A stretch of 46,082 nt of DNA from contig JASMMD010000007.1 of assembly GCA_030748335.1 (NCBI GenBank), forward strand, positions 1 to 46,082, written 5' to 3'. Positions 1 through 46,082 of the stretch are shown here, in pieces. The first letter of the stretch is position 1. Each line of letters starts with the position of its first letter. Origin of the DNA: Candidatus Thalassarchaeum sp. (GTDB lineage: Archaea; Thermoplasmatota; Poseidoniia; Poseidoniales; Thalassarchaeaceae). A program made the translations under genes and the position numbers. Under the pieces are notes generated by a model that saw only the letters and a list, made by a program, of their open reading frames with translations, did no database searches and had not been told where the DNA came from.

Positions 1-429
1 CTCATCGTAATACTGATGCTGGTTCCACTAGGTGTGATTTGTCTAGCATTCATGATTAGAAGGCGACCATATGGCATCAGCCTCGGAATAGCGTGTCTTG
101 GGCTTACAGGGTCAGCGTTCCTGTTAATCGGTGGTTGGGGCGTAATCGGATACTTCACGGATAGCAGCGAGTCAATCCTCTTTCCGGTGCTCCTAACGCT
201 TCTCGGAGTCTCAACGCTGAGGAAGATACCGACTATGAAGAACCCGTCATACATGGCTTGGTATGGGAGTCAATATGAGGAAGGGGTTGCCGCTGCAGTG
301 GCAGACCACGAGGTATTGGCCACTTGCCCCACCTGCCACAGCATCCTAGCCATAATTCCAGACGCTCTATCTTCGTCTGACAGGTGCCCGAACTGCAGAA
401 TGGCGCTGGTGCTCTCAGAAGATGAATGA
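1..429 (+). CDS. Membrane protein with C-terminal zinc ribbon (5' partial)
   Basis: I do not recognise the family. The reading frame is open to the left edge of the window. The residues before the first ATG at position 16 are hydrophobic and continue the first membrane helix, so the true start probably lies outside. At least two hydrophobic segments are visible (about residues 1-20 and 27-50 from the ATG), perhaps with a third around 55-65. They are followed by a soluble tail with a CPTC...CPNC pair, a rubredoxin-knuckle zinc ribbon. The stop codon abuts the end of the convergent thiolase gene with no spacer. The tail is probably cytoplasmic and may bind a partner or nucleic acid, but that is a guess. 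Confidence 0.6.
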   Translation, partial: LIVILMLVPLGVICLAFMIRRRPYGISLGIACLGLTGSAFLLIGGWGVIGYFTDSSESILFPVLLTLLGVSTLRKIPTMKNPSYMAWYGSQYEEGVAAAVADHEVLATCPTCHSILAIIPDALSSSDRCPNCRMALVLSEDE

Positions 430-1569
430 TTATCTCCTCTCGAGAGCTATGGCTATGCCCATACCTCCTCCGATGCACATTGTTGCCACCGCCCTCTTGC
501 TACCAGTGCGAGCGAGTAAGGAAGCAGCTTTGCCCGTTATTCTAGCACCGGAGGCCCCGAGAGGGTGTCCCATCGCTATTGCACCGCCGTCGATGTTGAC
601 CTTGTCTCTGTCTAGGCCCAGATCAGATATGACTGCGAGGCTCTGAGAGGAAAATGCCTCGTTTAATTCCACCACGTCTACTGAGTCTAGATTCCAGTCG
701 ACCCTGTCAAGCACCTTTCTAGTCGCCTCCACCGGGCCTATACCCATAATCCCGGGGGGACATCCGCTGACGGCCCCTCCGCAGATGGTGGCCATCGCAT
801 CAAGCCCCCTGTCAGCCGCGAACTTCTCGCTGCACACGATCATAGCAACGGCCCCGTCGGTTAGTGGTGAAGACGTTGCGGCTGTCACAGTGCCATTCTC
901 CGAGAACACTGGTTTCAGCGTAGCCATGCTCTCAAGTGTGGAGTCCGGTCTGATGCAACCATCGAAATCGATAGTCTCCTGTCCGTCGACTACTGGAATA
1001 ATCTCGTCCTCAAACGCACCTGCGTCCAGTGCTGCGCTGGCCTTGGAGTGGGAATCCAGTGCGAATGCTTCCTGGTCGGCGCGACTAACCCCCCAATCAT
1101 CGGCGATGTTTTCTGCGGTCTGCCCCATGGTGACATAGGCCTCCGGCCAGTCTAGTTCGAGACCTGGATGGGGCGACCAGTTGAATCCCCTGCGCTTTAC
1201 CCTGCTCATCGATTCGACTCCCGCACACAGGTAGCAATCGCCCCATCCCGACTCTATGTAGGCAGCTGCAGTTAGCACTGCATGCATAGAGGACCCACAT
1301 AGCCTGTTGATCGTCACACCCGGGACGTTGTCCGGGAATCCCGCTAGGAAGGATACCAGCCTACCTATGTTGTACCCCTGCTCTGCTTCGGGGTACCCAC
1401 AACCCATCAGCACATCATCGAAGTCCGATGTCTCGATGTCGTTCCTTGTAATCAGCCCCCTGATGACCTGGGCTGCTAGGTCATCAGGACGTATTCCTCT
1501 CAAGCTGCCCTTGTGTGCCCTGTGGAACGGTGAGCGGGCCCAATCTACGACAACCGCTTTCACATCCAT
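430..1569 (-). CDS. Thiolase (acetyl-CoA C-acyltransferase)
   Basis: Thiolases join two acetyl-CoA to acetoacetyl-CoA, or cleave 3-ketoacyl-CoA in beta-oxidation. The 379-residue length is normal for the family. The nucleophile lies in NRLCGSSMHAV (Cys91). The C-terminal half has VELNEAF, GGAIAMGHPLGASGAR (His335) and TMCIGGGMG (Cys365, the second catalytic cysteine). The two-cysteine arrangement is that of classical degradative or biosynthetic thiolases, unlike the SCP2-type archaeal thiolases that pair with HMG-CoA synthase and a DUF35 protein. No such partners are adjacent, so a fatty-acid or butyrate-type role is as likely as supplying mevalonate. The gene is divergent from kptA across 98 bases. 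Confidence 0.92.
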   Translation of the reverse strand: MDVKAVVVDWARSPFHRAHKGSLRGIRPDDLAAQVIRGLITRNDIETSDFDDVLMGCGYPEAEQGYNIGRLVSFLAGFPDNVPGVTINRLCGSSMHAVLTAAAYIESGWGDCYLCAGVESMSRVKRRGFNWSPHPGLELDWPEAYVTMGQTAENIADDWGVSRADQEAFALDSHSKASAALDAGAFEDEIIPVVDGQETIDFDGCIRPDSTLESMATLKPVFSENGTVTAATSSPLTDGAVAMIVCSEKFAADRGLDAMATICGGAVSGCPPGIMGIGPVEATRKVLDRVDWNLDSVDVVELNEAFSSQSLAVISDLGLDRDKVNIDGGAIAMGHPLGASGARITGKAASLLARTGSKRAVATMCIGGGMGIAIALERR

Positions 1570-1667
1570 ACGGCTAAGTGTTCACGGATAACCATTGACC
1601 ACATCAGACGCTTGGGAGAATAGACCGAGGGGTTCATGAAAGGTATTACACTCGAAGGTGTGATACG

Positions 1668-2357
1668 ATGATTCGAGAGTGTTCCAACCACGGTTACTAC
1701 GCAGATGACCACCTGTGCCCAGCATGCAATTCCGAGGGTAAATTCATTATGAGGACAGGTGAAAGGGACAGTCTGGGTAGACGATTAGCCTTGGTCCTCA
1801 GACACGCTCCTGAGAAGTTCGATCTTGAGATGGACATCAACGGTTGGATCGACGTCAAGGACATCATCAAGAAGTTCAAGGGGTCGGACGAGAGGAGGTA
1901 CCACTGGCTCAGGCCACATCACTTCCGAGCCATCTCAGAGACGGATAAGAAGGGTAGGTACGAGGTAAGGGGGAACATGATGAGGGCCACCTACGCCCAC
2001 ACCGTTGAAATCGAATTGGACCTGCCGACCGACAACATCCCGGATGCGCTATACTATCCCTGCTCGCCAGATGAGTGCGATAACCTGCTCGAACTGGGTT
2101 TGAGTCCCAGCGGTAGGTCTCACGTCCACTTGTCGGCGAACATCAGATCTGCTGCAGAAGCCGGGCATGTGCATCACACACTGCCTACGCTGCTCGAAGT
2201 AGATACGGCTAGGATGGTGGCTGCCGGAGATACAATTTGGCATGCAGGAGTAACCGTATATCTTGCAGACAATGTACCGGCGTCGTACATCTCAGTGGTC
2301 CCAAACGACCATCCGGAATACGAGTTGGCGAGGGTGCACTGGGACGAAGAGGAGTAA
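1668..2357 (+). CDS. kptA: RNA 2'-phosphotransferase KptA/Tpt1
   Basis: Tpt1/KptA enzymes move an internal RNA 2'-phosphate to NAD+, giving ADP-ribose 1'',2''-cyclic phosphate. The 229 residues begin with a small zinc knuckle (Cys5, His8, Cys17, Cys20), as in other archaeal KptA proteins. The core starts with LALVLRHAPEKF, carrying the Arg45-His46 pair of the family's R-H-R-R set. NGWIDVKDI, MMRATYAH (Arg106) and GRSHVHLS (Arg150) follow. The length and all four catalytic positions look intact. An AAGGTGTG tract lies 5-12 bases before the ATG. The gene ends flush against the small zinc-ribbon gene on the other strand. The biological RNA substrate in archaea is not evident from the sequence. 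Confidence 0.93.
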   Translation: MIRECSNHGYYADDHLCPACNSEGKFIMRTGERDSLGRRLALVLRHAPEKFDLEMDINGWIDVKDIIKKFKGSDERRYHWLRPHHFRAISETDKKGRYEVRGNMMRATYAHTVEIELDLPTDNIPDALYYPCSPDECDNLLELGLSPSGRSHVHLSANIRSAAEAGHVHHTLPTLLEVDTARMVAAGDTIWHAGVTVYLADNVPASYISVVPNDHPEYELARVHWDEEE

Positions 2358-2687
2358 TCAGCGGAATTCACCGCAGGCCGGACAGAAATCGAGGTCCCCG
2401 CTCATATCCGCCTCACAGCTCCTACACACTGACTCGTCATACTCGTCTTTACTGGTGACGCTCGCGTCCTCGACCACCCTGACTGGAGAGTCCCTTTCTA
2501 CGAACGGAGATGGGACTTCCTCTTCGGCTTCCCCCAGTAACATTCCGTATTGAATTGCTAGCTGTATGGCAGACTCAATCTGCTGAAGGGTTCTGTTCCT
2601 CTCTGCCGGGTCTTCTATCTGCTCTGCAATGGGTAGCCTTGCCTGCAGCCATCTCTGGAACTGTTCGATGCCCTCTTCATCTACCAC
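2358..2687 (-). CDS. Small zinc-ribbon protein of unknown function
   Basis: I do not recognise this 109-residue protein. Its first half is predicted helical and charged, with a pattern of Gln/Glu and hydrophobic residues that could form a short helical hairpin. A Pro/Val/Ser-rich linker follows. The C-terminus has CRSC...CPAC, a four-cysteine zinc ribbon ending three residues before the stop. The gene abuts kptA tail to tail and is divergent from isopentenyl phosphate kinase. The acidic helical domain joined to a ribbon recalls small regulatory or adaptor proteins. Nothing in the sequence fixes a function. Confidence 0.65.
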   Translation of the reverse strand: MVDEEGIEQFQRWLQARLPIAEQIEDPAERNRTLQQIESAIQLAIQYGMLLGEAEEEVPSPFVERDSPVRVVEDASVTSKDEYDESVCRSCEADMSGDLDFCPACGEFR

Positions 2688-2762
2688 GCGTCCCCCACGG
2701 GGTCGCTACCAATAAACTACGGTAGAGGCTAAGTCATGCACCCCGTGGCAATATCGAGCAGG

Positions 2763-3554
2763 ATGTCCAGAGTCGTATTGAAGTTAGGCGGTGGACTAAT
2801 CACCGACAAGTCTCGATACCGACATGTCAGAACGGACAGAATTGATGCCGTGTCGAGTGTGGTCCGAGAATTGAGGGACTCTGGTCAGTCAGTGGTTTTG
2901 GTCCACGGTGCTGGTTCTTTCGGACACCTCGAGGCCCGGAAGTGGGGGCTGGCGGACGGTATAGACGACGAGTCGCATGAATCCCAGATTCGAGCCATAT
3001 CGAGGGTTCGCGCAGACATGGATGACCTGAACAGGGCTGTTATCGAATCGCTGAGTCGTGCCGGGGTCGATTGTGAAACATTGCCACCGAGGGACTGGGC
3101 CATCGGCGTGGGTACGGAATTTGAAGGCGATCTAGGTGGATTCGTTCGAGATCCTGACGAGCCAATCCCGGTCACCTTCGGGGATGTAGTGGACACATCT
3201 GACGGCTCCAAATTCGGGATACTTTCGGGAGATCACATCATGGTTCGACTGGGGTGCGAGATGCCCGATGTCACTGCATGTGCTTTCTTGTTGGGAGATG
3301 TTGATGGCCTGATGGACAAACCCCCTGGAGAGTTAGATTCCACACTATTACGAACGTGGAGTTCCGAACAGGGTTTCTCGGGATCTCATGACTTAGACCA
3401 TGATGTCACCGGCGGGATTCTATTGAAGGCAGGCTGTGCCTCAGAGATTGCCAGATGTGTCGAGCAGGTGTGGCTCCTCAACGGAGCTGTACCGAGGAGG
3501 GTCCTAGGTGTGGTGTCCCACAGTGACGTCGTCGGCACTAGGATACTGCACTGA
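2763..3554 (+). CDS. Isopentenyl phosphate kinase
   Basis: IPK phosphorylates isopentenyl phosphate to isopentenyl diphosphate, the ATP-dependent step of the archaeal mevalonate route. It is an amino-acid-kinase fold protein. From the start chosen here the N-terminus reads MSRVVLKLGGGLIT, the family's nucleotide-binding opening. VHGAGSFGH follows, with the catalytic His at residue 55. GILSGDHI and LLGDVDGL then form the conserved second half, and DVTGGI lies near the end. A possible start at 2736 would add nine residues. I prefer 2763 because the TATA-like AATAAACTA (2711-2719) would start transcription near 2740. The next gene downstream (IPP isomerase/GGPP synthase) uses the product. Confidence 0.93.
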   Translation: MSRVVLKLGGGLITDKSRYRHVRTDRIDAVSSVVRELRDSGQSVVLVHGAGSFGHLEARKWGLADGIDDESHESQIRAISRVRADMDDLNRAVIESLSRAGVDCETLPPRDWAIGVGTEFEGDLGGFVRDPDEPIPVTFGDVVDTSDGSKFGILSGDHIMVRLGCEMPDVTACAFLLGDVDGLMDKPPGELDSTLLRTWSSEQGFSGSHDLDHDVTGGILLKAGCASEIARCVEQVWLLNGAVPRRVLGVVSHSDVVGTRILH

Positions 3555-3590
3555 CTGGTTACCGCGTCTGTGCACGAGCGTTGCATTCCG

Positions 3591-3599
3591 ATTATATGC
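3591..3599 (+). promoter_or_regulatory. TATA box for idi-GGPPS gene
   Basis: ATTATATGC is centred 28 bases before the ATG at 3623, the spacing expected for a leaderless archaeal transcript. It favours 3623 over the in-frame TTG (3581) and ATG (3596), which lie at or upstream of this box. Confidence 0.5.
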
Positions 3600-3622
3600 G
3601 AGCGTATTCTCGGCCGATACAC

Positions 3623-5308
3623 ATGGCTGCGCAGGTAAAACCCGACGTCCTAGATGGCCATGACAGGTCGCAATCGGATTTCATGTCTGAGAATTGCATC
3701 CTAGTCAATGCCGATGACCATGCCATTGGCTCTGCGAGTAAGATGGAATGCCACAGTGGTGAGGGATTAAGGCATAGGGCATTCAGTGTCCTACTCTTTG
3801 ATACAAATGATAGGCTGCTATTGCAGAGAAGGTCGCTTGATAAGATCACATTTCCTGGAGTTTGGGCCAATTCATGTTGCAGTCACCCCCTGGATATTGA
3901 AGGAGAGAATGGAGATGCAGTTGCTGGTGTGATATCCGCGGCGAAGAGAAAATTGGATCAGGAACTCGGAATACCTCTTAGCGTAACATCAGAGTGGGAT
4001 TTCATACACATCGGTTCATTTCAGTATAGGTGTAGGTGGGATGAAAATTGGGTAGAACACGAAATTGACCATGTGTTGGTAGTCAAGGCTGACGTGGAAG
4101 TCGCTCCGAATCCAAACGAAATTTCCGATGTTAAATGGGTAGGGTTGGAGTTGCTAGATCAAATCATGGATGGGCAAGTATCAGATGATATGGTCATAGC
4201 GCCTTGGTTCAGAGCGATCCATAATCTCTACATTATGGAAAATTTTGATGAAACATTGGAATGCTCAGACAAAATAGCAAAAAACTGCTCGGTGGGGGAA
4301 CTTCGAATGGAACTAAACACTCCAGGTCAGTCACTTTTGGACGCGCTGAGCAGCCATCGTGATATTGTCGAGGAGGTCATCATGAGCAGCCTAGGCAAAA
4401 TGGAGCAAGAGAGGTTGCACGGTGCTATGACTCATCTTTTCGCAGGAGGAGGGAAGAGGCTCAGAGCGATACTGCCTCGCTTAGTCGGTGATGCTGTAGG
4501 TGAGGGGCATGATGGGCACTACACCCTTGGTGCCTGTATTGAGATAATCCACAACTTCACACTAGTTCACGACGATATCATGGACCAGGACCCCATTCGT
4601 AGAGGATTGGAAGCGGTCCACGTAGCATATGACGATGCGACTGCGATAAACGCTGGCGATGCTATGCTGGCCGTTGGTTTTGAGATCTTGGCAGAGACCC
4701 CGCACATCGAGCACGAGAGTCTAGCATTCCTAGTCAAGTCGATTGGAGAGATGGTGCGGAGAGTGGCCGAGGGCCAGATGGTTGACATTGAGTTTGAGAA
4801 TCGGGATGAAGTGAGTGAAGAGGATTACATCGCGATGATTGCGGGCAAGACTTCAGCTATGTTTGAGACCTGTGCTATGACCGGGGCCAAGCTAGCAGGC
4901 GCAGATGACTCGGTAGTCGAGAACATGGCCAATTGGGGGATGAATCTCGGTTTATGTTTCCAGATGATGGATGATCTAATCGACATTACTGGAGACACTG
5001 AGACACTTGGTAAGCCGGCTGGCTCGGACATCGTTCAGGGCAAGAGGACCCTGATAGCTATCCACGCGACGAGCAACGATCTAGAGTTGCCGATGTTTTC
5101 CAAGGTATTCGGATCGGGAGATTGTAGTGAGGAGGAACTTTCCATGGCTGTTGAGGAGTTGCGATCGAGCGGTTCAATCGATTACGCTAAACAGAGGGCT
5201 ATGCATCACCACTCCATAGCTCATGCTTGCCTAGACAAGTTGGGAGAAGGACCAGCAGTAGACGTTCTAAGGGAGTTGACGGACTTCCAGTTGATTCGTA
5301 TCAACTAA
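3623..5308 (+). CDS. Fused type I IPP isomerase / geranylgeranyl diphosphate synthase
   Basis: One 561-residue frame carries two enzymes. Residues about 20-215 are a type I (Nudix-fold) isopentenyl diphosphate isomerase. It has HRAFSVLLFD, QRRSLDKITFPGVWANSCCSHP (catalytic Cys86) and WVEHEIDHVL with the active-site glutamates. Residues about 235-561 are a trans-prenyl synthase. It has GGGKRLRA (275-282), a first Asp-rich motif DDIMD (317-321), a second DDLID (450-454) and GKPAGSDIVQGKRT. Phe sits five residues before the first Asp motif, as in archaeal C20 synthases. The fusion would convert IPP to DMAPP and then to GGPP for ether lipids. The isomerase half and linker are visibly AT-richer than the synthase half. 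IPK lies just upstream on the same strand. Confidence 0.93.
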   Translation: MAAQVKPDVLDGHDRSQSDFMSENCILVNADDHAIGSASKMECHSGEGLRHRAFSVLLFDTNDRLLLQRRSLDKITFPGVWANSCCSHPLDIEGENGDAVAGVISAAKRKLDQELGIPLSVTSEWDFIHIGSFQYRCRWDENWVEHEIDHVLVVKADVEVAPNPNEISDVKWVGLELLDQIMDGQVSDDMVIAPWFRAIHNLYIMENFDETLECSDKIAKNCSVGELRMELNTPGQSLLDALSSHRDIVEEVIMSSLGKMEQERLHGAMTHLFAGGGKRLRAILPRLVGDAVGEGHDGHYTLGACIEIIHNFTLVHDDIMDQDPIRRGLEAVHVAYDDATAINAGDAMLAVGFEILAETPHIEHESLAFLVKSIGEMVRRVAEGQMVDIEFENRDEVSEEDYIAMIAGKTSAMFETCAMTGAKLAGADDSVVENMANWGMNLGLCFQMMDDLIDITGDTETLGKPAGSDIVQGKRTLIAIHATSNDLELPMFSKVFGSGDCSEEELSMAVEELRSSGSIDYAKQRAMHHHSIAHACLDKLGEGPAVDVLRELTDFQLIRIN

Positions 5309-7516
5309 TCAATCAGTGTAGTGGGCCTCGCCAGGTATCTCCTGCTTCAAGCCCTTGCGCTCCCTAATCTCTGCCGTGACTTTTCCGAACAGGCTAGGGG
5401 GAAGGTGGATGTAACCAGCATTCTCCGTGTTCCAAACGGCTCGACCTTGTGTAGCGGCCCTGATATCGTTCGAGAATCCAAATGATTCGGCTACGGGCAT
5501 AGTGCCAATTACACTGGCTGTGTTTCCATCGACTGGCATGTCCTCGATGACTCCCCTTCTCGTCGTTACTTCCCTTGTTACGCCGCCAATCACGTCATTG
5601 GGCGCGTCTATCCGAATCTTCTGTATCGGTTCAAATATTACTGACTTGGATCGCAACAGCGCTCCCTTGATGGCATTGCGAACAGCTGGTATCGTCTGCG
5701 CGGGGCCCCTGTGAATCGCGTCTTCGTGTAACTTCGCATCCACCAGACGGACCATGACTCCCATCAGCGGCTCTTCGGCCACCGGACCCTTCTTGCAGAC
5801 GTCGTTGAAGCCCTCAATTATCAATTCACGAGTCTCGTGCAGATTTTGTATTCCTTTCGTGTCGTTCACCATGACGTTGGTTCCGTTGATAGCATAGATT
5901 TTCCTCATCAGATCCTTATCCATGCCGAACTCAGAGAACCTATCTCCGATCTCCTTGGCGTCTTTGAGCCTGACTGGACCGTCTCCGAATGTACCTTCAC
6001 GAAGCGCGTTGGTCACGTCATCTGGCAACGGCTCAGTCTCAATATAGAATCTGTTGTGTCGATTGGGTGACTTGCCCTCAAATGGGCGCCCATTGTTATC
6101 AGAAGAGATTGATTCCCGATAGACTACGATGGGCTCGCTTACTGTGACCTTGATGCCCTGCTCTTCCTCCAGCCTGTAAACTGTAATCTCCAAGTGTAAT
6201 TCGCCCATACCAGCCAGTAGAGCCTCGCCCGTCTCCTGGTTCGTAAAGACCTGTAACGAGGCGTCCGCCTTACCTAGAGTTCTCAGAGCATCGATGAACT
6301 TCGGTAGGTCCTTCATCGACTTGGGCTCAACTGCCACTGTCACAACAGGTTCGGAGTAGTGACGTATCGCTTCGAACGGTGTTGAGTCCTCATCGCGAGT
6401 GATCGTGACACCAGCAGCTGCACTGCGCACTCCCGTGAGTGCCACAATGTTGCCCGAGGATACCTCAGGCACCTGTATGCGGTCACTGCCGACCATCATA
6501 CTCACCTGCTGTACCCTCTCCGGTTTGGCAGCACCTAATGCCCATACCGACTCCCCGTGCTTGATCGTGCCAGAGTATATCCTGCCGACAGCCACCTCGC
6601 CCGCATGTGGGTCCATCCATATCTTGGTAATCATCAGTGAAAGTGGTCCGTTGGCGTCGCAACCTAACATAGAGGTGCCAGTTTCAGACTCGAGATCCCC
6701 CTGCCAGATGTTGGGTATTCTGTACTTCTGAGCGACCATGGGCGAAGGAAGCTCTTCCACTGCCATATCAAGGAGAACCTCATGAACTGGCGCCTTCTTT
6801 GCGAGCTCCTTCTGTTGTTCATTGTGACAGTACTCGAAGATTTGAGTGAAGTTGACTCCTGACTTCTGCATGTAGGGTACTGTAATTCCCCAATTATGGT
6901 ACGCAGACCCGAATGCAACAGTTCCATCCGTGACACTGACTTGCCAGTCTTTGCGATGCTCCTCTGGAGCGAATTGCCGAATCAGAGTATTGACTCTGGT
7001 GATCTGCTGTTCGAATCTGCCCATCATGTCTTCTGGAGTGACTTGCAACTCGTTGATTAGTCGGTCGACCTTGTTGATGAACAGTACAGGCTTCACCTTC
7101 TCCTTGAGTGCCTGCCTAACTACTGTTTCAGTCTGAGGCATGGCCCCTTCGACAGCACAAGTCAGAATGATACATCCATCTACAGCGCGCATCGCTCTTG
7201 TGACGTCTCCGCCGAAGTCAACGTGACCGGGTGTGTCAATGAGGTTGATTAGATAATCATCACCACCTACACTGTGCACCATTGAGGCGCTCGCAGCGTT
7301 GATTGTGATGCCTCTGGCGCTCTCCTGGTCGTCGAAGTCGAGGACTCGAGACTTACCGGCTAGGTCCTCCGACATCATTCCCGCGCCGGCAATCAGATTG
7401 TCCGAGAGTGTGGTCTTCCCGTGGTCTATATGAGCTGCAATTGCGAGGTTGCGTATCCTATCCCGGTCATGCATGACCTCGGTTGCGCGATTGATGTTGT
7501 CTTCCTTACGACCCAT
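5309..7516 (-). CDS. fusA: Translation elongation factor 2 (aEF-2)
   Basis: EF-2 is the GTPase that translocates the ribosome. The 735 residues match the family. G1 is AHIDHGKTTL (from residue 28), followed by RGITI, DTPGHVDF and NKVDR. Domain IV contains DAIHRGPAQ, whose His602 is the site of diphthamide. An upstream in-frame ATG at 7657 would overlap rps7. I prefer 7516 because a TATA-like CTTTATGAA (7554-7562, minus strand) lies between them and GAGGT sits six bases before this ATG. The gene is third in an rps12-rps7-EF-2 run but has its own promoter. EF-1 alpha and S10, often next in archaea, are absent here. Dph6, encoded at 16.9-17.7 kb, would complete the diphthamide. Confidence 0.97.
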   Translation of the reverse strand: MGRKEDNINRATEVMHDRDRIRNLAIAAHIDHGKTTLSDNLIAGAGMMSEDLAGKSRVLDFDDQESARGITINAASASMVHSVGGDDYLINLIDTPGHVDFGGDVTRAMRAVDGCIILTCAVEGAMPQTETVVRQALKEKVKPVLFINKVDRLINELQVTPEDMMGRFEQQITRVNTLIRQFAPEEHRKDWQVSVTDGTVAFGSAYHNWGITVPYMQKSGVNFTQIFEYCHNEQQKELAKKAPVHEVLLDMAVEELPSPMVAQKYRIPNIWQGDLESETGTSMLGCDANGPLSLMITKIWMDPHAGEVAVGRIYSGTIKHGESVWALGAAKPERVQQVSMMVGSDRIQVPEVSSGNIVALTGVRSAAAGVTITRDEDSTPFEAIRHYSEPVVTVAVEPKSMKDLPKFIDALRTLGKADASLQVFTNQETGEALLAGMGELHLEITVYRLEEEQGIKVTVSEPIVVYRESISSDNNGRPFEGKSPNRHNRFYIETEPLPDDVTNALREGTFGDGPVRLKDAKEIGDRFSEFGMDKDLMRKIYAINGTNVMVNDTKGIQNLHETRELIIEGFNDVCKKGPVAEEPLMGVMVRLVDAKLHEDAIHRGPAQTIPAVRNAIKGALLRSKSVIFEPIQKIRIDAPNDVIGGVTREVTTRRGVIEDMPVDGNTASVIGTMPVAESFGFSNDIRAATQGRAVWNTENAGYIHLPPSLFGKVTAEIRERKGLKQEIPGEAHYTD

Positions 7517-7553
7517 GACTAGACCTCTGGATGGTGCGGCGACCTGACAACGG

Positions 7554-7562
7554 TTCATAAAG
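7554..7562 (-). promoter_or_regulatory. TATA box for EF-2
   Basis: CTTTATGAA on the minus strand is centred 42 bases before the EF-2 ATG at 7516. It predicts a leader of about 15 bases containing a GAGGT ribosome-binding site, and it excludes the longer frame start at 7657. Confidence 0.45.
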
Positions 7563-7619
7563 CCGATTGCAGAGCCGACTCGGTGGACTCTCAGTAGCCC
7601 TGTTTGTAGGAGTTCGGAA

Positions 7620-8228
7620 TCATCGCGCGGATGCAGCGATCCTCTCGATCTCCTCACGCTTGCCGACCGAGTATGAGGCTACGTCACCATCGGCCGCCTT
7701 GGAGAGTTCCGACACTATGCCCTCGGTCAAGGTACGTCGACTCTTGGCAGTAGCGGAAGCGGCGCCGATTGCTATGTTGCGCAAGGCTACGTCCAACCTA
7801 CGACTGGGCGAAGAATCTACTGCCTTCGGTTGACTGACAGCGCCCACCTTGATGCGAGTAATCTCCTCGCAAGGAGCAGCTTCGACTATTGCATCTATGA
7901 ACTTCTGTAGAGGGTTTTCTCCACTGGTTGATGCTATCCTGTCCAAGGCCTCTTCGTAAGCCTTGGCGCAGTGCTGTTTCTTCCCAGAGAACTTACCAGT
8001 TCGCATTAGATTGTTAATGAAGCGCTCGATAACAGAGAGCTTTGATTTTCCGAACCATGCGTTGGCATGCCTACCTCCCGAATGAGGAGTTCCTATCGTT
8101 GTGAGGTTGATGTAGGGGGCCAAGCCGGGATCGTCGCAGATAACTTCTGAGGCGTCCCACTTACCGAACACCATAGTCCCAATGCCAGCAATCGGTGCCT
8201 CTTGCTCTGCTTGTGCTTCCTCGGACAT
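7620..8228 (-). CDS. rps7: 30S ribosomal protein S7
   Basis: S7 nucleates assembly of the 30S head and contacts tRNA in the E site. The 202 residues match the archaeal form, with an acidic N-terminal extension. Recognisable stretches are IERFINNLMRTGKFSGKK, FIDAIVEAAPCEEITRIKVG, RRLDVALRNIAIGA and the C-terminal SYSVGKREEIERIA. The start ATG lies nine bases after the stop of rps12, so the two are cotranscribed. EF-2 follows after about 100 bases. The order S12-S7-EF-2 is the conserved archaeal version of the bacterial str operon. Confidence 0.97.
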   Translation of the reverse strand: MSEEAQAEQEAPIAGIGTMVFGKWDASEVICDDPGLAPYINLTTIGTPHSGGRHANAWFGKSKLSVIERFINNLMRTGKFSGKKQHCAKAYEEALDRIASTSGENPLQKFIDAIVEAAPCEEITRIKVGAVSQPKAVDSSPSRRLDVALRNIAIGAASATAKSRRTLTEGIVSELSKAADGDVASYSVGKREEIERIAASAR

Positions 8229-8236
8229 TCGAATAC

Positions 8237-8677
8237 CTACCTTATTGGCTTCTCCTTGCGACCACGGACCATCTCATCCAGAGACACACCATTGACTTTG
8301 ATTACTTTGAATCGAACTCCAGGCAGGTCTCCATACGAGCGTCCCATACTCCCACCTATTCCCTCAACGAGAACTTCATCATGCTCATCGATGAAGGATA
8401 TGGCGCCGTCACCGGGAGCGAAGGCGGTCAACTTGTTACCAGTTCTGATTAAACTAATCTTGACTGCCTTACGTATTCCAGAATTTGGCTGCTTGGCCTC
8501 GAAGCCAACCTTCTCTATTACGATCCCTTTGGCTTGAGTACTTCCACGCAGTGGATCGTGCTTGAGGACGCCCCCTCCTATACGCTTGAACTGGCGATCC
8601 CTGTACTTCCGCTCCTTCCAGCGGTACTTCTTGCGATCACTCTTCATCTTTGGTCCAGAGAATAATCCACGACCCAA
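8237..8677 (-). CDS. rps12: 30S ribosomal protein S12
   Basis: S12 lies at the decoding centre and controls accuracy. The 146 residues have the archaeal/eukaryotic pattern: a GRGLF...[13 protein letters not shown] opening, [12 protein letters not shown] for the decoding loop, and [15 protein letters not shown] near the end. The start is TTG at 8675-8677, supported by a GAGGTG ribosome-binding site five bases upstream. The first ATG, ten codons further in, would remove the conserved opening. A TATA-like TCTTATACC (8717-8725) is centred about 44 bases upstream. This is the first gene of the rps12-rps7-EF-2 run and is divergent from the UbiD-family gene. Confidence 0.97.
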
Positions 8678-8716
8678 GTGCGCACCTCAGAAATGACGCC
8701 CCGCCGACCCGCCGAT

Positions 8717-8725
8717 GGTATAAGA
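8717..8725 (-). promoter_or_regulatory. TATA box for rps12 operon
   Basis: TCTTATACC on the minus strand is centred 44 bases before the TTG start of rps12. A transcript would begin near 8693 and include the GAGGTG ribosome-binding site. Confidence 0.5.
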
Positions 8726-8780
8726 GCGTGACGGGCTCACCGTAGGTGAGTGCCCTCCAGAGTGCGTAGTCGTTGCTAAC

Positions 8781-8789
8781 ATTCAAACC
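8781..8789 (+). promoter_or_regulatory. Promoter element of UbiD-family gene
   Basis: ATTCAAACC is centred 26 bases before the ATG at 8811. The same TTCAAACC octamer occurs 26 bases before the SRP54 start (35791-35800), which supports a TATA-box role for a leaderless transcript. Confidence 0.4.
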
Positions 8790-8810
8790 GACTAGTCCCA
8801 GCCACGAACC

Positions 8811-10082
8811 ATGGCGTTCCGTGACATGCTGGATGGGGTCCACTGTGACGCTGAGCCCGTCAGCGTGGATTTAGAGATGTTTCAGAGGGCCGCTGCCTCA
8901 CCGGAGGGGGGTTTGCTGTTCGAGCATGTAATTGAGGCCCCTGGACACAAGGCCGCTTTGGATCTGCTAGTGAGAGATCGCCTGTGCAATCTCTTCTCTG
9001 TAAGTCCAGGTGAACTGATTGACGTGCTGGCATGGGCGATGGCTAATCCTGAGGCTCCTGTCGTGGTCGAGTCGTCAGAAGCCGAGGTGCTGCAGACCAA
9101 ACAGGAGGAAGTCGATCTCAGTAGTATTCCGATTCCTAGACACTACGAGGAGGATGCTGGCAGGTACCAATCGGCCTCGGTGATAATCGCCGAGTACGAA
9201 GGTGTCAGGAACATGTCCTACCACCGTCAACTGTTAGTGGGAGATCGTCATTGTGTGGCGAGATTGGTGCCTAGGCACCTCAGGACAATGTACGAGAAAG
9301 CGCTATCAAAAGGGGACGAAGTGCCGATCGCCGTTGTCAATGGGGCTGATGCCACGGTCCTTCTAGCGGCTGCAATGTCGTTCGACGAGGACCTCGATGA
9401 GCTCACGGTCGCCGCAGCCCTTCACAGGAAATTGTATGGAGAGCCTTTGCGAATGGTACGCCTGCCGAATGGGATTTCAGTTCCTGCAGATTCTGAGTAC
9501 GCCATGGAGGCGAGGATTACTCTCAAGCTGGGTGACGAGGGGCCTTACGTCGACATCACAGGGACTGTTGATGGGATCAGGCAGGAGCCTGTCATTGAGT
9601 ACGACTCCGTCTACCATCGATCCGATCCGATATTTCATGCGCTGATATCAGCTGGGGCAGAGCATCGCACTCTGATGGGGATGCCGCGGGCTCCGACGAT
9701 AAAGGCGGCAGTGTCCGAGGTGACTGATTGCACCGACGTCTACATGACAGATGGGGGATGTGGCTGGCTCTCGTCGGTCGTGCAAATCAGACCCCGGACC
9801 GATGAAGATGGCATTAAGGCGATTCACGCAGCGCTCGATGGCCACCGCTCCATGAAACAGGTCGTGATTGTGGACGATGATATCGACATAGCAGACCCTA
9901 CTAGAGTGGAATGGGCATTGATGACGAGGTGGCAGCCCGACACCGACACTGTGGTCCTCTCAGGCCAGAAGGGCTCATCACTCGATCCAAGTAGGGGCGA
10001 GGACGGTGCGACCAGTAAGATTGGGATGGATGCGACATTACCTCTGGGAGCGGATCGTGGACCGTACGAATCGGTCCTGTGA
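8811..10082 (+). CDS. UbiD-family decarboxylase, candidate anhydromevalonate phosphate decarboxylase
   Basis: UbiD enzymes use prenylated FMN to decarboxylate unsaturated acids. The 423-residue length fits the archaeal subgroup. Family stretches include YQSASVIIAEYEGVRNMSYHRQ, GMPRAPTIKAAVSE and KQVVIVDDDIDIADPTRVEWAL, followed by GSSLDPS near the C-terminus. In the modified archaeal mevalonate pathway a UbiD homologue converts trans-anhydromevalonate 5-phosphate to isopentenyl phosphate, the substrate of IPK. IPK and the IDI-GGPPS fusion are encoded 3.5-6 kb away, so that role is likely but inferred. The matching phosphomevalonate dehydratase and the UbiX flavin prenyltransferase are not in this window. 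A TPR gene starts seven bases after the stop. Confidence 0.88.
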   Translation: MAFRDMLDGVHCDAEPVSVDLEMFQRAAASPEGGLLFEHVIEAPGHKAALDLLVRDRLCNLFSVSPGELIDVLAWAMANPEAPVVVESSEAEVLQTKQEEVDLSSIPIPRHYEEDAGRYQSASVIIAEYEGVRNMSYHRQLLVGDRHCVARLVPRHLRTMYEKALSKGDEVPIAVVNGADATVLLAAAMSFDEDLDELTVAAALHRKLYGEPLRMVRLPNGISVPADSEYAMEARITLKLGDEGPYVDITGTVDGIRQEPVIEYDSVYHRSDPIFHALISAGAEHRTLMGMPRAPTIKAAVSEVTDCTDVYMTDGGCGWLSSVVQIRPRTDEDGIKAIHAALDGHRSMKQVVIVDDDIDIADPTRVEWALMTRWQPDTDTVVLSGQKGSSLDPSRGEDGATSKIGMDATLPLGADRGPYESVL

Positions 10083-10089
10083 GGGGCGG

Positions 10090-11073
10090 ATGGCTGAGAA
10101 GACCGATGACATGTCTGCACGACTGCAGCACCCCCGGCGCAGCCTCGGGAACAGACATAGGAGTCAAGCCGAGAAGTTCCTCTCGCTGACTAGCGCGGAC
10201 CCACAGAATCTCGATTGGGCGGAACAGAGCGCCAGGCAAGCGGTCCTACACGACTTCACCAACCCCCAGAACTGGAGGACCCTAGTGCAAGTGAAGCTCA
10301 AGTTGGGCGATGAGTCAGGCATCAGGGCTGTCCTTAACGAACTGTTCACGATTCTCGGACGTGATGCCGAGGCCCTCTCGCAACTCGATGGTATCAGCAT
10401 GGTACACTCGGGACCTGCGATTCTCGAGGCAAGTCTGGCAGCCGACCCCCTCGATGCCGATGAATGGTGGGTTTCCACATCAGGTTCAGAGGAGGAGTTC
10501 GGCGGCTTCGTCGAGAGATTGGGGAAGCTGGACCTGACGGACCCTAGGGCCAACGTGCTGTTCTCCCGTAGATTGGAACGAGTGAGAGACAGTGGTCGAG
10601 AGGATGAGTACCTAGAACTGTCCAGAATAATCCTAGCCCAGAGACCCAGTAACCACGAGGCGTGGACTGAGTTAGGAAGGATGCACGAAAGGAGAGGGGA
10701 GTTTGATCAGGCTTGGATGTGCTACGACCAAGCCCAGACTCACTTCCCGGAGATTGAGGTGCGAGACCGATTCAAAGACAGGATGGAGTCGAAGATGGAC
10801 GGGCTTGAATCACAGCCTTGGAAGGAGCCTGAGGTGAACAATCGCATCGATTTCCTGAGGCGCATGCAATCACTAGCCATGCCTGACTTGGGTGATGTTT
10901 CAGATGAGGAGGATATCGAGGAGGAGGAAGTCACGGACCCATTGGAGCAAGTTCACCTGCTTCATGCCGAAGGGCGTCTGTCCGAAGCCTTCTTCCTCGC
11001 TAGGAGGATGGCTGCCGAGGGAGTTCAGGGGGCGTTCGATCTGGCGGAGACAATCAAGGAGGAGCTAGCTTGA
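10090..11073 (+). CDS. TPR-repeat protein
   Basis: This 327-residue soluble protein is built from helical repeats. The clearest TPR units are NHEAWTELGRMHERRGEFDQAW (about residues 203-224) and an earlier one around NPQNWRTLVQVKLKLGD. The middle has degenerate helices, and a strongly acidic stretch (DEEDIEEEEV) precedes a final helical unit. TPRs bind protein partners, so an adaptor role is likely; the partner is unknown. The chosen ATG sits in GAGGGGCGGATG, seven bases after the UbiD stop, and a longer frame would overlap that gene. The end overlaps the Nudix start as TTGA, so the three genes UbiD, TPR and Nudix form one operon. Confidence 0.8.
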   Translation: MAEKTDDMSARLQHPRRSLGNRHRSQAEKFLSLTSADPQNLDWAEQSARQAVLHDFTNPQNWRTLVQVKLKLGDESGIRAVLNELFTILGRDAEALSQLDGISMVHSGPAILEASLAADPLDADEWWVSTSGSEEEFGGFVERLGKLDLTDPRANVLFSRRLERVRDSGREDEYLELSRIILAQRPSNHEAWTELGRMHERRGEFDQAWMCYDQAQTHFPEIEVRDRFKDRMESKMDGLESQPWKEPEVNNRIDFLRRMQSLAMPDLGDVSDEEDIEEEEVTDPLEQVHLLHAEGRLSEAFFLARRMAAEGVQGAFDLAETIKEELA

Positions 11074-11468
11074 CTGGAACATTCGTCCTAGCGTGGACCA
11101 CTACGGCCACCGAGCACGAGGGAGCTTGCTGGGTAATGGTACGCGATTCTCAAAGAGGATGGGAATTGCCCGGCGGCAAGCTCGAGGAGGGCGAGGCAAT
11201 CGAGGAAGGCGCCCTGAGGGAGCTGTTCGAAGAAACAGGTTTACTCGGGACGGCGAAGGCTTACGATTCCGACATCGTAGAAGGTGGTCACGTGGTTTGG
11301 GTTGAAGTCGATGATAAGCCAGAACCTGAGCCCTGGCAGTCAAATGATCCTAGGATTGAGGAAGTAGGTTGGTGCATGCAGATCCCGCGAGACGTCGGTT
11401 GGGGAGCCGGGGAGATCGAGGGATTGCTGAGTCACGACTGGAGCGCATCCAAAACTCTTGGATCCTGA
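11070..11468 (+). CDS. Nudix hydrolase
   Basis: The protein is 132 residues long with a perfect Nudix box at residues 36-58: Gly36, Glu42, Arg50-Glu51-Leu52, Glu54-Glu55 and Gly57. Such enzymes hydrolyse nucleoside or other diphosphates with Mg2+. The start is TTG at 11070, overlapping the TGA of the TPR gene, with AAGGAGGAG five to six bases upstream, so it is translationally coupled. The box begins directly with WELPGGKLEEGE, as in MutT-like and ADP-ribose-type enzymes. The substrate cannot be read from the sequence. Its last 37 bases overlap the convergent gene on the other strand. Confidence 0.9.
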   Translation: MTGTFVLAWTTTATEHEGACWVMVRDSQRGWELPGGKLEEGEAIEEGALRELFEETGLLGTAKAYDSDIVEGGHVVWVEVDDKPEPEPWQSNDPRIEEVGWCMQIPRDVGWGAGEIEGLLSHDWSASKTLGS

Positions 11469-12274
11469 ATCTCTGCTGACAGGCGCGAGACCTCCTTCGA
11501 CCACGACTCCTCTCCCAATGCCTCGGCCGCATCCAGCAGTAGCCCGATGTCCCTACGCTCCTTGCCTGAGACATCCGACAGTAGCACGGGCATCAACGAC
11601 TCGACAATCTCCCTCACATCATCGGGGTTTGAAGCCACCCAAGATCTTCCGGGGTCGCTCCTTGGGACTGCCTCCACGATACGAGTAGACATTCTCGGAG
11701 ATTCACTGTCGACCTCCTCAAGCGCTAGGTCTAGCCACTCGAGCGATGCGGAAAGGGCCTCAGGTAACATTCCAGAGTCCGAAAGGCACTGCCTCGCTGA
11801 CCAGAGGTGCCTCATCGCAGGGTCAAGGTCACCTAAATTAGCCATAATCCTCGACACCTCCAACCGGGATAGTCCTACAACCTCGTTGGGATGGCCATGT
11901 GAAAGAGAGATGTCCGAGTGCGTGGACAGGGACATCATAGTCTCCCCGCGGTTCCTGTGCCAAGCTGCGAGGTTGAGTAGGCAGATTCCATGATTGGCCG
12001 AACCTGGGGACGCTGCATTCAGCCTGTCTACGCACCACCTCAGCTCAGTGCCGACGAAAGCCGGATCACCGGTTCCGTGCAGTGCACGCTCCATGCGAAC
12101 CAGTGCCTCGATGATCGGATCCCTCTCCTCTTTGGACCTCGAGCGTTCAAGAATACTGATGGATTCAAGCATCGCATCCACGATGTCTCCCTTTGATATG
12201 GATTGCTTGAGCTTGAGGAAATCCCGTTGTAGGCGCGATTCGGCCGAGCTCGCGCCGTCCATACTAGGCCTCAT
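11432..12274 (-). CDS. Helical-repeat protein of unknown function at end of exosome superoperon
   Basis: I do not recognise this 280-residue protein. It is almost entirely predicted helix and has TPR-like spacing of Ala, Leu and Trp (for example NHGICLLNLAAWHRNRGE and GDLDPAMRHLWSARQ). It has no membrane segments or cysteine clusters. Its ATG overlaps the prefoldin-beta stop as ATGA, so it is the last gene of the psmA-to-pfdB run. It overlaps the convergent Nudix gene by 37 bases. Its position suggests a link to RNA or protein quality control, but only by context. Confidence 0.75.
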   Translation of the reverse strand: MRPSMDGASSAESRLQRDFLKLKQSISKGDIVDAMLESISILERSRSKEERDPIIEALVRMERALHGTGDPAFVGTELRWCVDRLNAASPGSANHGICLLNLAAWHRNRGETMMSLSTHSDISLSHGHPNEVVGLSRLEVSRIMANLGDLDPAMRHLWSARQCLSDSGMLPEALSASLEWLDLALEEVDSESPRMSTRIVEAVPRSDPGRSWVASNPDDVREIVESLMPVLLSDVSGKERRDIGLLLDAAEALGEESWSKEVSRLSAEIQDPRVLDALQS

Positions 12275-12594
12275 TGGGACTCGAATGACTTCGCCATCTC
12301 CTCATAATTCGAGACCAATGCAGATTCCCTATCTGCCAGCCTTCCTGCGTGGCTGTCGAACGCCGACTTCGATTCTCCCAACTCCTTGGCGAGAGTCTCT
12401 CTGTCTTCGACCTCGAGGAGCAGGTTGCCAACCGCCCTGTATACAGGTCTGGAGGGGTCCTGGGTACCCAAGGCCTCGATTGTCAAAGATATCTCGTTAA
12501 CCTGTGCGGTGACCGCTTGTAGCTGTGAGCGTACGAGTTGCAGCTCCTGCGCGACGCCTTGCAGATCCTGCACTGAGACCTCTTCATCCGTCAT
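12271..12594 (-). CDS. pfdB: Prefoldin beta subunit
   Basis: Prefoldin is a jellyfish-shaped chaperone of two alpha and four beta subunits that passes unfolded chains to the thermosome. The 107-residue protein shows two long coiled-coil helices flanking the short beta hairpin of the family. The centre reads RPVYRAVGNLLLEVEDRETLAKEL, the usual beta-subunit signature (vYk.vG.lL...). The ATG overlaps the pcc1 stop as ATGA and is preceded by AGGTGATG. Linkage to L37ae and Pcc1 is conserved in euryarchaea. The alpha subunit is not in this window. Confidence 0.92.
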   Translation of the reverse strand: MTDEEVSVQDLQGVAQELQLVRSQLQAVTAQVNEISLTIEALGTQDPSRPVYRAVGNLLLEVEDRETLAKELGESKSAFDSHAGRLADRESALVSNYEEMAKSFESQ

Positions 12595-12821
12595 TCGGCA
12601 TCACCTGCGACTCCTAGGACAAGCTCGGATGCGATTAACCCACGCATTAGGGTGTTCCACCGGGCCCTGAGGTCGACTAGGCTACCAGCGCTCTCTATGA
12701 CCTCTAGTGTGTTGTCAGTGATACTGAAGTCGGCCTCGGTAGTCAAGGCAGCTGCGAGAGCCTCCGCGTCCTCGTGCGTCAGCCTAAGCACTATTCGGGG
12801 CTCACTCTTCCTCGGAGTCAT
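12591..12821 (-). CDS. KEOPS complex subunit Pcc1
   Basis: Pcc1 is the small dimerising subunit of KEOPS, which makes t6A37 in ANN-decoding tRNAs. The 76 residues begin MTPRKSEPRIVLRLTHEDAE and end in an alpha segment LVDLRARWNTLMRGLIASE, matching the family's beta-alpha-beta-beta-alpha pattern and helix. I chose the ATG at 12821. It overlaps the last 20 bases of rpl37ae and has GAGG about nine bases upstream. The longer frame from 12875 would add residues out of keeping with the family and overlap more. Assignment rests on the pattern and on the conserved L37ae-Pcc1-prefoldin order. Confidence 0.8.
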   Translation of the reverse strand: MTPRKSEPRIVLRLTHEDAEALAAALTTEADFSITDNTLEVIESAGSLVDLRARWNTLMRGLIASELVLGVAGDAE

Positions 12822-13167
12822 CGAACTCAGCCTCGGATAGTTTTCTCTCGTAATCAAGCGCCGCCTGCTGCGCAATCACTGTCATGTCGGTCGCCGTAGC
12901 TCCCTCCATAGAACGGCGAATAATCCTGTTATTGGAATCAGTGGCCCTAGTGAATGGTTCCCAGACACCACCTGTAAAGGTATGATTGCACTTTCTACAC
13001 TCCCAGATGCCTGCAGCCTTCCTGCGCACCTTCTGATAATGGCACACTGGGCAGGTGTAGTGTCTGGACTTCTTCTTGAGTGCAGAACCGGCCCTCCTGC
13101 GCACGCTGACACCGTATCTGGCACCGAAACGAGCGGTGCTTCCAGACTTCTGAGTTCTCTTCGCCAT
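12802..13167 (-). CDS. rpl37ae: 50S ribosomal protein L37ae (eL43)
   Basis: This zinc-ribbon ribosomal protein binds 23S rRNA. It opens MAKRTQKSGSTARFGARYG and then has CPVC...CRKC, the four zinc ligands, within a basic domain. The family usually runs to about 90 residues. This copy has 121, with an acidic C-terminal extension of roughly 35 residues ending SEEE-like. In many euryarchaea the RNA polymerase P subunit gene lies between this gene and pcc1; here none is present. Four bases separate its start from the rrp42 stop. Confidence 0.95.
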   Translation of the reverse strand: MAKRTQKSGSTARFGARYGVSVRRRAGSALKKKSRHYTCPVCHYQKVRRKAAGIWECRKCNHTFTGGVWEPFTRATDSNNRIIRRSMEGATATDMTVIAQQAALDYERKLSEAEFDDSEEE

Positions 13168-13171
13168 GAAA

Positions 13172-13960
13172 TCAACCCTCTGCTCTCAATATCATCTGCC
13201 GCAGTTCTTCGCATCTACCCTGCGCATGCTCCATGATTTCGGCGAACTCGTCCGCCGTGAATATGCCCTTTAGTCCCTTCTGGAGTGAATGAACGTGCCC
13301 ATCGTCGCCGAGTGTGATGTGTATGCGCTCATCGCCTCCGAGTTCCTCCTTTCCATCAGCATCGTACACGAAGCGGCCGCCGACCTTGTGGTAAGAGCAC
13401 ATCGTGGGAGTCTTAGATACAGGCAGCGGTCTGTCAGCGTCGCTCATCTCGAACTTGACCTCAGGTAGCATTGCGGTCTTCAATGCCGCAATTCCAGCTA
13501 AAGCAAATGCATCGAACAGATTACCATCATCAGAAATCGCGAACAGATCCAGAATAACTTGCCAAGCCTTTTCCCCTGGAATGATACAGAGGTCGTCAAC
13601 GTCTATGCATCCCGACTCCCGGATTCCTCGATCTACGACCCTACCGAGCTCTATCGACTCGGGACTGGGTGGACCGGGTTCCCAGTTACGACCTGCCACT
13701 GGCCTTATCTCAGCACTGCACATCAAACCACCCTGATTTGGGCGATCGGGGTAAGGGGTCATAATTTGGAACTTGACACCGGCGTACACGATGGTGTCGC
13801 CCATCCTCACCTTAGCCGATCCTTCGGCATTCTGAAGTACACCGAGTTCGAGTTCGGTTTCTCTGGAATCCCATCGAGCACGGCCATCGTGCCTCTGATC
13901 ATTCTCAGCCAACTCGGCCAAATGAGCGCGCAAAAGTTGTGGAACGAGTGGGATTGCCAT
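13172..13960 (-). CDS. rrp42: Exosome subunit Rrp42
   Basis: Rrp42 is the inactive RNase PH-fold subunit that alternates with Rrp41 in the hexameric ring of the archaeal exosome. The 262 residues include the family's DGRARWDSRETELELGVL opening, GSAKVRMGDTIVYAGVK, GLMCSAEIRP, VDRGIRESGCIDVDDLCI and FDAFALAGIAAL. It lacks the catalytic GEADLP-type motif seen in the partner. I chose the ATG at 13958-13960. Its A is the last base of the rrp41 TGA (TGATG), and a strong AAGGAGGTGAT lies nine bases upstream. A GTG one codon earlier is also possible. Confidence 0.95.
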   Translation of the reverse strand: MAIPLVPQLLRAHLAELAENDQRHDGRARWDSRETELELGVLQNAEGSAKVRMGDTIVYAGVKFQIMTPYPDRPNQGGLMCSAEIRPVAGRNWEPGPPSPESIELGRVVDRGIRESGCIDVDDLCIIPGEKAWQVILDLFAISDDGNLFDAFALAGIAALKTAMLPEVKFEMSDADRPLPVSKTPTMCSYHKVGGRFVYDADGKEELGGDERIHITLGDDGHVHSLQKGLKGIFTADEFAEIMEHAQGRCEELRQMILRAEG

Positions 13961-14676
13961 CACGCATCACCTCCTTTTAGCGCGTCGACCATTATCTGAT
14001 GTACCACCAACGCTGCTTCCATATTGTAATCCCAGGCCTCTTGGAATTCAGCTGGCGAGAGATCGCCATCCATCTGCAGGAACACGAGTTCTCCGGTGTT
14101 TGGTAGTATGCCCATGGGCAAATCCGCCTCGCCGTAGTTATCCTCCTCCTTGTTCAGGTCGCAAACAACGACATCGTTGATCTTACCAGAAGCGACGGAG
14201 ACAACCATGTCAGTCATGGGAATCCCTGCATGTGCGAGAGCGACAGATGCTGCAGTTAAGCCGACACACCTAGTACCTGCTTCTGCGGTTAGTATCTCTA
14301 TCTCAATCCGAATCTTCGACCGAGGGTACATTTCGAGGAGTACGACGCTCTCTAGTGCATCTGCTGTGACCTTGCTAATCTCTCGGCTGCGTCTGTTGAA
14401 GCCGGGCCTCATTCGGTCGGTGGTGGAGAATGGTGCCATGTTGTAGCGCACGTCGAGAACCGCTCGGTCCTGACGCTGAATCTTCCTAGGATGAGCCTCC
14501 ATAGGGCCATAGACCGCTGCTACAGCGTGGTTAGAGCCCCAAGTCACACGAGCCGATCCATCTGCAACCGGAATCACGCCGGTCTCAATAGATACTGGCC
14601 TAAGGTCGGCGGGCCCACGACCGTCCACCCGGAGGCCGTTCTCGTCGATCATCTGAACGTCACCATAGCCGCCCAT
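13960..14676 (-). CDS. rrp41: Exosome subunit Rrp41 (catalytic)
   Basis: Rrp41 carries the phosphorolytic 3'-5' exoribonuclease site of the archaeal exosome. The 238 residues read VDGRGPADLRPV, then YNMAPFSTTDR. NRRSREISK holds the phosphate- and RNA-binding arginines, and GEADLPMGI the catalytic Asp. LTAASVALAHAGIPM is also typical. The site therefore looks active. The ATG at 14674-14676 shares its A with the stop of rrp4 (TGATG) and has AGGAG about ten bases before it; a TTG one codon upstream is an alternative. The junction with rrp4 is nearly identical to that between rrp41 and rrp42. Confidence 0.96.
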   Translation of the reverse strand: MGGYGDVQMIDENGLRVDGRGPADLRPVSIETGVIPVADGSARVTWGSNHAVAAVYGPMEAHPRKIQRQDRAVLDVRYNMAPFSTTDRMRPGFNRRSREISKVTADALESVVLLEMYPRSKIRIEIEILTAEAGTRCVGLTAASVALAHAGIPMTDMVVSVASGKINDVVVCDLNKEEDNYGEADLPMGILPNTGELVFLQMDGDLSPAEFQEAWDYNMEAALVVHQIMVDALKGGDA

Positions 14677-15380
14677 CAAGCATCAACTCCTGTTGATTTG
14701 GCATCATCTGACATGGCTTGGAGCCGGTCACGAACGGTGATTATACTGTCGAACTCTCCATCGACCCAGACCCTACCGTTGTCAGCCACTATGATTCTGC
14801 AGCCTGTGTCCTCCTTGAGTTGGCTCAGGGCCTTTCCTCCCTTGCCTATGAGTCGTCCTAGCAGGTGCGGATCCACCTGCTCGATGTTACCAGAGCGAAT
14901 CTTACGAAGGCCGAGACCCTTCATCGTAACTACGCTGGAATGGGTCTCTTCGACCTCCTGTACCCTGCATAGCACTGCCTCACCGATATCGAGGATGCTC
15001 CTAGTGCCTCCGAACGCGGCTTTACCCGGTCCGAGGCTCATCGGCAGAATCGCGTTGAATGGAGCTCCGATATCTATGAACCATATGTTGTTGGTGCATC
15101 CCTCCACGTATCCGATGACCATGTCGCTCGGTCGTGGGATGTAGGCGGTTCGAAACGGCTCTATCGCCACCTCACCGCCCTTCTCGTTCACTCTTCCATG
15201 CTTCGTCGCACGTAGCCTTCCGTCCATCATCAGGACTCCATGTCCGGCTTCGTGGCCCTCCGATACTCCGAGGTCATCCCCCGGAGCGACGAGCAGGGAG
15301 GCTCGTCCGTTGTCTCGCGGTCCGTCCGCGTCGTTGCTAACACTCATGTTATCTGGCCGCGCGACCCGCCCATCCTTCAT
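14676..15380 (-). CDS. rrp4: Exosome RNA-binding cap subunit Rrp4
   Basis: Rrp4 forms the cap of the exosome and feeds RNA to the Rrp41/Rrp42 ring. Three domains are visible in 234 residues. The N-terminal beta domain starts at LLVAPGDDLG (about 29). An S1 domain starts at MVIGYVEGCTNNIWFIDIG (about 87). A KH domain has the GxxG loop in LLGRLIGKGGKALSQLKEDTG (about 173-193). The start could also be the ATG at 15347, which removes 11 residues; nothing decisive separates them. The stop is coupled to rrp41. A short inverted repeat lies in the gap after SBDS. Confidence 0.95.
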   Translation of the reverse strand: MKDGRVARPDNMSVSNDADGPRDNGRASLLVAPGDDLGVSEGHEAGHGVLMMDGRLRATKHGRVNEKGGEVAIEPFRTAYIPRPSDMVIGYVEGCTNNIWFIDIGAPFNAILPMSLGPGKAAFGGTRSILDIGEAVLCRVQEVEETHSSVVTMKGLGLRKIRSGNIEQVDPHLLGRLIGKGGKALSQLKEDTGCRIIVADNGRVWVDGEFDSIITVRDRLQAMSDDAKSTGVDA

Positions 15381-15392
15381 AACCGTGATGCA

Positions 15393-15407
15393 GGCACCTA
15401 CGGTGCC
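15393..15407 (-). repeat. Short inverted repeat between SBDS and rrp4
   Basis: GGCACC and GGTGCC are separated by three bases and form a perfect six-base stem in the 30-base gap. In the mRNA it would lie 13-27 bases before the rrp4 ATG, close enough to influence initiation or mark a processing point. It may be chance. Confidence 0.35.
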
Positions 15408-15410
15408 GCT

Positions 15411-16100
15411 TCAGTCTAATTCCTTGACCTCTACCCCTGACGAGCGATTGGCAACCCGGCTGATTATTTCGTTCTTCATGCCTCCAGGGACCTCGACTAC
15501 GCAAGCCCACGAGCCATCTTCCAGCCACTGCTCGCGCTGCATCGAGTCACGTAGCAGGTTGCTTACTCCGCCGTAGTCCTTGCCTGGAACTTTGAATGCC
15601 AGCCTGACAGTGATGAACTGTAGTGGGATGACAGGTTTGAGGATGTTAACCGCGTCTTGCACCTGACGTTCCACTGAAAGGAATGGGTCGGGCTTGAATC
15701 TAGCTTCCTTCAGAGCATTCTCTATTCGTGTCTGTGGATGTGGCAGTTTGGTCTTGGGATCGGTTGCAGTCATCGCGATCTCGCTCACTATTTGCTTCAG
15801 CCTGTCGTCTACGATCTGCTTCCTCTGGGCGGTAGTGAGTTGAATGGAGCCGTCCCTTAGTATCCTGTCAACGCATGTCGCAAGATCGGTGCTTCCGAAT
15901 GCCCCCTCAAGGGCGTCAGAGGTCGGACGGTCACCGGTTCTGGCATCCGACCACACCTCATCCACTGCCAGCAGATCGCTAAGAGGTACTGAATCGGGAT
16001 CCTCCTTCCAAGTATCTACCAGAACCGGGTCCACCAGAATCTCGTACCTCGAGCCACCCCTCTCAAGCCGGGCTAGAACCGCGTCGTCGAGGCTTACCAT
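15411..16100 (-). CDS. Ribosome maturation protein SBDS (Sdo1)
   Basis: SBDS helps release the anti-association factor aIF6 from new 50S subunits. The 229 residues match the archaeal length. The N-terminal FYSH domain covers about 1-85, with VLARLERGGSRYEILVDP and VDEVWSDARTGDRP. A helical middle has LTTAQRKQIVDDRLKQIVSEI and PHPQTRIENAL, and a ferredoxin-like C-terminal domain contains the KDYGG motif region. The gene lies 37 bases after psmA and 30 before rrp4. This is the classic archaeal superoperon linking proteasome, ribosome maturation and exosome. Confidence 0.95.
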   Translation of the reverse strand: MVSLDDAVLARLERGGSRYEILVDPVLVDTWKEDPDSVPLSDLLAVDEVWSDARTGDRPTSDALEGAFGSTDLATCVDRILRDGSIQLTTAQRKQIVDDRLKQIVSEIAMTATDPKTKLPHPQTRIENALKEARFKPDPFLSVERQVQDAVNILKPVIPLQFITVRLAFKVPGKDYGGVSNLLRDSMQREQWLEDGSWACVVEVPGGMKNEIISRVANRSSGVEVKELD

Positions 16101-16137
16101 GGCCGGGGATAGGGTAGTGCCCCTTAGAGGGATGGCA

Positions 16138-16848
16138 TCAAGACATCTTGTCGAGGTGCTTAGTGGTGGATTCCTGATCCAGTTTGTGGTAGCCGTCCGA
16201 GGTCACCACAGCAATCTCGACAGTGTCGGTGTTTAGATCGTCCTCCAACGAATCTCTCAACGCCTCTAGACCAAGTTTGATGGCTGCATTCAGCGTCATG
16301 TTTTGCTTCCAACTGCCCTCGAAGTAGTCAATCACCGCAGAACGGCCTCTTCCAATGGCCCCTGCCTGGTACGACTGGTACGCCCCGGAAGGGTCGGTTT
16401 CGTACAGGTGAATCCCTTCGTCATCGATTCCGGCTATCAGGAGAGCGGTGCCAAACGGACGAGCGCCACCGTACTGGGTGAATGACTGCTTGTGGTCGCA
16501 CATCTTCTTCACCAGAGAGGTCACCGATATCGAGTCCCCGTAGGTCATCCTGTTTATCTGACACTGGACTCGGGCACGATCCACAAGTTGCCTAGCGTCG
16601 GCGACAAGTCCTGAAGTTGTGATGCCGATGTGATCGTCGATCTGGTACATCTTCTCAATTGAGTCAGCGATGACCAACTTGCTGGATATTCTCTTGTCCA
16701 CGATTAGGATGACTCCGTCACGGAACTTCAGACCCACTGTGGTGGTTCCCCTCTTGACTGATTCACGGGCGTATTCTACCTGATACAGCCTGCCGTCGGG
16801 AGAGAAGGTGGAGACACCGTGGTCGTATCCGCGTCCGCTTGGCTGCAT
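16138..16848 (-). CDS. psmA: Proteasome alpha subunit
   Basis: Seven alpha subunits form each outer ring of the 20S proteasome and gate substrate entry. The 236 residues begin with the gate and the family's signature GYDHGVSTFSPDGRLYQVEYA. RGTTTVGLKF, GITTSGLVADARQLV and TQYGGARPFGTALL follow. The start at 16848 is chosen because it gives the standard N-terminus and a TATA-like TTCATAAGA lies 32 bases upstream. The frame extends to 16986, but that would run into dph6. It is the first gene of the superoperon. The beta subunit is not in the window. Confidence 0.97.
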   Translation of the reverse strand: MQPSGRGYDHGVSTFSPDGRLYQVEYARESVKRGTTTVGLKFRDGVILIVDKRISSKLVIADSIEKMYQIDDHIGITTSGLVADARQLVDRARVQCQINRMTYGDSISVTSLVKKMCDHKQSFTQYGGARPFGTALLIAGIDDEGIHLYETDPSGAYQSYQAGAIGRGRSAVIDYFEGSWKQNMTLNAAIKLGLEALRDSLEDDLNTDTVEIAVVTSDGYHKLDQESTTKHLDKMS

Positions 16849-16875
16849 GGTCAACGACACCAAGCCATGACGGAG

Positions 16876-16884
16876 TCTTATGAA
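16876..16884 (-). promoter_or_regulatory. TATA box for psmA superoperon
   Basis: TTCATAAGA on the minus strand is centred 32 bases before the psmA ATG and would drive the nine-gene run down to 11432. It sits in the 98-base divergent gap shared with dph6. Confidence 0.45.
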
Positions 16885-16946
16885 TCTTGGTCGTTGGGAG
16901 TCTTGCGCATCGCGGCATTCTTCATGGTGAGACCATACGCAGGAGT

Positions 16947-17702
16947 ATGCGGGTAGCCGTCCTAGCATCTGCTGGCAAGGACTCAACGTACGCCGCTTGG
17001 TGGGCTACCATGAGGGGGTGGCAGATTGAATGTCTAGTGACAGTCCGAGTGCTCGGGGACGATTCCATGATGTACCAACTGAATGGCACTGCCCTAGCAG
17101 GCCTCCAAGCCGCTTCAATGGGCGTGCCATGGCTACCAGTGCTGAGCGAGGGAGAGGAGGAGTCGGAGGTACTGGAGCTCGAGGAGGCGCTACTGGGACA
17201 AAGTGACGTGCGCACTGCATTCCTCAAATCTTGGCCGGAACATTGGGACGAGCCTGACGAACTCGAGATTCTGGTGGACTGTCCCGAGGTGGATGCGCTG
17301 GTTGTGGGCGCCCTTCGATCAGACTACCAGAGGACTAGGATAGATAGGATGTGCGAGCGAATCGGCATTATCTCATACAGCCCACTGTGGCACCATCCTC
17401 CTGATGGACACATGCGAGCCCTAGTAGAACACGGGTTCGATGCTCGCATCGCATCGGTGTCATCCGAAGGATTGGGCGAGGAATGGCTAGGAAGGCGCAT
17501 AGACCACGAGTCGTTGGATGCTCTTGAATCGCTGGCGAGTAAACACAGGTTCAACCTAGACGGTGAAGGAGGCGAATTCGAGACTGTAGTACTCTTTGCG
17601 CCGCACATGAGTGCACCTATAGAATGCGATGCTGAGAGCCTGTGGCATGGCTCCAGAGGGGTTTGGAATGTGGAATTCGCCTGCTTAGGACCCTTGCGCT
17701 AG
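16947..17702 (+). CDS. dph6: Diphthine--ammonia ligase (Dph6)
   Basis: Dph6 performs the last step of diphthamide synthesis, amidating diphthine on EF-2 with ATP and ammonium. The 251 residues start with the PP-loop MRVAVLASAGKDSTYA (residues 8-13 SAGKDS; most relatives have SGGKDS). QLNGTALAGLQAASMGVP, VVGALRSDYQRTRIDRMCERIGI and the terminal GEGGEFETVVLFAPH motif follow. The ATG at 16947 follows GCAGGAGT directly and gives the usual N-terminus. A frame start at 16887 would overlap the psmA promoter. Its substrate EF-2 is encoded at 5.3-7.5 kb. Forty-two bases separate it from purB. Confidence 0.93.
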   Translation: MRVAVLASAGKDSTYAAWWATMRGWQIECLVTVRVLGDDSMMYQLNGTALAGLQAASMGVPWLPVLSEGEEESEVLELEEALLGQSDVRTAFLKSWPEHWDEPDELEILVDCPEVDALVVGALRSDYQRTRIDRMCERIGIISYSPLWHHPPDGHMRALVEHGFDARIASVSSEGLGEEWLGRRIDHESLDALESLASKHRFNLDGEGGEFETVVLFAPHMSAPIECDAESLWHGSRGVWNVEFACLGPLR

Positions 17703-17744
17703 CCTCAAACAGGGGTCTAGGGTCGGCTGCTCACGGGGAAGGCC

Positions 17745-19094
17745 GTGTCAGTATCGCCATTGGACTATCGATACGGTCGTGAAGAGGCCAAGCACATCTG
17801 GTCCAGAGAGGGCCGTCACGCCCGACAGCTGGAGGTCGAGCGGGCCTTGGTATGGGCCCACTGCCAGCTCGGACGAGTGAGTGTCGAAGACTACGATGCC
17901 ATAGCAGACATCGCCGACCCCGGAATCGTCACGGCAGACAGGGTCGACGAAATTGAGGCTGAGACGAAGCATGACATCATGGCACTGACCAAGGCTATGG
18001 CAGAGACGGCAGGCGAAGCTGGGTGGTGCATTCACCTAGGAGCAACTAGCAATGACATAGTGGATTCAGCCGTAGCTATCCAAATCAAGGACAGTATCGC
18101 ATTGCAGCAGGAGTCTCTCGAGAAGGTCATCCGCACCATGTGCGAGATGGCGGAGCGGGACAGAGACACTGTAATGCTCGGCAGGACGCATGGGCAGGCC
18201 GCAGTTCCAATCACGTTTGGCCTGAAGGTGGCGGTTTGGGTCGATGAGTTCGCAAGGCACCTAGAGAGGCTCGGTGAACTTACTCCGCGTGCCACCACGG
18301 GGAAGTTCCTAGGGGCTGTCGGAACCGGCGCTGCACAGGGCGAAAATGCATTCGAGTTGCAGAGCCTGATTATGGGAGAGTTGGGGCTTGCAACTCCCGT
18401 AGCAACCACGCAAGTGGTCGGTCGGGACCGTTACATCGAATGGGTAGGGTGGATGGCGAATGTCGCCACAAGCGTAGAGAAGGTACTCCAAGAGGTCAGG
18501 AACCTACAGAGAAGCGAGATCTCGGAAGTAGCAGAGGCCTTCGACGCGGACAAGCAGGTAGGATCCTCCACAATGGCCCACAAGCGCAACCCCATCACCG
18601 CTGAGAATGCTTGCGGATTGGCCAGGATTGTGCGTTCCATGATTATCCCGTCATACGAGAACGCCCTGCTGTGGCACGAGAGGGATCTCGCCAACTCGTC
18701 CGCGGAGAGGTTCACCCTTTCACATTCTATGATTCTGCTCGACGACATCCTCGACAAGACCGATAGAGTGCTGTCGAACCTAGTCATAGACGCGAACAGG
18801 ATGCGTGAAAACATAGATGCACAAAGGGGGCTCGTCATGGCGGAGAGGGTGATGCTAGCCCTAGTCGACAAAGGAGTGCCTAGGGACGAGGCGCACGAGA
18901 TGCTGAGGGCGGCGTCAATGGAGGCGCTTTCAAGTGGCGATACGCTTGAGGAGGTCTGCTCGAGGGACGGAGCGATTTCTGAGGTATTTGACTCAACTGA
19001 GCTCGCGGAGCAGTTTCTACCGGAGAATCACCTTGGCCACAGCGGACGAATCGTCGATGAGGCGGTAACCAGAGCACGCGAAATGCTTGGCTAG
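17745..19094 (+). CDS. purB: Adenylosuccinate lyase
   Basis: PurB cleaves SAICAR and adenylosuccinate, releasing fumarate, in purine synthesis. The 449 residues belong to the fumarase/aspartase superfamily. They show HLGATSNDIVDSA, MLGRTHGQAAVP with the general-acid His, and the flexible signature loop GSSTMAHKRNP with the catalytic Ser. KRNPITAENACGLARI is also typical. The start is GTG at 17745, and the reading MSVSPLDYRYG fits the PurB opening (S.l..RY). A GGGGAAGG tract lies close upstream. The stop overlaps the end of a small convergent gene by four bases. Confidence 0.96.
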   Translation: MSVSPLDYRYGREEAKHIWSREGRHARQLEVERALVWAHCQLGRVSVEDYDAIADIADPGIVTADRVDEIEAETKHDIMALTKAMAETAGEAGWCIHLGATSNDIVDSAVAIQIKDSIALQQESLEKVIRTMCEMAERDRDTVMLGRTHGQAAVPITFGLKVAVWVDEFARHLERLGELTPRATTGKFLGAVGTGAAQGENAFELQSLIMGELGLATPVATTQVVGRDRYIEWVGWMANVATSVEKVLQEVRNLQRSEISEVAEAFDADKQVGSSTMAHKRNPITAENACGLARIVRSMIIPSYENALLWHERDLANSSAERFTLSHSMILLDDILDKTDRVLSNLVIDANRMRENIDAQRGLVMAERVMLALVDKGVPRDEAHEMLRAASMEALSSGDTLEEVCSRDGAISEVFDSTELAEQFLPENHLGHSGRIVDEAVTRAREMLG

Positions 19095-19321
19095 AGTGCC
19101 ATTAGGAGCAGCAGGAAGAGTCCTGTCAGAGTTGCGAATACGCCGAGCAGCATCACCATCGCATGAGGACCGTACTGGTTAGTGTCATTGAGCGCCACGT
19201 CGACGAACCCTCGACCGGTTATGGCGGCCATCATCCCGTCATCGGACTCTTCAAACTCGGGTGGCGGTCGCCGGGGAATCCTCTCGGCCGTCTGTGTCAC
19301 GGCTGCGCGTCGCTGAGTCAT
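19091..19321 (-). CDS. Small tail-anchored membrane protein (unknown)
   Basis: The protein has 76 residues. The first 45 or so are hydrophilic and include a PRRPPPEFEESDD stretch. The last 24 form a single hydrophobic helix, ending directly at the stop, so it would be tail-anchored with the N-terminus in the cytoplasm. I do not recognise it, and it lacks the Sec61-beta pattern. It lies at the end of the gmhA-gmhB-tiaS run after another one-helix protein. The overlap with purB is only four bases, in the style of real genes here. Confidence 0.55.
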   Translation of the reverse strand: MTQRRAAVTQTAERIPRRPPPEFEESDDGMMAAITGRGFVDVALNDTNQYGPHAMVMLLGVFATLTGLFLLLLMAL

Positions 19322-19362
19322 TGTATAGCATTCTCGCTGAAAACAGGGGCAATAGGCACCAT

Positions 19363-19581
19363 TTACTCATCCATATTCGTGCCGTGTTCTCTAAGCAGGC
19401 CGTCCAGCTCCTCGAGTGCTTGCTCGTCGGCGGTCATCAGCCCATCCGGATCTCTTGCTGATCCTGAATATTCGGATTCGTGCTCAGCACTTCCCTTCAG
19501 GCGCATTCGGCGCAGCAACTCCCAAAGCAGCAGCACAGCGGACACAGAGAGCACTATTGCGATGATTTCAGAGGATTGCAT
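19363..19581 (-). CDS. Small N-anchored membrane protein (unknown)
   Basis: This 72-residue protein has one N-terminal membrane helix (SSEIIAIVLSVSAVLLLWELL), then a basic RRMRLKG border and an acidic tail of about 40 residues. It would be anchored with the tail in the cytoplasm by the positive-inside rule. The ATG at 19581 lies four bases after the tiaS stop and follows GAGGGC. A start ten codons earlier would overlap tiaS. No family is recognised. Its place between tiaS and another tiny membrane gene suggests a shared transcript. Confidence 0.55.
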   Translation of the reverse strand: MQSSEIIAIVLSVSAVLLLWELLRRMRLKGSAEHESEYSGSARDPDGLMTADEQALEELDGLLREHGTNMDE

Positions 19582-19585
19582 GCCC

Positions 19586-20848
19586 TCATGCCCCCGGGAG
19601 TCCCAGTTCAAGCGGCCGCGACAGGTGCCTGCGATTCGACGGAGTGGGTTCCGACCAGTTCGCCACAGTCTCGATATCGCTGACGTCTGCGTCCGTACTC
19701 ACCCACTCCCTGACGGCCTTGCTGCTACACTCACGGCACCTGAGTTGCTGTCCGGCCCCTCCACTGCGCATCGACTTTCCACAGCACTGAGGCCTGCCTG
19801 CGACCCTAGGAGTCGGATTAAGCAGTGAGAGGCGCTCAAGGTGAATGGCCCCATCCGGAGCGGTTAACCCCATCCAAGCTACTTGGTCACCGACTTGCAG
19901 CCTCCTGAGCAATCTGTTGACAGGCCCTCCCTCGGAGAATGCCACGAGGCTGGTCCTATTCCCATTTGATGCCACCGCCACGTTAGAATGCGCGCCCTTG
20001 GTCTCCTTCGGGCGGTTGATTACGGTACCATACGACACAGTGCCAAGATGGTCGTCCGAGAGTTGGTTTGTCCTGTGAACCGCCCAACTATTGGCCCTTT
20101 CCACATCGGTTCGCGCCTGCATCCAGCGATGAGCCTCGGACACGCTCTCCGAAGTCGCCCCCCTGATGCCGTACAGCACTGGGCACGGGGTCCTAGGGGC
20201 GATCAGTCCACGACCCGCTGTTGGATCCCTGTTCACGAAGGTCATCGGGTTGCTCCGCTCCATCAGCCTGACTGACTCGGACGTGATTTGCCTAGGAAGC
20301 CCGATCATCCCCGGCTCTCTCCAAGCAATCAACTCCCATGTCGAGTTCTGGTTAGGAACCCAAGCCATAGCAGCGCTAGCACCTACCACTCCCCACAGCC
20401 GCTCACCTGACAGCACCCAGCACCCCTCGGCGCGTACCTGCTCCAGACGGGGTTCCAGATCCACATGACCCGAAACGGTTTCCCAGTACCACTCCTCGGG
20501 CACAGGCCCCTCAGAAACCACGAGGACGGGTGCTGCAGGCACCATTGAAGGAGGATGGTCGGAGACTTCGGCGAGCACTCCATCAAACCATTCCTGGCAT
20601 GACTGTCTGAATTCTCCGATTTGGCCTCCATCAATGGTTATCTGGGCGCTCAGAGCGCCGTTTCCGCGCGTTCTGCGTTCCGCGAAAGGCCACAGCCTGA
20701 CGAGTGTTCTCTCATTGACCTCGGAATCAGGGATTCGTTCGAGAAGTAGATTGATGAGATTGTCGAAGGTCGAGGTGGTGCATCCTGAGAGGGGGTGATC
20801 GGTGTCATCTAGTCCGATTCGCAGAACCAAAGAGCCCTCTAGGCTCAA
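19586..20848 (-). CDS. tiaS: tRNA(Ile2) 2-agmatinylcytidine synthetase TiaS
   Basis: TiaS replaces the C2 oxygen of C34 in tRNA-Ile2 with agmatine, so that the CAU anticodon reads AUA. The 420 residues open with the hallmark LRIGLDDTDHPLSGCTT (GLDDTD at 12-17). FVNRDPTAGRGLIAPRTPCPVLYGIRG is the central catalytic region, then an OB-fold-like part follows (VGDQVAWMGLTAPDG). A C-terminal zinc ribbon has CC...CREC (about 366-386). The start is TTG at 20848, overlapping the gmhB stop as TTGA. The gene is therefore translationally coupled to a sugar-phosphatase gene, an odd partner for a tRNA enzyme. Confidence 0.95.
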   Translation of the reverse strand: MSLEGSLVLRIGLDDTDHPLSGCTTSTFDNLINLLLERIPDSEVNERTLVRLWPFAERRTRGNGALSAQITIDGGQIGEFRQSCQEWFDGVLAEVSDHPPSMVPAAPVLVVSEGPVPEEWYWETVSGHVDLEPRLEQVRAEGCWVLSGERLWGVVGASAAMAWVPNQNSTWELIAWREPGMIGLPRQITSESVRLMERSNPMTFVNRDPTAGRGLIAPRTPCPVLYGIRGATSESVSEAHRWMQARTDVERANSWAVHRTNQLSDDHLGTVSYGTVINRPKETKGAHSNVAVASNGNRTSLVAFSEGGPVNRLLRRLQVGDQVAWMGLTAPDGAIHLERLSLLNPTPRVAGRPQCCGKSMRSGGAGQQLRCRECSSKAVREWVSTDADVSDIETVANWSEPTPSNRRHLSRPLELGLPGA

Positions 20849-21486
20849 TCCGAGCCCCCCAGTATTTCACCCATCACTTCCGAGATTCCCCTGTTCGAGT
20901 CGCACAATACCCCCCTGACGCCGAATCGTACCGCAGCGGACATGTCTACGCCCCTGTCTCCCACCATTATCGATGCGCTCTCGTCCGGTCTGTCGGTCCA
21001 TTCATCGCCGAACTGAATAATCTGCCCGTCCATTGAGGGATCTAACGAGGCCGCGTCCATCAGCTGTCTACCTGCTTCAAGCATGCCGGGGAACGGCTTG
21101 CGCGCCCATGCCCCCTCCCAAGGAGCATAGGGGCTGTGCAGAACTAGGTCCAGATGTGCATCCGAGTCGCTCTGCAGGAGTAACTGGCGCATCCTGTCAT
21201 GAATCATCGAAAGATTGCTGCTGGTCCAAAGCCCTCTGTTGATGGGAGATTGGTTCGTGACCACGCAGATCCTGTATCCGGCCCTCCTCAGGTCACCAAC
21301 GCACTTGGCCGAGTTATGCAGTAACACAACCTCGTCCACGCTATTTACGTAGTTCTCCGAGCCTTCTATGATGACACCGTCGCGGTCGAGATATGCTATG
21401 CGACCATCCCAACGGGCACCTCCCGGGAGACTGGGCAGATGCAGTGGTGCAGACAATTCAACATCGTCGCGGCAGGGGGTAAGCAC
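20845..21486 (-). CDS. gmhB: D-glycero-manno-heptose bisphosphate phosphatase-like HAD enzyme
   Basis: GmhB removes a phosphate from heptose 1,7-bisphosphate on the way to a nucleotide-activated heptose. The 213 residues have the HAD motifs: YLDRDGV with nucleophile Asp34 and Asp36 (motif I), VVTNQSPINRG (motif II), ARKPFPGML with the motif III Lys, and MVGDRGVDMSAA (motif IV). The histidinol-phosphatase/GmhB branch fits the VTNQS loop. The start is GTG at 21484-21486, four bases after the gmhA stop. With gmhA upstream a heptose pathway is plausible, but the kinase/nucleotidyltransferase is not here. Confidence 0.85.
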   Translation of the reverse strand: MLTPCRDDVELSAPLHLPSLPGGARWDGRIAYLDRDGVIIEGSENYVNSVDEVVLLHNSAKCVGDLRRAGYRICVVTNQSPINRGLWTSSNLSMIHDRMRQLLLQSDSDAHLDLVLHSPYAPWEGAWARKPFPGMLEAGRQLMDAASLDPSMDGQIIQFGDEWTDRPDESASIMVGDRGVDMSAAVRFGVRGVLCDSNRGISEVMGEILGGSD

Positions 21487-21490
21487 GGCA

Positions 21491-22066
21491 TCACAACCCG
21501 TTGTGAGCCTTCACGGCCTCCTTGATGATGTGATTGATTACCAGTTGCATATCCTCTATCCGCTCCATTGAGGAGGTCGGTGCGACTAGGGCAAGGTCCG
21601 CAATCTGGGCGATCTCTCCACCTTCGGACCCACCCATGTTACCAGTGACGGCGACCGTGCGGCAGCCGCTCTCCTTGGCGCAGACGAGCCCGTTGGCCAC
21701 GTTGACAGAGTTCCCAGAGCCGCTGTATGCGACGACCAAGTCCCCCTCCCTCAAGAAGGTCGACAACTGGCCAACAAAGACATTCGAGTAATCGGTGTCA
21801 TTAGCCCATGCTGTCAGGGAGGCGGCGTTGTCAGTGTGTGCTAGGGTACGCAGTCCGAGCTCCTTCGACCAGTCCCCAGCGCTGTGCGAGGGCGTGGCGG
21901 CACTGCCTCCATTTCCGATGAAGTGTACGCTACCATCATTCACGCGAGTGCTCTCAACCATTGACCAGAACTCTCTCAGGGACTCCCTAGAGAGTCCGTC
22001 AAGCGCTTGCTTGAGGTCCGCAATGTAGGAATCTACGAACTCGTCGAACTCAAAGCCCAAGGACAT
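21491..22066 (-). CDS. gmhA: Sedoheptulose-7-phosphate isomerase-like SIS protein (GmhA)
   Basis: GmhA isomerises sedoheptulose 7-phosphate to D-glycero-manno-heptose 7-phosphate. The 191-residue SIS-domain protein has HFIGNGGSAATPSHSAGDWSKEL, VAYSGSGNSVNVANGLVCAKE and VTGNMGGSEGG, each in the order expected for GmhA/DiaA. ERIEDMQLVINHIIKEAV closes it with the metal-site-region His. The ATG at 22066 is preferred because a TATA-like GTAAATAGG is centred 29 bases upstream; longer in-frame starts (22090, 22129) overlap that box. It begins a minus-strand run gmhA-gmhB-tiaS. The product probably enters surface or lipid glycans. Confidence 0.88.
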   Translation of the reverse strand: MSLGFEFDEFVDSYIADLKQALDGLSRESLREFWSMVESTRVNDGSVHFIGNGGSAATPSHSAGDWSKELGLRTLAHTDNAASLTAWANDTDYSNVFVGQLSTFLREGDLVVAYSGSGNSVNVANGLVCAKESGCRTVAVTGNMGGSEGGEIAQIADLALVAPTSSMERIEDMQLVINHIIKEAVKAHNGL

Positions 22067-22090
22067 CCCCGTACCCGCCGGTGAGGGCAT

Positions 22091-22099
22091 CCTATTTAC
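22091..22099. promoter_or_regulatory. Shared symmetric TATA box between gmhA and artA
   Basis: CCTATTTAC (plus) reads GTAAATAGG (minus). Its centre at 22095 is 29 bases from the gmhA ATG (22066) and 29 bases from an in-frame artA ATG (22124). It could serve two leaderless divergent transcripts. The position is read directly; function is inferred. Confidence 0.45.
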
Positions 22100-22123
22100 G
22101 GGTTGATGGGTCGAAACAGGTCG

Positions 22124-23110
22124 ATGCAAGAGCCTCTGGGGACGCTAGTGGGGCTTCTGGCGGACTCTATTGGCATCGCTGATGTCAGCCTGAAACTACT
22201 CATCTGCGCCCTCGGGGCGATAGGTCTGGGAATAGGGTTTCATCTCAGAGAGAGGTGGTTCGCACCCTACTCGTCAGCGTTCGGCTGGGTATTACTGGGA
22301 CTGTTCCTGTACCTACAGTCGCCGCACTACGTCGAGATATCGGACCCTATCCTCGTCCTGATGACTGCATCCGCGCTCCCTGTGGGTATAGCGCTAGGTG
22401 TTTGGGAGGTGAGGAACTGGGAGGATATTCCCGAGGCACTGGTATGGTTCAGAGGGTGTGTCGTGTGGGCAGTCGTTCCCTACTACGTTGTGTACAGCAT
22501 TCCATTACTGAACATGGCAGTGGTTCACGCGACGGCGTGGAACACCGAGATCATGCTGGAGTTCGCAGGTCTAGGGGGCTACCAAATGGGGCCTATGATG
22601 GTGGACTTGTTGCATGGAGGAGCTGTTCCGGTGTCGGAGTGGCAAGGGAACCGATGGATTATGGCCGAGCCCCTGGGGGAGAACGGCTTCTTTGTCCCAC
22701 TGGAGCACTCTGATGGTACGGTCGTCAGTGTTAGCTTCATCCTCGCCTGCTCGGGGCTTCAGTCGATGATAGTGTTCGTAGGAGCGATAGTGGCACTCGG
22801 ACGCGTGGATTGGGGTCGTAGGCTGAGGGCCCTCATGATTGCGATTCCGACCATCCACGTCCTCAACGTGTTCAGGAACGCCGGCATAGTGTGGCTGACT
22901 GACAACTACACCGACTGGACATTTCTCGGTATGGGGATGTTCGAGTTCGCCCACAGTTACGCAGCGAAGTTCGCAAGTCTGTTCGCCATGTTCCTGATGG
23001 CGTTGGCTCTGTTCGACCTTTTACCCGAGTTACATGCCAACATCATGCGGATGCTCCGTCCAGTGATGAAATCACTGGGATTGGAGTCCACAGAACGGAG
23101 TTCAACGTGA
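22124..23110 (+). CDS. artA: Archaeosortase (ArtA type)
   Basis: Archaeosortases are integral membrane transpeptidases that remove PGF-CTERM tails and help attach surface proteins to lipid. The 328 residues carry many hydrophobic helices. The catalytic triad positions are recognisable: Cys209 in ILACSGLQSM, Arg251 in VLNVFRNAGI and His277 in FEFAHSYAAKF. ACSGLQS is close to the ACTGIQS of ArtA. In-frame starts exist at 22103 (TTG) and 22106. I prefer 22124 because of the TATA box at 22091-22099. A PGF-tailed protein is encoded at the right end of the window. Its last nine bases overlap the convergent helicase gene. Confidence 0.88.
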   Translation: MQEPLGTLVGLLADSIGIADVSLKLLICALGAIGLGIGFHLRERWFAPYSSAFGWVLLGLFLYLQSPHYVEISDPILVLMTASALPVGIALGVWEVRNWEDIPEALVWFRGCVVWAVVPYYVVYSIPLLNMAVVHATAWNTEIMLEFAGLGGYQMGPMMVDLLHGGAVPVSEWQGNRWIMAEPLGENGFFVPLEHSDGTVVSVSFILACSGLQSMIVFVGAIVALGRVDWGRRLRALMIAIPTIHVLNVFRNAGIVWLTDNYTDWTFLGMGMFEFAHSYAAKFASLFAMFLMALALFDLLPELHANIMRMLRPVMKSLGLESTERSST

Positions 23111-26100
23111 CCTGAGTTTCTCATACAGCTTACCAGTCAGCTTGGTGTCGTGCTCCCATGCGAATTCCTTCATCACCCTGAGGGCTTCCTTCTCTAAGTC
23201 GGAATCACCTACGAAATCGGTGACCTCTATGGTGCCGTCCCTAGTGTTAGCCTTGAACGCGGCTATGGCTTCCTCGTTGTGGAACACCATGTAGGCAGAA
23301 CCGTACGAGAATCTCTCTCTGAGTATGCCGCCGAAGTAGTGAATCAGATTGTCCGATGGAGGGACCACCAGATCTCGGCATTTGCGCAGTCCCTCAAGAC
23401 CTTCCAAGAGGTCTTGCCTACCCCAGCAGATGTCCTGCAGGTCATCGACGAGGAACCCCTTAATCAGAGTCCCGTCCTCCTCGAACTCGTGCATTACGTC
23501 GCTTATCTCCTCGGCTGAGAACGGGGACCCAGCCAGCCTCTCGACCTGTCGCAGGGATATCACAGGATAGTCCCTCACCAACTCCCTCAGGTAGTCCCTC
23601 TTGACCTCCCACAAATCGACGCCACTCAGCGGCTCTACAGTCTTGAATCCACCTCGATAATCCTGAACTAGATGGCCACTGCGGACCAATGGAGAAATCA
23701 GCTTCCTGAATTCGCCGCGCTTCATGGCGTGCCTCTCCATGTAGATCGAGGGATCGTGGTGCTCCCTGAAGAACTGCAGTATATCCTCGTCCTCTTCAGC
23801 GGACTGGGCATTACGGATGGTGAGCAATCGCTGGAAGTGTGGTAGTTTAGCCCAGACTTGGTGGTTACGTAGGCTGGTGCCCTGATGGAGCTGGTGAGCT
23901 GCGGCCATAGAATGCAGATCCACCCTGAACATCTCGCATCTGCCACGCAGAGCGAAGTCGTCCCGAAGCTCCCTCAAGTGCTCTAGAGCCATGGTCTCAT
24001 TCTCCAGCCGGCTATCCTGGTGCATCATGTGATGGTGGAACAGAAGTCGGTTCACCTGATTGCGTGACCGAGGCTCCACGACTCCGCCGCGGATGTATCG
24101 CTCGCCATCTCCCATCGTCGAGAAGCCCAGTTCGGTCAGGATCTGCTGTAGGTTCTCGTCACAGTCGTGGACTGGGACGCCGTTGAATGCATGCAGTACC
24201 GATACGTCCACGAGCCTGTCCCTGTAGTTGTCGAGGAGGTTCGAGAAAGCCTCCTTGAACTCGTCCAGATAGGAATGCGGGATGTTGATGTCCTTGATCT
24301 CTAGATAGTCATTGACTACGAACATCAGAATCCTGCCAATCGGGTCCACACCCTTGAAAACGGGATGGTACCAACCCTGCTTGAGTATCAACCGTATCTC
24401 GTTGATGAACCGGCTGCAGAACGGGTCGGACTGAGAGAGTATTCTCATCTTCCTGTCCTCGGGCATAGGGGAGAGGAGTGCTTCCGAATCCTCCTTGGAG
24501 GAATAGTAGTCGGTGGGATCAGGCTGCAAGGCGACTACTCGGCTGATTCTTTCAGCGTCTTCGAGACTGCGCAACGCGTCGGCGAGTTCTTCGACGGGGC
24601 GGCTTACGAAGAACCTCAGGGTGTGCAGGCGAATTGGACCTATCCTGTTGATTAGTTCCACCAAAGCGTCCTCGAACGGCATCGGCTCGATGACCCCGTG
24701 TATCTTGTGGTACACGGCTAGCGATCGTTTCCTGTTCGGCACTTCGATGTACTGCTTGGCTATGGTCAGTTGCCTCTCGAGGTTGTTCAGAGCGCCTTTC
24801 AGGCTCCTCTGGACGTGTGCGTTCTCCTTGCCTTTGGGATATCCGTCGAAGAGTTCCGCTCGAGTCAGGCCTTCCTGAGGAATTTTCTCCAACAGTTCCA
24901 TCTCTAGGGACCCCAGCCAAGGCTCGCTTCGAAGACCGGTGAGTATGGGGATTTGACTCTTCAGAGTGTAACCGACCCTGTTGTGGAGGAGTCTGCCGTT
25001 GAACACGTCCGGATCGTGCTTGATATCTTTCCAGTCCCTGAATCTGTAGTTGCGGACCCTCTGCAGCAACTCGTCACGGCGCTGAATCAGCACCATCGAG
25101 CGAATCGCATCGGCTGGCTCGTCGTGCTTGGTGAACGACTTCTGGAGTAGTAGCGTCTGCAACGTCCTATAATCCACGACGTCGATTTCGCCTCCGGTGA
25201 TTCTGTACTCATCCATCCTGAGGATGTACTCGCCCTCATCGGTCTGCCTGAAGAAGCCAATCGAGACTAGGTTCCTCATCTCCAGCTCCTGAAGGACTGC
25301 GTCGACCTGGGCAGGGGGGAATGGCAGCCTCTCGCACAGTGTCTCGGAAGTCTGTGGCCCCTCGGAGCCTAGCATGTCAAGCAGCTTCAAACGCAGGCAA
25401 TCAAGCGGATCCGACAGTTTGCTCTCCTTCCATCTACCTGGCTTCCCTGACTCGAAATCATAAGCCATCTCGTAGTTGAGGTTCCCTGTATACAACTCTG
25501 TGAGGTCGTCCATCTCAGCGGCTCCAGCCACAGCGAGACAGCCCAGCGTGCCGTGCACGTCGGCCATCCTCATAGAGAACCACTTGTCATCGATTAGGTG
25601 ATGCCCAGTCTCCTTGATTTTGGTGATGAGGCCCCTGTCTGCGAGTTCGTGGACCCAACCTTGCAGCACATCGTACTCGATGTGGCTGAGCTTGTCGCTG
25701 TACAGTGGGTTCGTCAGTGAGGGTTCGAGGCCACCGCCCATGTCCATCAGTCTCAGCAGGCCATTGGCATTGGTCGGGGTCGAAACCTTCGACTGGTAAT
25801 ATTCAGAGAGTCTTTCTTCGTCTAAGTCCGTGGCTAAAGAGCGTGCACCTAGCAGTCTGCGCAGGATCTCCGGATCGACGTCCTTGATGAGGTAGGCCCG
25901 GGTTCGCAGGGAGAGCAGGTCCTCGAACGAGGACATGAACAGCGTCATCCCTAGGGGAGAGGGCATTCTGACCCTGCGATGCACTATGCGAACATCCTCG
26001 CTGTCCATCCTCGAAATGAAGTCATCGAGCTGCTCTAGATCCAGATCCGTGTGCAGTATCTCGTTCATCACCTCACGGACGACTACGGAGTCGTCCATCT

Positions 26101-28393
26101 TGCGATGCTGGTGCATCAGCTTCTCCGCTTTCTGCTGGAACTGCTTGGGACTCACTTCATCTCCACCTATACGACGCGGGTTCAGCATGCTCCTAGAGGT
26201 GACCTCGCGGAACCTCTTGGCGAACAGTTGTGAATCCATCAGGTACCTCTGTAGCGTCTCCGAACTCCTACCGCTCCTGAACACATCCGGTATCCTAGAG
26301 ATCTCAACTTCATGGCTCAGCCTGACCATGAATCCGTTCTCGTCGAACGATATCTCGTGGACCATGACGTTATCCGCTTCTGCAATTCCTGCGAACAGGT
26401 ATCCCAGAGCCATGTTGAACGCCCTTCCCCTGCATGTGGTGACTATGTAGGTCGGTAGTGGGCCCTCGACCTGCTCGACTAGTATCCTGTCTCTTGAGGG
26501 GACCTGGAAGGTGGTTGCGTAGTGCTCGTCGAAGAAGTCTGACAGCGCATTAGCAACAGGTCTGTTGAGGCCAAGGGCGTCCGTCATCATCTTCCTCGTG
26601 CCATCGCCTAGGCGGTGCCTGACAGAGACGTGGTTCAGAATCGACAGAACCTCCTCGCTCAGTTCAAGGGTCCTGCTGTTAGCCTCGCCGGTCCACGACG
26701 GTATTGTGGGACGGTATCCGGTGGCCGAAGTAACGTTGACCCTAGTGCCGATGACGCTGGAGACACGATAGGTGGAGCCGCCCAGCAAGAAGACGTCGCC
26801 GTTGCGTAGGCTGGACACGAATGAAGAGGACAGTTGGCCGACTAGAGTGCCGTCCGAGGTGAACACGAGGTAGTTGTTGTCGGGCGCTATCGTGCCTATG
26901 TTAGTGTAGTAGATCATCTGGGCAAATCCGCGTTTCCCGAACCTGTTATCCTCCCAGTCAACCCAAATTCGTCGCTCCTCGTCCATCAAGTCAACGACCT
27001 CGATGTAGTCGTCTTTGGGCAGGGAGCGATACGGCCACGAAGAGGTCACCAGATCGTAGGCCTCGTCGATGTCCCACTCTCTGATGATCGAGAGCCCTAT
27101 GATGAACTGGGCTAGAACGTCGAGGCAGTTCTCAGGGAATCTCAGTTTGTCCATGGAGCCCTGCAAGATGCCGTTCTGTACCGCTACCAACTCGAGCAGG
27201 TCGTGAGGTGAGGTGGGCAAGAATCGGGCACGAGGTACCCCGCCCACTTGGTGGCCCGCTCGCCCGATTCTCTGTAGGGCAGTGGATATCGAGCCGGGTG
27301 AACCGACTTGCACAACGAGATCCACCGAACCGATATCGATGCCCATCTCGAGGCTGGATGAGGATACTACGGCACGCAACAGGCCGTTCTTCAGACGGTT
27401 CTCCACGTCGAGTCGGATGGACTTATCCATGGAGCCGTGGTGACCTTCCACTCCCTCTAGTCCTGCGACCTTGAGTCGCTGTACCACCGTCTCGGTCATG
27501 TTTCTCGTGTTGACAAAAACCAGAGTCGTAGTATGCGCCTCCACCAACTCCTTGATGCGGTCTATGTTATGGTCGAGTATCTCCTTGACGGGGGTCGAGG
27601 AAAATCTCGCAGTGGGGAGCAGGATATCCATATCTATCTCACGGGCCCCCGAGATCTTGGCTATCGAAACCTTCTGAGGATTCATGTCGCTCTCACGTGG
27701 GTCGCTTGCCACGAGGAATTCCGCCACGGCGTCAAGTGGCTCCATCGTCGCGCTGATGCCGATTCTCTGGACTTCCGAAGGCACTACTTCGTCCATGAGG
27801 GCAAGCGAGAGGGAAAGGTGGGTGCCGCGCTTAGTAGGGACGAGGGAGTGCATCTCGTCGATAATCATCCAACGCAGTTCCTCTAGAATCGGTCTGAACC
27901 TCTTCGATGCAAGCGCTAAGCCCAACGACTCGGGCGTCGTGATGAGGATGTGAGGTGGGTGCCTGAGCATCCTCTGCCTCTCCTTCTGGGGGGTGTCGCC
28001 TGTTCTCAGACCTACCTTGATGTCCTTGGCCCTGCTAGGCAGGAACCTCTCCTTGATCTCGGTCAGAGGGCCGATGAGGTTCTTCTGGATGTCATTCGCT
28101 AGGGCTTTGATTGGGGAGATGTAGATACACTGAACGGTATCGGACAGTGTCCCGTCCAATGACTTCCTCACCAGATCGTCAATAATTGACAGGAATGCGG
28201 TAAGGGTCTTTCCCGACCCAGTCGGCGAACATAGGAGGAGATGATCGCCACCCATGATTCGAGGAATCGCGATCTTCTGTGGATCAGTGAAGTCAGGAAA
28301 AGTGTCTTCGAACCAGTTCCTGACAGGAGGTGAGAGGCTCTCTAGGAGCTCCTTGGTCTCCATTCTATCATCTATGTATTCGATTTCAGGCAT
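23102..28393 (-). CDS. lhr: Very long Lhr-type superfamily 2 helicase
   Basis: Lhr helicases unwind DNA or RNA:DNA hybrids. From the chosen ATG the protein has 1,763 residues. The SF2 motifs are clear: LSPPVRNWFEDTFPDFTDPQ (Q region), SPTGSGKT (56-63), IIDEMH (177-182), GISATM (212-217) and QRIGRAGH (374-381). The helicase core with its winged-helix and beta domains should end near residue 860. The remaining 900 or so residues look like helical and winged-helix modules. The last 150 recall the AlkZ-like domain of long bacterial Lhr (VVPPSDNLIHYFGG..., YMVF). Archaeal Lhr is usually about half this length. The start at 28393 follows TAGGAAAATAATG; in-frame ATGs at 28429, 28546 and 28363 are alternatives. 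Confidence 0.9.
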   Translation of the reverse strand: MPEIEYIDDRMETKELLESLSPPVRNWFEDTFPDFTDPQKIAIPRIMGGDHLLLCSPTGSGKTLTAFLSIIDDLVRKSLDGTLSDTVQCIYISPIKALANDIQKNLIGPLTEIKERFLPSRAKDIKVGLRTGDTPQKERQRMLRHPPHILITTPESLGLALASKRFRPILEELRWMIIDEMHSLVPTKRGTHLSLSLALMDEVVPSEVQRIGISATMEPLDAVAEFLVASDPRESDMNPQKVSIAKISGAREIDMDILLPTARFSSTPVKEILDHNIDRIKELVEAHTTTLVFVNTRNMTETVVQRLKVAGLEGVEGHHGSMDKSIRLDVENRLKNGLLRAVVSSSSLEMGIDIGSVDLVVQVGSPGSISTALQRIGRAGHQVGGVPRARFLPTSPHDLLELVAVQNGILQGSMDKLRFPENCLDVLAQFIIGLSIIREWDIDEAYDLVTSSWPYRSLPKDDYIEVVDLMDEERRIWVDWEDNRFGKRGFAQMIYYTNIGTIAPDNNYLVFTSDGTLVGQLSSSFVSSLRNGDVFLLGGSTYRVSSVIGTRVNVTSATGYRPTIPSWTGEANSRTLELSEEVLSILNHVSVRHRLGDGTRKMMTDALGLNRPVANALSDFFDEHYATTFQVPSRDRILVEQVEGPLPTYIVTTCRGRAFNMALGYLFAGIAEADNVMVHEISFDENGFMVRLSHEVEISRIPDVFRSGRSSETLQRYLMDSQLFAKRFREVTSRSMLNPRRIGGDEVSPKQFQQKAEKLMHQHRKMDDSVVVREVMNEILHTDLDLEQLDDFISRMDSEDVRIVHRRVRMPSPLGMTLFMSSFEDLLSLRTRAYLIKDVDPEILRRLLGARSLATDLDEERLSEYYQSKVSTPTNANGLLRLMDMGGGLEPSLTNPLYSDKLSHIEYDVLQGWVHELADRGLITKIKETGHHLIDDKWFSMRMADVHGTLGCLAVAGAAEMDDLTELYTGNLNYEMAYDFESGKPGRWKESKLSDPLDCLRLKLLDMLGSEGPQTSETLCERLPFPPAQVDAVLQELEMRNLVSIGFFRQTDEGEYILRMDEYRITGGEIDVVDYRTLQTLLLQKSFTKHDEPADAIRSMVLIQRRDELLQRVRNYRFRDWKDIKHDPDVFNGRLLHNRVGYTLKSQIPILTGLRSEPWLGSLEMELLEKIPQEGLTRAELFDGYPKGKENAHVQRSLKGALNNLERQLTIAKQYIEVPNRKRSLAVYHKIHGVIEPMPFEDALVELINRIGPIRLHTLRFFVSRPVEELADALRSLEDAERISRVVALQPDPTDYYSSKEDSEALLSPMPEDRKMRILSQSDPFCSRFINEIRLILKQGWYHPVFKGVDPIGRILMFVVNDYLEIKDINIPHSYLDEFKEAFSNLLDNYRDRLVDVSVLHAFNGVPVHDCDENLQQILTELGFSTMGDGERYIRGGVVEPRSRNQVNRLLFHHHMMHQDSRLENETMALEHLRELRDDFALRGRCEMFRVDLHSMAAAHQLHQGTSLRNHQVWAKLPHFQRLLTIRNAQSAEEDEDILQFFREHHDPSIYMERHAMKRGEFRKLISPLVRSGHLVQDYRGGFKTVEPLSGVDLWEVKRDYLRELVRDYPVISLRQVERLAGSPFSAEEISDVMHEFEEDGTLIKGFLVDDLQDICWGRQDLLEGLEGLRKCRDLVVPPSDNLIHYFGGILRERFSYGSAYMVFHNEEAIAAFKANTRDGTIEVTDFVGDSDLEKEALRVMKEFAWEHDTKLTGKLYEKLRSR

Positions 28394-28405
28394 TATTTTC
28401 CTACA

Positions 28406-28414
28406 CCCTATGGG
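28406..28414. repeat. Palindrome CCCTATGGG, copy 1
   Basis: CCCTATGGG in the gap before the helicase start. An identical nonamer lies 63 bases away. It may be an operator half of a pair. Confidence 0.3.
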
Positions 28415-28464
28415 CGAAAGGGACTCCATGCCGTAAATGAATCCTTCTCCTAGTAACGGCGATT

Positions 28465-28481
28465 CAGGCCCTATGGGCCTG
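28465..28481. repeat. Inverted repeat CAGGCCC-TAT-GGGCCTG, containing CCCTATGGG copy 2
   Basis: A perfect inverted repeat with seven-base arms and a three-base centre, in the divergent region between the helicase and glycyl-tRNA synthetase genes. It includes the second copy of CCCTATGGG (28469-28477). It could be a repressor site or a hairpin in the helicase leader. Confidence 0.45.
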
Positions 28482-28570
28482 GTATTTTCGTGGAATCGAG
28501 GTTCGCAGCAGGATTGGGGGTTAACAAACAGGTTCCAAGCCTGCATAGCTAGGATGGCTTGAAAGGCGTT

Positions 28571-30304
28571 ATGCGAGGTCGAAGTGCCGTTATGAGCGAT
28601 AGGCGTGCAGACAGGCTCACCTCGTTGCTGAGGCGACGTGGGATAGTGCTCCCGTCATTCGAGATTTACGGAGGGGTGTCCGGGCTGGTCGATTACGGGC
28701 CGGTCGGAGCGAGGATAAAGCGCAAGGTGATGGACAACTGGATAGACCACTGGACCAGCCACGGAGACATAGTGGAGGTGGATTCGCCCGCCATCACTCC
28801 CGAACCGGTGCTAGTTGCCAGCGGACACGTCGGCGAGTTCAACGACCTGATGGTCGAGTGCGGCGGCTGTGCGGGTGCGTTCAGGGCCGACCACCTGTTA
28901 GACCGGACACACGAAAGTCCTGATTCGTTGTCCGCTGAGGAACTGGTATCTCTGTTGGCGTCCGGAGTTCAGTGTCCCACCTGCAAAGAATCACAGTGGT
29001 CCGATGTGATGACTATGGATCTGATGTTTAGCACACGCATAGGTGCGATGACAGGAGGTCGCAAGGCGTACATGAGGCCCGAGACCGCTCAGGGGATGTT
29101 CATGCTCTACCCTTCCCTATTCAGGCACTTCAAGCAGAGGCTGCCCTTCGGAGCCATCCAGACTGGCAAGGGCTACCGCAACGAGATTAGCCCACGCCAG
29201 GGCATGATTAGGCTACGTGAGTTCAACATGGCAGAGCTCGAGTACTTCATCGACCCGGAGTACCCACCGTGCCCCAATCTGGACGAATGGGACTATTCGA
29301 TGACTCTAGTCCCCGATCCGGACGGCGAGCACGCAGGAGAGTGCTCGATGGTCATATCCGAGGCGCTGTCGATAGGGGTGGTGCGCCACCCCACAGTGGC
29401 GTGGTTCCTAGCGAGGACGATGGACTTCCTGATTGGGGTGGGTATCGATTCGAGCAAAATTAGGTTCAGGCAGCATGCAAGCACCGAAATGGCCCATTAC
29501 GCCGACGACTGCTGGGACTGCGAGCTGCTGGGTGAACACGGCTGGGTGGAATGCGTTGGAATAGCCAACAGGACCTGTCACGACCTGCTTTCGCACGAAA
29601 TCCACTCTGGCTCCAAACAACTCAGAGCGTGGAGGCAGTTCGACGAACCTAGGAGCGAGACGAGGGATGTTCTGGCCCCAGACGGGGCGTCCATCGGACC
29701 GGCGTTCAAGGAACGCGCTGCAGAGGTCGTTGAGGCCCTTCAGGGCCTGACCGAGCTTCCTGACGATACACCGTTCGACCTCCAATTGGCTGATGGGGCT
29801 AACGTGAGAATCACGGACGAGATGGTCACCAGAAGAACCGAGCAGGTCACCGTGCACGGAGAGTGGTTCACTCCCCACGTCATAGAGCCTGCATTCGGCA
29901 TAGACCGCATAATCTGGCACATCCTCGACCATGGGTACACCGAGACAGAGAAGGAAGGGGAGAAGTACAGCATCATGAGGCTCGATTCCGCGGTTTCCCC
30001 ATTCGATGTAGCTGTCCTCCCTCTGTTTGACAAGGACGGAATGGGTCAAATCGCCTCAAAGGTGCTCGCTCAGGTGAACTCGATGCGGGGATTGAGGGGA
30101 GAGATGGACTCCTCCAAATCGATAGGTAGGCGCTATGCCAGAATGGACGAAATCGGGGTCCCGTGGGCCATAACTGTCGATCATCGTACTGTAGAGGATG
30201 GTAGCGTGACGGTTCGAAGAAGGGATGATCAGAAGCAGATCAGGGCGACGGTTGATGATGTCCTCTCTAACCTCGCCAGCGGGACCGTGGAATCACTGTT
30301 CTGA
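28571..30304 (+). CDS. glyS: Glycyl-tRNA synthetase
   Basis: A class II synthetase of the single-chain archaeal/eukaryotic type, 577 residues. The class II motifs are present: an RRGIVLPSFEIYGGVSGLVDYGPVG opening, motif 1 around EVDSPAITPEPVLVASGHV, motif 2 TGKGYRNEISPRQGMIRLREF, and motif 3 with EPAFGIDRI. A zinc-binding pair (CGGC..CPTC) lies in the insertion after motif 1. The C-terminal anticodon-binding domain starts near VAVLPLFDKDGM. I chose the ATG at 28571. A TTG at 28559 and an ATG at 28592 are also in frame, and a weak TATA-like GCATAGCTA lies about 25 bases before 28571. Divergent from the Lhr gene. Confidence 0.96.
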   Translation: MRGRSAVMSDRRADRLTSLLRRRGIVLPSFEIYGGVSGLVDYGPVGARIKRKVMDNWIDHWTSHGDIVEVDSPAITPEPVLVASGHVGEFNDLMVECGGCAGAFRADHLLDRTHESPDSLSAEELVSLLASGVQCPTCKESQWSDVMTMDLMFSTRIGAMTGGRKAYMRPETAQGMFMLYPSLFRHFKQRLPFGAIQTGKGYRNEISPRQGMIRLREFNMAELEYFIDPEYPPCPNLDEWDYSMTLVPDPDGEHAGECSMVISEALSIGVVRHPTVAWFLARTMDFLIGVGIDSSKIRFRQHASTEMAHYADDCWDCELLGEHGWVECVGIANRTCHDLLSHEIHSGSKQLRAWRQFDEPRSETRDVLAPDGASIGPAFKERAAEVVEALQGLTELPDDTPFDLQLADGANVRITDEMVTRRTEQVTVHGEWFTPHVIEPAFGIDRIIWHILDHGYTETEKEGEKYSIMRLDSAVSPFDVAVLPLFDKDGMGQIASKVLAQVNSMRGLRGEMDSSKSIGRRYARMDEIGVPWAITVDHRTVEDGSVTVRRRDDQKQIRATVDDVLSNLASGTVESLF

Positions 30305-30309
30305 CGTGA

Positions 30310-30318
30310 TTCTTATGG
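30310..30318 (+). promoter_or_regulatory. TATA box for rfcL
   Basis: TTCTTATGG is centred 27 bases before the rfcL ATG at 30341, in the short gap after glyS. A leaderless transcript is expected. Confidence 0.4.
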
Positions 30319-30340
30319 GGTCCCTCCGTGACACTGGGTC

Positions 30341-31867
30341 ATGGAGCCCCCCTCCGGAGACGACTGGACCGAGAGGCATCGCCCAGATTCTGTAGGTCTG
30401 ATGGAAGGCAATGAGGCCCAGTTGCGAAGAATCAGACAATGGCTCGGGCAGTGGGAGGGTGGAAAGGTGCCCGAAAGGCGCGGGTTGTTACTGGCGGGCC
30501 CTCCAGGAGTGGGCAAGACTACGCTTGCGCGCGCTGCTTCCCTAGAGAGGGGGTGGACCATGATCGAGTTGAATGCCTCTGAGGAAAGGAATGCAGCAGC
30601 GATTCGCAAGGCAGCGACCCAGGGGGCCCTGCACGTATCGCTTGAACAGTTCTCGGGAGGCGGGGTCACTAGTGGCAAGACCCTAGTTCTCCTCGACGAA
30701 GTGGACCATCTGAGTGGCGGATTTCGCAAGGTGTCCGATGACAGAATCAAGGGGTCTGACGATTCGGACGAGGGAGGAGTCCTCAGAGGAGACACGGGTG
30801 GCAAGGCCGAATTGCTCAATCTACTCGAGGTTACTAAGCAGCCTGTCATCATGACCTGTAACGACCCAATGAGGCTCTGGGGCAGGAACAGGAGCTGGAG
30901 GAGGAACCGTGACAGGTTACTCAGGAAGGCCGAGCTGGTGAACTTCAACAGGGTAGGGAAGCTGCACCTCAGGAGGGTTGCTCACAGAGTTCTCGACACA
31001 GAGGGCAGGAGCATGGACCCCGAGGCGCTGGAGGCGCTCATAGATGGCAACCCGGGCGATTTGAGAGCCCTCGTCAGCGATTTGCAGGCAGTCTGTACCC
31101 TGAAGCAGGGTCACATCGACCTTGCTGATGTCGTGGAGCTGTCCGAGGTTGCTGAGAGGGATTCGCAGATTGATGTCTTCAGGGCGCTTAGGGAGGTTTA
31201 CCAGAGTGGTTCGGGCAAGGAAGCGAGTGAGGTACTCCTAGCCTCCGACAAGGATCCGGACGAGATGCTCGCTTGGTTCGTATGGAATAACCAGACGGTG
31301 TTTGACAGTGAGGTGTTGGCTCAAATCAGTCCGGCCATGTGCATGGCAGATCGGTCACTTGCAGCGAAATACACGAATCGGGCCTTCAGATCGTGGTACT
31401 GGGGATCTGCATTGTCTTCACAGGCGGCCGTCTCGTATCCGGCGATAGACGATGCTTCCGACCCGTTCATCGCATATCCCAACTTCTTGCGGAGGGGAGG
31501 GGAGGCGTGGCGGTCGAGCAATGTTGTGGAGCTTCTGTCTGAGGAACTTGGCACCAGCAAGGCCTCGATTAGGGAGGATCTATGGCCGAATCTCCTAGCC
31601 GTTCATGAGACGACACTGGGGGGTGAACCAGGAGAGTTCATCGTCGCCAAGCATCTGGGGCTCCCGGGGGAGGCTCATCTGGCACTGCATGGAATACCCA
31701 GAAGTAAGAGAGAGGCTCGCAGAATCCTAGAAGACTTCGACTCGGACGAGGACGGACATGGAGATGAACCGATCAACGATGAGTCAATCAACGATGAACC
31801 GATCAACAATGACAGTTCAGAAGAGGACGACTCGGGTGGAACCCAGTTCACTCTGGATTCGTTCTAA
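30341..31867 (+). CDS. rfcL: Replication factor C large subunit
   Basis: RFC loads the PCNA clamp. The 508 residues show DWTERHRPDSV (RFC box), AGPPGVGKTT (Walker A, 52-61), LLDEVDHL (Walker B, about 117-124) and TCND (sensor 1). A C-terminal collar domain follows. The last residues TQFTLDSF form a PCNA-interacting box with Gln502, Leu505 and Phe508 in QxxLxxF. It is preceded by an acidic linker with a short repeat (EPIND, ESIND, EPINN), coded by near-identical 15-base units around 31765-31810. The PIP box sits at the very end, as expected for archaeal RFC-L. Convergent with trkH, overlapping by four bases. Confidence 0.95.
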   Translation: MEPPSGDDWTERHRPDSVGLMEGNEAQLRRIRQWLGQWEGGKVPERRGLLLAGPPGVGKTTLARAASLERGWTMIELNASEERNAAAIRKAATQGALHVSLEQFSGGGVTSGKTLVLLDEVDHLSGGFRKVSDDRIKGSDDSDEGGVLRGDTGGKAELLNLLEVTKQPVIMTCNDPMRLWGRNRSWRRNRDRLLRKAELVNFNRVGKLHLRRVAHRVLDTEGRSMDPEALEALIDGNPGDLRALVSDLQAVCTLKQGHIDLADVVELSEVAERDSQIDVFRALREVYQSGSGKEASEVLLASDKDPDEMLAWFVWNNQTVFDSEVLAQISPAMCMADRSLAAKYTNRAFRSWYWGSALSSQAAVSYPAIDDASDPFIAYPNFLRRGGEAWRSSNVVELLSEELGTSKASIREDLWPNLLAVHETTLGGEPGEFIVAKHLGLPGEAHLALHGIPRSKREARRILEDFDSDEDGHGDEPINDESINDEPINNDSSEEDDSGGTQFTLDSF

Positions 31868-33447
31868 TCAGTGCCCGACCACGTCCTTGGGTGCAGAAGC
31901 ACCAAGACGGTTAGCAGCTCGAGACGGCCCAGCCACATCAGGAGGGTAGCTATCACCATGGAAGGTTCGCTGAGAGCGGCCCATGTCGCAGTCGGCCCGA
32001 ATGCACCCAGTGCGGGACCGGTGTTACCGAGCAGAGATACGGATATTGAGAGCACGTCAGTCAGCTCTAACGAAGGTTCGAGGAAGGAAATAGTCAGTAT
32101 GGACGCTGTCGCTAGAACCATCCACGAACTCAGCATGCCGAGGACTATCCAGATCTTCCTCTCCTCGATTATCTGCTGGTTGAATCGTATGGCTACGACT
32201 CGGCGAGGCTGGATGATCTTGACGACCTCCCTCTTGGCGAGCTCGAAGGCTATTCTTATCCTCATGACCTTCAGGCCGCCCCCCGTGGAACCCGCGCTGG
32301 CACCTACAACCATCAGCATGAGTAGAATGAACTGACTGAACACCGGCCAAGTGGCGAAATCGGCGCTTGAGTACCCGGTGCTTGAGATCGAGATGGACTG
32401 GAATAGCGCGTGCCTGAGGGCCTCCATCGGAACCAGCCCGCCCTCGCTGGTCCCGAACCTGTAGAGGTTGAACGACATTGCGAGCCACGCCACGAGCAGT
32501 ATCAGCAGGTACGTCCTCAGTTCCTCGTCCTTCCAAGCCTCCTTCCCGCGCCCGGCGAGCATCAGGTGAAGTAGGCTGAAGTTAATGCAGGTCAGCAGCA
32601 TGAATACGATTAGAATGACTTCAACGCGAGCCGATTCGAATCCCATGATGCCCTCATCGGAGGTTCCGAAGCCGCCTGAGGGCAATGTGGTCAGGGAGTA
32701 GTTCACTGCATCAAACATGCCCAAACCACCGAGGAAGTGGAGCATGCCGAACTCTAGTACAGTCAGCACGACGTAGATTAGCCACAACCTGCTGGCGGTC
32801 CACTGCAGAGTGGGGCCGAGGCGAGACAGAGATGGCCCGGTGAGCTCTGCCCTAGCTAGGGACATGCCGCCCCCTAGAACCCTTGACAGTATTAGCAGGC
32901 CCAGCATGATTACGCCCATCCCACCGACCCACTGGGTTATCGAGCGCCATAGAATTAGGCTGTTGCTCTGGCTCCCTATGCAGTCATCTACCACTGTGAA
33001 GGCCGAGCACACCGGGCTGGTTGAGATGTCGATAACAGTCGCCCCGGTGGTGGTGAACCCTGACATCGACTCGAACCAGGAATACAGGAGGCCGCTGAGC
33101 CCGTCCCAAACCGAGGCCGTACCCGAGAACATCTCGAACGGACCGTTGAACATCCCTCCGAGCCAATATGGGAGTGCCCCTACTGCCACGACAGGGATCC
33201 ACCCGAGAGCCACGGATGCAAACGCCTCCCTGTCCCTCACTCTTGAAGAAGCATCGGAGTTACGCGCCAAGGAGACGAGTGACTGACCCAGCACCAGTGA
33301 GAGTAGGGCGGGAGTGATGTACGTCTTGGCCGCGTACTCCACTCCCTCGGACTCTATCGAGGCGCTGTATGCAAATACCACCAGCAGTGGCAGAGCGATT
33401 AGTCGGATGGTCCAACCAAGAACGAGTCCGACCACGTCCCAGCGCAT
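31864..33447 (-). CDS. trkH: Trk potassium uptake membrane subunit TrkH
   Basis: TrkH is the membrane channel of the Trk/Ktr potassium system. The 527 residues hold four M1-P-M2 repeats. The filter-type loops are visible: FTTTGATV, TLPSGGFGTS, ISSTGYSSADF and LLGNTGPALG. The hydrophobic segments are spread over the whole length. Just two bases separate its start from the stop of trkA, so the two subunits are cotranscribed. A weak point is that no separate regulator or promoter lies between them. Confidence 0.95.
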   Translation of the reverse strand: MRWDVVGLVLGWTIRLIALPLLVVFAYSASIESEGVEYAAKTYITPALLSLVLGQSLVSLARNSDASSRVRDREAFASVALGWIPVVAVGALPYWLGGMFNGPFEMFSGTASVWDGLSGLLYSWFESMSGFTTTGATVIDISTSPVCSAFTVVDDCIGSQSNSLILWRSITQWVGGMGVIMLGLLILSRVLGGGMSLARAELTGPSLSRLGPTLQWTASRLWLIYVVLTVLEFGMLHFLGGLGMFDAVNYSLTTLPSGGFGTSDEGIMGFESARVEVILIVFMLLTCINFSLLHLMLAGRGKEAWKDEELRTYLLILLVAWLAMSFNLYRFGTSEGGLVPMEALRHALFQSISISSTGYSSADFATWPVFSQFILLMLMVVGASAGSTGGGLKVMRIRIAFELAKREVVKIIQPRRVVAIRFNQQIIEERKIWIVLGMLSSWMVLATASILTISFLEPSLELTDVLSISVSLLGNTGPALGAFGPTATWAALSEPSMVIATLLMWLGRLELLTVLVLLHPRTWSGTD

Positions 33448-33449
33448 CT

Positions 33450-34868
33450 TCAGTTCTCCAGAGCCTTCTCCACCCTCTTGAGGTCGTCTCTGGCAAGGAA
33501 GAGGTAGATCCTATCACCGACCTCGATGCTCTCTAGCGTGTGTGGTTTCAATACCACTCCCGCACCGGTGTCGTCGTGCCTCTCGACCATGACTATCCTA
33601 GCACCTATGGCTGATTCGCAGTCCTTCACCGACTTGCCAGCGAATTGGTGGTCGCCATTCACTTCCGCAGATATCGATATGATGGCTGGTATGGGCGGGA
33701 TTACCTGGTAGGTACCTGGTACGTTCATGTGAATCGATTTCAGTATAGAAGTCACAGAGACCAGCCTACGACTGACTGGCCTTGTGAGACCTATTCTGTG
33801 AACTGCCTCGACCAAGGCCCTGTCCTTGAGGATGAGTCCGGTCCTCGGTACTCCCTTGTCCTTAGCCCGCATCGAAATGGCGATGTTTAGGTTGTCATCT
33901 TCAAGCGCTGCGACGGCGATGTCATGGCTGTCTATACCCAATTCTCGCAACAGCTCCTCGTCTTGGGGGTCGCCGTGTATGACATCCAGTCTCTTGCTGC
34001 TGCCCACCGGCGAGCCGACGAGTTCGTTGGCCGCATCTAGGTCAGGCTCTATGACGACCACGTTGGAGCCCTTAGACAGGTAGTGGTTGGCCAGCTTGGA
34101 ACCGAACTGGCTTGCTCCGAACACCGCGACCTGCGCGTTCTCCGGGAAATCCTCGTCCTTCCTACCAACAGCTCTGGTAATTTGGTGGAACTGGTCTGTC
34201 GATCTTGAGACGAAGACTAGTAGTTGTCCTTCCTGGATAATCTCTGAACCAGTGGACAGTATGCCCGTCTCGCCCTCGTTCCTTAGTGCATAGATAGATG
34301 GTATTCCGACGAATATCTCTCCGACATACCCCGTTTTCGTGCCAATAAGAGGTGAGCCAGACATCACCTCGGAGACAGCAATCCAGGAGGTGTCTCCCAA
34401 TGGCAGTATCTCATCGATTGAAGGAGCCAGAAGTCCAGCTGCAAGTTGCTCGACTATTTCGTCAGCCGAGCATACAACGTGATCGGCCTTGGACCAGCTT
34501 TCCAAAGGCCCAGCCCCCCGAGACGGTTCCAACAGGTTAGGGTCGCGAATCTGAGCGATTGTGGTCAAGCCCGAAGCGCTGCGGTCTCCGACCTGCTCAC
34601 TGTAGACCTTCTTAGCAAAGGCGCATCCCAACAGATTTGTTTCATCGTCATTGGTAGCGAGCACTAATATCTCCGCATCGCTAATTCCAGCCCTCAAAAG
34701 CGATTCACGCGACAGTGCACTGCCGGTCACCAGCAGGCAGTCGAGGGTCTGTGATTCGTTGATTGCAGTGGGATCGGGGTCGATGATTGCGACGCTCCTC
34801 CTCTCCTGCCTGAGAGCTGCAGCGACTCCACGGCCGACCTCGCCGGCACCTGCGATTATGACGCGCAT
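33450..34868 (-). CDS. trkA: Trk potassium regulator TrkA (two RCK domains)
   Basis: TrkA is the cytoplasmic nucleotide-binding regulator of TrkH. The 472 residues contain two RCK units. The first begins MRVIIAGAGEVGRGVAAAL, with the GxGxxG NAD-binding loop. The second starts near VAVFGASQFGSKLANHYL. Each is followed by a TrkA-C domain (for example GTKTGYVGEIFVG and KSVKDCESAIGARIVMVE). Acidic residues after strand 2 (IIDPDPTA, VIEPDLD) favour NAD or NADH. The start fits a TATA box (34892-34900) centred 28 bases upstream, giving a leaderless message covering trkA-trkH. Confidence 0.95.
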   Translation of the reverse strand: MRVIIAGAGEVGRGVAAALRQERRSVAIIDPDPTAINESQTLDCLLVTGSALSRESLLRAGISDAEILVLATNDDETNLLGCAFAKKVYSEQVGDRSASGLTTIAQIRDPNLLEPSRGAGPLESWSKADHVVCSADEIVEQLAAGLLAPSIDEILPLGDTSWIAVSEVMSGSPLIGTKTGYVGEIFVGIPSIYALRNEGETGILSTGSEIIQEGQLLVFVSRSTDQFHQITRAVGRKDEDFPENAQVAVFGASQFGSKLANHYLSKGSNVVVIEPDLDAANELVGSPVGSSKRLDVIHGDPQDEELLRELGIDSHDIAVAALEDDNLNIAISMRAKDKGVPRTGLILKDRALVEAVHRIGLTRPVSRRLVSVTSILKSIHMNVPGTYQVIPPIPAIISISAEVNGDHQFAGKSVKDCESAIGARIVMVERHDDTGAGVVLKPHTLESIEVGDRIYLFLARDDLKRVEKALEN

Positions 34869-34891
34869 CTAAGCGACTGCCTCAGCGGGCC

Positions 34892-34900
34892 GGATATAAG
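34892..34900 (-). promoter_or_regulatory. TATA box for trkA-trkH
   Basis: CTTATATCC on the minus strand is centred 28 bases before the trkA ATG. It is the cleanest TATA box in the window and predicts a leaderless mRNA. Confidence 0.55.
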
Positions 34901-34956
34901 ACTGCGCCAATGCCATGCCGAAAGGATGCTAATAGGGCAAAGGGGGCGTAGTCGCG

Positions 34957-35745
34957 TCATTCCTCGCTGTCTATTGCTTCTCCCCGTATCCTCTGCTCGG
35001 AGGCCCTTTTGTGCTTCTCCGATTGCCTCGTAGTTCGTCGAAAGGCCTGCTTAGCGGCAGGAGTCATGCCGGCAGGCAGCCATGAAGACTGAGCGGGCCC
35101 CCATGCAAGGGCGATGGCGGGGGCTGCTACAAGCACCATCAGAGGAGCGAACAGGGCTAGGACGAGGCACATTGTCAGGAAGCCTCTGGCCACAGCCGAA
35201 ATCACGAATGGACGCGTTCTGCTGGACTCCAGTACGTTCGCACCCTGCCAGCATGCGGGAAGGGCATGACCGATGCAGGAGGTCGCGGCTATGATTAGGG
35301 CCAGAGTCACGCTAACGGCGTTGGTCCCGGAGTAGCCGGAATACTGCAATTGCTCATCGAACAGTCTGTAGATGAGGTAACTGGCCTGCATCGAGCCTAT
35401 TCCCAACCCTAGGGTCCATCCGAAGGGTGGTGATGCCTTCAGGGCGACGACTCGTGGCCTCGCCAGCAAGAACATCACCAGAGCTGCCTCGGCGGCCCCG
35501 ATAAGGATTGCAAACAGGCTGGCTGTGAAGATGTTTAGATAGGCTAGAATCACCGAGGACAGGATGATTCTGTCAACGCAAATTGCGAGCAGCATACCCG
35601 AAATTAGGCCGTAGACTAGGTATCTCACCGCACCGGCTAGATCGTAGAAGCCCGTCATCCTCGAAATTGTACCCCTCCAGCCCGCATACACCCCTAGGAT
35701 ACCTATCGCGAAGGCGAGTTGGGTCTGCCACAGTTCCACGGCCAC
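34957..35745 (-). CDS. Polytopic membrane protein of unknown function
   Basis: I do not recognise this 262-residue protein. About six or seven hydrophobic segments cover residues 8-215, followed by a basic cytoplasmic tail of about 45 residues (KQAFRRTTRQSEKHKRASEQRIRGE). A conserved-looking patch is ASPPFGWTLGLGIGSMQASYLIYRLFDE. The start is GTG at 35743-35745; no in-frame ATG fits better. It is divergent from the SRP54 gene across 76 bases, so it is a candidate for a membrane partner, but only by position. The overall shape resembles small PrsW- or YhfC-like membrane proteins without a clear active-site motif. Confidence 0.7.
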   Translation of the reverse strand: MAVELWQTQLAFAIGILGVYAGWRGTISRMTGFYDLAGAVRYLVYGLISGMLLAICVDRIILSSVILAYLNIFTASLFAILIGAAEAALVMFLLARPRVVALKASPPFGWTLGLGIGSMQASYLIYRLFDEQLQYSGYSGTNAVSVTLALIIAATSCIGHALPACWQGANVLESSRTRPFVISAVARGFLTMCLVLALFAPLMVLVAAPAIALAWGPAQSSWLPAGMTPAAKQAFRRTTRQSEKHKRASEQRIRGEAIDSEE

Positions 35746-35790
35746 GGACGGCCATGCCGCATCGGCTTTGAGTCCCTCGGCCCCCGATAA

Positions 35791-35800
35791 CGTTCAAACC
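35791..35800 (+). promoter_or_regulatory. Promoter element of srp54
   Basis: CGTTCAAACC is centred 26 bases before the srp54 ATG. TTCAAACC also sits 26 bases before the UbiD-family gene start (8781-8789). Confidence 0.4.
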
Positions 35801-35821
35801 ACACAATAGAGACCAGGTTCC

Positions 35822-37180
35822 ATGGCGCTAGACGGGCTCAAGCGGCGCATCATGGGCTCAGTTGGTCTTCTGAAGGGCAAGCGCAAGGTGGACGAGGAGA
35901 CTGCGAGAGAGTTGAGTCGCTCTCTTCGCAAGGCGCTGTTGGAAGCCGACTTCAACGTCCGACAGTCGAAGGAGCTCACCGAACGCATTGAGAGGCGTAT
36001 GCTGGAGGAGGAGCCGAGGCCCGGAGTAAAGTTGGATACTCATGCTATGAATCTCATTTACACCGAGTTGGTTCGCCTGTTGGGGCAACCTAGAGAGATT
36101 ATGCCTCACAACCAGACGATTCTAATGGTCGGTCTGTACGGTCAAGGTAAGACCACAACCACTGCTAAGCTAGCAGATTGGTGGAGGCGCAGACACGGCG
36201 TCAAAGTGGCCGTCATCGAGGCTGACGTGCACCGACCTGGCGCGTTTGAGCAGCTCCAACAACTGTTGGAAGGCACTAACGTGGATGTCTACGGGCAGCC
36301 TGAGGAGAAGGATGCAACCAGAATCGTTCGTAACGGGATAAAGCAGGTCGGCAATGCGGACGTCATCATCATCGACACGGCTGGTCGAGACAGTCTAGAC
36401 GAGGATCTGCGTGACGAGTTGGTAGGCATAGCTGAAATCGCCAACGCCACTGAGAGATTCCTAGTAATCGACGCACAGGTCGGGCAGGCAGCGGGCCCCG
36501 TGGCCAAGACATTCCACGATTTGGTCGGAGTCACCGGCACGATAGTCACCAAGCTGGACGGTACTGCTCGTGGCGGTGGTGCCCTCAGTGCCGTGGCGAC
36601 CACAGGCGCTCCGATAGTGTTCATCGGAGAGGGTGAGAAGGTTCAGGACCTCGAGAAGTTCGAAGCCGACCGATTCATCTCAAGGCTGCTCGGCCTAGGC
36701 GACATCAAGGGCCTGATCGACCTCGCTCCTGGAGACCTAGATCAAGAGGAGGCCGCAAGGCTCGCCCAGCGTCTGATGTCGGGAAGGTTCACGCTTACCG
36801 ACATGTATAGCCAGATGGAAATGATGAGCAAGATTGGGAGCGTGGAGAAGATGCTGTCGCACCTGCCCGATGCGATGTTCGGTGGGATGGGGAACATGAG
36901 CACGGCTCAGAAGAGGCAGATGCAGGGCAACCTGGAGAAGTACAGGGTAATCATGGACTCCATGACTCAGGAGGAAAAGGACGAACCCATACTGCTCAAA
37001 TCCAGCAGGGTCAGGAGGATAGCGAGAGGTTCGGGTGTCGACGAGAAGGACGTCAAGGAGCTGCTGGCTCAGTGGAACCGTAGTCGCAAGATGATGCGCG
37101 GTATGAAGGGTGATCGCAGCTTTAGGAGGAAAATGAAGTCGATGATGGATGTCGACGACATGGACCTCGACATGGGGTGA
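35822..37180 (+). CDS. srp54: Signal recognition particle GTPase SRP54
   Basis: SRP54 binds signal sequences and 7S RNA and docks with FtsY for membrane targeting. The 452 residues comprise an N domain (residues 1-90), a GTPase domain with G1 GLYGQGKTTT (104-113, where most relatives have GLQGSGKTTT), EADVHRPGAFEQL, DTAGRDSLDEDL and TKLDGTARGGGALS, and a Met-rich M domain (about 320-452) ending in KKMRGMKGD-like repeats. The G1 Gln/Ser variant keeps the P-loop consensus. The last 32 bases overlap the trmY frame. No 7S RNA gene is visible nearby. Confidence 0.97.
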   Translation: MALDGLKRRIMGSVGLLKGKRKVDEETARELSRSLRKALLEADFNVRQSKELTERIERRMLEEEPRPGVKLDTHAMNLIYTELVRLLGQPREIMPHNQTILMVGLYGQGKTTTTAKLADWWRRRHGVKVAVIEADVHRPGAFEQLQQLLEGTNVDVYGQPEEKDATRIVRNGIKQVGNADVIIIDTAGRDSLDEDLRDELVGIAEIANATERFLVIDAQVGQAAGPVAKTFHDLVGVTGTIVTKLDGTARGGGALSAVATTGAPIVFIGEGEKVQDLEKFEADRFISRLLGLGDIKGLIDLAPGDLDQEEAARLAQRLMSGRFTLTDMYSQMEMMSKIGSVEKMLSHLPDAMFGGMGNMSTAQKRQMQGNLEKYRVIMDSMTQEEKDEPILLKSSRVRRIARGSGVDEKDVKELLAQWNRSRKMMRGMKGDRSFRRKMKSMMDVDDMDLDMG

Positions 37181-37766
37181 TGGCCTGCAGCGTCACTTCG
37201 CAATCATTGGCCATAATGCCCGACCGTCTGGAGAACTTCGACTGAATGACCTAGCAGGTGGGTCTGGGCGGGTGGACGTGCTGGCTAGGGCTGTGAACGC
37301 CGCGCTATTCGTGTCGCATGGGATACGTACTGACTCATCCATCACTCTGCACCTCATGGGAGGGGGGATAGCAAGGAGGGTCAGATTCGATGGTGAGTCC
37401 CTGAGAGGAGTGCATCCCGACGAACGCTCGATCTCGGGTCACATCAAATCGATCATGAAGAGACCAGTCCCTCCTATCGGGGCGTGGCAGCGGGCCTCGG
37501 CGGGAATCGCCCACTCCGGAGGAAGTATCGAGGACACTCTGAGAGAGTGGGAAAGCGAGGGGGTGAAGTCCTGCGTATTAGATGCCCGAGGAAGTAGGCT
37601 GGGGCGGCTTAATGATTCACCGATAGGATTCGTTCTGTCAGACCACTTGCCGTTCACCGACGATGAAAACGCTACACTGGAAGGATGTCAGAAAGTATCA
37701 TTGGGATCGGAGTGGTTGCAGGGACACGCGTGCATTGTAATCTTGCACCACCTACTCGACGGCTAG
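37149..37766 (+). CDS. trmY: tRNA pseudouridine(54) N1-methyltransferase TrmY
   Basis: TrmY is the SPOUT methyltransferase making m1-pseudouridine at tRNA position 54. The match covers FAIIGHNARPSGELRLNDLAGGSGRVDVLARAVNAALFVSHGIR, FDGESLRGVHPDERSISGHIK and a SPOUT-knot-like C-terminal part SPIGFVLSDHLPFTDDE. The relatives begin directly at the FAIIGH region. Here the only in-frame ATG (37149) lies 32 bases inside srp54 and adds about 15 residues. A CTG at 37185, just after GGGTGATGG, would give the usual N-terminus. Its stop overlaps the surE end by four bases. Confidence 0.9.
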   Translation: MSTTWTSTWGDGLQRHFAIIGHNARPSGELRLNDLAGGSGRVDVLARAVNAALFVSHGIRTDSSITLHLMGGGIARRVRFDGESLRGVHPDERSISGHIKSIMKRPVPPIGAWQRASAGIAHSGGSIEDTLREWESEGVKSCVLDARGSRLGRLNDSPIGFVLSDHLPFTDDENATLEGCQKVSLGSEWLQGHACIVILHHLLDG

Positions 37767-38692
37767 TCGAGCCACATGGGCAGCCCGGAAGCTGATTGCT
37801 CGGTGGCCAAGGAAAGCATTTCTCCGCTGAGTCCCAGAGGGTGGTTAGCGGGCCATGACGAAAGGGGAGTGATTGAAACAGATCCCGAGTTCACGGCATT
37901 GCAGTCGGTCCTAGGGATGTTTTCGTCCTCGATGGTGGCTGCCCCAACCTCAAAGGCAACGCCGATATTGTCGATATCTCTCATGTCAATGGCGTTGTGG
38001 TACCACCTAGATCCTAGCGATACGGTCTGGTAACTACCGTTCCAGCGCTCCGGTCCGTTGATGTTCAGAATCAGATCTCCATCGGCGAACGCGGACAGAA
38101 CGCCACCCAAGCCCTCTGGGCGTTCGCCCACACCCAGACTGCCATTCGGCCTTCCGAGGTTGGCCGGTTCGGCTGGCAGTGCCGACAGGCAAGAGTCGAT
38201 CACCCTCATCGAGGCCTCGATAGTCTGGGTGTAGTCGGAGTGCTCGTACGTGGCCAGACTGATGGCGATGGCCGGCATACCGTAGAGCGAGGATTCACGG
38301 GCAGCTGATACGGTGCCAGAGTGTAGTACGTCTACCGATAGGTTGGGGCCGGGATTGATTCCCGATACGCACAACGAGGGAACAATCTCCGGAGCCCACT
38401 CGCGAAGCCCGCCGTCCATGGCAACTATGGCGCAGTCACACGGTGTGCCATCCAACGAGAATACTCTCAAAGGAGGTCCATCTGCCTCCCTGATGGAATC
38501 TGAGATGTCCTTCCTCTCCTGAAACTTCAGGTCGTGTCGCAGCGTCAAGCGCATCCCCGAGCAAGATTGTTCGGTTGCTGGTGCCAGCACGACAACTGGA
38601 TACCCTCGCAAGTGTAGAGCACTGACTAGGACTCTTAGGCCCTCAGATTCAACCCCATCGTCGTTGGTCACGAATACCGCTGGGAGTGCCAT
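37763..38692 (-). CDS. surE: 5'-nucleotidase SurE
   Basis: SurE is a metal-dependent phosphatase of nucleoside monophosphates. The 309 residues have the family motifs in order: VTNDDGVESEGL (metal ligands Asp11, Asp12), LAPATEQSCSGMRLTL, SLDGTPCDCAIVA and VSGINPGPNLSVDVLHSGTVSAARE. The usual length is about 250. The extra segment is a Gly/Pro-rich insertion around 182-205 (LGRPNGSLGVGERPEGLGG). The ATG is read at 38690-38692. The next gene on this strand (EamA transporter) is 22 bases upstream. Confidence 0.94.
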   Translation of the reverse strand: MALPAVFVTNDDGVESEGLRVLVSALHLRGYPVVVLAPATEQSCSGMRLTLRHDLKFQERKDISDSIREADGPPLRVFSLDGTPCDCAIVAMDGGLREWAPEIVPSLCVSGINPGPNLSVDVLHSGTVSAARESSLYGMPAIAISLATYEHSDYTQTIEASMRVIDSCLSALPAEPANLGRPNGSLGVGERPEGLGGVLSAFADGDLILNINGPERWNGSYQTVSLGSRWYHNAIDMRDIDNIGVAFEVGAATIEDENIPRTDCNAVNSGSVSITPLSSWPANHPLGLSGEMLSLATEQSASGLPMWLD

Positions 38693-38714
38693 GGTCGAGC
38701 CATCGAAAGGAGGT

Positions 38715-39674
38715 TCATGAAACCGCGTCCCCGGTCGACTTGATGCGTTCCTCCTCGATGGTCACTATGATTGCGCCTGCGAGCATGAGCGGGCCACCCA
38801 TAACGGTCCACAGCCCGAGCGTGGCATCACCAGTCCACAGCCATCCAATGATGCCTCCGACGACAGGTTCGAACAGCATGGTTATCGAGACTGTGATTGG
38901 GGTAACCCAGCGCAATACGGCGTTTATCCCGGTGTGGCCGCACAGCCCGGGACCCAATGACAAGTAGGCTATCCAAGGTAGCCAAGCCGCGTCTGACCAG
39001 CCAAGTAAAGAGGCCTCGGGCAGGGTGCTTGAGAGGCTCGCACCCTCAAGTGATACGGCTGCCAAAGCCAACCAGATACCTGCAGCGAGAGTTACTGGAA
39101 AGGCGTAGACGAATATCGGCATCTGTCTGACTGAACGCAGGTGTCTACCTGCGAGCAGATAGCCGACCACCGTGACAGCTCCAAGGAAAGCCGCTGCGTC
39201 GCCGAGGACCGTTACCTCGCCACCCGCCTCCACGTCTCCCAATGACAGTAGGGCCCCGGTGATGCCCACCAGCACGCCGGTTACGTGACCTCGTCGCACT
39301 GCTGTTCCAATGACCGGCATTAGCAACACGAGGACCAGAGGGTGTATCGAAACGAACAGCAGACTGTGAACGAGGCTGGTGTGATCCAGCGACCATACCC
39401 AAGCACCGAAGTGTATAGAGAGGAAGGTACTCGAAGCTAGAATCACCTGCCAGTCCCTAGTACTGATGCTCCCTCGATCCATCTTCGTGAACTGATACAC
39501 GAAACCCGGTAGTAGGATCAAAGCCGTACCCTGCATTCGCCATGAAGCCCTGAGCAAGGGCGGAACCTCGCTCATCGACTGGAGTACCACTCCGGCACTG
39601 GAAACGGCCAACAGCGCCACTCCGAGCAGCGCCCATGCGAACATCGGGGTGGCTGTGCCTGAGGATTCGGGCAT
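38715..39674 (-). CDS. EamA/DMT-family transporter
   Basis: The protein has 319 residues with ten predicted membrane helices in two repeated halves, the EamA (drug/metabolite transporter) fold. Typical stretches are the duplicated AWSLGP-type segment LGPGLCGHTGINAVLRWVTP and the second-half FEPVVGGIIGWLWTGD. The substrate cannot be told from sequence. Two bases separate it from the OPT transporter stop, so it is probably cotranscribed with the OPT transporter and SurE. Confidence 0.88.
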   Translation of the reverse strand: MPESSGTATPMFAWALLGVALLAVSSAGVVLQSMSEVPPLLRASWRMQGTALILLPGFVYQFTKMDRGSISTRDWQVILASSTFLSIHFGAWVWSLDHTSLVHSLLFVSIHPLVLVLLMPVIGTAVRRGHVTGVLVGITGALLSLGDVEAGGEVTVLGDAAAFLGAVTVVGYLLAGRHLRSVRQMPIFVYAFPVTLAAGIWLALAAVSLEGASLSSTLPEASLLGWSDAAWLPWIAYLSLGPGLCGHTGINAVLRWVTPITVSITMLFEPVVGGIIGWLWTGDATLGLWTVMGGPLMLAGAIIVTIEEERIKSTGDAVS

Positions 39675-39676
39675 CT

Positions 39677-42214
39677 TCAGTCCGCCATCTCAGCGTCCAT
39701 GACCTCGGAATCGTCGTCCGAATCCGAATTGACCCCTATAATGCCCGCAGCCCTGAACAAAACGAAGATTATGGCCGCCAATGCCAGATTTACGAGCAAG
39801 AATCCGGCGAATCTGGCCTGTGGCCACCAGGATTTGATGCTCATGGTCTCCGTACACACCACGGAATCGGGCAGTATCTCGCATGACGGTTCATTGCCGC
39901 CTGCGATGTCCGAGGCGATACGTGAGGTCGCGTAGCCCAGAACGTGCCCGAAGTCATCGTCATCGACGCCTAGAATCTCATCTAGATAGGTGTCCTCAGT
40001 CCACGAGTCCGGTAAGTACTCCTGCTCTGTCTCTAGCTCGTCGGAGACCGCGAGGATTGCGGACTCGACCCCGAAAAAGGCCTCTCCGGTCAACGCTCCG
40101 GCAGCGATCATGAATGTGAACAGCAACATCAGAGCGCGACTCTTCTCAGATGCGGACGACCCCTCGGAGAGGCGAATCTCCTCAACCTTGGGAAGGAGTC
40201 TGCGCTTCTCCCACCAGTCGCGGGCCGCACCGCCGATAAGCATCGGGAATGTAACCGGTGTGGGCAGGTACATACCGAGCCCGAACGACGTGCCCATTCC
40301 AGTGGCCCACTCGGCGAAGGCACCCAAAAGAAATCCTAGCCCGAGTGCGTACCAGTCGCCCTGCCCCTCGGCGAGAATGATAGTGAAGGCGGCAAAGGCA
40401 TTGGCTTGAGGAGCCAATAGGTCGATACTTCCGTCGGCGAGAAGTTTGGAAAGAAATATCGCCACCCCTGCCCCTAGGATGGCGCCAGGAACCACTCCCA
40501 TGATATTGCCCTTGGAGATATGGTACGGACGATTGCCGATGTACAGGCTGTTCTTGTAATCGCCGACCACTGTGCCCGACATCGAAATGGCCGAGCCGAA
40601 CACCGTGGTACCGACAAGTGCCATCAGCACCGACTCCTCCTTGCTCAGGCCGACTGGTAGATTTAGGAACACTAAGAGCAGCATCAGCAGCACGATGAAG
40701 GAAGTCCCAGAGACCGGTTCGATCCCAGTTTCGCCCATGACACGGACCGCTATGGCCCCGAGCAGGAAGGTGGTCGCCAACAGGACGATGGCGAACAGTA
40801 TGGCTGGCAACACAGGGAAGCCACCGATGACGAAGATGACAATCATCGCGAAGAACGCTATCCCCATGAATATCGGTATGTGATCGAGGGGCCACTCATA
40901 CCATCCCTTGTCCTCGACGTACTCCTCTCCCTTCTCTCCGGTGAAAGCGCTGCTGATGTCACCGAAGATGTTGGCGAAGGTAGGAGCCATCTTGAGTAGT
41001 CCGTAGACCCCACCACCTAGGATTGCTCCTATGGCGATGGTCTTGACGATCGAGCCGAAGGCTTTCCACTGAACTATCGGGTAGACCGGTAACGAGGACA
41101 TGTCCCCGTACTGCGTGATCTCTACGTACTGACCTAGGGCCGGATCGTACACGGGGGTGTCGAGCAGGACCACTAGGGGCACGAGGTAGAACCACGCTAC
41201 GAGCGAGCCTAGATTAACCAAGAAGGCGACTCTGAACTTCATGAACCAGCCTATCGCCAGTAGGGTGGGGCTCAACTCCACCCCAAGGAAGGTGTAAGAG
41301 AATATGTTTCCGGACTCGTACGGGGTGATGCCACTGAAGGGCGCGTAGCCGTCCTCCAGTCTGCTGGGCTGATGCAGCCATCTCTCAGTGTATATCGAAG
41401 CCAGTCCCCAGTCATTCCCCGACAGAGTCATTGCTATCCAGTCTGCAATACTCCCGGGAGCACCTGCTATGTTCTTCCCCCACCTCAAGGGGTAGTCAAT
41501 TAGGAACATGAAGCCCATCGTGAGGACGGTCCACAACCCGACCGTCTTGAGTGAGTCACGAGCCGCTTCAGCTGCCCCGCTGTTCACGTCGGAGGCTATG
41601 TCGAGCATTTTCAGGGTGGCTTCGAAACCCGGCATCGGAAGCGGGTCCTCGACCAGCCAGACGCGTCTGAAGATGATGAAGTACATGACTCCGAGGAATC
41701 CGGCGAACATCGAAGCGATGATGCCGATGAATGCAAGTTGAAACGTATCCACTGAAGAAATCAGATGGCCGTCACCGACGATGTAGTCGTCGGAGTAGGC
41801 TAGCAGGAATATGGCTGGGAAGGTGAAGATGAAGCCGGTTGAGGCGTGGGTGGCCCCAGTGGTAGCACTGGTGGCGATGTTGACCTCCGAGGGAGACCAC
41901 TTGAGGGCCATGCCCAACAAGTAGGCGACATACCAAGCTGCAGAGACAGCGAGTCCTATCTTGAGGCCGATATAGGCCGTGACGCCGCTGAACACCGCGC
42001 CGATTAGGATGCCGACCAGCACCTTCCTGGTGTCCCAATGGCTGATCTCGAACGAGTCCTGTAGGTTCTTCTCCTCGAGGTATTGTTCCAGCACTCCTGT
42101 GTTGAGGTTGTTGTACATGTCCTCGTCAAGCCATGTCAGAGTTCCCTTCTCTATGGACTCAAGGCCGGATGGCGTGGCAGGCTGCCTGTAGGCAGAACGC
42201 TCGACGTCAGACAT
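39677..42214 (-). CDS. OPT-family oligopeptide/metal-chelate transporter
   Basis: OPT proteins import peptides or metal-siderophore complexes with protons. The 845 residues contain about 14-16 membrane helices. The first half has GVTAYIGLKIGLAVSAAWYVAYLLGMAL and EVNIATSATTGATHASTGFIFTFPA. The second half has ETGIEPVSGTSFIVLLMLLL and EWATGMGTSFGLGMYLPTPVTFPMLIGG. An Asp/Glu-rich extracytoplasmic loop precedes the last helices, with a Cys pair (SCEILPDSVVCTE). The ATG follows GGGAG by six bases. A TATA box (42249-42257) lies upstream. Substrate class is inferred from the family only. Confidence 0.93.
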   Translation of the reverse strand: MSDVERSAYRQPATPSGLESIEKGTLTWLDEDMYNNLNTGVLEQYLEEKNLQDSFEISHWDTRKVLVGILIGAVFSGVTAYIGLKIGLAVSAAWYVAYLLGMALKWSPSEVNIATSATTGATHASTGFIFTFPAIFLLAYSDDYIVGDGHLISSVDTFQLAFIGIIASMFAGFLGVMYFIIFRRVWLVEDPLPMPGFEATLKMLDIASDVNSGAAEAARDSLKTVGLWTVLTMGFMFLIDYPLRWGKNIAGAPGSIADWIAMTLSGNDWGLASIYTERWLHQPSRLEDGYAPFSGITPYESGNIFSYTFLGVELSPTLLAIGWFMKFRVAFLVNLGSLVAWFYLVPLVVLLDTPVYDPALGQYVEITQYGDMSSLPVYPIVQWKAFGSIVKTIAIGAILGGGVYGLLKMAPTFANIFGDISSAFTGEKGEEYVEDKGWYEWPLDHIPIFMGIAFFAMIVIFVIGGFPVLPAILFAIVLLATTFLLGAIAVRVMGETGIEPVSGTSFIVLLMLLLVFLNLPVGLSKEESVLMALVGTTVFGSAISMSGTVVGDYKNSLYIGNRPYHISKGNIMGVVPGAILGAGVAIFLSKLLADGSIDLLAPQANAFAAFTIILAEGQGDWYALGLGFLLGAFAEWATGMGTSFGLGMYLPTPVTFPMLIGGAARDWWEKRRLLPKVEEIRLSEGSSASEKSRALMLLFTFMIAAGALTGEAFFGVESAILAVSDELETEQEYLPDSWTEDTYLDEILGVDDDDFGHVLGYATSRIASDIAGGNEPSCEILPDSVVCTETMSIKSWWPQARFAGFLLVNLALAAIIFVLFRAAGIIGVNSDSDDDSEVMDAEMAD

Positions 42215-42248
42215 GCTACGCTCCCTGCCTCGGGGTCGCAGTTAGTCG

Positions 42249-42257
42249 CTTATACTT
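42249..42257 (-). promoter_or_regulatory. TATA box for OPT transporter
   Basis: AGTATAAGC on the minus strand is centred 39 bases before the ATG at 42214. It predicts a leader of about 14 bases carrying the GGGAG ribosome-binding site. Confidence 0.45.
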
Positions 42258-42294
42258 CTCCGCCTGATAGAGGAAGAATTGTGGAAACCACGCA

Positions 42295-42681
42295 TCAGTG
42301 GTCGCGGGTGATCCTGAACCGGCCCATCGCCTCCATCCACTGGATTTCCCCCCCGGGCTCGAGATTAAACTCAGATGTCTGAGGGAGTATCAGGTTCTCG
42401 TAGGTCTTGTTGTCCATGGCATGGATCTCCGAGCCCTGCATGTGAGTGATGATTGCCGAGCCTTTCTCAATTATCGGGACATTGATGGTGTCAGTGACAG
42501 TACCTACGTGACTCCTCTTCTGGCCGGTGAATATGTCCTCAAGCTCGAGCCTTGCCTTAGCGGAACCGTGCTTGCCCGGCTTCGACTTGGACATGCTGAG
42601 GATTTTGTAGGCGCTATCCTCAAGCGCCACGTACCGACCCACCTTCAGCGTGCGAATCTCCACTCTGGTCGTTCCTGGCAT
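42295..42681 (-). CDS. eif5a: Translation factor aIF5A
   Basis: aIF5A helps ribosomes pass proline-rich and other slow sequences. The 128 residues begin MPGTTRVEIRTLKVGRYVAL. The hypusine loop is SKSKPGKHGSAKAR, with Lys37 as the modified residue. The first domain (about 5-70) is SH3-like and the second, from DTINVPIIEKGSAII, is OB-fold. An upstream in-frame ATG at 42747 would add residues unlike the family and run past the TATA-like TGATAAGGC (42708-42716) 31 bases upstream, so 42681 is chosen. Deoxyhypusine synthase is not in the window. Confidence 0.96.
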   Translation of the reverse strand: MPGTTRVEIRTLKVGRYVALEDSAYKILSMSKSKPGKHGSAKARLELEDIFTGQKRSHVGTVTDTINVPIIEKGSAIITHMQGSEIHAMDNKTYENLILPQTSEFNLEPGGEIQWMEAMGRFRITRDH

Positions 42682-42707
42682 ACTAACGCAGGGAGGTCCC
42701 TCGCAGC

Positions 42708-42716
42708 GCCTTATCA
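42708..42716 (-). promoter_or_regulatory. TATA box for aIF5A
   Basis: TGATAAGGC on the minus strand is centred 31 bases before the aIF5A ATG at 42681, compatible with a short or absent leader. Confidence 0.4.
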
Positions 42717-42756
42717 GCATTCCCCGGCAGAAGACAAGCTTCTGCATGTGGCCGGT

Positions 42757-42778
42757 GCCGGGGACCGAAGTCCCCGGC
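42757..42778 (-). terminator. Strong hairpin with cUUCGg loop after the repeat-protein gene
   Basis: In the minus-strand transcript, GCCGGGGAC and GTCCCCGGC pair perfectly over nine bases around a UUCG tetraloop closed by C-G. It lies 24 bases downstream of the stop of the large repeat protein and upstream of the aIF5A promoter. No U-run follows, so it may protect or define the mRNA 3' end rather than terminate alone. On the plus strand the loop reads CGAA. Confidence 0.55.
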
Positions 42779-42802
42779 CCGGGTTATGTCGACCGAGCTA
42801 AC

Positions 42803-45800
42803 TCAGTCGTCCTTACGGCGGCCCAGTAGGGCAGCGCCGAGTAGTGCGATTGCAGCGAACAGAGACGGGAAGCCCGGTACAGCGTTCGTCCATCCGAGGT
42901 TGGTCTCCTCTGCTGGTTCGTAGAGAGGGCCGTCAGTGTTGTCGGTGTCGCTAGCATCACAGATGCCGTCGCCGTCGTAGTCAGAAGGTACTGCATCTGG
43001 GTCTAGGCTGTCAGAACCGCACTCGTCCTCGCGCGCATCGGACTCGCCATCGCCGTCATCATCGTTGTCAGCGTTGTCACCAGTGCCGTCGCCGTCGGTG
43101 TCGTCCCACTCGGCCGGATCGGTCGGGAAGGCGTCGTCAACGTCGGCGGTACCGTCGTTGTCGTCATCGCCGTCGGCATTGTCGCCCAGTCCGTCGCCAT
43201 CGAGGTCGTGATCCTCAGCCGCGTTGAGCGGGAAGGCATCATCAACGTCGGCGGTGCCATCACCGTCGTCGTCGGTGTCGCTGTTGTCTCCGATTCCGTC
43301 ACCATCACTGTCGACCCACTCGGACGAATCCGCTGGGAAGACGTCGATACCGTCGTTGACGCCGTCGCCGTCGTCGTCGGCGTCCGAATTGTCGCCCTGA
43401 CCGTCGCCGTCCATGTCATTCCACTCGCTGGAATCCTCTGGGAAGGCGTCGTCAGCGTCGTCGTAGCCATCGTTGTCATCGTCGTCGTCGGCGTTGTTGC
43501 CGATGCCGTCGTTGTCATCGTCAGCCCACTCCGAGGAGTCAAGCGGGAACGGATCAGCCACGTCGGCGACTCCGTCGCCGTCGTCGTCTGGATCTACGTT
43601 GTTACCGAGGCCATCGCCATCGGTGTCGTCCCACTCGCTCGGGTTGAACGGGAATGCGTCGTCAGCGTCGTCGACACCGTCAGCGTCGTCATCCGTGTCA
43701 GCGTTGTCGCCGATTCCGTCGCCATCGAAGTCTTCGGTCTCTGTCGCATCGTTCGGGAACGTGTCCTGACCGTCGTTGACGCCGTCGTTGTCGTCGTCGG
43801 TGTCCTCGTTGTCGCCGATTCCGTCGCCGTCGTTGTCATTGACCTCGCTCGAGTCATACGGGAAGGCGTCGACATCATCGTCCCATCCGTCGTTGTCATC
43901 GTCAGCATCCATTATGTCGCATACATGGTCGCCATCGTAGTCATCCGGTGTGGAGTTGGCCACTAGAGAGTCCGATCCGCAGGTAGCTTCGTCAGAGTCA
44001 GACCAGGAGTCGCCGTCGTCATCGTCGTCTATCGAGTATGCAGACGGATCGCAGGCCGAGCCGTTGAGCATCGTCGTGCCCAAGTTGTCCGACATGCCAT
44101 CGCCATCAGTGTCTAGGCCGACGCATGGGTCCAACGGATCCAAGTCGTCACCGTCGAGAGTACCATCGTTGTCGTCGTCCGGATCAAGGTTGGTGATGCC
44201 AGACGGTACCGGGATGTCTACGTCGTCTATCCAAGCCGTGTCGGCGTTGCCGTTGACGCTGCTGTCCTTCCAGTACACCCACGTGTAGGTGTGGTATCCA
44301 GAGACCACGTTGAACGTGTACGTCCCTGAAGTGAGGCCGGACCAGCGTGCGGTGTATCCTGATGTTCTCAGGCAGCCAGCAGAATTGTCGATGCAGAACA
44401 CTAGGTAGTCCCAGCCGCCTTCAGACGAGACATCGTAGTCGAACGATCCTGTGCCGTTAACCGCGTTGACCACTATCTCCAGCTTCGAATGCTGGTTGTG
44501 TACAATCGAGCCGGCCTGTGCGGAGTACATCCCACCTAGGTTCGCCGTGGAGCTGACTATCGACCATGGCGCGTCGCCGCTCGTAGCCCATCCGCCACCA
44601 AGCGAGCCGGACTCGAAGTCGCCGCTGAACGGAGGCGGTCCGGTGTAGTCGGCTATGCCGTCGCCGTCGGTGTCGATCCATGCGCTTCCGTCATTCGGGA
44701 ACGGGTCCTCGTCATCAGGCACGTTGTCGCCGTCGTCGTCTGGGTCAGCGTTGTCGCCCACTCCGTCGCCGTCGAGGTCAGACCACTCAGTCGGGTCGTT
44801 CGGGAACGCATCCTGCGAGTCGGTGACGTTGTCGTTGTCGTCGTCAGTGTCCTCGTTGTCGCCGATACCGTCCTGGTCATTGTCGGTCTGCTCGTCCGGG
44901 TTCAGCGGGAACTCGTCATTCCAGTCGTAGGTGCCGTCGTTGTCGTCGTCGGTGTCCTGCACGTCGCAGTAACCGTCGCCGTCCGAGTCAGTGTTCTCAT
45001 TGGCATCGTACGGGCAATCGTCGACTGCGTCGTCATAGCCGTCGTTGTCGTCGTCCATATCCTCGTCGAGGCCGTCAGAGGTCACCACCACGTTGTCGAT
45101 GTAGATCGCCTCAGAACCAGAGTTCGAAGCGAACTGCACGGCAATGCTGCCTGCACCGGAGACATCTGCGGAGATGGTCGTCCACACGCCCTCCATTGCG
45201 GAGAAGTCAAGATCGATGTCGTATCCATTGGTGTCTAGCAGGTACGTGCTGCCTGTTGCGGTTTCATAGCTCACGGTGATGTAGTCGGATGTCTCCCATC
45301 CAGTGCTCTGGATGAAGATGTCCATGCTGATTGTGTCTGCGTCAGAGACGACATCGAAGACCAATTGTGCGATACCATCGGTGTCGGACATCTGGTAGCC
45401 CTGCGAACCGTCGGTGAAGGAACCAACAGTGCTGGCATAGTCAGTGACTCCGAAGTAGTCGCCGTCAGTCAGGCCGACTCCTCCAGTGCTGGTGTACGAA
45501 GCGCTGTATCCGAGATCTGATCCGGTCACGTAGGCTGTGAAGCCCATCATGTTCAGGCCGTACGGGTTCGCGTCCTGCGACCACGTGTAGGTACCTGGCT
45601 CCGTCCAATCATTCCAACCGGTGTAACCGTGCGCACTGGACCAACTGGTGTAGGTCAAGCCGCTCGGGATTGATATCAGAAGGTGTCCAGACGGACCTGT
45701 CAGTGTAGCCGCGTTGTACGAGTATGTGTACGAGGTGGTTGTCCATGGCATCAGGGTCTCGCCCTCGTTGAGGGTGAAACTGCAAGTGAAGGAGGTCGAG

Positions 45801-46082
45801 ATGGTGCCACCAGTCGTGCAAGGCGTCGTGCTCGCGTCGTAGTTGACATCAGACTCGCCGTCGTTGTTGGCCAGCGAGTGGTTCGTCGTCGAGTCACCTG
45901 TATCGGTGTACTGAGAGCCGGTGGAGGCTGACTCGAACGAAGCAGAAGCCACTGTGACTCCGCAACCAATCGAAGTGAACGAGTCAGGCATTCCGTCGCC
46001 ATCGAAGTCAGCGTTCGCGCAGTTGTTCAGTGGGAACGGATCGCTGGTGTCGGGTGTACCGTCGCCGTCGTCGTCGGTGTCG
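42803..46082 (-). CDS. Large secreted thrombospondin type 3 repeat protein with PGF-CTERM tail (5' partial)
   Basis: At least 1,093 residues are visible; the N-terminus is beyond the right edge, so the start is not seen. The frame stays open through TSP3-type repeats to base 46082. From the visible N-terminal side: a TSP3 stretch, an unknown beta-rich domain (about 45060-45990), a TSP3 block, a lectin/MAM-like domain starting [14 protein letters not shown] (about 44180-44640), further TSP3 units including eight 35-residue units, and a C-terminal PGF tail. Asp-rich loops (DxDGDGxxDN) should bind calcium. It is probably a cell-surface protein processed by the archaeosortase encoded at 22.1 kb; that link is inferred. 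Confidence 0.93.
42806..42880 (-). other. PGF-CTERM sorting signal
   Basis: The last 25 residues are [25 protein letters not shown] without interruption. They form a Pro-Gly-Phe motif, a hydrophobic helix and a basic end. This is the tripartite tail recognised by archaeosortase A in halophiles. Confidence 0.85.
43041..43880 (-). repeat. Tandem 105-base coding repeats (eight TSP3 units)
   Basis: Eight consecutive 35-residue units share the pattern DxxDAFPxDxxExxDxDGDGxGDNxDxDDDxDGxx. They diverge from each other but keep exact 105-base length. Boundaries are approximate. The opposite strand is rich in GTC codons and carries long open frames, an effect of the GAC repeats. Confidence 0.85.
44640..45060 (-). 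repeat. Second TSP3 repeat block
   Basis: About four more Asp-rich units, including [19 protein letters not shown] with a Cys pair and two [15 protein letters not shown]-type units. They precede the FESG lectin-like domain. Spacing is less regular than in the main block. Confidence 0.75.

What the first reader, a model, noticed from the sequence alone, without database searches (positions are those of the whole stretch)
3623..5308. IPP isomerase and GGPP synthase fused in one polypeptide
Both enzymes look intact, with catalytic Cys86 in the isomerase and DDIMD/DDLID in the synthase. Fusion would channel DMAPP made from IPP straight to chain elongation. Many archaea use the unrelated type II isomerase, encoded separately. 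Whether this exact fusion has been described I cannot tell from here.
Basis: partly seen in the sequence, partly recalled or inferred. Interest (0 to 1): 0.62.

Follow-up and report, generated by a model that had tools for sequence, protein, structure and literature searches.

The report
Two lipid-precursor enzymes in one protein
In the most common archaea of the sunlit ocean (Marine Group II), the enzyme that converts IPP to DMAPP is joined in one protein to the enzyme that builds C20 lipid chains from both; the join is real, nearly order-wide and appears undescribed, though it combines two well-known enzymes.

Summary
Confirmed. Window 3623-5308 (+) is one 561-codon open frame. Residues 1-212 are a type I IPP isomerase (TIGR02150 over cut-off); residues about 237-561 are an archaeal-type short-chain trans-prenyl synthase (PF00348), most likely a GGPP synthase. 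All key catalytic residues checked are intact and invariant in 76 distinct fused relatives. The window belongs to Ca. Poseidoniales (Marine Group II). The fusion occurs in every sampled genus of the order except two: one (g20) encodes separate genes, and in one (g19) the region is missing from the assembly. Genomes without it that I checked also lack the neighbouring, essential aEF-2 gene, so they have assembly gaps. In the sister order (probably Marine Group III) and in g20 the two genes are adjacent and mostly overlap by four bases (ATGA), which looks like the pre-fusion state. The fused isomerase is the only IPP isomerase found: type II isomerase is absent from 116 genomes of the order but present in 6 of 6 other Thermoplasmatota tested. 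Isopentenyl phosphate kinase lies directly upstream in 92 of 95 loci. A second, bacterial fusion of the same design sits on a plasmid. Channelling is unproven. No description was found in the papers searched.

The parts
2736..3554 (+). Isopentenyl phosphate kinase (IPK), makes the IPP used by the fused enzyme; co-directional and immediately upstream
   Evidence: NF040647 155.5 bits, cut-off 120; IPK upstream and co-directional in 92 of 95 fused loci
3623..5308 (+). Fused IPP isomerase (type I) - GGPP synthase, 561 aa (in-frame upstream starts at 3581 also possible)
   Evidence: predicted fold matches human IDI1 and archaeal GGPPS
3623..4258 (+). Type I IPP isomerase half (residues 1-212), eukaryote-like long form
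   Evidence: TIGR02150 over cut-off; best solved relative human IDI1, E 4e-46, versus E. coli Idi 5e-17
3878..3880 (+). Catalytic cysteine C86 (aligned with the CxHP cysteine of E. coli Idi)
   Evidence: 76/76 fused proteins; alignment
4055..4063 (+). E145-x-E147, metal and catalytic glutamates of the isomerase
   Evidence: 76/76 fused proteins
4220..4342 (+). Linker, about residues 200-240; variable in length, in frame in all relatives, pLDDT dips to 61-62
4331..5305 (+). GGPP synthase half (residues 237-561)
   Evidence: PF00348 E 9e-65; best solved relative Geoglobus GGPP synthase 5jfq, E 2e-63
4571..4585 (+). First aspartate-rich motif DDIMD (317-321), with chain-length residue F312 five positions upstream
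   Evidence: D317, D318, D321 and F312 all 76/76
4970..4984 (+). Second aspartate-rich motif DDLID (450-454)
   Evidence: D450 and D451 76/76, D454 75/76
5309..7657 (-). Archaeal elongation factor aEF-2, convergent neighbour used as the presence control and tree marker
   Evidence: TIGR00490 1030 bits; convergent downstream in 63 of 73 loci tested

Best explanation
The gene encodes a bifunctional enzyme. The N-terminal type I isomerase turns part of the IPP supplied by the upstream IPK into DMAPP. The C-terminal trans-prenyl synthase condenses that DMAPP with three IPP into GGPP for archaeal membrane lipids. Fusion fixes a 1:1 dosage of the two activities and puts DMAPP production next to its consumer, at the only IPP isomerase found in the genome. 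It probably arose once in Poseidoniales, from a translationally coupled idi1-ggpps pair with a 4-base overlap, when a small indel removed the stop. Shown: the fusion, intact motifs, conservation, absence of IDI2, tandem overlapping pre-fusion state. Inferred: both activities, GGPP as product, flux benefit, single origin.
For: Families and motifs. Both half-folds match solved IDI1 and GGPPS: TM by target 0.88 for human IDI1 and 0.95 for Geoglobus GGPPS. Fusion across the order. IDI2 over cut-off in 0/116 genomes of the order, present in 6/6 other Thermoplasmatota, absent from 4 sister-order genomes tested. IPK directly upstream in 92/95 loci. HMG-CoA reductase present in all 5 genomes tested and GGGP synthase in 4 of 5, including this one. 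F312 at position -5 of the first motif is invariant; by established work on archaeal GGPP synthases a bulky residue there stops growth at C20. The genome's other prenyl synthase has Ala there and lies beside a geranylgeranyl-reductase-like and a UbiE-like methyltransferase gene, fitting a long-chain quinone enzyme. Tandem genes with ATGA or similar overlap in the sister order and in g20. Engineered assembly of Idi with CrtE raised carotenoids 5.7-fold (Kang 2019, in PMC7322351) and astaxanthin substantially (PMC9492657).
Against: No biochemical data. Lineage-specific NCBIfam GGPP synthase models score below their cut-offs (255 of 468, 243 of 500), so product length rests on F312 and the fold. 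Genus g20 does well without the fusion, so it is not essential to the pathway. Single origin is not statistically settled: the best concatenated gene tree and the MGII+MGIII EF-2 tree give one change (weak support, 43/27 and 76/78), while the larger EF-2 tree needs two and does not reject one clade (p 0.23).
Confidence: 0.85

Rival explanations
1. Tight kinetic channelling: DMAPP passes from isomerase to synthase without leaving the protein.
For: Consecutive steps on one chain; synthetic Idi-CrtE assembly raises flux.
Against: The linker is variable in sequence and length (75-96 residues between anchors), the predicted inter-domain arrangement is uncertain (pTM 0.60), and no tunnel or conserved interface was shown. 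IPP, needed in threefold amount, must come from solution anyway.
Confidence: 0.25
2. Neutral fusion: the two genes were translationally coupled and an indel joined them; the joined form is kept by drift, with no benefit over the overlapping pair.
For: Overlapping ATGA arrangement in the sister order and in g20 makes fusion a one-step event; g20 thrives unfused.
Against: In every sampled genus but g20 (and g19, where the region is missing) the fusion persists despite divergence to about 50% identity, and the same design arose in a bacterium.
Confidence: 0.3
3. One half is inactive: for instance the Nudix domain is a hydrolase or a regulatory relic.
For: The isomerase half evolves faster than the synthase half (62% against 87% identity to the nearest relative).
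Against: Cys, both Glu, the His and Trp positions of IDI1 are near-invariant. No other isomerase is present: the IDI-like paralogues of six relatives lack the CxHP motif.
Confidence: 0.04
4. Assembly artefact or frameshift error joining two genes.
For: Some genomes appear to have split or missing genes.
Against: 76 distinct fused sequences from independent assemblies. Missing cases also lack aEF-2, and the one split case outside g20 that I examined is an N gap.
Confidence: 0.01

Closest known systems
Type I IPP isomerase (IDI1; human IDI1, E. coli Idi)
   Same: Nudix fold, catalytic Cys, Glu and His ligands, family cut-off passed
   Different: Fused to a prenyl synthase; in an archaeal order that lacks IDI2. 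Closer to the human long form than to E. coli
Archaeal short-chain GGPP synthase (Geoglobus 5jfq, Pyrococcus 1wy0)
   Same: All-helical fold, both aspartate-rich motifs, Phe at position -5
   Different: Carries an N-terminal isomerase; 35-38% identical; below the cut-offs of lineage-specific NCBIfam models
Diatom IDI-squalene synthase fusion (PtIDISQS)
   Same: Natural fusion of IDI1 with a later isoprenoid enzyme
   Different: The partner is squalene synthase, not the enzyme that consumes DMAPP; eukaryotic (PMC12168105)
Bacterial plasmid IDI-polyprenyl synthase fusion WGP08112.1 (CP123774.1)
   Same: Same domain order, 543 aa, intact motifs
   Different: 27% identical, short bacterial-type isomerase and different linker, so probably convergent; annotated only as idi
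Engineered Idi-CrtE assemblies (RIAD-RIDD, PKS docking domains)
   Same: Same two enzymes brought together to raise GGPP-derived products
   Different: Man-made, non-covalent, in E. coli or yeast
Classical archaeal arrangement: IPK and GGPPS in one cluster with IDI2
   Same: IPK upstream of GGPPS on one strand, also seen in the Methanobrevibacter and ANME-2 loci fetched
   Different: Here type I replaces the unrelated type II isomerase and is fused; that IDI2 sits in those other clusters is from memory

Membership tests
Type I IPP isomerase (IDI1) | Match to TIGR02150 above curated cut-off | tested here: met
   156.2 bits, cut-off 105.8
Type I IPP isomerase (IDI1) | Catalytic Cys and Glu, His ligands, active-site Trp | tested here: met
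   C86, E145, E147, H51, H88 76/76; W195 near-invariant
Type I IPP isomerase (IDI1) | IPP-DMAPP isomerase activity | not testable with these tools
   needs assay
Short-chain trans-prenyl diphosphate synthase | PF00348 match and two aspartate-rich motifs | tested here: met
   218.9 bits, cut-off 27; D317, D318, D321, D450, D451 invariant
GGPP synthase (C20 product) | Bulky residue at position -5 of the first motif | tested here: met
   F312 76/76
NCBIfam equivalogs IdsA_Meth / GGPP_syn | Score above curated cut-off | tested here: not met
   255.3 of 468 and 243.4 of 500; hence not filed under these lineage-specific equivalogs
GGPP synthase (C20 product) | Product identity | not testable with these tools
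   needs assay
Type II IPP isomerase (IDI2) | TIGR02151 match in the order | tested here: not met
   0 of 116 over cut-off
IDI-squalene synthase fusion | Squalene synthase C-terminal domain | tested here: not met
   PF00348 is the only domain reported there
Channelling bifunctional enzyme | Intermediate not released to bulk | not testable with these tools
   needs kinetics

The most novel reading that the evidence does not exclude
A natural, order-wide bifunctional enzyme that makes GGPP from IPP alone with privileged transfer of DMAPP, as the only source of DMAPP in the dominant surface-ocean archaea. It evolved by one indel in a coupled gene pair after an IDI1 displaced the ancestral IDI2, and nature and metabolic engineers reached the same solution.
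Probability: 0.25. Interest if true: 0.62.

Novelty: new variant of a known kind. Interest (0 to 1): 0.45.

Why it matters
Marine Group II dominates surface-ocean archaea but is uncultured, and its membrane lipids are unknown (PMC8473941). This enzyme is the probable branch point for all its C20 lipid chains, so it gives a single expressible target to test how the group makes lipids and a marker shared by nearly the whole order. It is a natural version of an engineered Idi-CrtE assembly, and it comes with its apparent pre-fusion state still present in relatives, which makes the value of fusing successive enzymes directly testable.

Tried and rejected
Assembly error: rejected. L087, a 657-aa frame with GGPPS: only a long GC-rich open frame, not a fusion. 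Second IDI-like hits in six relatives: Nudix proteins without CxHP, not isomerases. IDI2 hits below cut-off in the order: short stretches of other barrel proteins. An AU test on EF-2 first rejected a single fused clade, but I had miscounted one outgroup row (f15) as fused; the corrected test does not reject it. The IDI-only tree is too poorly resolved to place the origin of the isomerase. Viral contigs: no relatives. Phages: no place covering 80% of the query.

Full report
What is there. The + strand frame ending at 5308 encodes a single protein of 561 codons from the ATG at 3623 (575 from a TTG at 3581) without an internal stop. Pfam finds a NUDIX domain at 50-180 and polyprenyl_synt at 263-512. 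NCBIfam calls the first half isopentenyl-diphosphate isomerase type I, over the curated cut-off. The closest solved structures are human IDI1 for residues 6-209 and an archaeal GGPP synthase, 5jfq, for 239-558. An AlphaFold model from 26 relatives (mean pLDDT 87.8, pTM 0.60) matches human IDI1 (TM by target 0.88) and Geoglobus GGPP synthase (0.95). The linker blocks around 211-220 and 231-240 fall to pLDDT 61-62, and the relative placement of the domains is not resolved.

Where it comes from. The window is a contig of a 1.16 Mb, 81% complete assembly. Its relatives are labelled Candidatus Poseidoniales, Thalassarchaeaceae and Marine Group II. Neighbours are isopentenyl phosphate kinase upstream on the same strand, a thiolase further upstream and archaeal EF-2 downstream, convergent. 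Among fused loci with enough flank, IPK lies upstream and co-directional in 92 of 95, and EF-2 is convergent downstream in 63 of 73.

How widespread. Of 194 genomes sampled over the order, 192 have a match (some only to the unfused prenyl synthase). Well over 100 listed places cover essentially the whole query in one open frame with no stop, and every sampled genus has it except g19 and g20. Five well-assembled genomes that lack it (G023, G015, G007, G066, G028) also lack EF-2, the essential neighbour, so the region is simply missing from the assembly. In g20 (four genomes) the two genes are separate but adjacent in the same neighbourhood, and all ten sister-order loci I examined have the same tandem. 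I take the sister order to be Marine Group III; it is given only as family f3 of the same class. In the twelve g20 and sister-order junctions inspected, the synthase start overlaps the isomerase stop by four bases (ATGA or TTGA) in nine, by a slightly longer overlap in two, and starts two bases after it in one. From such a state a 1-base insertion or 2-base deletion before the stop would join the frames.

Origin. The tree of isomerase plus synthase rooted on the sister order has the fused proteins as one clade apart from g20, with weak support (43/27). An EF-2 tree of the two orders agrees (76/78, one change). A larger EF-2 tree puts g20 inside family f2 (two changes) but does not reject the one-clade tree (p 0.23). 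One fusion after g20 split off is the simplest reading; fission in g20 or parallel fusions are not excluded. In f2 the linker keeps the ending of the sister-order isomerase (IHDMGDV compared with IHNMGEV) followed by sequence that could be the old start of the synthase (MLPGA...), as expected of a fusion scar (inference).

Active sites. In 76 distinct fused proteins C86, H51, S87, H88, W143, E145 and E147 of the isomerase and D317, D318, D321, D323, D450 and D451 of the synthase are invariant. F312, five residues before the first motif, is also invariant. From established work on archaeal GGPP synthases (Ohnuma and colleagues, from memory), a bulky residue at that position limits the product to C20. 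The other prenyl synthase of the genome (C21, L128 4487-5467) has Ala there (HTATLIHDDIYD) and sits beside a geranylgeranyl-reductase-like and a UbiE-like gene, so it is more likely the long-chain quinone enzyme (inference).

Replacement of IDI2. The family model of the type II isomerase passes its cut-off in none of 116 genomes of the order. It passes in 6 of 6 Thermoplasmatota outside the class, and in none of four sister-order genomes. A protein search with the isomerase half over the phylum gives strong matches only in this class, apart from a few genomes of two other families at about 43-45% identity over a shorter stretch. The published view is that archaea normally use IDI2 and that IDI1 occurs in Haloarchaea and Thaumarchaeota by transfer from bacteria (PMC3533463). 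So an IDI1, more like the human than the E. coli form, probably replaced IDI2 in the ancestor of this class. The donor was not determined.

Mechanism. IPK makes IPP, the isomerase half makes DMAPP from part of it, and the synthase half combines one DMAPP with three IPP. HMG-CoA reductase was found in all five genomes tested, and GGGP synthase, the consumer of GGPP, in four of five including this one. Fusion fixes dosage and proximity. Whether DMAPP is channelled is open. The enzyme pair is a plausible place to gain flux: tying Idi to CrtE with peptide tags raised carotenoids 5.7-fold in E. coli (reported in PMC7322351), and docking domains gave a clear astaxanthin increase with the same pair (PMC9492657).

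Comparison. Natural IDI fusions are known with squalene synthase in diatoms (PMC12168105). A search of plasmids turned up a second IDI-prenyl synthase fusion, WGP08112.1 on CP123774.1, with intact motifs but 27% identity and the short bacterial isomerase form, so probably independent. An Arthrobacter plasmid has idi and the synthase as overlapping neighbours, again the tandem state. No paper in the library describes the archaeal fusion, and the MGII genome papers opened mention GGGP synthase but not this. The library lacks many subscription papers, so absence there is not proof of novelty.

Verdict. Real, intact, conserved over nearly a whole order, apparently undescribed, with an informative pre-fusion state. 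The parts and the chemistry are known, so it is a new variant of a known kind.

Noticed in passing
L196 7989-9620 (CP123774.1, labelled Bacillus subtilis DK01 plasmid): Independent IDI-polyprenyl synthase fusion, annotated only as idi, in a terpene-like cluster with UbiA and FAD monooxygenase genes; the neighbouring genes make the species label doubtful.
   Followed up: partly
L122, L123, L145, L146 (genus g20): Only Poseidoniales genus found with separate idi1 and ggpps; overlap ATGA or TTGA. Its IPK is also unusually divergent (about 30% identity to the window IPK).
   Followed up: yes
L143, L144 (genus g22): IPK lies upstream of the fused gene but divergently oriented, about 430 bases away, unlike the usual co-directional IPK.
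   Followed up: no
L080 (NYYT01000056.1): Record titled Pedosphaera sp. carries the archaeal fused gene and neighbours; mislabelled MAG, with its IPK split between two frames.
   Followed up: no
window 22103-23110 (+) and 42803-45991 (-): Membrane protein resembling an archaeosortase, and a 1062-aa secreted protein with DxDxDG repeats ending in [24 protein letters not shown], like a PGF-CTERM sorting signal; possibly enzyme and substrate.
   Followed up: no
L128 4487-6955 (G000:C21): Second prenyl synthase (Ala at position -5) beside geranylgeranyl-reductase-like and UbiE-like genes, probably the quinone side-chain pathway.
   Followed up: partly
L198-L203: Six Thalassarchaeaceae relatives carry an extra IDI-like Nudix protein without the catalytic CxHP motif; function unknown.
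   Followed up: partly
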